Position numbers and translations under genes: made by a program
Shown here: piece after piece, positions 1-38,223 of the stretch
Position numbering within the stretch: position 1 is the first letter of the stretch
Layout: every line of letters starts with the position of its first letter
The notes under the pieces: generated by a model
Told to the model about the DNA's origin: nothing
The model's database searches: none
What the model saw: the letters and a program-made list of their open reading frames with translations, nothing else
Source: Lentisphaerota bacterium
Lineage (GTDB): Bacteria > Verrucomicrobiota > Kiritimatiellia > JAAZAB01
DNA: 38,223 nucleotides
Assembly (NCBI GenBank): GCA_012514555.1
Contig: JAAZAB010000323.1
Location: forward strand, 1-38,223
Reading direction: 5' to 3'

Positions 1-13
1 TCAAACCACGAGG

Positions 14-113
14 GATTGGCCATAGTGCGGCATCTGCTGTGTTGCAGCGGGTTCGGAGTATGTCAATACGCCTTCACCCGCTGCGCCTTGCATCTGCCGC
101 ACTCTGACCAATC
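14..113. repeat. Imperfect long inverted repeat (hairpin, dispersed element copy 1)
   Basis: Left arm about 14-52 and right arm about 77-113 are imperfect reverse complements. Matched blocks include gattgg, agtgcggca and gcagcgggt, around a loop of about 24 nt. Part of this element (53-125 read on the minus strand) recurs at 25378-25450 with 68 of 73 bases identical. No protein-like signal is seen; the minus-strand reading frame running through it is probably accidental. It resembles a REP/MITE-like intergenic element. The family is not recognised. Confidence 0.7.
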
Positions 114-204
114 GCAAAATCCGGGATGAACAGGCGCGGGCGGCGGCTTGAAAGCGGGAATGTGTGTCGCGGCGCGCAGGGAAGAGCCTGCGCCTGTCCC
201 GGCC

Positions 205-229
205 GCGCCGGGCTTCGTCCCGGAGGCGC
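205..229 (-). terminator. Possible hairpin after the membrane-protein gene
   Basis: gcgcc-ggg, a six-base loop, then ccc, a three-base bulge and ggcgc form an interrupted stem. It starts five bases beyond the minus-strand stop codon at 234-236, the end of the top6B-top6A-kinase-galU operon. There is no U-run, so it is only a candidate 3' end structure. Confidence 0.3.
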
Positions 230-233
230 TGCC

Positions 234-941
234 TTACGCCCTTCTGAAAATTCCCGCCAGCAACACAGCCGCAACAGCCGAAAGGATCAGGATGATGATG
301 GTCGGGGCGGCCCAGCGTTCCCATTCCCGTGTGTAGGCGATGTCGTTCTCCGGAATTGGGGCGAAGATGGAAAAGCGCCAGAGGCTGATGACGATAAGGC
401 CGGAATTGAGGGCCAGCATCAGCCAGTCGAGCGCGGTTCGCCATGCCGCCAGGCGGGAAAAAACCGGCCGCAGCGGCGTTGCCAGGAACCAGGTAAGCGC
501 GAGCGCCGGCGCCAGGGCCAGCAGTGCGGCCAGCCTTGCCTGAATCGGCCCAAGGCGCCGGCGGAACGCGTACAAGGTCATGATTACAACGAGCGCGGCC
601 AGGGCGGCCTGGGTGGCAAAGAAGACGGCATAGGCCGCCTCGGTCAGCGATGAGCCCGAGGCGGCCTGGAAGGCGGTCTGGGCGAGGGTGCCGCCGACCA
701 GGAGCGCTCCCTCTTTCAGGGTCAGGGGGAAACGGGCCATGGCCAGCAGGGACTGTGCGATCAGCCACAGGACGAGGAATACGGCGGCAACGAAAAAAAA
801 CAGCGGCGCCGGAAGAAGGATCGGCCATCTGATCGCCGGAGAAACGGCGTGCAGGGCGGCCAGCGGCAGGATCAGCGCCTGCAGCGCCAGCCACAGCCAT
901 TTGATCGCGCGATACAAACCGGTCCCGTGTTCATTGACCAT
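234..941 (-). CDS. Polytopic membrane protein of unknown function
   Basis: This 235-residue protein consists almost entirely of hydrophobic segments. I count about seven likely membrane helices, at roughly 11-30, 39-62, 76-98, 105-126, 133-155, 168-190 and 208-232. No catalytic or transport motif is recognised. Charged residues are few and sit mostly between helices, for example RRRLG near 127. The gene follows galU by 22 bp on the same strand and is the last of the five-gene operon, so it is probably co-transcribed with Topo VI and the nucleotide-sugar genes. No clear Shine-Dalgarno precedes the ATG at 941, which suggests translational coupling. I do not recognise the family; a role in envelope polysaccharide handling would be a guess from context only. 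Confidence 0.8.
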   Translation of the reverse strand: MVNEHGTGLYRAIKWLWLALQALILPLAALHAVSPAIRWPILLPAPLFFFVAAVFLVLWLIAQSLLAMARFPLTLKEGALLVGGTLAQTAFQAASGSSLTEAAYAVFFATQAALAALVVIMTLYAFRRRLGPIQARLAALLALAPALALTWFLATPLRPVFSRLAAWRTALDWLMLALNSGLIVISLWRFSIFAPIPENDIAYTREWERWAAPTIIILILSAVAAVLLAGIFRRA

Positions 942-963
942 GGGCGGATGATAGCAGGGATCG

Positions 964-1872
964 TTATTTCGTTTTTCCCGGCCGCGGTCGTTTTCCGCCG
1001 GCGCCGCCGAGCGTTCCTGCGAGCTCCCGGATAAAGGCGGCTAGCTCTTGTTTCAGGTCTTTTCGCTTGAGGCCGAACACGACGTTCGTTTTGATGAAGT
1101 CCATCTTGTTCCCGATGTCGTAGCGCGCGCCCTTGAAGCGGACGCCGTACATGGCGCTGGATTTGACCATCAGCCGCATTGCGTCCGTGAGTTGGATTTC
1201 GTTGTTCTTGCCGCGGCTGACCCGCGCGATGCAGTCGAAAATATCCGGAGTGAAGACGTAGCGGCCGGCGATGGCGAGGGTGGATGGCGCTTCTTCGATC
1301 CTGGGTTTTTCTATGAAGTCCTCGATCATGTAGAGGTTTTTCGACACGAGACTTCCCGCGATCACGCCGTACCGGCTGACCTTCGAGCGCTCAACCTCTT
1401 CCAGGGCGACGACGGACTCGCGGTAGCGCTCGAAAATCTTCATGAGCTGGCGGGTCACGGGCGTGTCGGATTCGACGATCGTGTCGCCAAGGAGCAGGGC
1501 GAAGGGCTCGTTGCCTATGTGGCAGCGCGCGTAGGAGACGGCGTCGCCCAGGCCGTTCATCTCCTTCTGCCACACGAAATGAACGTTGGCCAGGTTCGAG
1601 ATGCGGCGGATGGCGTCGAGCTCAGCGCGCTTGCCGGACTCTTCCAGCTCCGACTCCAGGTCGAAATTGCGGTCAAAATGCTCTTCAATGGCTCTTTTGC
1701 CCCTTCCGATGATCATCAGGATGTCCGTTATGCCCGATGCCACGGCCTCTTCGACCACGTACTGGATGGTCGGCGTGTCAACGATCGGCAGCATCTCCTT
1801 GGGCTGGGACTTGGCCGCGGGCAGGAAGCGGGTTCCGAAACCGGCGGCGGGGATCACGGCTTTGCGGATCAT
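964..1872 (-). CDS. galU: UTP--glucose-1-phosphate uridylyltransferase (GalU)
   Basis: Makes UDP-glucose from UTP and glucose-1-phosphate in the cytoplasm, feeding cell-envelope glycan synthesis. The 302-residue length is normal for bacterial GalU. The N-terminal nucleotide-binding signature is intact (GFGTRFLPAAKSQPKEM, residues about 11-27), as are the LGD motif (about 128-130) and the late region EIQLTDAM (about 225-232). The ATG at 1872 overlaps the upstream kinase stop by 4 bp and has a GGAGA ribosome site 10 bases ahead inside that gene, so the two are translationally coupled. Because the neighbour is a glucuronokinase-like enzyme, this enzyme might also, or instead, use glucuronate-1-phosphate to make UDP-glucuronate, the role of UDP-sugar pyrophosphorylase in plants. 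That is an inference; the sequence itself looks like ordinary GalU. Confidence 0.95.
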   Translation of the reverse strand: MIRKAVIPAAGFGTRFLPAAKSQPKEMLPIVDTPTIQYVVEEAVASGITDILMIIGRGKRAIEEHFDRNFDLESELEESGKRAELDAIRRISNLANVHFVWQKEMNGLGDAVSYARCHIGNEPFALLLGDTIVESDTPVTRQLMKIFERYRESVVALEEVERSKVSRYGVIAGSLVSKNLYMIEDFIEKPRIEEAPSTLAIAGRYVFTPDIFDCIARVSRGKNNEIQLTDAMRLMVKSSAMYGVRFKGARYDIGNKMDFIKTNVVFGLKRKDLKQELAAFIRELAGTLGGAGGKRPRPGKTK

Positions 1873-2894
1873 GACGGGTTTTTCTCCGGTGGTTTGAAGA
1901 CGGGCTTGATGGTTTTTACCTTGATGGCGGCGAGCGCCTCGGCGAGGCGGTTGAACATGGTTTCGTCCTCATAGGTCCCTATGATGGCGCCGCCCGAGCC
2001 CGTGAACTTGGCGCTTGCGCCGGCTGACCGGGCCGTGTCCACCATCAGCAGGTTGCCCGGGCTGAGCTTGTAGATTTTCCGGCGCATGTCGAAATTGGCG
2101 TTGAGCAGCTCCGGTATGCGCTCGAGCCGGCGTTCGACCAGGCAGTTGCGCGCCTGCTCCGCGAGGGCGGCCCAGTACTTCATGGCTTCCACGACCTGCG
2201 GGTCCCCGCAATCGAACCGGCCGCGGATGTCGTTGTGGAACACCCCCGACTCCTCCGAGAGGTCTTCGCGGAAGGCGAGGTAGATATTGGGCAGCAGGCC
2301 GACGTCCAGCTCCTCGTATTCGCCGTGGCCGCATCGCTCCATGATGTCACGCGCGAAGTTCATGTAGACCATGCCCTCGTAGACCTGGGCGACGCGATCC
2401 TGGAGCCCGGCCATGATGCCGAGCTCGTTCTTTTCCACCGACAGGACCAGGCCGGGCTGGACCGGCTTCGGGATCGACACCTCGTAAAACGCCATGAGCG
2501 CGCGCAGGCACGCCGTGATTATGGCGCTTGAGCCGGCCAGGCCGACCTGGGACGGAATGTTCGTGTGGTAGCGGATGGTGAAATTGCGGTTGTCCAGCTT
2601 CACGGCGTTCTCGGCGCAATAGTCGTGAAAGCGTTTGACGGTCGCCTTGAGCAGTCTTATGCCGCCGTAGTAGCCGAACAGACGCACGTCTTCCGCCAGG
2701 CCGTTGATGCTCTTGAATTTCGAATGGTCGCGGGTGTTCGGGAGAATTTCGAGCTCCGGGCTCTGATATAGAATCACTTCCGCGGCGAAATTCTTGAACA
2801 CGAACGAAATGGTTTTCCCGAAATAGCCGTCGGACGGATTGCCTATGAGGCCGGCGCGCGGGTAGGCTTTGGCGTGTATTATCATGCGTTCCAT
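1869..2894 (-). CDS. Glucuronokinase-like GHMP kinase
   Basis: A GHMP-superfamily small-molecule kinase of 341 residues. From memory of the plant glucuronokinase (GlcAK), which phosphorylates D-glucuronate at C1, the match runs along the whole chain: GNPSDGYFGKTIS (18-30), GYYGGIRLL, TNIPSQVGLAGSSAI (the GHMP ATP loop), AGLQDRVAQVYEG, NFDMRRKIY, and the C-terminal GHMP motif AKFTGSGGAI. Such similarity goes beyond generic mevalonate or galactokinase relatives. It overlaps galU by 4 bp, and together they could run glucuronate to glucuronate-1-phosphate to UDP-glucuronate. An in-frame ATG at 2885 is an alternative start: the GGAGG motif lies only 2 bases before the first ATG but 11 before the second. 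A different sugar substrate (heptose, fucose) cannot be excluded from sequence. Confidence 0.85.
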   Translation of the reverse strand: MERMIIHAKAYPRAGLIGNPSDGYFGKTISFVFKNFAAEVILYQSPELEILPNTRDHSKFKSINGLAEDVRLFGYYGGIRLLKATVKRFHDYCAENAVKLDNRNFTIRYHTNIPSQVGLAGSSAIITACLRALMAFYEVSIPKPVQPGLVLSVEKNELGIMAGLQDRVAQVYEGMVYMNFARDIMERCGHGEYEELDVGLLPNIYLAFREDLSEESGVFHNDIRGRFDCGDPQVVEAMKYWAALAEQARNCLVERRLERIPELLNANFDMRRKIYKLSPGNLLMVDTARSAGASAKFTGSGGAIIGTYEDETMFNRLAEALAAIKVKTIKPVFKPPEKNPS

Positions 2895-2921
2895 GGCCTC
2901 CGGTATTCCGCGGGAGCGTGT

Positions 2922-4088
2922 CTAGGGAAGGAATGTCCTGCGCTTTAGCTTGTCGGGAAGGTAATGGTCCAGCACGAAATTGAGGCCGTGCTTTGCGAAC
3001 GCCTGCTGCTCGACGCGGACCTTCATTTCCAGCATGTGGTTAAGGGCCTGCTGCCATTCCTTGTGATGCCTGATGAATGGGTCGTTCTTGAGGGCGTCCC
3101 TTGCGCGCTTTACGTCCACATCCTCGAGCGGGTGCGTGGCGTCCTCGAGCTTGTAGTCGATGATGTCCTGCGGGGTCACGCCGAGGTATTGCGCCTGGGG
3201 CACGCAGAAGAAGCGGTTGATGTGCGCGGCCTGGCCGGATCCGACCTTCAGGGTCCGGTATATGTTGCAGTACCCGTAGGGGTCGCCGTCGGTGAAGGCG
3301 AGCACCGGCAGTTTCTTGTCGTCGGCCAGCCGGCGGATGAACCTGCGGCACGCGCGGGTGGGGACGCCGCTCATCGCGATGAGCACGCAGCGGGCTTTGC
3401 GGTAGTATTGGTGATGGACGAGGCGCTGAAACAGCGAGGCGGTCTCGATGACGAGTATGAACTCGGCGCTCGATTCGAACCGCAGGTGCTCGACCTTTGA
3501 CGGGATGCTCCACGCGCCCGTGCCGAGGCGCTCGCAGTCGATCCGCACGGTCTCGCCGGAGGCCGGGTTCCGGTCGATGACGACAAGCGGCCCGGCCACC
3601 TCTCCGCCGCGCTCCTCCGGGATATAGCCGAGCTGCTCGCGGTTGATTCCGAGCATGGCCTCCATGTCGTCGAGCAGCGAGTCGCTTTCCGGCTGTTCGT
3701 CGAATCGGCATTCGCCCCAGCTCTTGCTGTTGTAGTAGATTTCGCGCTTGCCGGCGATATCGTTCTTGTCGAGCAGGTCTACCTTCGTGGCGGCGAGAAG
3801 GCGCATGCTCTGGGCGAAGGTTTTGACCGTGTTGTAGGAGAGCGTGCGGGTGGACATGCGGTTCAGGATTTCGAAATGACCGCGCTTCAAGTCGTACCTG
3901 ACGTTCGAGAGCGAGCGTATCGGGAACTTCATGCTCGGCCGCGCGTTTCGCTTTACGATGTCGGCGTGAATGCCGCTGGCGATGTCCCGGATGCGCTCGG
4001 AAGCCTCCCGCCTGGACGCCGCCTCGCGCATGTCGGTGGTTTTGCCGCCGCCGTCCGCTTCGCCTTTATTTCTTCGCTTGCCGGGCAT
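2922..4088 (-). CDS. top6A: DNA topoisomerase VI subunit A (Spo11/Top6A)
   Basis: The DNA-cleaving subunit of type IIB topoisomerase, homologous to eukaryotic Spo11. It is 388 residues long, close to the archaeal size. The 5Y-CAP region carries the catalytic tyrosine in KREIYYNSKSW; Y119 aligns with the second tyrosine of the family motif. The Toprim metal site follows, with glutamate in ILVIETASLF (E215) and the DxDP motif TDGDPYGY (D267, D269). All key residues are present, so the enzyme should be active. It starts 18 bp after top6B with AGAGGA ahead of the ATG, an obvious two-gene unit as in archaea. The first 30 residues are a charged, low-complexity extension. Topo VI is scattered and uncommon in bacteria, so transfer from archaea, or ancient retention, is likely. 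Confidence 0.96.
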   Translation of the reverse strand: MPGKRRNKGEADGGGKTTDMREAASRREASERIRDIASGIHADIVKRNARPSMKFPIRSLSNVRYDLKRGHFEILNRMSTRTLSYNTVKTFAQSMRLLAATKVDLLDKNDIAGKREIYYNSKSWGECRFDEQPESDSLLDDMEAMLGINREQLGYIPEERGGEVAGPLVVIDRNPASGETVRIDCERLGTGAWSIPSKVEHLRFESSAEFILVIETASLFQRLVHHQYYRKARCVLIAMSGVPTRACRRFIRRLADDKKLPVLAFTDGDPYGYCNIYRTLKVGSGQAAHINRFFCVPQAQYLGVTPQDIIDYKLEDATHPLEDVDVKRARDALKNDPFIRHHKEWQQALNHMLEMKVRVEQQAFAKHGLNFVLDHYLPDKLKRRTFLP

Positions 4089-4106
4089 ATTGAAATCCTC
4101 TTGTAA

Positions 4107-5819
4107 CTAGCCTGCCTCGAGGTGGGTGCGCTCGAGCATTTTCCGGAGCCGGCCGAGAACCGCGGCCTCGTCCTTGTCGCTCAGGCCGAGGATGGTCTTG
4201 AGCCCGAGCGCGAGATGCGGGAGATACAACGAAATGAAGCTGTGCTTCTTTTCCAGCTCGATCTGGCGCCGCCTGCGGCTCATGTGAACGGACAGGCGCC
4301 GCCCGCACTCCTGGAGCGCGAATGTGATTTCCCTGACGATTTCCGGGTAGTGCGCGATGGCCTCCTTGCTTTCGCTGGTGAACGGGACCCAGACGCTGGC
4401 CATGTGCACCAGGAACACGGCGCGCCCGATCGGAAGCGAGCCCCGCGGCTGGGCGAGCCCGTAGGCTTTCCAGTTCACGCCGGCGACCGCCTTTGTCATC
4501 GCGCAGGCGCCGCCCATGTAGAGCAGGGGCACCTTGTTCGCGAATCGAAGCAGGCGCACGGGCTCATCCCCGGATGCGTCTTCGCCCCCGCCGGGCCCTG
4601 CCAGGGCCACGCCAACCTCGATCTGGAACGGGTTTCCCCGGTACACCTCGGGCGCCCGCGTGACGGCGGTGAAGAAGTCGCCCTGGACTTCCTTTTTCAG
4701 GCCCGCGATGATCTGCGCCTCGCCGATGGGGGACAGGCAGTCCGTTGGCGGCCGCATCAGCCTGGTGTTGTTCATGGCGTTGAACAGGGCCTCGCTTTCC
4801 CGGTGCGCGATGGCCGCGGGCCTGGCGTGCGGGTCGAGCCCGGCGCGCTCGCATATTTCCTGCGCGGCGCGGGCGCTGACGCGGGAGAAGTCCTGCTCGA
4901 GGGCTGATTTAAGGTGTTTCGCGCCGGTGTCCTTCAGCATCTGGATGAGCATGCCAAGCTCCACCCCGTGCGGGTGGGGCTTGATTTCCAGCGGCTGCCG
5001 GGGGCGCTCTTGAACGGCGCGCCGGAATGTGACCCACCCGGCGCCGGCGGGCTGCGGGGCTGCTTCCTTTGCGCTCTCCGCAGTTCCGCCGCCGTTGGCC
5101 GCGGGATCGGCGAGCAGGCAAATCCGGTAGTGGAGATGCAGGTGGGGGTTGACTATGGCACACTGCGCGAGGTATTCGTCCACGGACTGGCGGCCCTTGA
5201 CATAAGCGGCTTCCATCTCGATGGCGACGCAGGTGCCGTGCTTTGAATCGATCGGCTCGGAAGGGACCCCGTCCACGTCGGCCGGGGTGAACCTCGGGGC
5301 CCAGTCGATTTCTGCATCCTTGAGAATAACGGGCTTGTTCTGGCGTGCGTCGATCTGGACTTCAATGTGGTGCGCGACATTGCCCGGCTTGGTTCTGGAC
5401 CGGATGACGGTCGAGTTGCCGGTGGTGAGCTGGCCATACATGCCGGCCGCGCTGATTCCGATGCCCTGCTGGCCCCTGGACATGCGCAGGCGGTGGAACT
5501 TCGAGCCGTAAAGAAGCTTGGCGAAGATTTTCGGAATCTGGCTGCGCACGATTCCCGGCCCGTTGTCGAGCACGGAAACCCGGAAGCGCTTGTCCGCGAC
5601 CTGGACAACCTCCACGGCGATTTCGGGCAGGATTCCAGCCTCGTCGCAGGCGTCGAGGGAGTTGTCCACGGCCTCCTTTACCGCGGTGAGCAGCGCTTTC
5701 TTTGGGTTGTCAAAGCCGAGCAGGTGCCTGTTTTTCAGGAAGAATTCCGAAACGGAAATATCGCGCTGACTCCTGCCCATGGATTCCGCCGTGGCGAAGG
5801 CGGCTTTTTTGGGTGACAT
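4107..5819 (-). CDS. top6B: DNA topoisomerase VI subunit B (Top6B)
   Basis: The ATPase subunit of topoisomerase VI, which clamps and passes a second duplex through the break made by subunit A. The start is set at 5819: AGAGGG lies about 10 bases upstream and the protein then begins MSPKKAAF, although the frame is open to 5948. The resulting 570 residues include the GHKL ATPase motifs EAVDNSLDA (49-57, N-box), DNGPGI (85-90) and RGQQGIGISAAG (115-126), then an H2TH-type middle region (about 300-360) and the transducer domain towards the C terminus. The sequence around the G2 box is the archaeal Top6B type, not GyrB or ParE. It is the first gene of the five-gene operon. No convincing promoter was found in the short gap to the divergent gene at 6048. 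Confidence 0.96.
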   Translation of the reverse strand: MSPKKAAFATAESMGRSQRDISVSEFFLKNRHLLGFDNPKKALLTAVKEAVDNSLDACDEAGILPEIAVEVVQVADKRFRVSVLDNGPGIVRSQIPKIFAKLLYGSKFHRLRMSRGQQGIGISAAGMYGQLTTGNSTVIRSRTKPGNVAHHIEVQIDARQNKPVILKDAEIDWAPRFTPADVDGVPSEPIDSKHGTCVAIEMEAAYVKGRQSVDEYLAQCAIVNPHLHLHYRICLLADPAANGGGTAESAKEAAPQPAGAGWVTFRRAVQERPRQPLEIKPHPHGVELGMLIQMLKDTGAKHLKSALEQDFSRVSARAAQEICERAGLDPHARPAAIAHRESEALFNAMNNTRLMRPPTDCLSPIGEAQIIAGLKKEVQGDFFTAVTRAPEVYRGNPFQIEVGVALAGPGGGEDASGDEPVRLLRFANKVPLLYMGGACAMTKAVAGVNWKAYGLAQPRGSLPIGRAVFLVHMASVWVPFTSESKEAIAHYPEIVREITFALQECGRRLSVHMSRRRRQIELEKKHSFISLYLPHLALGLKTILGLSDKDEAAVLGRLRKMLERTHLEAG

Positions 5820-6047
5820 ATCGGAATCCCTCTTTCGTCCGGCTCGTGCTGCCGGCGGCCGCCCTTGCCGGGGCGCCGGCGCTTTCCGCTGACAAGCCGC
5901 TGAATGGGAAAGCAGTTTGCACCATGCGGGGCCCGGGGTCAAGAACACTCATGAACCATAAAAAGCGGTTGCCGCAACCCTGAAACTTGAATAGATTGGC
6001 CGCTTGTCAGGCGAATGGCGCTTGTTTCATCCGCGGGAGAAATCGGA

Positions 6048-8486
6048 ATGCATGGGTGTCGGGGCATGGGCTTGTCATTGCGGTTTAATCGCGCTACAAC
6101 CGCTCTAGGCCCTTTTTTTGCCGCGCTGGCGCTTTTCGGGCCATGGGCGCCCTGCGGCCCTGTCTTTGCGGCGGCGGTTCATCCTTTTGCATCCGCGGCT
6201 GCGTCCGCGTGGGTTCCCGGAGGCGGCGCGCCCGCGGCGGCGCCGGCCCCGGGCGGGGGGCTTGAATTCCGGTGCGTTGCCGAAGCCGGCGAGCGGACTT
6301 GCTGGGACCGGGCTCTGGACTTGAACCTGGCGGAGTGCGCCGCCATCGAGCTGGACTGCGAAAGCAGGCCGCCGGGCGCGTTTGCGGCAATTTATCTCTA
6401 CCTTCGCAGCGGACGCGGCTGGTATGTCTGGCGCGGCCGCATCAACGAGGCCGGCCGGCAGACGCTGTATTTCCAGCCGTCCCAGGCTTCAGTGGAAGGC
6501 AAGCCGAAAGGCTGGAACGCGATTTCCGGCCTGCGCCTGGCCCTGGTTCGCGGCGCCGGGCCGGAGGGGCGCCTGGCGGTGTTCGGCATGCGCGCCTCCG
6601 AGTGCCGGGTGGCGATCGTGCGCGCCGGCGAGTCTGCCGGCGGGGCCAAAGAGCAGGCGGCGGCCCGCGGCGCCTGCGCCCGGGTCAGCCGCTGGCTTTT
6701 CGACATGGGCGTGGCAAACCAGACGCTTGACGAGGCGGCCGCCGCTTCAGGGGGACTGGAGAAGATGACGCTGGCCATCCTGCCATACAATCCCGATGTG
6801 CCGGGTCGCCTGCTTCGGGCGCTGCGCCGCTTCGAGCGCGGCGGGGGCCGGCTGATGGTCTGTTATTCCTCCGACGCGGGGCTTGCCGGCTTGATGCGCA
6901 TGGAGCTTGGCCCCTACAAGGCCGCCGGGAATCCGGGGCAATGGAGCAGCATGGTTTTCAGCCGCGATGCGCCGGCCGGGGTTCCATCGCGCGTTGGACA
7001 GGAATCCGGGAACATCAGGGTTGTCAGGCCGCTCCCGCCGGACTCGCGCGTGATCGCATGGTGGGCTGATGCCTCGGGAAAAACCGGCGATGATCCTGCC
7101 TGGGTCCGATCGGGCGCGGGCGTATGGATGACGCACATCCTTCAGAACGGAGATGACGAGAACAAGAAGCGCATGATGGCCGCCCTGCTTGGCGCATACG
7201 ACCCGGAGGTTCTGCGCGCCGCCGCAAGGCGCGCTGCGGCCCGCGCCGTCAATGTCGGGCCCCATGGCGGCCTGGCTTCGGCGCGCGCCATTCTTGCCGA
7301 GGCGGCCACAGCCGGAACCGGGGCTGCCGCGCGCGAGCGCCTCGCCCGCGCCGAGGCGCGGGAGAGCGCCATGCGCGAGGCTTTGCGCGGAGGGCGCCAT
7401 ATCGAGGTGCTGGAAGCGGCTGCTGATATAAAGGCTTTGCTCACAGAGGCTTACGCTCTTGCCCAGAGCCCCACCGCAATTCCTTTCCGGGGCGTCTGGA
7501 ATCATTCGGGCATGGGCTTGTATCCCGGGGATTGGCCCCGAACGTGCCGCGAACTGAAGGCTGCGGGCATTCGCGCCGTGTTTCCCAACGTGCTGTGGGC
7601 CGGGCAGGCTCACTATCCAAGCCAAGTTGTGCCCTGCTCGGACATTGGCCGCATGTACGGGGACCAGGTGAAAGCCTGTGTTGCGGCCGCCCATGCCGAA
7701 GGCCTTGAGGCGCATGCATGGAAGGTTTGTTGGAACCTTGGCGGCGCGCCCGCGGCGCACGTGGCGCGGCTTAAGAAGGAGGGGCGGCTCCAGCGATCGG
7801 CCAACGGCGCGGCTCACATCTGGCTCTGCCCTTCGAATCCGGATAATGTCCGCCAGGAACTGAACGCCATCATGGAACTGGTTCGCAACTATCCCGTGGA
7901 TGGCGTTCACCTCGATTATGCGCGGTTCCCGGATTCTCAGTCCTGCGTCTGCCCCGTTTGCCGGAAGAACTTCGAAGCCAAACGCGGCCGGGTTGTCCGG
8001 CGCTGGCCTGCCGACGTGATCACGGGAGCGCTTGCAGACGAATACAGGGCCTGGCGCAGTTCCGTAATGACCGGTTTCATCAGGGCGGCGCGCGGCGTGA
8101 TGCGAAGCGCCAGGCCGGCCGCCAAGCTCTCCGCGGCGGTGTACGGACAATATCCCCAATGCGCCGGGACCATGGGGCAGTCCTGGGGCTCATGGGTGGA
8201 GGAGGGGCTGGTGGATTTTGTCTGCCCCATGAACTATGACACGGACCCGGCGTCTTTCGCCGTCTCCGTCCGGAAGCAGCTTGCCCTGCCGCGGGCGCGC
8301 GGAAGGATATACCCCGGCATCGGCGTGACCGCCGTCGAAAGCCGGCTGCCGCCGGACCAGGTGATTGCGCAAATTCGCGCGGTTGCCGACGCCGGCGCCG
8401 CGGGATTCATGCTTTTCGACCTGAATCCCACGCTCCAGCGGGAGACGCTCCCGATTCTGCGCCTCGGCATAACGCGCCCGGAATGA
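6048..8486 (+). CDS. Secreted glycosyl-hydrolase-like GHL10 (YngK/DUF187-type) protein
   Basis: An 812-residue exported protein. The start at 6048 is preferred over 6015 because GGGAGA lies about 7 bases ahead. A signal peptide covers about residues 1-43, ending near VFAAA. Residues about 60-185 look like a beta-sandwich domain. About 190-370 resembles the glutamine-amidotransferase-like domain often found in such proteins, and 370-470 is helical and alanine/arginine-rich. The C-terminal third (about 478-805) is a GHL10 TIM barrel: FRGVWNHSG, VDGVHLDYARFP, FVCPMNYD, YPGIGV and GFMLFDLNP are typical positions. The substrate is unknown; family members probably act on envelope or plant-type glycans. 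A CPVC pair (residues about 636-639) sits just after the LDYARFP strand. It is divergent from the Topo VI operon and is followed by tRNA-Cys. Confidence 0.88.
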   Translation: MHGCRGMGLSLRFNRATTALGPFFAALALFGPWAPCGPVFAAAVHPFASAAASAWVPGGGAPAAAPAPGGGLEFRCVAEAGERTCWDRALDLNLAECAAIELDCESRPPGAFAAIYLYLRSGRGWYVWRGRINEAGRQTLYFQPSQASVEGKPKGWNAISGLRLALVRGAGPEGRLAVFGMRASECRVAIVRAGESAGGAKEQAAARGACARVSRWLFDMGVANQTLDEAAAASGGLEKMTLAILPYNPDVPGRLLRALRRFERGGGRLMVCYSSDAGLAGLMRMELGPYKAAGNPGQWSSMVFSRDAPAGVPSRVGQESGNIRVVRPLPPDSRVIAWWADASGKTGDDPAWVRSGAGVWMTHILQNGDDENKKRMMAALLGAYDPEVLRAAARRAAARAVNVGPHGGLASARAILAEAATAGTGAAARERLARAEARESAMREALRGGRHIEVLEAAADIKALLTEAYALAQSPTAIPFRGVWNHSGMGLYPGDWPRTCRELKAAGIRAVFPNVLWAGQAHYPSQVVPCSDIGRMYGDQVKACVAAAHAEGLEAHAWKVCWNLGGAPAAHVARLKKEGRLQRSANGAAHIWLCPSNPDNVRQELNAIMELVRNYPVDGVHLDYARFPDSQSCVCPVCRKNFEAKRGRVVRRWPADVITGALADEYRAWRSSVMTGFIRAARGVMRSARPAAKLSAAVYGQYPQCAGTMGQSWGSWVEEGLVDFVCPMNYDTDPASFAVSVRKQLALPRARGRIYPGIGVTAVESRLPPDQVIAQIRAVADAGAAGFMLFDLNPTLQRETLPILRLGITRPE

Positions 8487-8499
8487 CCCGAAAAAAAGA

Positions 8500-8528
8500 T
8501 TGACCCGGCCACCTGGCTAGCGTACATT
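8500..8528 (+). promoter_or_regulatory. Sigma-70-type promoter of tRNA-Cys
   Basis: -35 TTGACC (8500-8505), 17-bp spacer, -10 TACATT (8523-8528). Transcription would start about 15 bases before the tRNA. It lies right after the GHL10 stop codon. Confidence 0.7.
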
Positions 8529-8550
8529 TATCGCTTCCAAAACGTTGTCC

Positions 8551-8624
8551 GGCGCGATAGCCAAGTGGTTAGGCACGGGTCTGCAAAACCTGTTACACCG
8601 GTTCAATTCCGGTTCGCGCCTCCA
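8551..8624 (+). tRNA. tRNA-Cys (GCA)
   Basis: A complete cloverleaf. The 7-bp acceptor stem is GGCGCGA/TCGCGCC, followed by discriminator U73 (8621), as expected for tRNA-Cys, and an encoded CCA (8622-8624). The D-arm is GCCAAGTGGTTAGGC. The anticodon stem CGGGT/ACCTG encloses loop CTGCAAA with anticodon GCA at 8583-8585. The T-arm is ACCGG-TTCAATT-CCGGT. The lytic transglycosylase gene begins 85 bp downstream and may share the transcript. Confidence 0.97.
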
Positions 8625-8709
8625 TGTTGTTCAGGATGCGAGCGGCAGGCAGGGCGTGGAAACACGGCTTGCAAGGGGGCCGTATTTGCGGTCTGCCAGG
8701 GGAGGGGGC

Positions 8710-9303
8710 ATGAAGACAGGGACGGGCGCATGGCGGCAAATCATTCTGGGGCTTATTGTCTTGTTCAGCACGGCAGGTCTGCCGGGAACGGCGCTGGCCA
8801 ATTCGCGGGCCCACCTTGAAACAGCCTCTTCAGGGCCAGGCGCCAAGTCGGCCGGCGAGGAGGCGGATTTCAAGATCGAAGCGCTGGTCGAGGCCATAAT
8901 CCTGGTGGAATCGGGCGGAGAAGCCAGGCGGGTCGGGCCCAGCGGCGAGCGCGGCCTCATGCAGATCAGCCATGACACCTGGATGCACGTCACTGATGTC
9001 ATGTATGGAAAGCCGCTGCCGTTCAAGAAGGCCTTTGACCCGGTTATCAATCGCCGGGTGGGCAGGGCGTATGTTGTTATGCTCAAGGATTTTCTGGCCG
9101 AGCACAGGGCCGAGTGGCGTTCGGATGAGCGCTCCCTGCTGCTGGCGTGCTACAATGGCGGGCACAGCCGCGTACGGGCCCGCGGATTCAATGCTGACAG
9201 CATGCCGATGTCCAGCAGGGATTACATACTCCGCGTTTCAGCCGTGCATGATCACTTCCTGGCCAAGGGCCGGATCTCATCGCAGATGGCCAGGGCGAAG
9301 TGA
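8710..9303 (+). CDS. Lytic transglycosylase (SLT domain), exported
   Basis: A 197-residue murein lytic transglycosylase that cleaves peptidoglycan in the periplasm. The ATG at 8710 directly follows a strong GGAGGGGG site; the frame is open further upstream but would run through the tRNA gene, so that start is rejected. The signal peptide is about residues 1-30 (hydrophobic 10-28, cleavage near ALA-N). The SLT fold shows the catalytic glutamate in ILVESGGE (E67), the GLMQIS motif (82-87) and ACYNGG near residue 145, all in the expected order. It overlaps the next small membrane protein gene by 4 bp. Confidence 0.92.
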   Translation: MKTGTGAWRQIILGLIVLFSTAGLPGTALANSRAHLETASSGPGAKSAGEEADFKIEALVEAIILVESGGEARRVGPSGERGLMQISHDTWMHVTDVMYGKPLPFKKAFDPVINRRVGRAYVVMLKDFLAEHRAEWRSDERSLLLACYNGGHSRVRARGFNADSMPMSSRDYILRVSAVHDHFLAKGRISSQMARAK

Positions 9304-9578
9304 ACAGGCCTGATCCTGCATGGGCACCCGGTTTGAATTCAAAGAAAACATTATACATCCTGACCGGATGCGTGTTTCTTGCCGTTGGCCTGGCAGGCTG
9401 GATTTTTCCCCTGATGCACGGCACCCTCTTCGTCGTGATCGGCCTGGTGATCCTTACCACCCACAGCAAAAGGGTCCGGAATTGGGTTGACCGTTTCATG
9501 GACCGGCACCCGCGGATCAAGCGCCGCTATGAAGCCTGGAGAGAGAAGGCCGCTGGGCAGGGGCGCCGATGGTTTTGA
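9300..9578 (+). CDS. Small two-helix membrane protein (PGPGW/DUF454-like)
   Basis: A 92-residue protein with a GTG start whose GTGA overlaps the transglycosylase stop, so it is probably translated by coupling. Two hydrophobic stretches (about 18-34 and 38-54) flank a WIFPLMHG turn and are followed by a basic amphipathic tail, which resembles small bacterial inner-membrane proteins of the PGPGW or DUF454 type. Function is unknown. Linkage to a murein hydrolase suggests an envelope role, but nothing in the sequence proves it. Confidence 0.75.
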   Translation: MNRPDPAWAPGLNSKKTLYILTGCVFLAVGLAGWIFPLMHGTLFVVIGLVILTTHSKRVRNWVDRFMDRHPRIKRRYEAWREKAAGQGRRWF

Positions 9579-9709
9579 CGCCGGGGCCGCGGGCGGCGCG
9601 GCCGGGGCGGTAAAATAGTTACTGCCCAGGCAGAGAATCTTGGCGCCGGCATCCACATTCCGGCTCCCGGCTGCCTGATTAGTTGCGAAAAATAAATCTA
9701 AAATGTCGC

Positions 9710-9738
9710 TGGACAAGGAATAAAAGATATTGTATAGA
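9710..9738 (+). promoter_or_regulatory. Promoter of the RRM gene
   Basis: -35 TGGACA (9710-9715, 5/6 to consensus), 17-bp spacer, -10 TATAGA (9733-9738, 4/6). The implied start near 9745 gives a long leader. Confidence 0.6.
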
Positions 9739-9816
9739 AGAGGGCGGACAGGTTAATCGATAGGTTTGATTTGGGGGCTTATGCTCCAACCCATTACCGT
9801 CGATCTCCTTCCACGG

Positions 9817-9840
9817 CGAATCTCTTGTGAGATTCGTTTT
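9817..9840 (+). promoter_or_regulatory. Terminator-like hairpin in the RRM leader (candidate attenuator)
   Basis: Perfect 8-bp stem cgaatctc/gagattcg with a TTGT loop, directly followed by TTTT (9837-9840). It sits 62 bases upstream of the start codon. A second 7-bp stem gggcgcc/ggcgccc follows at 9844-9868. An AU-rich, weak stem upstream of a cold-shock-type gene would suit temperature- or protein-dependent control; this is inference. Confidence 0.5.
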
Positions 9841-9901
9841 AACGGGCGCCCGAAACAGGATGGCGCCCAAAAGCAACGGCAACGCAGGGAGACGTAACGG
9901 T

Positions 9902-10237
9902 ATGGGCAGGAAACTCTATGTCGGAAACCTGAGCTATGACACCACCAACGAGACGCTCGGGCAGCTGTTTTCCGCGCACGGCAAGGTGGAAAGCGCAGAA
10001 GTGATCATGGACCGGGTTACCGGCCGCGCAAAAGGTTTCGGATTCGTGGAAATGGGTTCGGACCAGGAAGCGCAGGCGGCTATTGCGGCTCTTAACGGGC
10101 AGCAGGTTGACGGCCGCGCGATCGTTGTCAATGAAGCGCGCCCCAAGGAGCCCCGCACGGGCGGGTTCGACGGCGGCGGTTTCGGCGGCGGCGGACGTCG
10201 CGAAGGGCATGGCGGCGGGCGTTCTTTCCGGCGCTAG
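9902..10237 (+). CDS. Glycine-rich RRM RNA-binding protein
   Basis: A 111-residue protein: one RNA-recognition motif plus a Gly/Arg-rich tail, the layout of cyanobacterial Rbp and plant GRP cold-induced RNA chaperones. RNP2 is LYVGNL (5-10) and RNP1 is KGFGFVEM (44-51), with the RNA-stacking aromatics in place. The tail from about residue 88 is GGFDGGGFGGGGRR-like, a flexible RGG-type segment. The start at 9902 is chosen because AGGGAGA lies ahead and the RRM begins at once; the frame is open further upstream but that part is leader. It is monocistronic, with its own promoter, long leader and strong terminator. The likely role is binding of single-stranded RNA under cold or other stress. Confidence 0.93.
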   Translation: MGRKLYVGNLSYDTTNETLGQLFSAHGKVESAEVIMDRVTGRAKGFGFVEMGSDQEAQAAIAALNGQQVDGRAIVVNEARPKEPRTGGFDGGGFGGGGRREGHGGGRSFRR

Positions 10238-10254
10238 TTCTTGATTGTCATATG

Positions 10255-10288
10255 CTCCGGGGCGGCTTCCGCCCCGGAGTTTTTTTTT
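10255..10288 (+). terminator. Rho-independent terminator of the RRM gene
   Basis: An 11-bp GC-rich stem ctccggggcgg/ccgccccggag with a 3-base loop, followed by nine T residues starting at 10280. It lies 17 bases after the RRM stop, between convergent genes. Confidence 0.95.
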
Positions 10289-10321
10289 GCGCGGGCGCCT
10301 CGCCGGGCAAATTGCGCGGGC

Positions 10322-11626
10322 TCAAACGCGGATGGCGAGGTATGGAATGGGGAGGCGGCGCCGCGCTGTTTCACCCGGCAGGAGGCGCGTTTTGCGTTCC
10401 GGCTGCCTGCTGCGCTCGCTTTCGGGCCCCTGCCGCAGGAAGAGCCCGGAGCCCAGGCTGATTGCGTGTTTTCCGAAACGCGTTCCAGCCTCGTCTATGG
10501 CGCGGGACACGGCCTTGAACTTCTCGATGGCGGCGCGGTCTTCAAACAGATCTGGCTGCTCAACGCGGTCCGGCTCGATGCGGGTGAGGATTATCATGGT
10601 TGCCCTGTATTCGACGCCGGGCCGGTACAGGCGGCCGAACATCGCCTCCACGGCCGGCAGGGCCTCGTGGGTTGCGGACGTGGCGCGCGGGAGTTCCGTT
10701 TCAAGCCCCTGCTGGCCGTAGTCCCTTTCGCGAAGGACAACCGCCATTTTCCGGGCCCGGAGCCGGATTCGGCGGAGCTTGATGAAAGCGCTTTCCACGT
10801 TGCGCAGGAGCGCCGCGCGGATGTAATCAGGGTCGGCGCTGGGCGCGGGAAAGGTTTTTCCCTTGCTCAGGCTGGCCTGGGCGGGCTTTTCCGCGGCCAG
10901 GACGGGGTGAGCGGATACGCCGCGCAGCTCGTTCCAGATTTCGCGGCCGGTCTTGCCGAGCACCCGGGCGGCCCATGCCTCGGGACGGCTTGCAAAATCG
11001 AAGGCGGTCGCAAGCCCGAGCTTTGCCAGGAGCTGTACGGTGTTCGGGCCAAATCCCCAGACCTTGTCCAGGGGCAGGGTTTGAAGAAACCGGTGTATGT
11101 CGCGGCCGGGCACAGCCAAAAGCCCGGCCGGCTTCCGCGCCTTGGACGCGAGCTTGGCCAGGGTTTTTGTGAGGCTGAGCCCTATCGATACGCCCAGGTC
11201 GAGCTCGCGGCGGATGTCCTGCTGGATTCGGCGGGCGATGGCCTCGTAGGGAGCGCGCGCGATACGGCGCAGGCCGGTGATGTCGGCAAAGCCTTCGTCA
11301 ATGGAGTATTCCTCGACCATGGGCGTATGGCGGAGCATGATGTCGAACATTCGCCTGGAATAGAGGCTGTATGTCTCGTAGTCGCTGGGGAGCACAACAA
11401 GGCCGGGACAGAGCCTGCGAGCCTCGCGCAGGGGAACTCCGCGCCTGATGCCCAGCGCCTTGGCTTCGTAGCTGGCGCAGGCGATTATGCCGCGCTCCTG
11501 GCCGGTGACCAGGGGGCGGCCCTTGAGCGCCGGGTTGACCGACATTTCGACCGAGGCGAAAAAAGCGTCCCCGTCCACGTGCAGGATGGCGCGGGGAAAC
11601 GAATAAAGAAGAAAAGGCTGATCCAT
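10322..11626 (-). CDS. dinB: Y-family translesion DNA polymerase (DinB/UmuC type)
   Basis: A 434-residue error-prone polymerase for lesion bypass. Catalytic motifs are intact: HVDGDAFFASVE (first metal aspartate), SYEAKALGI, EEYSIDEGFAD (second acidic pair) and SIGLSLTKTLAKLASK. The little-finger domain follows, then a clamp-binding-like EQPDLFE near residue 365 and a basic tail. Motifs look more like DinB (Pol IV) than E. coli UmuC, yet the partner repressor has a UmuD-like C-terminal half, so the pair is a UmuDC-like cassette in organisation. The gene starts 9 bp after the repressor and shares its SOS-type promoter. Confidence 0.94.
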   Translation of the reverse strand: MDQPFLLYSFPRAILHVDGDAFFASVEMSVNPALKGRPLVTGQERGIIACASYEAKALGIRRGVPLREARRLCPGLVVLPSDYETYSLYSRRMFDIMLRHTPMVEEYSIDEGFADITGLRRIARAPYEAIARRIQQDIRRELDLGVSIGLSLTKTLAKLASKARKPAGLLAVPGRDIHRFLQTLPLDKVWGFGPNTVQLLAKLGLATAFDFASRPEAWAARVLGKTGREIWNELRGVSAHPVLAAEKPAQASLSKGKTFPAPSADPDYIRAALLRNVESAFIKLRRIRLRARKMAVVLRERDYGQQGLETELPRATSATHEALPAVEAMFGRLYRPGVEYRATMIILTRIEPDRVEQPDLFEDRAAIEKFKAVSRAIDEAGTRFGKHAISLGSGLFLRQGPESERSRQPERKTRLLPGETARRRLPIPYLAIRV

Positions 11627-11635
11627 GGCGGCCGC

Positions 11636-12220
11636 CTAACGGTATTTCCTTATCACCGCCTTGACCACCCCCCCGATCAGCAGCGAGCGCTGCGGGACGA
11701 TGGGCTGGTAGTTCCTGTTGGCCGGCACGAGGCGGACGCCGGAATCGTCGCGGATGAAATACTTGAGCGTCCATTCGTCGTCCACCTGGGCGATGACAAT
11801 GTCGTGATTCCTCGGGACGCCGCCTTTTTCGACGAGAACAAGGTCCCCGGGGTGGATGCCGGCCTCAATCATCGAGTCGCCGGACACCGTGAGCATGAAC
11901 GTGGACTGGGGCTTTTGAATCAGGAATTCGTCCAGGCTCATGGCGCCGGCCAGCTCTTCTTCAGCCGGGGATGGAAAGCCGGCCTGAATGGCGCCAAGCA
12001 GGCGGACCCCGCCGCCTGACGTGGCGGTCAGCGCAACCCTGCCCCTGTTCCTGCGGACATAACCCAGCGCTTCGAACTTTCTAAGCAGCTGAAAAACGGC
12101 ATTCTTTGAACGGTAGTCAAAGAGCTCGAGCATTTCATTGTAGCCGGGCATGCGCCGGTTTTCCCTGAAAAAGCGGCGGAGTTTTTGAAGCTTGGCCTGG
12201 ATGTCGGTTTTTCTCGGCAT
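11636..12220 (-). CDS. lexA: LexA/UmuD-like self-cleaving repressor
   Basis: A 194-residue S24-family protein; the start at 12220 has GGAG 10 bases upstream. Residues 1-65 form a winged helix: PGYNEMLELFDYRSKNAVFQLLRKFEALG is read in short blocks as the LexA-type helix-turn-helix followed by the YVRRNRGR wing. The scissile Ala80-Gly81 lies in IQAGFPSP, a cleavage context closer to UmuD. The catalytic serine is S116 (SGDSMIEAG) and the lysine is K153 (EWTLKYF). It should repress its own operon and be cleaved under RecA activation after DNA damage. With a DNA-binding domain and a UmuD-like protease domain in one chain, it could serve as both repressor and polymerase partner. Whether it is the main LexA of the cell or a dedicated copy is unknown. 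Confidence 0.9.
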   Translation of the reverse strand: MPRKTDIQAKLQKLRRFFRENRRMPGYNEMLELFDYRSKNAVFQLLRKFEALGYVRRNRGRVALTATSGGGVRLLGAIQAGFPSPAEEELAGAMSLDEFLIQKPQSTFMLTVSGDSMIEAGIHPGDLVLVEKGGVPRNHDIVIAQVDDEWTLKYFIRDDSGVRLVPANRNYQPIVPQRSLLIGGVVKAVIRKYR

Positions 12221-12277
12221 GACAACGCATCTCCAAAATCCTGCCGGCAAAATGCCGGGAAGGGCTGAATTGACTTA

Positions 12278-12306
12278 AATGTAAATGAACTAAAGTTCAC
12301 TTTCAA
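12278..12306 (-). promoter_or_regulatory. lexA-dinB promoter with an SOS-type operator in the spacer
   Basis: On the minus strand: -35 TTGAAA (12301-12306), exactly 17 bp of spacer, -10 TACATT (12278-12283). The spacer holds the perfect palindrome TGAAC-N4-GTTCA (12286-12299). This contains GAAC-N4-GTTC, the known Gram-positive LexA (Cheo-box) pattern. Repressor binding there would block RNA polymerase. A small hairpin (ccggca/tgccgg, 12244-12258) lies in the leader. Confidence 0.8.
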
Positions 12307-12621
12307 GGGAAAAATGAATCGAAATGGCGCCTGATAAAATATCCGCCCGGACGGTCCGGAAGAACCCGGCGGTCTTGTTGCGGGGGGTGCATGCCGGTGT
12401 AAAAACAACGGTCGGGCTGTCGCTTGCCTGATTTTACCTAACATCTTTCATGCAAAAACGCTAAGCTTGTGTTCCAGCGGGTTTTTTTTGGGGTGCGAAA
12501 ATATCTATTGACGTATTTCGTTTTTTCCTATAGATTTAACAACCTGAATGTTTTGAACCGCGCTTTGCCGGGTTTAAAAAGGCGATTCTGAGCATGGGGC
12601 AATCAGAAGGGAATCCACTAA
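12307..12621. other. Intergenic region between lexA and ispD
   Basis: No gene is seen. It contains a 6-bp palindrome with a one-base centre (ccggac-g-gtccgg, 12347-12359), T-rich tracts near 12480-12530, the ispD promoter (12508-12536) and the ispD ribosome site AGAAGGGA just before 12622. Confidence 0.6.
12508..12536 (+). promoter_or_regulatory. ispD promoter
   Basis: -35 TTGACG (12508-12513), 17-bp T-rich spacer, -10 TAGATT (12531-12536). It lies about 85 bases before the ispD start and is the likely head of the long plus-strand block. Confidence 0.6.
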
Positions 12622-13299
12622 ATGAACTGCGGAATCATTGTTGCGGCGGGCAAGAGTGAGCGTATGGGAAAGGGCGTGGACAAGGCGTTCCTCAGCCTTG
12701 GCGCCAAGCCGGTGGTGGTTTATTCCTTGCTTGCGTTCGAGCATTGCCCGGACATTGAGGAAGTGGTCCTGGTGGTAAGGAGCGATAGGATTGAAGCGGC
12801 CCGCTGCATGGTGCAGATGTTCGGCTGCATGAAGGTCAAGAAGATAGTGGCCGGCGGGCTGCAGCGCCAGGTGTCCGTGGTCAAGGGGCTGGAGGCGGTG
12901 AGAGACGGCGTTTCCGTGGTGGTCGTGCATGACGGCGCCCGGCCGTGCGTGACGCCCGAGCTGATTTCGGCGTCCGTGCGATCGGCCCGGGAACACGGGT
13001 CCGGGGTGGCTGCGGTGAAGATAACGGATACTGTCAAGGAAGTGGTAAAGGGCAACATGATCGCCAAGACCGTGGATCGCACCAAGCTATGGGCGGTGCA
13101 GACTCCCCAGGCTTTCAAGCGCGACCTGCTGGTCAAGGCGTTGGATTTGGTCAAAAAGAAAAAGCTGACCGTTACAGACGAGGCATCCGCCGTGGAGCTG
13201 ATTTCCAAGAATGTCAGGCTGGTGGTTTCCAGTTCGGCGAACTTGAAGATCACGACTGCCGACGACCTGGTCCTGGCGGGCGCGCTCATGAGGCTGTAG
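12622..13299 (+). CDS. ispD: 2-C-methyl-D-erythritol 4-phosphate cytidylyltransferase (IspD)
   Basis: The third step of the non-mevalonate (MEP) isoprenoid pathway, transferring CMP from CTP to MEP. The 225 residues are typical. Visible signatures are the CTP loop IVAAGKSERMG (6-16), GGLQRQVSVVKGL (the G-x-x-R-Q-x-S-V motif), VVHDGARPCV, and TKLWAVQTPQAF near residue 153. It is the first gene of a colinear set. IspF, its frequent neighbour, is absent here. Confidence 0.94.
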   Translation: MNCGIIVAAGKSERMGKGVDKAFLSLGAKPVVVYSLLAFEHCPDIEEVVLVVRSDRIEAARCMVQMFGCMKVKKIVAGGLQRQVSVVKGLEAVRDGVSVVVVHDGARPCVTPELISASVRSAREHGSGVAAVKITDTVKEVVKGNMIAKTVDRTKLWAVQTPQAFKRDLLVKALDLVKKKKLTVTDEASAVELISKNVRLVVSSSANLKITTADDLVLAGALMRL

Positions 13300-13338
13300 C
13301 GCTTTTCGGCCTTTTACCTTTGACGACAAGGACGGAGA

Positions 13339-14073
13339 ATGATGAGCGGCCAGGTTTACGCCGTATTTGGGGATGTGCATTCAAATTGGGAAGCGCTTTC
13401 CGCCGTACTGAAAGACGCGGGCGAGCGTGGCGTCACCAACTATCTCTGCGTCGGCGATGTGGTCGGATACAACGCGAGCCCGGTGGAATGCCTCGAGAAG
13501 GTGCGCGAGATCAAGGCCGTCACGGTATGCGGCAACCACGACCATTACTGCTCCTTTGACGACGATTTGAGCGGTTTTCACCCCCTTGCCGCGGACGCGG
13601 TGGACTGGACGCGGCGCCAGCTGTCCGCCGAGCACCAGAAGATCCTGTCGGAGCTGAAATACGTGGAGCGCACGGGCAACATAACGCTGGTTCACAGCAC
13701 TCTGGACATGCCTGAGATGTGGGGATATGTGTTTGAAAACCTGGAGGCGGAGGCCAGCTTCAATTACCAGGTGACGACGCTCTGTTTTTTCGGGCACACC
13801 CACGTGCCGCTGGCTTTCGAGAAGGGCTCCGACATCAACGGAGGCATTTATTCCCGGATTCGCATTCAGCTGGGCAGGAAATATTTCATCAACGTGGGCA
13901 GCGTGGGCCAGCCGCGCGACGGCGACAACCGCGCCTCGTACGCGGTGTACAACTTTGACCGCAAGGAAGTGGAACTGCGGCGGATTCCCTACGATTTGAA
14001 AACGGCCCAGGCGAAGATCCGGAAGGCGCGTCTGCCCGAGCGCCTGGCGAGCCGGCTTGCGCAGGGGCGCTGA
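13339..14073 (+). CDS. Calcineurin-like metallophosphoesterase (YfcE/PrpE-like)
   Basis: A 244-residue dinuclear metal phosphoesterase. The five family motifs are present in order: GDVHSN (11-16), GDVVGYNA, GNHDH, a late histidine in LVHST, and GHTHVP. The GDxxGYN type of motif is common in uncharacterised bacterial phosphodiesterases and phosphatases, so the substrate (protein phosphate, dinucleotide or cyclic nucleotide) cannot be named. Two tandem ATGs (13339 and 13342) follow GGAG. It lies 39 bp after ispD and 58 bp before a ferredoxin gene. Confidence 0.88.
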   Translation: MMSGQVYAVFGDVHSNWEALSAVLKDAGERGVTNYLCVGDVVGYNASPVECLEKVREIKAVTVCGNHDHYCSFDDDLSGFHPLAADAVDWTRRQLSAEHQKILSELKYVERTGNITLVHSTLDMPEMWGYVFENLEAEASFNYQVTTLCFFGHTHVPLAFEKGSDINGGIYSRIRIQLGRKYFINVGSVGQPRDGDNRASYAVYNFDRKEVELRRIPYDLKTAQAKIRKARLPERLASRLAQGR

Positions 14074-14131
14074 GCAAAGAAGGTGTTTTTCGAGCAACGC
14101 AAACAGCAACGCAAAACAAAGGAACACGGCC

Positions 14132-14305
14132 ATGGCTTACAAGATTGACGAAAACAAGTGCACGAATTGCGGGAAATGCGCCGAGGTTTGCCCGGTCGAG
14201 GCCATTTCCAAGGGCGAGAAGAATCACACGATCGACGAGGAAACCTGCGTGAGCTGCGGCCAGTGCGTGGACGAATGCCCGGTTGAGGCAATTTCAGAAG
14301 CGTAA
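14132..14305 (+). CDS. 2[4Fe-4S] bacterial-type ferredoxin
   Basis: A 57-residue clostridial-type ferredoxin. It has two CxxCxxCxxxCP cluster motifs, CTNCGKCAEVCP (10-21) and CVSCGQCVDECP (39-50), each followed by VEAIS, the usual pseudo-twofold repeat. The ATG at 14132 has AAAGGA 8 bases upstream; the longer open frame upstream overlaps the phosphoesterase gene and is not needed. It is a low-potential electron carrier in the cytoplasm. Its partner enzyme is not in this window, and the lysS neighbour (18 bp away) is functionally unrelated. Confidence 0.95.
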   Translation: MAYKIDENKCTNCGKCAEVCPVEAISKGEKNHTIDEETCVSCGQCVDECPVEAISEA

Positions 14306-14324
14306 CCAGGAAAGCAGGCTGACA

Positions 14325-15839
14325 ATGCCGCAGGAAGGCTCTTCTCCCGTTCCGGCTGATGCCCATTCGCTGCCGCAGGAGCGGGAACAGCGTATTGCCA
14401 AGGCACGGAAGCTTGCCGAGCTTGGCCGGGCGCCGTACGGGCGGGCATTTGCCCGCACCGGAACGCTCGCCGAGGTTCGGGCCGCTTTTGAGCCTGGCAG
14501 GGTTGTCCGCGTCGCCGGCCGCCTGATGACCATCCGCAACATGGGCAAGAGCGTTTTTGCCGATCTGCGCGACGGCACTGACCGCTTCCAGGTCTTCGCG
14601 AGCCGGCAGCAGATGGGGGAGGAGCCTTACGACGTCTTCAAACTTTTGGACACCGGGGACCACATCGGCGTGGAGGGCGAGCTGATGCTCACGCGCACGG
14701 GAGAGCAGACCGTGCGCGTGGACAAATGGACCATGCTTTCCAAGGCCCTTCTGCCTCTGCCTGAGAAGTGGCACGGGATCAAGGACCCGGAGGCCCGGTA
14801 TCGGCGCCGGTATCTGGACTTGATTTCGAATCCCGAGGTGCGGGCCCGGTTCGACCTGCGGAGCCGCATCGTGAGGGAGCTGCGCTCGTTCCTGTGGAGC
14901 CGCGGCTACACAGAGGTGGAAACGCCCATGATGCAGCCGGCGCCCGGCGGCGCGCTGGCGCGCCCGTTCGAGACGCACTACTCCGCGCTCAATGCCAGCA
15001 TGTACCTGCGCATCGCGCCCGAGCTGTATCTCAAGCGGCTGCTGGTGGGCGGCTATGACCGGGTTTTCGAGCTGAACCGCAATTTCCGGAACGAGGGGCT
15101 GTCCAAGACGCATAACCCCGAGTTCACGATGCTCGAGGCCTACGAGGCGTACTCCGACATGCGCGGCATGATGCGGCTGGTGCAGGACATGATCCTGCAC
15201 GTGGCGCGGACCGTCAAGCCGGAGGGCCCGCTCGAGTTCGGATCGGGCGATCAGCGCGTGGACATGGCCCCGCCGTGGCGCGAGGCGGCGTACAGGGATT
15301 TGATCGTCGAGAAAATGGGTCCGGACTGGTACGAGCTTGACCGCGCGCGGGCCGGGGAACGGGCCGCCGCGCTCGGGCTCGACATTGCGCCGCAGATGGA
15401 CCTGTCCGAAATCACGCACGAGGTGTACGAGAAGGCCATCGAGAAAACCCTGATGGCCCCCACTTTCGTCACCCGCCTTCCCCGCGAGTTCGTGCCGCTG
15501 GCGCGCACCTGCGAGGATGACGAGTCGGTTGTGGATGTCTACGAGCTGGTGATCCAGGGCAAGGAGATTTCGCCGGGGTATTCGGAGCTGAACGACCCGC
15601 TCGACCAGCGCAGGCGCTTCGAGGCCCAGGTCGGCAAGGAGCGGCACAGGATGGACGAGGACTTCCTGGCCGCGCTCGAGCAATCCATGCCTCCGGCCGG
15701 GGGCATGGGGCTGGGTGTGGACCGGCTTGTGATGATCCTTGCCGGCTCCGAGGCCATCCGGGACGTGATTCTATTCCCGCAGCTCCGCCAGAAACCGGAA
15801 GCTGTTCCGGACGCCGCAGCGGGCACTGGCGAACGATGA
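14325..15839 (+). CDS. lysS: Lysine--tRNA ligase, class II
   Basis: A 504-residue cytoplasmic lysyl-tRNA synthetase. The N-terminal OB-fold (about 55-160) binds the anticodon. The class II core shows motif 1 near YTEVETPMMQP, the lysine pocket GGALARPFETHY, motif 2 FRNEGLSKTHNPEFTMLEAYEAY read as its FRNEG and NPEFTMLE blocks, and motif 3 MGLGVDRLVMIL near the C terminus. The start at 14325 (MPQEG) is preferred to the upstream in-frame ATG at 14283, which lies within the ferredoxin gene. The TGA at 15837-15839 overlaps the next gene's ATG. Confidence 0.96.
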   Translation: MPQEGSSPVPADAHSLPQEREQRIAKARKLAELGRAPYGRAFARTGTLAEVRAAFEPGRVVRVAGRLMTIRNMGKSVFADLRDGTDRFQVFASRQQMGEEPYDVFKLLDTGDHIGVEGELMLTRTGEQTVRVDKWTMLSKALLPLPEKWHGIKDPEARYRRRYLDLISNPEVRARFDLRSRIVRELRSFLWSRGYTEVETPMMQPAPGGALARPFETHYSALNASMYLRIAPELYLKRLLVGGYDRVFELNRNFRNEGLSKTHNPEFTMLEAYEAYSDMRGMMRLVQDMILHVARTVKPEGPLEFGSGDQRVDMAPPWREAAYRDLIVEKMGPDWYELDRARAGERAAALGLDIAPQMDLSEITHEVYEKAIEKTLMAPTFVTRLPREFVPLARTCEDDESVVDVYELVIQGKEISPGYSELNDPLDQRRRFEAQVGKERHRMDEDFLAALEQSMPPAGGMGLGVDRLVMILAGSEAIRDVILFPQLRQKPEAVPDAAAGTGER

Positions 15840-17071
15840 ACCTGCCCTTTTCACTTTTCCTGGCGGCAAAATACCTCAAGCCCAGGCGCTCGTTCCTGTC
15901 GGTCATATCCATCATTTCGGCCGTCGGCGTGATGCTCGGGGTTTCGGTGCTAATTGTCGTGCTCTCGGTCATGAGCGGCTTCGACGACATGTGGAGGGAA
16001 AAGATACTCGCGTTTGATTCCCACATCACCGTCACGCGCTCCGGGGGCATCGACGAGTCGGACGGCCTGGAAGAGCGCCTTGAACGGGTCCCCGGCGTGA
16101 CGGCGGCGGCCCCGTACATGCAGGGCCTGGTCTTTGTCCAGCACAGCAACGCGGTGTACACGCCGTTCATGCGCGGGGTGTTTCCCGGCACGGAGCGCCG
16201 GGTCAGCCTCATTCCCGCCAGCATCAAGTCCGGGGCGTTCAGCCTCGAGGAGGGCGAGGCGGTCATAGGCCGCGAGCTGGCCGACCGGCTGGGCGCCCGG
16301 GTCGGCAGCAGCCTGCTGGTGTATTCGCCGCAGGGTTTCCTGTCGGGCGACGAACTTATGCTTCCGGAGGAGCTGACGGTCTCGGGAATATTCGAGATGG
16401 GCATGTGGGAGTTCGATCTCGGGTTCATCCTGGTTCCCATGGAAACGGCCTCCGAGCTGTTCAAGGTTGACAGGAACGCCATGGCGATGCGGGTCATGAC
16501 CGTGAACCCGCTGCGCGCGTTTGAAACGGCAGGGCGCATCTCGGACCTGTTGGACCGGGATTCCCCCGATTACACAGTACGAACCTGGATGGAGCAGAAC
16601 GTGCAGCTTTTCGACGCGCTCAAGGTGGAGAAGAACCTGATGTTCTTCATCCTCATTTTCATCGTCCTGGTCGCCTCGTTCGGAATCACGAATTCGCTTA
16701 TAATTACCGTGTTTCAGAAAACCCGCGAGATCGGGCTGCTGAAGGCGCTTGGCTTTTCCTCGGCAAGCGTCATGGGCGTGTTTCTCTGGCAGGGGTGGGT
16801 GCTCGGAACGGCAGGCACCGGGCTGGGGATCGGCTTTGGCCTGCTCGTGTTGCGCTTTCGCAACGAGATCATGCAGTGGATGGCCCGGGTCCTGAACATG
16901 GAGATTCTGCCGGCGAGCCTGTACCACCTCAGCGAGCTGCCGGCCCGGACCTCGCCCGGCGACATCCTTGTCATAGCTTGTCTATCGATCCTGATGTGCA
17001 CGCTCTCCGGTTTGCTGCCGGCCTATCGCGCTGCGCGGCTCGATCCTTCAAGGGCCCTTCGCTATGAATGA
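15836..17071 (+). CDS. lolC: Lipoprotein-releasing ABC transporter permease (LolC/LolE family)
   Basis: A 411-residue FtsX/MacB-type inner-membrane permease. The arrangement is that of LolC/E: one N-terminal helix (about 20-50, SVISIISAVGVMLG), a large periplasmic domain (about 55-270), and three C-terminal helices (about 275-300, 318-345, 375-400). The N-terminal SLFLAAKYLKPRR and the C-terminal LPAYRAARLDPSRALRYE are typical. With the ATPase encoded next (8-bp overlap) it would lift outer-membrane lipoproteins from the inner membrane. Only one permease gene is present, so a homodimer (LolF-like) is likely. Confidence 0.92.
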   Translation: MNLPFSLFLAAKYLKPRRSFLSVISIISAVGVMLGVSVLIVVLSVMSGFDDMWREKILAFDSHITVTRSGGIDESDGLEERLERVPGVTAAAPYMQGLVFVQHSNAVYTPFMRGVFPGTERRVSLIPASIKSGAFSLEEGEAVIGRELADRLGARVGSSLLVYSPQGFLSGDELMLPEELTVSGIFEMGMWEFDLGFILVPMETASELFKVDRNAMAMRVMTVNPLRAFETAGRISDLLDRDSPDYTVRTWMEQNVQLFDALKVEKNLMFFILIFIVLVASFGITNSLIITVFQKTREIGLLKALGFSSASVMGVFLWQGWVLGTAGTGLGIGFGLLVLRFRNEIMQWMARVLNMEILPASLYHLSELPARTSPGDILVIACLSILMCTLSGLLPAYRAARLDPSRALRYE

Positions 17072-17828
17072 GACGGGTGCAACTTCAGCGGCGGGCGGAG
17101 CGCTCCTGTCTGCGCGGGGGCTCGCCAAGAGCTACACGATGGGCGACGCGCGCCTCGGGATTCTCCGCGATCTTGATTTCGACGTGCGCGCCGGAGAAAC
17201 GGTCTCCATCATGGGAGTGAGCGGAGCGGGCAAGACCACGCTTCTGCACATCCTCGGCGGCCTGGACCGGCCGAGCGGGGGCAGCGTGTTCTACAGGGGG
17301 CAGGATTTGTACGGCATGTCCACAGGGAGACGCAACGCAATCCGGGCGCGGAAGATAGGTTTCGTTTTCCAGGCATATCATCTTCTGCCCGAGCTTGATG
17401 TGATCGAGAACGTAATGCTCCCAAGCATGAACTCGGCCTGGGACGGAATGTCGGCCTGGCGCGAGCGGCTCCGCGCCGCATGGCGCGGGGTCGTGTATGC
17501 CGGCGCGCGGGAGCGGGCGCGGCGCCTGCTGGAAGCCGTGGGCCTGGCTGAACGCGCCGGGCATCTGCCCGGTGAGCTGTCGGGGGGCGAGCAGCAGCGG
17601 GCCGCGCTGGCGCGCGCGCTCATGAACGATCCGGAAATTGTGCTTGCGGACGAGCCAACGGGCAACCTGGACGCGGCCACCGGCCGCCAGGTGCTCGACC
17701 GGCTCATGGCGCTGGTTCACGAGAACGGGAAGACGCTTGTCATGGTGACCCACAATGCCGCGATCACGCGGCTTTGCGACCGCGCCTTTGATCTTGCGGA
17801 AGGAAGATTATCCCCTTTTTCGTGTTGA
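17064..17828 (+). CDS. lolD: ABC transporter ATP-binding protein (LolD family)
   Basis: A 254-residue cytoplasmic ATPase. Walker A is GVSGAGKTT (about 52-60), the Q-loop is in FVFQAYHLLPEL, the signature is LSGGEQQR, Walker B is IVLADEPTGNLD, and the H-loop is in VMVTHN. The MacB/LolD subfamily is indicated by VIENVMLP and by the pairing with the LolC-type permease. An insertion of about 20 residues (about 137-157) between the Q-loop and the signature is longer than in E. coli LolD. It powers lipoprotein extraction with the neighbouring permease. Confidence 0.93.
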   Translation: MNETGATSAAGGALLSARGLAKSYTMGDARLGILRDLDFDVRAGETVSIMGVSGAGKTTLLHILGGLDRPSGGSVFYRGQDLYGMSTGRRNAIRARKIGFVFQAYHLLPELDVIENVMLPSMNSAWDGMSAWRERLRAAWRGVVYAGARERARRLLEAVGLAERAGHLPGELSGGEQQRAALARALMNDPEIVLADEPTGNLDAATGRQVLDRLMALVHENGKTLVMVTHNAAITRLCDRAFDLAEGRLSPFSC

Positions 17829-17925
17829 TTTTCGCCTTTCAAACGGGTAATAGCAGGAGGCCGAACCGGTCACAGGCCGGCGCGCTGGCTTGACGGATTT
17901 GCAGGAAATGAAGGGAGGGGCAGCC

Positions 17926-18816
17926 TTGAAAATATATCTGGATGGCAAACTTGTCCCGGAAAAAAAGGCCATGGTGTCGGTCTTCGACCATGGTCTTCTC
18001 TACGGCGACGGCGTGTTCGAGGGAATCCGGGCCTACAACGGAAGGGTGTTCAAGCTTGAGGAGCACATAGACCGCCTGTTCCGCTCGGCCAAGGCCATTG
18101 ACCTTGAAATTCCGATGACCCATGCGGCCATGTGCAGTGCGCTGCTGGCAACCTGCCGCGCGAACAGGATGCGCGACGGTTACATCCGCCTGGTGGTCAC
18201 GCGCGGAGTGGGAAATCTGGGCCTGAACCCGTACACGTGCAAGAAGCCGGGGATAATCATAATAGCCTCGAAAATCCAGCTTTATCCCAAGGAGCTGTAC
18301 GAGCGAGGCATGCGCATGGTGACTTCCGGAACGCTGCGGAATCACACCGAGGCCCTCAGCCCGAACATCAAGAGCCTCAACTACCTCAACAACATACTGG
18401 CCAAGATCGAGGCGATCAACGCCGGCGTGTACGAGGTCGTGATGCTCAACCAGCAGGGGTTTGTGGCGGAGGCCACGGGCGACAACATCTTCATTGTGAC
18501 CGGGAACAGGCTCCGAACGCCTCCCATTTCCGCGGGCGCCCTCGAGGGGGTTACCCGCAACACGGTAATGTGCCTGGCCCGGGAGATCGGGATGGACGTG
18601 GCCGAGGAGGTGCTCACCCGCTACGACCTATACACGGCCGACGAGGTGTTTCTCACCGGCACCGCCGCGGAGATCATAAGCGTTGTGGATATCGACCGCC
18701 GCGTTATCGGGTCAGGGAAGCCGGGCCCCCGGTCGAGGGCGCTCGGCGCACGGTTCCACGAATACGCCGGCTCAACGGGCGCGCCAATATACGCGCGCGG
18801 GGGGAAGGCAGGATGA
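17926..18816 (+). CDS. ilvE: Branched-chain amino acid aminotransferase (class IV)
   Basis: A 296-residue PLP enzyme that interconverts branched-chain amino acids and 2-oxoacids. I choose the TTG at 17926: GGGAGGGG lies 6-7 bases before it, and the protein then begins MKIYLDGKLVPE, the normal family start. An ATG at 17908 and a TTG at 17890 are less well placed. Motifs: FDHGLLYGDGVFEGIR (20-35), TRGVGNLGL (92-100), the PLP lysine in SPNIKSLNYLN (K149), and EATGDNIF. D-amino-acid transaminase or aminodeoxychorismate lyase share the fold, but the motif set favours IlvE. The ATGA overlap with mcsA places it at the head of the mcsA-mcsB-clpC operon, an odd partner. Confidence 0.9.
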   Translation: MKIYLDGKLVPEKKAMVSVFDHGLLYGDGVFEGIRAYNGRVFKLEEHIDRLFRSAKAIDLEIPMTHAAMCSALLATCRANRMRDGYIRLVVTRGVGNLGLNPYTCKKPGIIIIASKIQLYPKELYERGMRMVTSGTLRNHTEALSPNIKSLNYLNNILAKIEAINAGVYEVVMLNQQGFVAEATGDNIFIVTGNRLRTPPISAGALEGVTRNTVMCLAREIGMDVAEEVLTRYDLYTADEVFLTGTAAEIISVVDIDRRVIGSGKPGPRSRALGARFHEYAGSTGAPIYARGGKAG

Positions 18817-19337
18817 AGTGCGAGATGTGCCGCGATCAGGAGGCCCTGGTCCACGTCACCCAGGTGGTTGACGGCAAGGTCAAAAAGCTGCACCTCTGCG
18901 AGGCGTGCGCGGTAAAGAGCGGGCTGGACGTCGGGAACCCGGCCGCGCTGACCGACATACTGCTGGGCGTGGGCCTCCAGAAGCCGGCGCCGGGCAAGCC
19001 GCCCGCGCCCGCGCCGGACCGGACCTGCCAGCATTGCCAGATGCGGCTTTCTGATTTCAGGAAGACCTCGCGGCTGGGCTGTCCCGTCTGCTACGATTCG
19101 TTTGCCGGGGAGCTGGAGCTGATGCTCGAGAGCATGCACCGCGGGACGCAGCATGTCGGCAAGGTTCCCGTGCGCGCGGATGGCTCCTGCAGGAAGCAGG
19201 CCGAGCAGGCCGGGCTGCGCAAGGCCCTGGCGGCGGCCGTTGCCGCTGAAAACTACGAGGAGGCGGCACGGGTCCGCGACCTGATCCGGCTGTCGTGCGG
19301 CGGGGCCGGGCCGCAGCCGACCCGGCCGAAGACATGA
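18813..19337 (+). CDS. mcsA: McsA-like zinc-finger activator of the arginine kinase
   Basis: A 174-residue protein with the McsA layout. There are two N-terminal pairs of CxxC zinc ligands (CEMC, CEAC), a second set (CQHC, CPVC), a proline-rich linker between them (residues about 58-70), and a C-terminal UVR motif (ALAAAVAAENYEEAARVRDL). In Firmicutes McsA activates the protein-arginine kinase McsB and helps recruit ClpC. It overlaps ilvE and mcsB by 4 bp each. The starting ATG at 18813 matches the MKCEMC beginning of the family. Confidence 0.93.
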   Translation: MKCEMCRDQEALVHVTQVVDGKVKKLHLCEACAVKSGLDVGNPAALTDILLGVGLQKPAPGKPPAPAPDRTCQHCQMRLSDFRKTSRLGCPVCYDSFAGELELMLESMHRGTQHVGKVPVRADGSCRKQAEQAGLRKALAAAVAAENYEEAARVRDLIRLSCGGAGPQPTRPKT

Positions 19338-20407
19338 AAGCGATCGATGACCTGGTCAGGCAGCCGGGCGCATGGCTGGATGTTTCCGGCGGCGCCGGGG
19401 CGGTTGTAAGCAGCCGCGTCCGGCTTGCGCGCAACATTGACCGCCGCCCTTTTCCCGGCTGGGCGGGCGAGGAGGAAAGCCTCCGGGTCTGGAACGAGAT
19501 GACGGCCCTGCTGGCCGGTCTTCCCGCGCTGAACTCGCACCTTGTTGCCGAGATGCCCTCGCTGACGCGCGTGGACCGCGAGGTTCTCGTGGAGCGCCAC
19601 ATCATCAGCCGCGAGCTCGCGGAGAAAAACGCCGGCAGCGGCGTGGTGTTCCGCCGGGACGAGTCGATCAGCGTCATGGTCAACGAGGAGGACCACCTGC
19701 GGATCCAGGCGATGCGCCCCGGCCTCGATCTCGAGGGGCTGTGGCGGACGGTCGACGCGCTGGACACGGAGATCGAGCGGAGCGTGACCTACGCTTTTTC
19801 GCCCCGGCTCGGTTACCTGACGGCCTGCCCGACCAACGTCGGGACCGGCATCCGCGCCAGCGTCATGATGCACCTGCCGGGCCTGGTCCTCATGAACGAG
19901 ATCGGACCGGTTATCAAGGGCATCGGGAAGATCGGGCTGGCCGTGCGGGGCCTGTGGGGCGAGGGGACCGAGGCGGCCGGCAACATGTTCCAGCTTTCGA
20001 ACCAGACCACGCTGGGAGAGAAGGAGGAAACCCTGATCTCGCGCCTGGCGCAGATCGTAACCGAGGTTGGGGAACACGAGGCGAACGCCCGCGCCCGGAT
20101 GATGCAGCAGAAAGAGGCGTCGCTGCGGAACCACATCGGCCGGGCTTACGGCATTCTCATGCATGCGTACATGCTGAGCTCGAAGGAGACCCTCGACATG
20201 CTCTCCGCGCTGCGGCTTGGCGTTGAAATGGAGCTGCTGGGCGACTGGAAGGTTGCCGATGTGAACGCGCTTTTCCTTTCGGTGCAGCCGGGCCACCTCC
20301 AGAAAGCCGGGGGCAAGGCCATGGGATCGGATAAAAGGGATTTCGCCCGGGCCCGGACAGTTCGCGAGCGCCTGGCTGCGATACGGTCCGGCCGGGGCGG
20401 GAAATAG
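19334..20407 (+). CDS. mcsB: Protein-arginine kinase (McsB)
   Basis: A 357-residue ATP:guanido phosphotransferase-fold kinase that phosphorylates arginine residues of damaged proteins, marking them for ClpCP. Key elements are SSRVRLARNI (26-35), the catalytic NEEDHLRI (117-124), the active-site cysteine in YLTACPTNVGTG (C165), and the C-terminal arginine-binding helical region (RNHIGRAYGIL). Length and motifs agree with Bacillus McsB. It has a 4-bp overlap with mcsA and clpC follows after 55 bp. No CtsR repressor gene is nearby. Confidence 0.96.
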   Translation: MKAIDDLVRQPGAWLDVSGGAGAVVSSRVRLARNIDRRPFPGWAGEEESLRVWNEMTALLAGLPALNSHLVAEMPSLTRVDREVLVERHIISRELAEKNAGSGVVFRRDESISVMVNEEDHLRIQAMRPGLDLEGLWRTVDALDTEIERSVTYAFSPRLGYLTACPTNVGTGIRASVMMHLPGLVLMNEIGPVIKGIGKIGLAVRGLWGEGTEAAGNMFQLSNQTTLGEKEETLISRLAQIVTEVGEHEANARARMMQQKEASLRNHIGRAYGILMHAYMLSSKETLDMLSALRLGVEMELLGDWKVADVNALFLSVQPGHLQKAGGKAMGSDKRDFARARTVRERLAAIRSGRGGK

Positions 20408-20462
20408 GCCGCGGAACTCTTTGCCGGGACGGGAAACGGGAAAAAAACGGAGATAACGACTA

Positions 20463-22925
20463 ATGAGCGAGTTCACCCCCCGCGCGCAGCAGGTGCTTCA
20501 GCTTGCGCGCAAGGAAGCCGAGCGCTTCAACCATTCATACGTGGGCACCGAACACATCCTGCTCGGGCTGATCGCCCTGGGCGAGGGCGTGGCCGTCAAC
20601 GTGCTTGAGCGCATGGGCGTGGACCTCGAAACCCTCCGGATCGAGGTTGAGAAGGCGGTCGGGCAGGGACCGGAAACCAAGACTGTGGGCAGCCTGCCGA
20701 TGACGCCGCGGGCGAAGAAAGTGCTAGCCCTGGCCGCCGGCGAAGCAAAGTCGCTTAGCCATAGCTACGTCGGCACCGAGCATATTCTGCTCGGGCTCCT
20801 GCGCGAGGAAGAGGGCGCTGCGGCGCGCGTGCTCAAGAATTTGAACGTTGACCTCGAACGCGCCCGCATTGAGGTGCTGAAGGAGCTGGATCCCAACTTC
20901 GAGCCACAAGATGAAGCGGCCCAGGCGGAAGGCAAGCCCGGCGCCAGGCAGCAGGATTCCTCGAAGACCCCGGCCCTGAACGCCTTTGGCCGGAATTTGA
21001 CGGAGATGGCCCTGAAGAAAGGGCTCGACCCCGTCATCGGCCGCGCGGACGAGATAAGGCGGGTCATACAGATTCTGTGCCGCCGGACCAAGAACAACCC
21101 CGTTCTCATCGGCGAGGCCGGGGTGGGCAAGACGGCGATCGTCGAGGGGCTTGCCCAGTTCATCGCGGACGGGGAGGTTCCGGAGCTGCTCCGCGGCAAG
21201 AACGTCATCGCGCTGGACATGGCGCTCATGGTCGCCGGAACCAAGTACCGGGGCCAGTTCGAGGAGCGGATCAAGCAGGTGATGGACGAGGTCCGCCGGG
21301 TGAAAAACGTGATCCTGTTCCTTGACGAGCTGCACACCATCGTGGGCGCCGGCTCGGCCGAGGGCGCCATGGACGCCGCGAACATCATCAAGCCCGCGCT
21401 GTCCCGGGCGGAGCTGCAGTGCGTCGGCGCCACGACCATGACCGAGTACCGGAAGCACATCGAAAAGGACGCGGCTCTCGAGCGGCGCTTCCAGGTCGTG
21501 CTCGTGGACGAGCCGACCGCGGATGAGACCATCGAAATTCTCAAGGGGCTCCGGCCCAAGTTCGAGGAGCACCACAAGCTCAAGTTCCTTGACGAGGCGC
21601 TCGTGGCTGCCGTCCGGCTGGCCGATCGCTATATCACCGGCCGGTTCCTGCCCGACAAGGCCATCGACGTCCTTGACGAGGCAGGGGCGGCCGTGCGCAT
21701 CGGGATAATGACCAGGCCGCCCAACCTGAAGAAGGTTGAAAAGAAAATCGCCGACTTCAAAAAAAGCAAGGACGAGGCCATCCGGGCCCAGCAGTTTGAG
21801 GAGGCCGCCAGGTGGCGCGACGAGGAGCGCGGCGAAAAGGAAAAGCTTGAAAAGATGACGGCCAGGTGGCGCAAGACCCAGGACAAGAAGGCCGTCTGCG
21901 TGCGCGAGCCCGAGATCATGGAGGTGGTCTCCAAGTGGACCGGGGTGCCCCTGGCCAGGATGGACAAGGGCGAACTGGCCCGCCTGCTCAGCATGGAGAA
22001 GGATCTCGAACGCGTGGTCATCGGGCAGTCGGACGCGGTCGCCGCGATCTCCAAGGCGCTTCGCCGGTCCCGGGCCGACCTGAAGGACCCGCGCCGCCCG
22101 ATAGGCTCGTTCATATTTCTCGGCCCGACCGGCGTGGGCAAGACCCACCTTGCCAAAGCCCTGGCGGAGTTCATATTCCATGATCCCGACGCTCTTGTTC
22201 AGCTGGATATGTCGGAATACATGGACAAGTTCATGGTCTCGCGCATGGTGGGCTCGCCGCCCGGCTACGTGGGACACGACGAGGGCGGGCAGCTCACGGA
22301 AAAAGTCCGGCGCAAGCCCTATTCGGTGGTGCTGTTCGACGAGGTCGAAAAGGCGCACGCTGACGTGATGAACATACTGCTCCAGATCCTGGAGGAGGGG
22401 ATGCTCACGGACAGTTTCGGCAGGCGCGTGAGCTTCCGCAATACGATCGTCATTCTCACTTCCAACCTTGGGCTCAACCTTGCCGGCAAGTCCGAGGGGC
22501 TGGGCTTCGGCCAGGCGTCCGCCTCGGCTGACTTCGCCCGGATCAGGGATAAGACGCTGGACGAGGCCAAGCGCCTTTTCAAGCCGGAACTGCTGAACCG
22601 GCTGGATGACATCATCGTGTTCAGGTCCCTGGACAAGGCGTGCATTGAGCGGATTCTCGACTTGGAGTTTGCCAAGGTGATGGCCCGCGTAGCGGCCAAG
22701 GGCGCTCAGGTCGGGCTGTCGCAGGAGGCCCGCGAATTCCTGATCGAGAAGGGCTTCGACGGCGCCAGCGGGGCCCGGAACCTGCGCCGGGCTGTCGAGA
22801 GGTATGTCCAGGATCCCATGGCGGAGGAAATCCTGTCCGGGCGCCTCGCGATGGAGAAGGACATCGAGGTCCGGCGCGGGAAGGACGGCCTCCAGTTCGT
22901 ACAACCGTCCGCGGCCTCCAAGTGA
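20463..22925 (+). CDS. clpC: ATP-dependent Clp protease ATP-binding subunit ClpC
   Basis: An 820-residue Hsp100 unfoldase. The N-terminal domain has two Clp_N repeats with the twin [10 protein letters not shown] blocks (about 27-36 and 102-111), the phospho-arginine docking region in Bacillus ClpC. AAA1 has Walker A GEAGVGKT and the [13 protein letters not shown] block. The middle domain carries a UVR-type coiled coil ([15 protein letters not shown]). AAA2 has GPTGVGKTH and [12 protein letters not shown] ClpP-binding loop should lie near [15 protein letters not shown]. It partners with McsA/McsB for degradation of arginine-phosphorylated proteins. No CtsR box was found upstream. Confidence 0.97.
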
Positions 22926-22983
22926 GGCTGCGCTTCAGCTCGTCCTGCGCCGGTTGCCGCCGGGCGGTTTCGGAAAGGCGCAA

Positions 22984-23865
22984 ATGACCTGGGTGCTTCA
23001 GTGGCTTGTCCGGCGCCTCGGCCGAATGACTTTTGACCGGCGCCTGGCAGCGGGGCGCATGGTGGGGGCGCTCCTCGGCGAAGTCGTCCGCTTTCGCAGG
23101 AAGGAAGTCGAGTCCGCGCTCGCTGAAAGCTTTCCCGGCATTCCTCGCTCAGGCATTCGCGCCCTCGCCTCCGAGTCGTACCGGCATTTCGGCGCCAATA
23201 TGCTGGAGTCTTTCTGCGCCGGCCTGGTTGACCGCGACTATGTCGAGAAATACGTTGAAATTCCAAGGCTCGCATATTTCTTCGAGGTGCTCGGGAAAGG
23301 GAAGGGCGCGATCATCCTGACGGCGCACATTGGGAACTTTGACCTGCTCTGCATGGCCGCTACGCTCAAGGGCGTGCCCCTGACGATCATCTCCAAGGAG
23401 CTCAAGCCGAGGGCCCTGAACGATTTCTGGATGGGCGCCCGGCGCCGGTACGGCATGAAGACCGTGCCCCACCACGGGTCGGCCCGCGCCTGTCTCAAGG
23501 TTCTGCGCGGGCGCGAGGCGCTTGGCTTCGTCTTCGATCAGAACATGAAGCGGAGCGAGGGGATATTTGTGGACTTCTTCGGCCGGCCTGCCTGCACCAC
23601 GCCGGGGCTCGCTTTCATGAGCGCGGCCAGCGGAGCGCCCGTGATTCCCGTCTTTGCCGTGCGAAAGCCGGACGGCCGGCACCTGGTGATCGTGAGGGAC
23701 GCCGTCGAAGCCCCGCCGGACCGGGACGCCTCGACCATAGCCGAATACACCCGGCTCTATACGCGCCTGCTGGAAGACACGATCCGGGAATACCCGGCAC
23801 AGTGGTTCTGGCTGCACCGGCGCTGGAAAACCCGGCCCCTGGCCGGCGGGACCGGTGGGGCCTGA
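22984..23865 (+). CDS. Lipid A biosynthesis acyltransferase, LpxL/HtrB family
   Basis: A 293-residue inner-membrane acyltransferase. The ATG at 22984 has GGAAAGG upstream; the longer open frame would overlap clpC and is rejected. The catalytic H-x4-D motif is HIGNFD (H115-D120), and later blocks are GFVFDQN and the C-terminal PAQWFWLHRRWKTRP, classic for LpxL/LpxM. It adds a secondary acyl chain to Kdo-lipid A or a related lipid, supporting an LPS-bearing outer membrane. It follows clpC by 58 bp. Acyl chain and position specificity cannot be told. Confidence 0.92.
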   Translation: MTWVLQWLVRRLGRMTFDRRLAAGRMVGALLGEVVRFRRKEVESALAESFPGIPRSGIRALASESYRHFGANMLESFCAGLVDRDYVEKYVEIPRLAYFFEVLGKGKGAIILTAHIGNFDLLCMAATLKGVPLTIISKELKPRALNDFWMGARRRYGMKTVPHHGSARACLKVLRGREALGFVFDQNMKRSEGIFVDFFGRPACTTPGLAFMSAASGAPVIPVFAVRKPDGRHLVIVRDAVEAPPDRDASTIAEYTRLYTRLLEDTIREYPAQWFWLHRRWKTRPLAGGTGGA

Positions 23866-23887
23866 AAAAAGTCGGCGCGTTTTCTTC

Positions 23888-23915
23888 TTGATTACCATGG
23901 GCGCAAACCTAGAAT
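23888..23915 (+). promoter_or_regulatory. ompA-like gene promoter
   Basis: -35 TTGATT (23888-23893), 16-bp spacer, -10 TAGAAT (23910-23915). It lies 40 bases before the start, which is preceded by a strong AAGGAGG site. Confidence 0.6.
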
Positions 23916-23954
23916 AAAAGCCGATTTTGTTCACTCAACAAGGAGGCCTTTTTC

Positions 23955-25283
23955 ATGAAGCATCTCTCGATGATTGTGTCCGGTCTTGTGGTGATCGCAT
24001 GCGCCTTTCTTGCGCCTACTGCCGCGCAAGCGCAGATGGACTTGGAAAACAGCACTTTCGAGGAAAACCCGCCATGGTATGCCGGCGCCGGCGTGGGCCT
24101 CATCAAGTTCGAGGGCGACGAGGCCACCAAGTCGGGAGCGTTCATCAACCTGCGCCTGGGCTATGACTACACGCAAAGGTGGAGCTTTGAAGGGGTCTTC
24201 AATCTGGCCCCTGTGCTGGGTTCGAACGACGTGTATAATTTCGACTCGGGCGCGGATGCGAGGGAGGGCATGGACGAGGAGAACTGCGTCGGCGTCGGGC
24301 TCGCGGTCGACGCCCTCATGCACCTGTTTCTCGCCCCCGACCGCCGGATAGACCCTTTCCTTCTTGCCGGCGTCGGCTTCATGTACTACACCGCGGACCG
24401 CCCGAACAGGATCAACCCGGACCCTACGATCCGCTTCGGCGCGGGCGTGGCCTATCATTTCAACCCGGCGTGGGCCGTGCGCGCGGATGCCATCGGCGTC
24501 ATGACCATCGACAAGACGGAATTCAATTTCATGCCGGCTGCCCTTGTCACTTACAAGTGGGGCACGGATGTCCCGCGCAGCCTCAGGGCCGACGGCGGCC
24601 TGACGGACACGGACGGCGACGGGCTTCCCGACCAGGATGAACTCCGGCTCAAGACCGATCCAAGGAACCCGGACACGGACGGCGACGGGCTTCTCGACGG
24701 CGAAGAAGTGCTCAAGTACAAGACCGACCCCCTTAACCCGGATTCCGATTACGACGGTCTGACGGACGGGCAGGAAGTCTACGCGCACAAGACCGACCCG
24801 AATGTCCGCGACACGGACAAGGGCGGTGTGGCCGACGGGCACGAGGTGATCGAGGACTTGACCAACCCTCTTGACCCTTCCGACGACCTGCTGCTTTTCA
24901 CTCTGGAGATCGAGTTCGACACGGACAAGTCCGTCATCAAGCCCGTCTATTTCGGCGACCTCGACAAGATTGCCAAGGTTCTCCTGCGCGATCCGAATTC
25001 GACCGCCCGCATCGAGGGCCACGCCGACAAGCGGAAGACCTCGGTGGCCGACTACAACCTTCAGCTCTCCGAGCGGCGCGCCAGGGCGGTGGTAGATTAC
25101 CTTGCCGACAAGCACGGCATCGCGCGCAGCCGCATGAAGCCGGTCGGCTACGGCTTCAACCGGCCGGTGGCTCCAAACGACCCGGTAATCGGCAACATTA
25201 AGAACCGGCGCGTGGAAGTCTACATTCGCCGGGGCGCAATTCCTACGCCGCCCCGGGCAGGTGGAAACGCGCCCGCGCGGTGA
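23955..25283 (+). CDS. OmpA-family outer membrane protein with TSP3-type calcium repeats
   Basis: A 442-residue exported protein. The signal peptide is residues 1-26, ending AAQA. Residues about 27-205 form an eight-strand-type beta-barrel with alternating aromatic strands (WYAGAGVGLIKF, LRLGYDYT). Residues about 215-310 are thrombospondin type 3-like calcium-binding repeats (DTDGDGLPD, DTDGDGLLDGEE, DSDYDGLTDGQE), each of about 23 residues with a conserved KTDP spacer; the fourth is degenerate (DTDKGGVAD). The C-terminal OmpA/MotB domain (about 315-435) binds peptidoglycan and shows FDTDKSVIKP, IEGHADKRKTSVADYN and LSERRARAVVDYL. It tethers the outer membrane to the cell wall. It has its own promoter and a downstream hairpin. 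Confidence 0.94.
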   Translation: MKHLSMIVSGLVVIACAFLAPTAAQAQMDLENSTFEENPPWYAGAGVGLIKFEGDEATKSGAFINLRLGYDYTQRWSFEGVFNLAPVLGSNDVYNFDSGADAREGMDEENCVGVGLAVDALMHLFLAPDRRIDPFLLAGVGFMYYTADRPNRINPDPTIRFGAGVAYHFNPAWAVRADAIGVMTIDKTEFNFMPAALVTYKWGTDVPRSLRADGGLTDTDGDGLPDQDELRLKTDPRNPDTDGDGLLDGEEVLKYKTDPLNPDSDYDGLTDGQEVYAHKTDPNVRDTDKGGVADGHEVIEDLTNPLDPSDDLLLFTLEIEFDTDKSVIKPVYFGDLDKIAKVLLRDPNSTARIEGHADKRKTSVADYNLQLSERRARAVVDYLADKHGIARSRMKPVGYGFNRPVAPNDPVIGNIKNRRVEVYIRRGAIPTPPRAGGNAPAR

Positions 25284-25291
25284 TCTCTTTG

Positions 25292-25324
25292 CCCTGCGAT
25301 TGCCGGCGGCCGGCAATCGCAGGG
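25292..25324 (+). terminator. Perfect 16-bp hairpin downstream of the ompA-like gene
   Basis: The sequence ccctgcgattgccggc, one central base, then its exact reverse complement. It starts 9 bases after the stop codon. There is no T-run on either side, so it may act as an mRNA 3' end stabiliser or a Rho-associated terminator rather than a classical intrinsic one. Confidence 0.6.
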
Positions 25325-25377
25325 AACGCGCCGCCCGGATAGGCGGCTTCGCATGCCCGCGGACCGCGGGAATTCAA

Positions 25378-25450
25378 CCCGGATTTTGCGATTGGTCAGA
25401 GTGCGGCAGATGCACGGCGGAGCGGGTGAAGACGTATTGGCATTCTCCGA
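25378..25450 (+). repeat. Dispersed repeat, copy 2 (half element)
   Basis: 73 bases match the reverse complement of 53-125 at 68 positions. The second arm of the hairpin seen in copy 1 is missing here; the match stops 3 bases before the ATG of the DUF362 gene at 25453, so the repeat forms that gene's immediate leader and no normal ribosome site is visible. Confidence 0.75.
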
Positions 25451-25452
25451 TC

Positions 25453-26358
25453 ATGAACACCATCACGCGCAGAACGTTCATCAAGGATACCGGCCTCCTG
25501 GCGGTCGGGGCCGTTCTGTCTTCGCGCCTCGCAACGGCCCTCGATGCGCCGGGCCCCCGAGTCGTGGTCGTTCACGGCAGCAACCCGGGCGCAATGCTCA
25601 GGGCCGGCATGGAAAAGATGGGCGGCTGGCCCGCGTTTGTCAAGCAGGGCAGGCGCGTGGTGCTCAAGCCCAACGCCGCGTGGGCCTGCGAGCCGGAAAA
25701 GGCGGCCAACACGACGCCCGAACTGGTCGCGGAATTCATCAGGGAATGCCTGAAGGCCGGCGCTTCGGAAGTGGTGGTCCCGGAAAATCCCTGCTCTCCC
25801 GCCGTGGACGCGTTCCGGGTGAGCGGGGTGGGCGAGGCAGTCAAGAGCGCGGGAGGGCGCATGTACTGCCCCCGGAATAAGTCCGAGTTCCGTAAAATCG
25901 ACATCCCGAAAGGGCGTTCGCTCAAATCCGCCGATGTGGTTGCGGATGTTCTGGACGCCGAATGCCTTGTGAATATGCCGGTGGCCAAGAATCACGGCAG
26001 CTCGGCCGTCCTGACAATCGCCATGAAAAATTGGATGGGCTCGGTCAAGGATCGTGGCTACTGGCACAAGCACGAGCTGCACCAGTGCATCGCCGACATA
26101 TGCACCGTTATCCGGCCGACGCTGGTGATCGTGGACGCCATGCGGATCATGCTGACCAACGGCCCCCGGGGGCCGGGCAAACTGAAGAACGCGGAGCAGC
26201 TTGTTTTTGCCACGGACCAGGTTGCCGCGGACGCCTATACGGCCACCCTTTTTGACAAGAAGCCGCTCGATATTCCATATATCCGAGCCGCCCATGACGC
26301 GGGCACCGGATGCGGCGACCCGGCAGTCATCAAGGTTGAGCATGTGAACGCCGCTTGA
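25453..26358 (+). CDS. Tat-exported DUF362-domain protein
   Basis: A 301-residue protein. The start at 25453 gives a classical twin-arginine signal: RRTFIK at residues 6-11, then a hydrophobic stretch and cleavage near LATA. The frame is open upstream to 25261 but that part runs through the hairpin and the repeat, so it is rejected. The mature part is a DUF362 domain (VVLKPNAAW, ECLVNMPVAKNHG, KNWMGSVKDR, IVDAMRIMLTNGP). The family is uncharacterised and often linked to ferredoxins. Tat export implies folding, perhaps with a cofactor, before export. It overlaps or abuts the iron-sulfur fusion gene downstream, so the two probably form one redox unit. Confidence 0.88.
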   Translation: MNTITRRTFIKDTGLLAVGAVLSSRLATALDAPGPRVVVVHGSNPGAMLRAGMEKMGGWPAFVKQGRRVVLKPNAAWACEPEKAANTTPELVAEFIRECLKAGASEVVVPENPCSPAVDAFRVSGVGEAVKSAGGRMYCPRNKSEFRKIDIPKGRSLKSADVVADVLDAECLVNMPVAKNHGSSAVLTIAMKNWMGSVKDRGYWHKHELHQCIADICTVIRPTLVIVDAMRIMLTNGPRGPGKLKNAEQLVFATDQVAADAYTATLFDKKPLDIPYIRAAHDAGTGCGDPAVIKVEHVNAA

Positions 26359-26369
26359 TCCCGGGAAGC

Positions 26370-27632
26370 ATGATGTCGCCCGATTCCACACCGCGGCCAT
26401 GGAGGGAACAACCGGAGCGCTTCCGTATTGCCGTCCGCCTGGGGGCGCTGCTTCTGGCCGCGGTTGTCGCCTGCCTCGGCCCGCTTGTGCGGGCTGAGTG
26501 CGGACGGATCATTCCGGCCCTGAGCCCATTCCTGTCCGTGTGTTCCGCGATTGCGCGACGCGGAACAGACTTCCTGTTTCTGCTCGGGCTTCCTCTGCTG
26601 GTTCTGGCTTTTTTCCGCGGTCGCTGGTTCTGCCGCCGGCTTTGCCCGACCGGGACCGTCGCGTGGCTTGCCGGCCGCCTCCGTCCCGGCCGCCGGGCGC
26701 CCGCCCTGCCGCGCGCATGCCTTGGGCCCTGGCTGGCCGCACTGGCGCTGGGCGGCGCGATTGCCGGGTTGCCATGGTTCCTGTGGCTGGATCCCCTTGC
26801 GATGTGGAACGGCTTTTTTTCCGCCTTCCGGCCAGGCCGGATCGGCTGGGCGGAGACCTTGTTCGGGCTGGGGCTCGCGCTTGTCGCGGTGTCAGGTTTC
26901 GTCTTCCCGCACTTATGGTGCGAGCGCCTCTGTCCGCTCGGCGCGTTTCAGAATGGGCTGGGCTCGCTTGGGGCGCGGGTCCGGAGACGGCTGGGCCCGA
27001 TTCCAGACCGGGATTGCGGGCCGGCCGGCGGCGGGCTGCGCCGCAGGGGCTTTCTGGGCATCGGCGTGGCGCTGGGCGCCCTGGCCGCGCTCGGCGGCCG
27101 CGGCCGGGCTTCCGCCGCGCCGGTCCGGCCGCCGGGCGCGGCGCCCGGGAACAGCTTTCTTGGATTGTGCTCGCGCTGCGGCGCCTGCTTCAGGGCCTGC
27201 CCGCACGGGATAATCGAGCCTGACCTGGGCGAGGGCGGTTTCGCCGCCCTGCTGGCGCCGCGCCTGCGCTTCGATGGACGATATTGCAGCGAGTGGTGCA
27301 GGGAATGCACGCGCGTATGCCCCACCGGCGCTATTCGCGGGCTGTCGCTGGAGGCCAAGAGGCGCACCGCCCTTGGCCTGGCCGTGGTGAACCGTGACGC
27401 CTGCCTGGCATGGACAGAGGGCCAGTACTGCATGATATGCGACGAGTATTGCCCGTACGACGCGATAGTGGCTGTGACGGTAAACGGCATCAACTGCCCG
27501 ACGGTGGACGAGAAGGTGTGCGCCGGGTGCGGCGCGTGCGAATCACAGTGCCCGGTCAGTCCCGAAAAGGCAATTCGAGTGCGCGGCCACGCGGTTCAGA
27601 AGGCTGCCCTGCCGCGGGAAGCCGAAGACTGA
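26370..27632 (+). CDS. NapH-NapG-like membrane iron-sulfur fusion protein
   Basis: A 420-residue protein; the ATG at 26370 has GGGA just upstream (26373 and a TTG at 26355 are alternatives). The first half is NapH/YccM-like, with about four membrane helices and two cysteine motifs after helices (CRRLCPTG, CERLCPLG). At about residues 223-250 there is an internal twin-arginine-like segment, RRRGFLGIGVALG, then a hydrophobic stretch ending ASA. The second half resembles NapG: VRPPGA, then CSRCGACFRACP, CSEWCRECTRVCP, CMICDEYC and CAGCGACESQCP, enough for four [4Fe-4S] clusters. NapH and NapG are separate quinol-dehydrogenase subunits in periplasmic nitrate reductase systems. Here they are one chain beside a DUF362 protein, with no NapA or NapB in view. 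The electron acceptor is unknown. Confidence 0.87.
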   Translation: MMSPDSTPRPWREQPERFRIAVRLGALLLAAVVACLGPLVRAECGRIIPALSPFLSVCSAIARRGTDFLFLLGLPLLVLAFFRGRWFCRRLCPTGTVAWLAGRLRPGRRAPALPRACLGPWLAALALGGAIAGLPWFLWLDPLAMWNGFFSAFRPGRIGWAETLFGLGLALVAVSGFVFPHLWCERLCPLGAFQNGLGSLGARVRRRLGPIPDRDCGPAGGGLRRRGFLGIGVALGALAALGGRGRASAAPVRPPGAAPGNSFLGLCSRCGACFRACPHGIIEPDLGEGGFAALLAPRLRFDGRYCSEWCRECTRVCPTGAIRGLSLEAKRRTALGLAVVNRDACLAWTEGQYCMICDEYCPYDAIVAVTVNGINCPTVDEKVCAGCGACESQCPVSPEKAIRVRGHAVQKAALPREAED

Positions 27633-27634
27633 CC

Positions 27635-27650
27635 GGCCCGGGGTCGGGCC
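27635..27650. terminator. Hairpin between convergent genes
   Basis: A 6-bp stem ggcccg/cgggcc with a 4-base loop lies directly after the stop codon of the iron-sulfur fusion gene, followed by a T-rich but interrupted stretch. It is a candidate weak terminator, possibly bidirectional with the helicase gene ending at 27683. Confidence 0.4.
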
Positions 27651-27682
27651 TGTTCATTCTCTTCGTTTTCTTTGCCGCCGGC

Positions 27683-29641
27683 TCAAAGGTACGGGATTCT
27701 CTCCGTGCGCATGAGATTCTGAGGGAGCTCGGTCAGGAACCGGGACGGGGCAAGGAAGTTGCACGAGCCGTCCGCCGCGCGCCGGACCTGGGGCGCGCAG
27801 AGGAAGAGCCGGTCGCAGGCCCGGGTGACCGCGACGTAGAAAAGGCGGCGCTCCTCGCTGTCGTTCCCCTGCTCGCTGATCGAGCGGGACGAGGGAAAAA
27901 GGCCGTCGCCGAGCCAGAGCACGAAGACGGCCTTCCATTCCAGGCCCTTGGCCTGGTGAACCGTGCTGAGGCGGACGGAATCCTTCGATTCCCTGGCGAG
28001 CGTTTCGGCCTCGGCGTCGAGGTTGGAGATCAGGGCCATTTCGCCGAGGAAGTCCGCGTTGGACTCGAAGTCGGACGTGAAGAAAATGAGCTCCTGGATG
28101 TCGTCCATGCGGTGCTGCGGATCGTCGTATTGCTCGGCAAGGTGCCCGGCGTAGAAGGCTTCGAGAAAAAGGTGGATGGCTTCGCCCGGGTCTTCGGAGA
28201 GGTTCTGGTCGTGATACGCGGCCATGATGTCCTGGATCGGCGGCCATTCGGCCTGGAGCGCCGGCGGCAGGCAGTCGAAGAGGAGCTTGCGCCGCGCGGG
28301 CGTGTCCAACTCGACGCGGCCGTTCAATTTTGCCCAAATCCTGGCCGCGGTTCTAGGGCCGATCCCGGGGAACAGCTGGAGGAACCGGGCGAACGCGATC
28401 TCGTCCGAGGGGTTGTTCAGCAGGCGCAGAAGGCTGCATGCGTCCTTGATGTGGGCCTGCTCGAAGAAGCGGACTCCGGATGTGACCACGTGGGGAAGGC
28501 GTTCGCGCACGAGCGCAAGCTGGAGGTCCATGGCGTGAAAATGGGCGCGATAGAGCACGGCGATGTCCTTCAGCGCCACGCCGCTCCTGCGGAGGTTCCC
28601 GATTTGCTCGACCACGTAGCGGGCCTGGTGTTCGCCATCGCGAAGCACCGCGAGGGAGGGGCGGGCGCCGGACGGGCGGACGGCGCGGAGCGTCTTCTGG
28701 AACTGGCCGGGGTTTCCCGCGATGCAGCGGTTGGCGATCTGGAGGATTTCGGGCGTGCTGCGGTAGTTGGTTTCAATCTTGAACAGCGCGGCGGCCGGGT
28801 AGCGCTCGGGGAAGCTCAGGATGTTGCGGTAGTCGGCGCCGCGCCAGGAATAGATGCTCTGGAAATCATCGCCGACCACCAGGAGGTTGCCGTGCCCCGC
28901 GGCGATGAGGTCTATCCATTCGGCCTGGATGGGGTTGGTGTCCTGGTATTCGTCCACGAGCACGTGGAGAAACTGCTCCTGGAAGCGACGGAGCACCTCG
29001 CCGTGCTCCTTGAACAGGCGGAGCCCGTTGAGCAGCAGGTCGTCGAAATCCATGGCGCCGAGGCCGGCCTTGCGGTCCGCGTAGCCGCTGTAAACGCGCA
29101 GCACGTCCTCGATGTCCACGGCGGCCCCGTCGAGGCGGGCTTGAACGTAGTCGCGGAGGGCGGCGCCGCCGTTGGCCGCCGCGCTGTGGAAGGACATCAG
29201 GACCTCGGCTTTCGGGAAACGCTTGTCCTTGAGCTTGAGCCTCGAGATTATTTCCCTGATGAGCGAGACGGAGTCGTCGCGGTCAAGGATGGTGTAGTCG
29301 GGCTTGAACCCGAGGAGCGGCGCATAGCGGCGTAGGATGCGGTTCGCCATGTGGTGGAAGGTTCCGCCCCAGAGGCCGGAAACCGCGCGGCCGGCGGCGC
29401 GCTCCGCGCGATCGAGCATTTCCCTGGCCGCGCGGTTGGTGAAGGTCAGCAGGAGTATTCGCGAGGGATCGATTCCCTTTTCCACGAGATAGGCCACGCG
29501 GTAGACGAGCGTCCGCGTTTTCCCGGTGCCGGCGGCGGCCAGGACGAACACCGGGCCGTCCGGGGCAGTGACGGCCGCGTACTGTTCGTCGTTGAGCGCT
29601 TTTCTGAAAATGCCCTCTGCGGCCGCGGCGGTTTCCGTCAT
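27683..29641 (-). CDS. ATP-dependent DNA helicase, UvrD/PcrA/Rep family
   Basis: A 652-residue superfamily 1A 3'-5' helicase. Motifs in order: Q-motif LNDEQYAAV, Walker A AAGTGKTRT (36-44), Ia TFTNRAAREM, II VDEYQDTN, III VVGDDFQSIYSWRG, IV NYRSTPEIL, V VRLSTVHQAKGLEW, VI RRLFYVAVTRA. It is slightly shorter than E. coli UvrD (720). The N terminus overlaps the yihY stop by 4 bp. It is likely a repair or replication helicase; assignment to UvrD, PcrA or Rep cannot be made from motifs alone. It is the last gene of the pilB-to-helicase run. Confidence 0.94.
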   Translation of the reverse strand: MTETAAAAEGIFRKALNDEQYAAVTAPDGPVFVLAAAGTGKTRTLVYRVAYLVEKGIDPSRILLLTFTNRAAREMLDRAERAAGRAVSGLWGGTFHHMANRILRRYAPLLGFKPDYTILDRDDSVSLIREIISRLKLKDKRFPKAEVLMSFHSAAANGGAALRDYVQARLDGAAVDIEDVLRVYSGYADRKAGLGAMDFDDLLLNGLRLFKEHGEVLRRFQEQFLHVLVDEYQDTNPIQAEWIDLIAAGHGNLLVVGDDFQSIYSWRGADYRNILSFPERYPAAALFKIETNYRSTPEILQIANRCIAGNPGQFQKTLRAVRPSGARPSLAVLRDGEHQARYVVEQIGNLRRSGVALKDIAVLYRAHFHAMDLQLALVRERLPHVVTSGVRFFEQAHIKDACSLLRLLNNPSDEIAFARFLQLFPGIGPRTAARIWAKLNGRVELDTPARRKLLFDCLPPALQAEWPPIQDIMAAYHDQNLSEDPGEAIHLFLEAFYAGHLAEQYDDPQHRMDDIQELIFFTSDFESNADFLGEMALISNLDAEAETLARESKDSVRLSTVHQAKGLEWKAVFVLWLGDGLFPSSRSISEQGNDSEERRLFYVAVTRACDRLFLCAPQVRRAADGSCNFLAPSRFLTELPQNLMRTERIPYL

Positions 29642-30972
29642 GTCGGCGCCTGGTTGTGAAGGTCGGCCAGCGTCCGATCCGGGCAGGGGAAGAACGGCTT
29701 TTCGATGCAGGCGACTGCTTCAAGCACCGGGGGCCGGAGGCGCTTGTTGAGCCCGAGGCTCTCGGGCGACGCGCCGGAGGTCAGCAGGGCTTCCACGACG
29801 TCCGAAACGCGGACCTTGTCGGGGGCGCGCAGCAGCACGAAATTGCCCTGGCCTTCCGGGTCCCAGACTGGCGCGAGAAACCCGGTCTTGACGAGTTCGT
29901 TGACAACCTCGTTCAGGAGCCGGACCGGGACGCCGTGCTCCCGTGCGAAGGCGGGGATGCAGAAGTTCTGCGCGCCGCTGAGCATGGCGCCGGAGGCATG
30001 GGCGAGAACGGTCACGGCCAGCGAGATTCGGGCTTTCATGCTGGCGGCGTGCGAGCGCATTTCCATGGCGAAAGTGGAGTGGTTCTGGAGCCCGAACCCT
30101 ATTTCGGCGCCGAGCAGGATGATTTGCCAGGAAATGTTGAGCCAGAGCAGGAAGATGAGCACGGATGCAAAGGTGGCGTATATGGCGTTGTAGTTCTTCA
30201 TGCCGATCTGGAAGGTAATGTAGACCCACTGCCACGCGATCCAGAGCGAGCCTCCGATGACGCCGCTGATGAGCGCGGGCCCCGGGCGGACGCGGGTGTT
30301 CGGCATGAACTTGTAAAGGAACGAAAAAGCGATCCAGATCGCGACAAAAGGGGTGAGCTTGAGCAGGCGCAGGTAGAACGCCGCGGCCGCGGCGTACCGG
30401 CTTTCAATGAACTCGATGACCGCCTGGCTCGAAAGCGTGGCGTTGAGCGTCGTGGCCGCCACCATCAGCACGGGCACCACCACCAGCACGCTGAGGTATT
30501 CGGAAAACCTGCGCAGGACCGTGCGCGGCACCTGAACGCCCCAGACGCGGTTGAAGGAGGATTCGACCTGGCTCAAAACCAGCACCACGGTGACCAGCAG
30601 AAAGGCAAGGCCCATCCCGCCGAGCGCGGAAAAGCTGGTGTTCTTGACATACTGGAGTATGTCACCGACAAACACCCGGAATTGCTCGGGCATGGCCGAA
30701 ACCGAGCTCATGATCTGCTGTTCCGCGTGGCCCGCGGCTCCGAACCCGCGCAGTACCGAAAGCGCAAGCGCAAGGACGGGCACGATGGCGATCAGCGTGG
30801 TGTATGTGAGCGCGGATGCGTGGACCGGGCAGTCATTGGCCCAGTAACCCTTGAGCACCAGGTGCAGCACGCGGGCCGCGTTGACGCCGATGCGCCTGAT
30901 ACGGGGAAGGGAGGACTGGTCGATGTCCCATATGTCGTCGGTGACGAAGCGCTTTATCCGGGAAAGGTTCAT
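29638..30972 (-). CDS. YihY/BrkB family membrane protein with a C-terminal winged-helix-like extension
   Basis: A 444-residue protein; the start at 30972 (MNLSRIKR) overlaps the small upstream ORF's stop. Residues about 25-310 are the YihY/BrkB (formerly 'RNase BN') domain with six helices; HASALTYTTLIAIVPVLAL and the GGSLWIAWQWVYI region are characteristic. The normal protein ends near residue 310. Here about 130 more residues follow; IPAFAREHGVPVRLLNEVVNEL and KTGFLAPV read in blocks like an Rrf2-type winged helix with a LLRAPDKVRVSDVVEAL end. The role of the domain is unknown. I see no cysteine cluster of the IscR kind. Confidence 0.9.
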   Translation of the reverse strand: MNLSRIKRFVTDDIWDIDQSSLPRIRRIGVNAARVLHLVLKGYWANDCPVHASALTYTTLIAIVPVLALALSVLRGFGAAGHAEQQIMSSVSAMPEQFRVFVGDILQYVKNTSFSALGGMGLAFLLVTVVLVLSQVESSFNRVWGVQVPRTVLRRFSEYLSVLVVVPVLMVAATTLNATLSSQAVIEFIESRYAAAAAFYLRLLKLTPFVAIWIAFSFLYKFMPNTRVRPGPALISGVIGGSLWIAWQWVYITFQIGMKNYNAIYATFASVLIFLLWLNISWQIILLGAEIGFGLQNHSTFAMEMRSHAASMKARISLAVTVLAHASGAMLSGAQNFCIPAFAREHGVPVRLLNEVVNELVKTGFLAPVWDPEGQGNFVLLRAPDKVRVSDVVEALLTSGASPESLGLNKRLRPPVLEAVACIEKPFFPCPDRTLADLHNQAPT

Positions 30973-31124
30973 GCGCGAGCGCCCCCGTTGATCCGGGTTG
31001 TGAACATCGCCCGGGCCGCGAGACTCCTGGCGTCGTGAATGTCGCCCGCGGCGGCGCGGATCGAGACCTCCGCCTTCAGCAGGCGGCCCTCGAATGCGCG
31101 GCGTGTCTGGAGCGTCTTTTCCAT
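30969..31124 (-). CDS. Small ORF (51 aa) between rfbB and yihY
   Basis: This ORF begins 9 bp after the rfbB stop, runs 51 codons (starting MEKTLQTRRAFEGRLLK, rich in Ala and Arg) and ends with a TGA that overlaps the yihY ATG. The tight spacing on both sides fits a translated gene in the operon. There is no strong ribosome site. The first 17 residues faintly recall the start of Nudix ADP-ribose pyrophosphatases (FEGRLLK), but the rest does not, so it could be a remnant or a small coupling peptide. Confidence 0.45.
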   Translation of the reverse strand: MEKTLQTRRAFEGRLLKAEVSIRAAAGDIHDARSLAARAMFTTRINGGARA

Positions 31125-31133
31125 TCGGGCGTT

Positions 31134-32147
31134 TCAGCGGTTTGCGTACATGCGCTGGTAGTAGCTGCGATATTCGCCGCTGCGGATGCGCTCCCACCAC
31201 TGGCGGTTTGCCAGGTACCATTCGATGGTGGTCTTGAGGGCCTGGTCGAAGGAATAAGCCGGCGTCCAACCGAGCTCGCCGCGAATCTTGCGGGCGTCAA
31301 TCGCGTAGCGGCGGTCGTGCCCGGGCCGGTCGTTCACGAACTTGATGAGGCTCTCAGGCTTGCCGAGGTGCCTCAGGATCAGCCTCACGACATCGAGGTT
31401 GGGCACGTCGTGCATGGCGCCGATGTTGTAGACTTCGCCGGCTCTTCCCTTGCGCAGCACAAGGTCCACCGCGCGGCAATGGTCCTCGACGAATATCCAG
31501 TCGCGGACCTGCATGCCGTCGCCGTACACGGGCAGGGGCTTGTCCTCGAGGGCGTTGGCGATCATGAGCGGAATGAGCTTCTCGGGGAACTGATAGGGGC
31601 CGAAGTTGTTCGAGCAGCGGGTTGTGACGGCGTCAAGGCCGTGCGCCTTGAAGGCGGCCCGGACAATGAAGTCCGACCCGGCCTTGGTGGCCGCGTAGGG
31701 GTTGTTCGGCTGAACGGGGGTCAGCTCGGTGAAGCGGCCTTCGCCTTCCACGCTTCCGTAGACCTCGTCGGTCGAGACCTGGAGGAATCGCGCGACGCGG
31801 TGTTCCAGGGCCGCGCTTACGAGGAACTGGGTTCCAAGTATGTTCGTCCTGATGAAGGCTTCCGGGCCGAGGTGGATGCTGCGGTCAACGTGGCTTTCGG
31901 CGGCGAAATGAACGACGGCGTCGAACTTGTGGGCTTTGAACACCGCGTTCACCTGGGCCTTGTCCGTGATGTCGGCCCGGACAAACGAGTAGCGCGGATC
32001 CTTTTCCACGCCAACCAGGTTTTCCAGGTTGCCCGCATAGGTCAGCGCGTCGAGGTTGACCACCTGGTCGCCGGGCCGGGCGGCAAGAACGTGCCGGATG
32101 AAGTTGCTGCCAATGAAGCCCGCGCCTCCGGTGACAAGGAGAATCAT
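31134..32147 (-). CDS. rfbB: dTDP-glucose 4,6-dehydratase (RfbB)
   Basis: A 337-residue short-chain dehydrogenase/reductase making dTDP-4-keto-6-deoxyglucose, an early step to rhamnose and other deoxysugars. The ATG at 32147 has AAGGA 8 bases upstream. Rossmann motif GGAGFIGSNF (about 7-16), ESHVDRSI, the catalytic region STDEVYGS (with the Asp-Glu pair) and YAATKAGSD (Tyr-x3-Lys) are intact, as are NNFGPYQFPEKLIP and RDWIFVEDHC. RfbA, C and D are not adjacent; the gene sits alone in a run with pilus and helicase genes. Confidence 0.95.
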   Translation of the reverse strand: MILLVTGGAGFIGSNFIRHVLAARPGDQVVNLDALTYAGNLENLVGVEKDPRYSFVRADITDKAQVNAVFKAHKFDAVVHFAAESHVDRSIHLGPEAFIRTNILGTQFLVSAALEHRVARFLQVSTDEVYGSVEGEGRFTELTPVQPNNPYAATKAGSDFIVRAAFKAHGLDAVTTRCSNNFGPYQFPEKLIPLMIANALEDKPLPVYGDGMQVRDWIFVEDHCRAVDLVLRKGRAGEVYNIGAMHDVPNLDVVRLILRHLGKPESLIKFVNDRPGHDRRYAIDARKIRGELGWTPAYSFDQALKTTIEWYLANRQWWERIRSGEYRSYYQRMYANR

Positions 32148-32207
32148 CAAGCCCGTCCTTTCTTCCAGGGGTTTTTGGGCGGCTTTCAGGGCCCTGCAAA
32201 GGGGTTT

Positions 32208-33397
32208 CTACTTGGAGCCGCCAACAACCTCGCCCATCTTGAATATGGGGAGGAACATGCTGATTACTATGCCGCCTATGATGACGCCGAGGAAGACCAT
32301 GAGCAGTGGTTCCAGAAGCGCGGTCAGGCCGTCGAGCATTGCATCGACTTCGTCGTCGAAGAAGTCCGCAATGTTCTGCATCATCTCGTCGATCTTGCCT
32401 GTCTTTTCGCCGGCCGCCATCATGTGGACGAGGAGCTTCGGGAAGCAGGAGTACTGCTTGAGGGCCGAGGAGAGGGGTTCCCCGCGCTGACGGTGCCGCG
32501 CGCGTTGAGAGTGACCTTCTCGAAGAGCTTGTTGCCGGTTGCGCCCGCGACGATTTCGAGGGCGCGCAGGATGGGAACTCCGCTCTTGAGGAGCTGCGCG
32601 AACGTGCGCGCGAAGCGGCTGGTCGCGACCTTTTGCGAGATAAGCCCGAACACGGGCGATTTCAGGATTATCTCGGCCCAGGCCACGCCGCCGGCCGGGG
32701 TGGCCTTCCATTTTTTGAAGAAGAATATGATTGCCGCAATGCCGATTGCGATGAAAATGCCGTAGGTTCTGAGGTAGCCGCTGAGATTGACAAGAAACTG
32801 GGTCGGCGCCGGGAGAGCCGCGCCGAAGTCCGCGAACATGGAGGCAAACACCGGCACAATGAAGAGGATCATGGCAATGGCGATGGCTATGGAGATGGTC
32901 AGCACGATCACGGGGTAGCTCATGGCCGACTTTACGCGCCGGACAAGGCGCGCGCTGGCTTCGAGGAAGCCGGCCAGGCGGGCTGCTGTTTCCCCGATCT
33001 GTCCGCCCTGTTCGCCGGCCTTGATCATGTTCAGGTAAAGGGTGTCGAATATCTGCGGGTACCGGGCCAGGCCCTCGGAAAACGAGGAGCCTTCTTCGAG
33101 GGCGTTTTTTATGCCGACTATGACCGAGCGGAAGTTCTTGTCGCTGGTCTGGTCTTCCAGGGCCACGAGGGTTTGAAGCACGGGCATGCCGGCAAGGATC
33201 ATCGCCGAAAGCTGGCGGGAGAAGGCGGGAAGCTCCTTGGCTTTGATTTTTTTCGCGCCGGGGATGCGTTCGCCTTTGCGAAAGACCTTTTGAGGCGGCG
33301 GAGCCGCTTTTCCCGGCTTGGCGCCCCGGGCGGGCGTGAAGGCCCAGGACGACTGGACAACCATGCGTTGCGTGGGGTTGGGGTTGGCGGGGGGCAT
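32208..33397 (-). pseudogene. pilC: Type IV pilus / type II secretion inner-membrane protein PilC (GspF family), frameshifted
   Basis: The platform protein of the pilus machine. It contains the two GspF domains: FSRQLSAMILAGMPVLQTL with EQGGQIGETAARL, then FARTFAQLLKSGVPILRALE and, in another frame, MMAAGEKTGKIDEMMQ with EPLLMVFLG. The N-terminal part is read to about ARGTVSAG; the C-terminal part (GEPLSSALKQYS...) lies in the next frame. The change occurs at the run of C on the plus strand, 32480-32483; one more base there would restore a single protein of about 396 residues. So it is either a true inactivating deletion, a reading-phase switch, or an assembly/sequencing error. ATG 33397 is the likely start, without a good ribosome site. 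It follows pilB by 107 bp. Confidence 0.85.
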
Positions 33398-33504
33398 AAA
33401 AATGTCTGCTCCAGAATGCAGGCTCTTGCGGTTCAGGGTTAACAAACCCCATTTGCCGGCCAAACGCAAGCCAAAAAACGCCAGGGATGCCCTGCGGTCG
33501 GCTT

Positions 33505-35235
33505 CTAGTCCGTCCCGCCGCCGGTAACGCTCAGGATTTCCTCGATGGTTGAGATGCCGTCCCTCACCCGCTGCAGGCCGACCATGCGCAAGGTGAGCAT
33601 GCCGTTCTCAATCGCTTTTTTGGCTATGGCGCTGGCGTTGGCGTTCTGGAGTACGAGCTGGCGGATGTCGTCGTCAACCATCAGGATTTCCATTATGGAG
33701 GCGCGGCCCTTGAAGCCCGTGTTGTTGCATTTCGGGCAGCCGCCCGCGTCAAAAAGCTGGCAGCCTTCGAACTCTTTCGGGTTCAGCCCGTTCAGGCGGA
33801 AATATTCCAACGGCAGGTCGCGGGGGCTCTTGCAGGCCTGGCAGAGCTTCTTGTACAGGCGCTGGGCCTGGGTCATGATGATGGAGGATGCCAGGAGGAA
33901 TGCCTCGATGCCCATGTCGCGCAGGCGCGTTATGGCTCCCGAAGCGTCATTGGTGTGCAGGGTGCTCAACACAAGGTGCCCGGTGAGCGCCGCCTTGACC
34001 GCAATGGCCGCGGTCTCCTGGTCTCGGATTTCCCCGACCATGACAATATCGGGGTCCTGGCGGAGAATGGCGCGAAGGGCGCTGGAGAATGTCAGCCCCA
34101 CGTCCTCGTTCATCTGGACCTGGTTGATGCCGGGCAGCTGGTATTCGACGGGGTCTTCGGTGGTGACGATGTTCACGTCGATGGTGTTCATGTCCTGGAG
34201 GCAGGAATAAAGTGTCGTGGTCTTGCCGGACCCGGTGGGGCCCGTGACCAGGATGATGCCGTGCGGCTGGTGAATGGCGTAAACAAGCGAGTCGAAGGAT
34301 TTCTGGTCCAGGCCCAGCGCGGAAAGACTGGGGGCGAGGTTGCTCTTGTCCAGGATTCGCATGACGACTTTTTCGCCGAACACCGTTGGAAGCAGGTTGA
34401 CGCGCAAGTCAACCTCCTTGTTCAGCGCGCGGATCTTGAAGCGGCCGTCCTGGGGAATGCGGCGCTCGGCGATGTTCATGTCGCTCATGATCTTCACGCG
34501 GGAAATGATGGCGGCCTGGAGATTCTTCGGGGGGCTTGGAACTTCGAAAAGGTCGCCGTCGATTCGGTACCGCAGCCGGAAGGTTTTTTCCATCGGCTCG
34601 AGGTGAATGTCGCTGGCCCTCCGGCGCAACGCCTCGATCAGGATGGAGTTCACAATGCGGATGACCGGGGCGCCCTCGGCGCTTTCGAGCATCTGGTCGA
34701 TGCTCATGTCATCTTTCTTTTCGTGCCCGACTTCCACGTCGTCTCCGTCGAGCGCATCCTTGAAAACGTCTTCCAGGTCCGTTGACGGTTGTTCTACGAA
34801 CTTGGCGATAAGCTCTTTGACATCTTTTTCCGACGTCACCACCGGGACGATGTCCAGCCCGGTCAGGGCCTTGAGCTCATCCACGGCGCCGGTGTTGAAG
34901 GGGTCGCCAAGCGCCACGGTAAGCGTGCGGCCCGTCTTCGCGAGGGGAACCGCAAGGTGCTTGCGCAGGACTTCTTTTGGAAGGGATTCCAGGAGCTGCG
35001 CGTCAGGCGTGAAGTGGCCGAGGGTTATGGGCTGCATCCCGAGGTATTCGGAGATGGCCAGGGTTATGTCCACCTCGGTGGCCAGTTTTTTTTCGATCAG
35101 GCATTCGTCAAGCCGCTTGCCGCTGCTTGCAATCTCTTCCAGCGCTTTTTGCAGGCCGGCCTGGTCGATGGCCTTGCGCCTGAGAAGAATCGTCGCAATT
35201 TTCCCGCTATATGAATCTTTTTGCTGGGTGGACAT
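33505..35235 (-). CDS. pilB: Type IV pilus assembly / type II secretion ATPase PilB (GspE family)
   Basis: A 576-residue hexameric ATPase that powers pilus extension or pseudopilus assembly. The N-terminal MshEN-type domain is about 1-150, with a helical LLRRKAIDQAGLQKALEE. The core shows EGAPVIRIVN, SDIHLEP, Walker A GPTGSGKTTT (about 333), an Asp box, VGEIRDQETA (Walker B) and STLHTNDA (His box). Zinc-binding cysteines are CQAC and CPKC late in the chain. It is complete and intact, unlike pilC next to it. A weak possible promoter is noted upstream. No pilin, PilT or PilM-Q gene is in the window. Confidence 0.95.
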   Translation of the reverse strand: MSTQQKDSYSGKIATILLRRKAIDQAGLQKALEEIASSGKRLDECLIEKKLATEVDITLAISEYLGMQPITLGHFTPDAQLLESLPKEVLRKHLAVPLAKTGRTLTVALGDPFNTGAVDELKALTGLDIVPVVTSEKDVKELIAKFVEQPSTDLEDVFKDALDGDDVEVGHEKKDDMSIDQMLESAEGAPVIRIVNSILIEALRRRASDIHLEPMEKTFRLRYRIDGDLFEVPSPPKNLQAAIISRVKIMSDMNIAERRIPQDGRFKIRALNKEVDLRVNLLPTVFGEKVVMRILDKSNLAPSLSALGLDQKSFDSLVYAIHQPHGIILVTGPTGSGKTTTLYSCLQDMNTIDVNIVTTEDPVEYQLPGINQVQMNEDVGLTFSSALRAILRQDPDIVMVGEIRDQETAAIAVKAALTGHLVLSTLHTNDASGAITRLRDMGIEAFLLASSIIMTQAQRLYKKLCQACKSPRDLPLEYFRLNGLNPKEFEGCQLFDAGGCPKCNNTGFKGRASIMEILMVDDDIRQLVLQNANASAIAKKAIENGMLTLRMVGLQRVRDGISTIEEILSVTGGGTD

Positions 35236-35464
35236 GAAGTATGGCTCTTAATTTCAAACTCTACCACAAATCCCGCGGCGCGGAAAAGCCTAAAAAGCGG
35301 CCGATCCACGTCAAGGAAAATGTCTTTACCCCCTGCCGGGAATATTTTGTATCCCAGGCATGACGCCTGCTTCTCCGGCCGAATTGCGCGTCAGCGCGCC
35401 GCCAGGGAAAGAAGGCGGGGGTCGGCGGGATATGGGAATGTCACGGGATCCTTTGCGGGAATGT
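35236..35464. other. Intergenic region between the CBM9-like gene and pilB
   Basis: No gene is seen. It holds a possible weak minus-strand -35 TTGACG (35309-35314) without a good -10, and a small hairpin caggc/gcctg at 35355-35369. The pilB promoter cannot be fixed from the sequence. Confidence 0.5.
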
Positions 35465-36646
35465 TCAAGGCTCAAGCTCTATGACGCCAAGGCCTTTCGG
35501 GCTGTTCGCGCCGCGCTCGTCCGCGGACCAGTAAGTCTGTTCCGCATTTCCCGAAGCCTTGTTCCGGTTTATGCGAAGCAGCCATTTTTCGGCGGCTCTC
35601 GGATACTGGGCGCCGACGGCGGCGAACGGGATGGCCAGTTCCAGGCTCCATGCGCGGCCGGCTTTTGAAACGGCATAGCAGAGCCCGGATGGAATCCAGC
35701 GCCCGCCCTGCCGGTCAGGGTGCAATATGCTGCAGCGAGCCGTATTGCCCGGGGTGACCTTTATCGAATAGGCTGGAGAATTTGGGATCTTCCTGGCGAG
35801 GATTATTTCAACAAAGTCCGATTCTCCAAGGAGCGATGCATCCTCGTCGCTGCAGAGTACGCCAAGGTAGAGCATCTCCCTGTCGAAGGTGAGCAGCGCG
35901 GTGGTGTCGTAAACAGCCTGGCCGCCGGAAGCGGAGGAAAAGCCCGAGACCACCGCTGAGCGTTTCCAGGCCGGGTCGGCCAGCGTTCCGTCCACATCCG
36001 GCCGGTTCGTTGTGGGGCGGCCGGTCGCAAACAGGGTCATCTCCGGCGGGTTGTCCCGTGCGGGCGCGGGCGGCCGGTTGTCCGGGGGCGGAGGCTTGGC
36101 CGCCGCCGTCGGTCCGGCCGGTTTGACTTCGGCCGGCTTGCCTCTTTTTGGGGGGGCGCCCGGTTTCGGCGCCTGTGCCGATTCCGGCGCTTCGGATTCG
36201 GACATGTTCAGGCTGAAAATTTTGAACAGCCGCTTGTCGTCCCCGCCCACCAGCCGGAAGTTTATGGAGTAATTTCCGGTTTTGACCGAGGCTTTTGGCG
36301 ACATCGTGACTTCGAAATAAGTGCGCTGGTCCTTCTGGATGGCCATGCGCTTGGGCTTGATGGTGAAATCAAAGACCGGGCTTTCCGCGATGAGGCTGAT
36401 GTCGGCAATGCCGCGGTCCATGTTGTTCTGAAGGAAAATCTTGAAGGTTGTCTTGTCCTTGACCACCAGGTTGTAGGTCTCGGGCTTAACGATGAGCTTG
36501 TCGGCTTGCCGGAACACATTGTCGCTCAAAAGCGCATGGGCGGGCAGACAGAACGCGGCAAGCAACGCCGCTGATGCAACTCGAAACGGTCCTGGCACAA
36601 TTCCGTCCCCGGCGTTTGTTCTTAACCTTGATATCATCCCTTCCAT
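35465..36646 (-). CDS. Secreted protein with a CBM9-like C-terminal domain
   Basis: A 393-residue exported protein. The signal peptide runs to about residue 38 (FCLPAHA). Residues about 50-150 look like an immunoglobulin-like fold (FLQNNMDRGIADISLIAE, MAIQKDQRTYFEV). A proline/alanine-rich flexible linker follows at about 155-200. The C-terminal 190 residues resemble the carbohydrate-binding module 9-like family: VDGTLADPAWKRS, LLTFDREMLYLGVLCSDED, SDFVEIILARK and WSLELAIPFAAVG. Such modules are often found in cell-surface proteins that bind polysaccharides, and no catalytic residues are seen. It lies directly upstream of pilB on the same strand; a link to the pilus is possible but untested. 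A second start at 36637 cannot be excluded. Confidence 0.8.
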   Translation of the reverse strand: MEGMISRLRTNAGDGIVPGPFRVASAALLAAFCLPAHALLSDNVFRQADKLIVKPETYNLVVKDKTTFKIFLQNNMDRGIADISLIAESPVFDFTIKPKRMAIQKDQRTYFEVTMSPKASVKTGNYSINFRLVGGDDKRLFKIFSLNMSESEAPESAQAPKPGAPPKRGKPAEVKPAGPTAAAKPPPPDNRPPAPARDNPPEMTLFATGRPTTNRPDVDGTLADPAWKRSAVVSGFSSASGGQAVYDTTALLTFDREMLYLGVLCSDEDASLLGESDFVEIILARKIPNSPAYSIKVTPGNTARCSILHPDRQGGRWIPSGLCYAVSKAGRAWSLELAIPFAAVGAQYPRAAEKWLLRINRNKASGNAEQTYWSADERGANSPKGLGVIELEP

Positions 36647-36978
36647 TTATCAAAAGGCGCGGGAGCAATCAAGGCAATATTGTGAAGCGCGCGGCAATTT
36701 GCATGGGGCTTCGCCAGGGAAGCCGTGGAAATGAACTGCGCTTGGCCCGGGCTCAGATTTCCGAACGTGTTGCCGCTTTTCCCGGAGAGCGGCTGGACTC
36801 CGCCGCCGCTCATGGCGCAGCCCTTGGGCAATTGCCGCGCCCGGCGGATTTAGCCCGGATTTAGTGTTGCATACTTTCGCCGCGGGACTTATAAAGCAGC
36901 CTGTTCGCATTGGCCGGGCAGTCTGTGCCTCGGCATCAGGTCGCGCGCGGCGGTGAATTGTTCGCGGGAGGATTTGCC
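36647..36978. other. Intergenic region between the CBM9-like gene and gcvH
   Basis: I see no convincing gene. It contains a 9-base direct repeat cggatttag (36845-36853 and 36856-36864) and the gcvH promoter. Open frames on both strands here lack ribosome sites and recognisable domains. Confidence 0.55.
36867..36895 (+). promoter_or_regulatory. gcvH promoter
   Basis: A good -10 TATAAA (36890-36895), 17-bp spacer and a weak -35 TTGCAT (36867-36872). It lies about 83 bases before the start codon. Confidence 0.5.
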
Positions 36979-37368
36979 ATGAATATTCCGGAAGATCTCA
37001 GATACACCAAGTCTCACGAGTGGGCCCGCGACGCCGGGGCATACGTGGAAGTGGGCATATCGGACTTTGCCCAGCACCAGCTTTCGGATGTGACCTACGT
37101 GGACCTGCCCGAGATAGGCAGGCATGTGAATGCCGGCGAAGAGGTCGCGGTTGTCGAATCCATCAAGGCCGCGTCCGATATCTACGCGCCGGTTTCCGGC
37201 GTTGTCGCCGAGGTGAACCCGGCGCTGTCCGAAAAGCCGGAGGCCGTTAACTCGGACCCTTACGGCGAAGGCTGGATGCTTCGCATCACTCCCGACGCCG
37301 GGGGCGGCGAGTTCAATAAATTGCTTTCGGCCGGCGAATATGCCGGGATATGCGAAGCCGGGCATTAG
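36979..37368 (+). CDS. gcvH: Glycine cleavage system H protein
   Basis: A 129-residue lipoyl carrier that shuttles the aminomethyl group between the P, T and L proteins. The lipoylation lysine is in VVESIKAASDIYAPVSG; other hallmarks are YTKSHEW near the start, ISDFAQHQLSDVTYVDLPEIG, and GWMLRI near the end. The start at 36979 has GGGAGGA upstream. Neither gcvT nor gcvP is in the window; H protein also serves lipoate transfer in some bacteria. Its stop codon overlaps that of trmL on the other strand. Confidence 0.97.
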   Translation: MNIPEDLRYTKSHEWARDAGAYVEVGISDFAQHQLSDVTYVDLPEIGRHVNAGEEVAVVESIKAASDIYAPVSGVVAEVNPALSEKPEAVNSDPYGEGWMLRITPDAGGGEFNKLLSAGEYAGICEAGH

Positions 37369-37904
37369 TCGCCGGCCGCCGGGCTTTCTTCGGCGCCGGG
37401 CCCGGCGCGTGACTGGCGGAGCGCTTCGTACAGCGCGATGCCGGCTGCAGTGGCGAGATTGAGCGAGCGCACGCTGCCGCCCTTCATCGGAATGCCCACA
37501 ACGGCCCCGGGATGACCGTCCAGCACGGCGTCCGGCAGCCCCCGGCTTTCACTGCCGAATACGAGGGCATCTCCAGGCTCGATCCGCGCATCGAACAGCG
37601 AGCGCGAACCCCGCGTGCTGAAGAAATGCCGCCGGCATTCAGGCGCCTGCCGAAGGTATTCCGCCCAGCTGCCGTGGCGCCGGATGTCTACTGCCTCCCA
37701 GTAATCCAGCCCGGCGCGCCGCAGCGCGACGTCCGTCAGCCGGAACCCCAGCGGCTCGACCAGGTGCAGGATCGTCCCCGTGGCCGCGCACAGTCGCGCA
37801 ATGTTGCCGGTGTTCGGCGGAATCTCGGGCTCGACAAGCACAATGTGAAAGGGCTTGCACGGCCAGACAAATGGGATTGTATGCCTGCGTGTGTGAGTCT
37901 TCAT
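37365..37904 (-). CDS. trmL: tRNA (cytidine(34)-2'-O)-methyltransferase (TrmL, SPOUT family)
   Basis: A 179-residue SPOUT methyltransferase that 2'-O-methylates the wobble base of leucine tRNAs using S-adenosylmethionine. Motifs: VLVEPEIPPNTGNIARLCA (N-terminal), LVFGSESRGLP and IPMKGGSVRSLNLATA (C-terminal trefoil knot). The second of two tandem ATGs (37904) is better placed, 6 bases after GAGGA. The N terminus is about 15 residues longer than E. coli TrmL. Convergent with gcvH: TAA and TAG overlap at 37365-37368. Confidence 0.93.
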   Translation of the reverse strand: MKTHTRRHTIPFVWPCKPFHIVLVEPEIPPNTGNIARLCAATGTILHLVEPLGFRLTDVALRRAGLDYWEAVDIRRHGSWAEYLRQAPECRRHFFSTRGSRSLFDARIEPGDALVFGSESRGLPDAVLDGHPGAVVGIPMKGGSVRSLNLATAAGIALYEALRQSRAGPGAEESPAAGD

Positions 37905-38223
37905 CATACGTCCTCGAGCCGGGAGGCGCCGCCCGCCGTCGAAAGCCGCTGGCGAAAGCTCGGGTATTCGGCCCGGATTTTGCAGTCACCGCTGCATTCA
38001 GGCCGGACGGATGCTACGCGGGCGAACCGGGCCGGGCAAGCTCCAATTGCATTCAGCGTAACTACTCAGGTAGCCGCCCCAAAGAGCCATGGGGACAAGC
38101 CATGGGGACAGACAATCTGTTCTCCGGAGGGAACGCGCTTGCCTCTTCTGTAGCGCGCCACGGCGTGGCGCGATTTCACAGCCTCCTGGGAGCGCGGCCG
38201 TCCCGGCCGCCGTTTTATGAGGA
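37905..38223. other. Non-coding tail with short repeats and hairpins
   Basis: No gene is seen. It contains cccggattttgc (37972-37983), matching the start of the dispersed repeat; a perfect 13-base tandem duplication agccatggggaca (38085-38097 and 38098-38110); a small hairpin acaga/tctgt (38108-38120); an 8-bp stem cgcgccac/gtggcgcg (38154-38172); and a 6-bp stem gcggcc/ggccgc (38194-38210) shortly followed by tttt. It looks like accumulated intergenic repeat elements; the window ends inside it. Confidence 0.6.

Follow-up and report, generated by a model that had tools for sequence, protein, structure and literature searches.

A predicted glucuronokinase paired with a GalU-type uridylyltransferase in a Lentisphaerota bacterium: a candidate bacterial route for glucuronate salvage

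Introduction

The usual account of UDP-glucuronate formation in bacteria is oxidation of UDP-glucose. A salvage route from free glucuronate, in which a sugar-1-kinase is followed by a pyrophosphorylase, has so far been described for plants and some animals. In plants, the kinase (GLCAK1 in Arabidopsis) is followed by a UDP-sugar pyrophosphorylase (USP), a promiscuous enzyme of the PF01704 type that is encoded by an unlinked gene. Two glucuronokinases are biochemically proven, those of Arabidopsis (AAV74231.1) and zebrafish (NP_001107088.1); glucuronokinase shows unusual conservation from plant to fish, whereas the sequence of Arabidopsis galacturonokinase diverges widely from it (PMC3938481). 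The zebrafish kinase is strictly glucuronate-specific and is joined to a nucleotidyltransferase domain of about 260 amino acids in the single polypeptide DrGKUP, and fusions of this kind are present in fishes, frogs and other lower animals (PMC3938481). The nucleotidyltransferase domain was assigned to a group with short enzymes of bacteria and archaea, the prokaryotic members of which consist of the pyrophosphorylase domain only, and the pyrophosphorylase activity of DrGKUP was extremely low in vitro, a fully functional homologue being missing as a positive control (PMC3938481). A comparable combination of GHMP sugar-1-kinase and nucleotidyltransferase for sugar salvage is the Bacteroides L-fucokinase/GDP-fucose pyrophosphorylase FKP (PMC6468028), which differs in sugar and nucleotide and is a single fused polypeptide.

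Here we describe two overlapping genes in a contig of 38,223 nucleotides (JAAZAB010000323.1, the whole of which is referred to as the window) from a Lentisphaerota bacterium of the Kiritimatiellia, which a first-pass annotation had read as a glucuronokinase coupled to GalU. The pair is like the plant system in kinase family, as judged against a provisional plant sequence, and in its two-step kinase-to-pyrophosphorylase logic, but the partner is of the GalU/NTP_transferase type and its gene adjoins that of the kinase. A further difference is that none of 10 genomes from the window's family yielded a PF01704 gene, nor was myo-inositol oxygenase, which could supply glucuronate, detected in 58 relatives, in a search that had no positive control. 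The zebrafish and Xenopus DrGKUP, likened here by description, joins the same described kinase family to a bacterial-like nucleotidyltransferase and so parallels the bacterial pair, though it is one polypeptide where the bacterial system has two genes, and the bacterial partner is larger, at about 300 amino acids, and of the GalU type.

Results

The kinase gene lies at positions 1869 to 2894 on the minus strand and encodes a predicted glucuronokinase (GHMP sugar-1-kinase) of 341 amino acids, as judged by Pfam, orthologue alignment, a tree and an AlphaFold model. Orthologues align with it from residues 3-5 onwards, which makes Met4, at base 2885, the probable conserved start. The protein exceeds the Pfam cut-offs for both domains, GHMP_kinases_N and GHMP_kinases_C, and the AlphaFold model (mean pLDDT 92) has the GHMP fold, with GHMP matches in Foldseek at E 1e-17. 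An alignment of 74 bacterial sequences contains 41 invariant columns. The N-terminal sugar-kinase motif GNPSD (residues 18-22; 2829 to 2843, minus strand) is invariant in the 74 orthologues and in the provisional plant sequence, and the GHMP ATP-binding loop PSQVGLAGSSA (residues 114-124; 2523 to 2555, minus strand) was placed by comparison with solved structures and by the orthologue alignment. Residue Asp166 in GLQDR (2397 to 2399, minus strand) aligns with the QD of heptose kinases in structure and orthologue alignments and is likely the catalytic Asp.

The earlier claim of a likeness to plant glucuronokinase along the whole length was borne out, in that the kinase is 46% identical over 306 amino acids (E 1e-91) to Arabidopsis GLCAK1 (362 amino acids), the reference being a provisional sequence rather than a database record, and one set down after the window had been read. 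Of the 41 columns without variation in the bacterial orthologues, this provisional sequence matches 39, and because it has nearly all of the family-specific invariants, the match is hard to explain by chance. In a tree of a quick type, with an outgroup represented by partial segments, the provisional Arabidopsis sequence falls among the bacterial kinases, and a branch with SH-aLRT 98 splits off HddA, mevalonate kinase and a Verrucomicrobiota paralogue; the kinase thus does not group with the kinases of another sugar, the outcome that would have spoken against the first-pass annotation. With the provisional reference, full-length homology that is closer than to other GHMP kinases places the protein in the glucuronokinase family.

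We consider it quite unlikely that the substrate of the kinase is another sugar, such as galacturonate, a heptose or another uronate, and that the pair makes a different UDP-sugar. GHMP specificities drift, the sugar pocket is not readable from the kinase model, and the closest solved structures by sequence and by fold are heptose and mevalonate kinases, with HddA and WcbL being the nearest solved relatives. However, the structural matches are remote (11-19% identity), HddA and WcbL are about 16-19% identical and separate in the tree, and the solved chains nearest by sequence score 38 bits or less, against a likeness to glucuronokinase that extends over the whole length. The protein is below every NCBIfam kinase cut-off, and the best of these, HddA, is missed by far, with a score of 36 bits where 600 are required, so that by this equivalog score it is not an HddA heptose-7-phosphate kinase. 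A profile of the kinase family reached 71 bits at most with solved chains; from scores this low, no glucuronokinase structure appears to have been solved, and none was found in the PDB. The conservation of glucuronokinase between plant and fish and the divergence of galacturonokinase from it (PMC3938481) also argue against another sugar, as do the UDP-glucose dehydrogenase and epimerase neighbors considered below, which point to UDP-glucuronate.

The partner gene, at positions 964 to 1872 on the minus strand, encodes a GalU-family UTP:sugar-1-phosphate uridylyltransferase of 302 amino acids that is predicted, from its open reading frame, TIGR01099 and residue comparison, to use glucuronate-1-phosphate. 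It scores above the TIGR01099 galU cut-off (369.6 versus 326.8 bits), and its Pfam family is PF00483, not UDPGP (PF01704). The 4-bp overlap with the kinase gene that had been noted is correctly placed, at 1869 to 1872, reading ATGA on the coding (minus) strand, and is consistent with translational coupling. The proposed coupling to a GalU-type enzyme also extends well beyond the window: by inspection of the flanks of 106 loci, 71 have a nucleotidyltransferase gene next to the kinase gene, in the same orientation and no more than 300 bp away. This is not a count of independent events, because the loci are related to one another and were drawn from the better matches. Among these partners, 62 are downstream and nine upstream of the kinase, the median gap is -4 bp, 65 are within 100 bp, and 18 share the 4-bp offset of the window pair. 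The partners form several length classes (about 242-312 amino acids), with short ones of 242-272 amino acids being upstream of the kinase in a few loci, and the two gene orders together with the several length classes argue for repeated pairing. A GalU with 50-64% identity is encoded elsewhere in 14 genomes that lack adjacency (13 with GDT, one with GDA at the motif discussed below), and for 18 of the 106 loci no close GalU was detected, either adjoining the kinase or elsewhere in the genome. Across 58 relatives, a close GalU is present in 18 of 19 kinase-positive and none of 39 kinase-negative genomes (P 4e-14, uncorrected for ancestry), the sole kinase-positive exception being a 59%-complete draft.

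Neighbors beyond the partner are not conserved in the flanks of the 106 loci, ruling out a wider conserved operon. Two apparent bacterial fusions of kinase and partner were rejected: in L043 the 743-amino acid frame arises from reading an upstream glycosyltransferase gene in the wrong frame, and L148 has separate overlapping frames, although the open frame is 1,311 amino acids. An apparent second kinase copy adjoining the first in L023 and L030 was a clustering artefact, the protein being laminin-G-like and having no similarity to the kinase. Four loci of one family (L079, L083, L109 and L118; f31) have a hexokinase-family gene or its homologue directly 5' of the kinase, with Pfam Hexokinase_1 and Hexokinase_2 matches in L079 and L109. 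In the window, both topoisomerase VI subunits are encoded directly upstream of the kinase (2922 to 5948, minus strand; B at 5948-4107, A at 4088-2922); topoisomerase VI is mainly an archaeal and plant enzyme. Divergent from the pair, at 6015 to 8486 on the plus strand, is a gene for an 823-amino acid protein with a glycosyl-hydrolase-like 10 domain (PF02638), which has a 32% identical homologue near the pair in L047.

In the case of the sugar pocket, the paired enzymes share with the UDP-glucose pyrophosphorylases B. subtilis YngB and H. pylori GalU the fold family, the Mg-binding Asp, the phosphate Lys, and the sugar-binding Glu and Gly, but they replace GDD with GDT, GDA or GDS and usually have GLGDA for GLGHA, position 110 being D instead of H in 80% of them. 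The residue after the Mg-binding Asp helps to hold glucose in YngB (Asp134; PMC7961091), and its P. aeruginosa counterpart D131 contacts glucose, the D131A variant being nearly inactive, with Val at the corresponding position in Klebsiella (PMC11796359). In the window enzyme, alignment and literature place the Mg2+-binding Asp130 next to Thr131 (1480 to 1485, minus strand), so the glucose-contacting Asp of UDP-glucose pyrophosphorylase (EC 2.7.7.9), which is Val in enteric GalU, appears to be replaced by Thr. Among 72 paired enzymes this residue is T in 59, A in eight, S in three, C in one and N in one, and never D or V. A set of 18 unpaired controls, comprising E. coli GalU, four enzymes of solved structure and 13 plasmid-collection records, has D in 14, V in two, M in one and T in one. 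The lack of an acid at this point of the sugar pocket would fit a substrate with a carboxyl group. The nucleotidyltransferase tree gives no direction for the Asp/Thr change, because it places the characterized UDP-glucose pyrophosphorylases within the paired enzymes at weakly supported branches. The phylum also has an unpaired GalU-like subfamily with GDH rather than GDD or GDT (L158-L165, L182-L184, L186-L191, L193 and L194), mostly in long open frames of up to about 820 amino acids.

These comparisons bear on whether the kinase is a true glucuronokinase whose neighbor is an ordinary UDP-glucose pyrophosphorylase that shares the operon by chance, with glucuronate-1-phosphate being activated otherwise or by promiscuity, which we regard as unlikely. 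The neighbor does exceed the galU equivalog cut-off, and neither a second GalU-type enzyme nor one of the PF01704 type was found in the window's family, so it might make UDP-glucose as well. Against a chance neighbor are the strict co-occurrence of this GalU with the kinase (in the relatives scanned, and unlike GalU and YngB, it is found only together with glucuronokinase), the repeated pairing in both gene orders and the consistent loss of the glucose-contacting Asp. One 96%-complete genome of the window's family (G002) has neither the kinase nor GalU nor PF01704, from which it follows that members of the family can grow without the paired GalU.

The first-pass annotation had also proposed the pair as an alternative to UDP-glucose dehydrogenase, which can stand for at most this genome and some close relatives. 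No UDP-glucose dehydrogenase above the cut-off was found in the window's genome, and three family members with near-complete genomes (G003, G005 and G007) encode just a dehydrogenase-like protein of ~300-325 amino acids that lacks the UDP-binding C-terminal domain. One such protein, of 325 amino acids, is encoded at 504-1481 on the minus strand of L050, and equivalent partial matches occur in most family members. We reject this absence as proof of replacement, since the draft reaches 88% completeness and the short dehydrogenase-like protein occurs in relatives, though salvage may replace UDP-glucose oxidation in part of the window's family. As a general statement the proposal fails: a full dehydrogenase is present in another family member (G006) and in most kinase-bearing members of the class, so salvage usually accompanies oxidation, and in one family the dehydrogenase is in the same cluster. 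In three loci from two genomes, none of which has an adjoining nucleotidyltransferase, a UDP-glucose 6-dehydrogenase gene is directly upstream of the kinase, at 8-12 bp (TuaD type in L131; PRK15057 type in L137 and L138). Downstream of the kinase in L138 is an epimerase gene, for which the closest proteins of solved structure are 5u4q, 6zl6 and MoeE5, and L131 has a similar gene downstream; we take 6zl6 to be the Bacillus cereus UDP-glucuronate 4-epimerase and MoeE5 to have UDP-glucuronate 4-epimerase activity. The B. cereus enzyme is described in PMC7984243. A window gene of the SDR type (31134-32150) was ruled out as a consumer of UDP-glucuronate, being RmlB, dTDP-glucose 4,6-dehydratase, and GH88, looked for as a possible source of glucuronate, gave only a sub-threshold match in the window's genome.

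The kinase is distributed widely. Orthologues with full-length or near-full-length scores are present in 19 of 58 near relatives, and full-length orthologues of 45-70% identity in 125 of 388 evenly sampled Verrucomicrobiota genomes, which puts the family far beyond chance. Others were found in metagenome-assembled genomes of Spirochaetaceae (Spirochaetota), Caldilineaceae and another Chloroflexota, and Raymondbacteria. The cultured isolate Rufibacter tibetensis carries a kinase-GalU pair on a mobilizable plasmid (NZ_CP012644.1; L197, 8004-9942, plus strand), annotated as "GHMP kinase" (WP_062546164.1) and "GalU" (WP_062546163.1), with 49% and 57% identity, respectively; its GalU has GDT, and its kinase lacks Arg80, which is invariant across the 74-sequence alignment. 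Two IMG/VR contigs of 47-48 kb also have glucuronokinase-like genes (L195, 3001-4020, plus strand, 49% identity; L196, 3001-3987, plus strand, 39% identity), with RecA-like and queuosine-pathway-like neighbors in L195, suggesting the possibility of phage-borne sugar activation on these contigs. The kinase had no match in 50,697 phage records, and a search of a viral structure library gave no meaningful match.

Discussion

We propose, with a probability of roughly two in three, that the two genes form an operon for a glucuronokinase and a uridylyltransferase adapted to glucuronate-1-phosphate, which together would make UDP-glucuronate from free D-glucuronate. The GHMP kinase, presumably expressed together with its partner, would use ATP to phosphorylate D-glucuronate at C1, and the adjacent GalU-type enzyme would convert the resulting glucuronate-1-phosphate and UTP to UDP-glucuronate and pyrophosphate, with UDP-glucuronate presumably entering glycan synthesis either directly or after 4-epimerization. 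The pair might instead run in reverse in vivo, from UDP-glucuronate to glucuronate for catabolism or signaling, given that pyrophosphorylases are reversible, but the reaction of ATP-dependent sugar-1-kinases runs in effect one way, to the sugar phosphate, and a search of 10 members of the window's family detected no uronate isomerase, making this highly improbable. Building on the salvage reading, a more specific proposal, which we offer tentatively and at somewhat less than even odds, is that the paired nucleotidyltransferases act as dedicated UTP:glucuronate-1-phosphate uridylyltransferases whose sugar specificity is set by the difference between GDD and GDT, GDA or GDS, that bacterial lineages joined them with glucuronokinase in both gene orders in parallel to the animal fusion, and that the pair stands in for UDP-glucose dehydrogenase in the window's family.

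No paper on a bacterial glucuronokinase was found in the open-access literature, which was the scope of our search. The name "glucuronokinase" does appear in tables of predicted functions for bacterial communities (PMC8571626), and some of these genes may therefore already be labeled by automatic annotation. In other cases the present annotation conceals the pair, as on the Rufibacter plasmid, and R. tibetensis would be a tractable source for assays. The bacterial partner enzymes are candidates for the functional homologue that the zebrafish study lacked, and the GDD/GDT difference offers a one-residue hypothesis of specificity. An NAD-free route to UDP-glucuronate would also be useful in glycan synthesis. 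The recurrence of the pair across bacterial phyla suggests that recycling of free glucuronic acid is within reach of many bacteria, and if the proposal is correct, about one-third of the sampled Verrucomicrobiota, together with members of other phyla, would be able to recycle glucuronate directly into glycan precursors without NAD-dependent oxidation.

Follow-up and report, generated by a model that had tools for sequence, protein, structure and literature searches.

The window, by which we mean the whole stretch of 38,223 nucleotides analysed here (contig JAAZAB010000323.1 of the Lentisphaerota bacterium assembly GCA_012514555.1, class Kiritimatiellia), encodes both subunits of a DNA topoisomerase VI (Topo VI), a type IIB enzyme known chiefly from archaea and plants. 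The genes for subunits B (Top6B) and A (Top6A) lie on the same strand, with 18 bp between the end of the former and the start of the latter (Table 1).

Table 1. Topo VI genes and key codons located in the window
Feature	Position	Strand	Description or basis
Top6A, DNA topoisomerase VI subunit A	2922..4088	-	388 aa, winged-helix cleavage domain and Toprim; PF04406/PF20768/PF21180
Top6A catalytic Tyr119 codon	3732..3734	-	structure alignment, conservation
Top6A Toprim Glu215 codon	3444..3446	-	position check, conservation
Top6A Toprim DxD (Asp267-Gly-Asp269) codons	3282..3290	-	position check, conservation
Top6B, DNA topoisomerase VI subunit B	4107..5819	-	570 aa from ATG; GHKL ATPase, H2TH region, transducer
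Top6B N-box Asn53 codon of the GHKL site	5661..5663	-	position check, conservation
Top6B G1 box DNGPG (85-89) codons	5553..5567	-	position check, conservation
Top6B G2 box RGQQGIG (115-121) codons	5457..5477	-	position check, conservation
Top6B transducer Lys485 codon (ESKEAIA motif)	4365..4367	-	structure alignment, conservation

Profile searches matched Top6A to PF21180, PF20768 and PF04406, and among solved structures the nearest was M. jannaschii Top6A (1D3Y, E 6e-103), compared with an E value of 2e-57 for the M. mazei enzyme (2Q2E). The catalytic Tyr119, which is the second Y in REIYY, and the Toprim residues Glu215, Asp267 and Asp269 were confirmed at the positions assigned to them in the initial annotation. 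All four were invariant in 65/65 sequences from the class and in 27/27 other close homologues. Top6A therefore combines the catalytic tyrosine of a 5Y-CAP/WHD domain with the Toprim glutamate and DxD motif that characterise Topo VI (PF04406 together with PF21180).

The longest reading frame of Top6B opens at a GTG at 5948, which is a mechanical extension; we placed the start at the ATG at 5819 because a GA-rich site lies upstream of it and it coincides with the start of archaeal Top6B. The protein matched PF09239 and HATPase_c and scored above the cut-offs of the NCBIfam top6B models NF003218 and TIGR01052 (615 vs 274 bits and 475 vs 381, respectively). M. mazei Top6B was both the closest solved structure by sequence (E 5e-137) and the best structural match to the AlphaFold2 model (mean pLDDT 76; Foldseek E 6e-54). 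The GHKL boxes (E49/N53, D85-G89, G119-G121 and G195) and the transducer Lys485 are present and conserved where the aligned homologues cover them, as expected from the full ATP site proposed earlier. Profiles, conservation and fold match thus agree in identifying GHKL boxes and a Topo VI-B transducer. Between them, a collinear alignment with residues 219-497 of M. mazei Top6B, across the H2TH region, and a helical segment at about residues 285-377 of the model point to a predicted H2TH domain. TopVIB-like partners of Spo11 are devoid of this domain. A Spo11/TopVIB-like complex was considered and rejected, the B partner in the window being canonical in both its probable H2TH domain and its intact GHKL site.

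With both subunits present in the window, intact and carrying every catalytic residue, the initial description of a complete two-subunit Topo VI is borne out. The enzyme has the same subunits, catalytic residues and domain order as archaeal Topo VI (M. mazei 2Q2E/9O0G, M. jannaschii Top6A 1D3Y and S. shibatae 2ZBK), but unlike these it is found in a bacterium alongside gyrase. Its Top6B is shorter than that of M. mazei (570 vs 621 aa), and its model has a low-confidence linker near residues 239-256. Taken alone, the window enzyme is a genuine Topo VI and unremarkable within its family, bacterial Topo VI having already been published from 17 families (PMC11302465).

The surrounding genes are of a bacterial, Gram-negative type, as had been noted from the flanking gene content. 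They include IspD, a class II aminoacyl-tRNA synthetase (D/K/N type), a ClpC-type ATPase, a lipid A acyltransferase, OmpA, a DUF362 protein, a GspE-type ATPase (T2SSE) and a SpoU methylase, all on the same contig. Neither galU nor the GHMP kinase gene, both downstream of the pair, had homologues within the flanks of any of 80 related loci, some of which are short. As the flanking genes are not conserved, we claim no functional operon partner. Divergent from Top6B, positions 6015-8486 (+) encode a putative secreted GHL10/DUF4015 glycosyl-hydrolase-like protein; among the other flanks searched, only those of L022 also have it close to Topo VI. The ClpC-type AAA+ ATPase (20463-22925, +) comprises Clp_N, AAA, AAA_2 and ClpB_D2-small domains and a UVR motif, and a 401-aa frame upstream of it (18132-19337) has a UVR motif of its own.

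The closest homologues of the window proteins are 69-81% identical (about 70-80% for Top6A) and are spread across Kiritimatiellia; most of the PVC-group MAGs that encode them bear the titles Kiritimatiellae, Lentisphaerae or Verrucomicrobia. Topo VI was detected in 26/38 close relatives and, across 146 genomes of the class, Top6A in 72, Top6B in 75 and either subunit in 77, whereas none of 192 genomes of other classes in a phylum-wide sample had a match above the cut-off. The initial statement that bacterial examples are few is consequently outdated, both from these 72/146 genomes and from the at least 17 bacterial families already published (PMC11302465). In the Top6A tree, the check suggested at the outset, the class forms a single clade (SH-aLRT 100) on a long stem, beside sequences from Scalindua, Auribacterota and a Phycisphaerae member; Woesearchaeota and Nanoarchaeota fall outside this bacterial group. 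This placement agrees with the published cluster of bacterial Topo VI near DPANN archaea (PMC11302465). Within the class, Top6A distances track gyrase distances (Mantel r 0.45, p 0.001). At depth the root of the tree cannot be relied on, the archaeal sequences taken from the PDB being long branches, and we therefore name no archaeal lineage as donor. Three further Top6A loci (L060, L067 and L070) come from MAGs titled Nanoarchaeota, Woesearchaeota or Parcubacteria; the Parcubacteria-titled L070 is nested in the Scalindua clade and appears to have been mis-binned.

Two rival readings can be weighed on these data. The Toprim/WHD fold of Top6A is common to nucleases (PMC13040014, PMC10123090), and the gene could accordingly encode a nuclease-type relative, Spo11-like or akin to the MksG/Wadjet/Gabija defence nucleases, and not a topoisomerase. 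We regard this as very improbable, given that the adjoining gene encodes a full-length Top6B with GHKL and transducer domains, that no Mks or Wadjet genes lie beside the pair in the window and that the sequence matches are to Topo VI, with E values down to 1e-184. The genes could also be foreign to the bacterium, through archaeal contamination or a chimeric assembly, as the MAG is fragmented (571 contigs) and the nearest archaeal homologues, at about 60-64% identity, belong to DPANN MAGs. The chance of this is negligible: Top6A was found in class genomes from unrelated samples as one clade apart from DPANN, the neighbours on the same 38-kb contig are bacterial, and GC (0.63/0.65) and GC3 (0.86/0.84) of the pair agree with those of the other window genes. 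We thus rejected the contaminant or chimera, which had been named beforehand as the finding that would overturn the annotation.

Both subunits were detected in 70 of the 77 Topo VI-positive genomes of the class. The two genes are linked in 52 of these 70 and lie on different contigs in the other 18, in several cases well inside the contigs, so the pair is retained though unlinked. The separated loci reveal that the Top6A-Top6B operon has been broken up in several lineages. The subunit genes are far apart on different large contigs in G012, G022, G029, G033, G035, G063 and G081 (families f4, f12 and f14). In one near-closed 3.1-Mb genome that lacks Topo IV (locus L230, G019:C1:1423400-1427600), frameshifts disrupt both Topo VI genes and leave gyrA and gyrB intact, a pattern that reflects either decay of Topo VI or indel errors of long-read sequencing.

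The search for gyrA/gyrB and parC/parE proposed in the initial annotation returned gyrase as an adjacent gyrB-gyrA pair on contig C169 of the window's own genome; it succeeded in full for parE and in part for parC, of which there is an apparent start at a contig end. ParE is encoded on a 4.1-kb contig (L279, G000:C79:1-4112) and clusters with the ParE proteins of families f25 and f6, in which, as in other relatives, parC directly follows parE; the gyrase tree places families f1 and f25 in a single clade. Beyond the parE stop the contig runs for about 63 nt; an overlapping GTG start reads MKEQQELNLGLSGNEPAAPAAR, similar to the beginning of ParC in f25 genomes (MSEQPELFSGDEL...), until the contig ends. 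Given parE and this truncated parC-like start, the genome most likely has gyrase, Topo IV and Topo VI, with parC cut by the contig end. Six relatives in the same family (G002, G003 and G005-G008) have gyrase and Topo VI only. A further genome, G004, has a ParE unlike that of the window genome, on a contig of lower GC (L280, G004:C437; 0.54), with a repetitive stretch upstream of parE (157-642) that encodes repeated peptides (SGMCKHSGGVCPGRG.../CAGILTNSAPG).

Bacteria ordinarily rely on topoisomerase IV to disentangle replicated chromosomes. We counted GyrA/ParC by PF00521 and GyrB/ParE by PF00204 in the same 146 class genomes, many of which are draft MAGs. Among those at least 90% complete, 27 of the 51 Topo VI carriers also had Topo IV and 24 had gyrase only, compared with 50 with and one without Topo IV among the 51 non-carriers (Fisher 6e-8). 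Genes missing from drafts are controlled for internally by the non-carriers, only 2% of which are without Topo IV. Genomes with neither enzyme numbered one (G021), against 12.5 expected. Moreover, the association persisted with one genome per family (p=0.005) or per genus (p=0.001). A losses-only count on the gyrase tree of 99 genomes had Topo IV lost 13 times, each in a clade with Topo VI members, and with genomes at least 85% complete 11/12 losses fell on Topo VI-positive branches (binomial p 0.01-0.05). Likelihood tests in which the rate of Topo IV loss depends on Topo VI were run in four settings, with p values of 0.049, 0.013, 0.009 and, for a 1-df test on genomes at least 90% complete, 0.25; with the loss rate of each enzyme made dependent on the other, they were 0.063, 0.035, 0.033 and 0.003. 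An independent-pairs test had too few informative pairs. After correction for relatedness, support for a dependence between the two enzymes is moderate. Nearly all genomes of the class that lack Topo IV have Topo VI, a pattern suggestive of repeated exchange of one enzyme for the other. As about half of the carriers keep both, their tasks need not be identical.

From genome comparison, the best reading of Topo VI in this class is that of a chromosome decatenase able to replace Topo IV. By homology of subunits, order and catalytic residues, Top6A and Top6B would form an A2B2 enzyme in which, as in the characterised archaeal Topo VI, two Top6B subunits, with ATP bound, would clamp one DNA duplex; the Tyr119 residues of the two Top6A subunits would then cut a second one, leaving the 2-nt overhangs expected of a Topo VI, with the Toprim acids holding Mg2+, and the first duplex would pass through the cut before the break is resealed. 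Its main cellular task would be the unlinking of sister chromosomes after replication and the resolution of DNA crossings. The class may have gained Topo VI once, or from a single source, within the bacterial cluster neighbouring DPANN archaea. Topo IV would have been kept at first, giving three type II enzymes, and this dual state may be the intermediate from which several lineages later shed Topo IV, wherever Topo VI could assume its work; Topo VI would be absent from the lineages that depend on Topo IV. We think it fairly probable, on balance, that this is a working Topo VI, a decatenase overlapping Topo IV in function, acquired once and followed by repeated Topo IV loss in the class. The biochemistry of the family is in line with such a role: in vitro, Topo VI is a preferential decatenase that drives duplex passage with ATP, is slow on supercoils and prefers DNA crossings and catenanes (PMC8837201). 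M. mazei Topo VI complements an E. coli parE-ts mutant, as reported from unpublished data, and the same rationale has already been proposed by Allen & Maxwell for bacteria without Topo IV (PMC11302465).

The principal alternative is that Topo VI is functional but accessory, acting for example in recombination or under transcription stress, that Topo IV became dispensable for other reasons, such as slow growth and a small genome in which gyrase carries out the decatenation, and that the association reflects shared ancestry. Several observations speak for it. Topo VI-only genomes are smaller than dual ones (median 3.05 vs 3.95 Mb, p 0.002), the phylogenetic tests are moderate, and strand passage by Topo VI proceeds slowly in vitro (PMC8837201). 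Topo IV can also be lost without Topo VI: of the 192 genomes sampled from other classes of the phylum, 25 contain just one PF00521 gene and lack Topo VI, and H. pylori, too, does without Topo IV (PMC3325230). The rule seen in the class is therefore not universal. Most of these gyrase-only Verrucomicrobiota are at least 97% complete; they include members of families f50, f52, f54, f58, f61, f64, f66, f67, f69 and f74. An accessory role sits poorly, however, with the single class genome devoid of both enzymes and with some 12-13 separate Topo IV losses on Topo VI backgrounds. It also sits poorly with Topo VI bacteria outside the class (Scalindua, Auribacterota, Phycisphaerae and others), 13/14 of which have a single GyrA-type gene and are likewise without ParC, the fourteenth having two full-scoring GyrA-type copies. 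We consider the accessory role a rather unlikely explanation, clearly behind that of a decatenase that can stand in for Topo IV.

Like the bacterial enzymes described by Allen & Maxwell in 2024, which span 17 families including Planctomycetota (Pirellula, Sedimentisphaera), the Topo VI of Kiritimatiellia is horizontally acquired and occurs alongside a full gyrase (PMC11302465). Neither Kiritimatiellia nor Verrucomicrobiota is mentioned in that work, and our literature search found no paper linking Kiritimatiellia with topoisomerase VI. Coexistence of Topo VI with Topo IV had been reported only in Pseudomonadota and Terrabacteria (PMC11302465); about 34-36 PVC genomes carry both, and the presence of gyrase, Topo IV and Topo VI in PVC genomes corrects that statement. 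Three points are new here: Topo VI is a trait of Kiritimatiellia across the class, its distribution there is complementary to that of Topo IV, and PVC genomes exist with three type II topoisomerases.

Topo IV (ParC/ParE) shares the cellular role proposed for Topo VI, sister-chromosome decatenation, but it is a type IIA enzyme with an unrelated cleavage subunit, and many of the same genomes encode it in a parE-parC pair of its own. Evolution could, in this class, have exchanged an essential bacterial enzyme for a non-homologous one several times over, a proposition that we hold tentatively, at slightly less than even chances. The role of Topo VI in bacteria has been openly stated as unknown (PMC11302465). 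With Topo VI-only, Topo IV-only and dual species side by side in a single class, it becomes testable whether Topo VI is the decatenase in these bacteria and what permits the switch.
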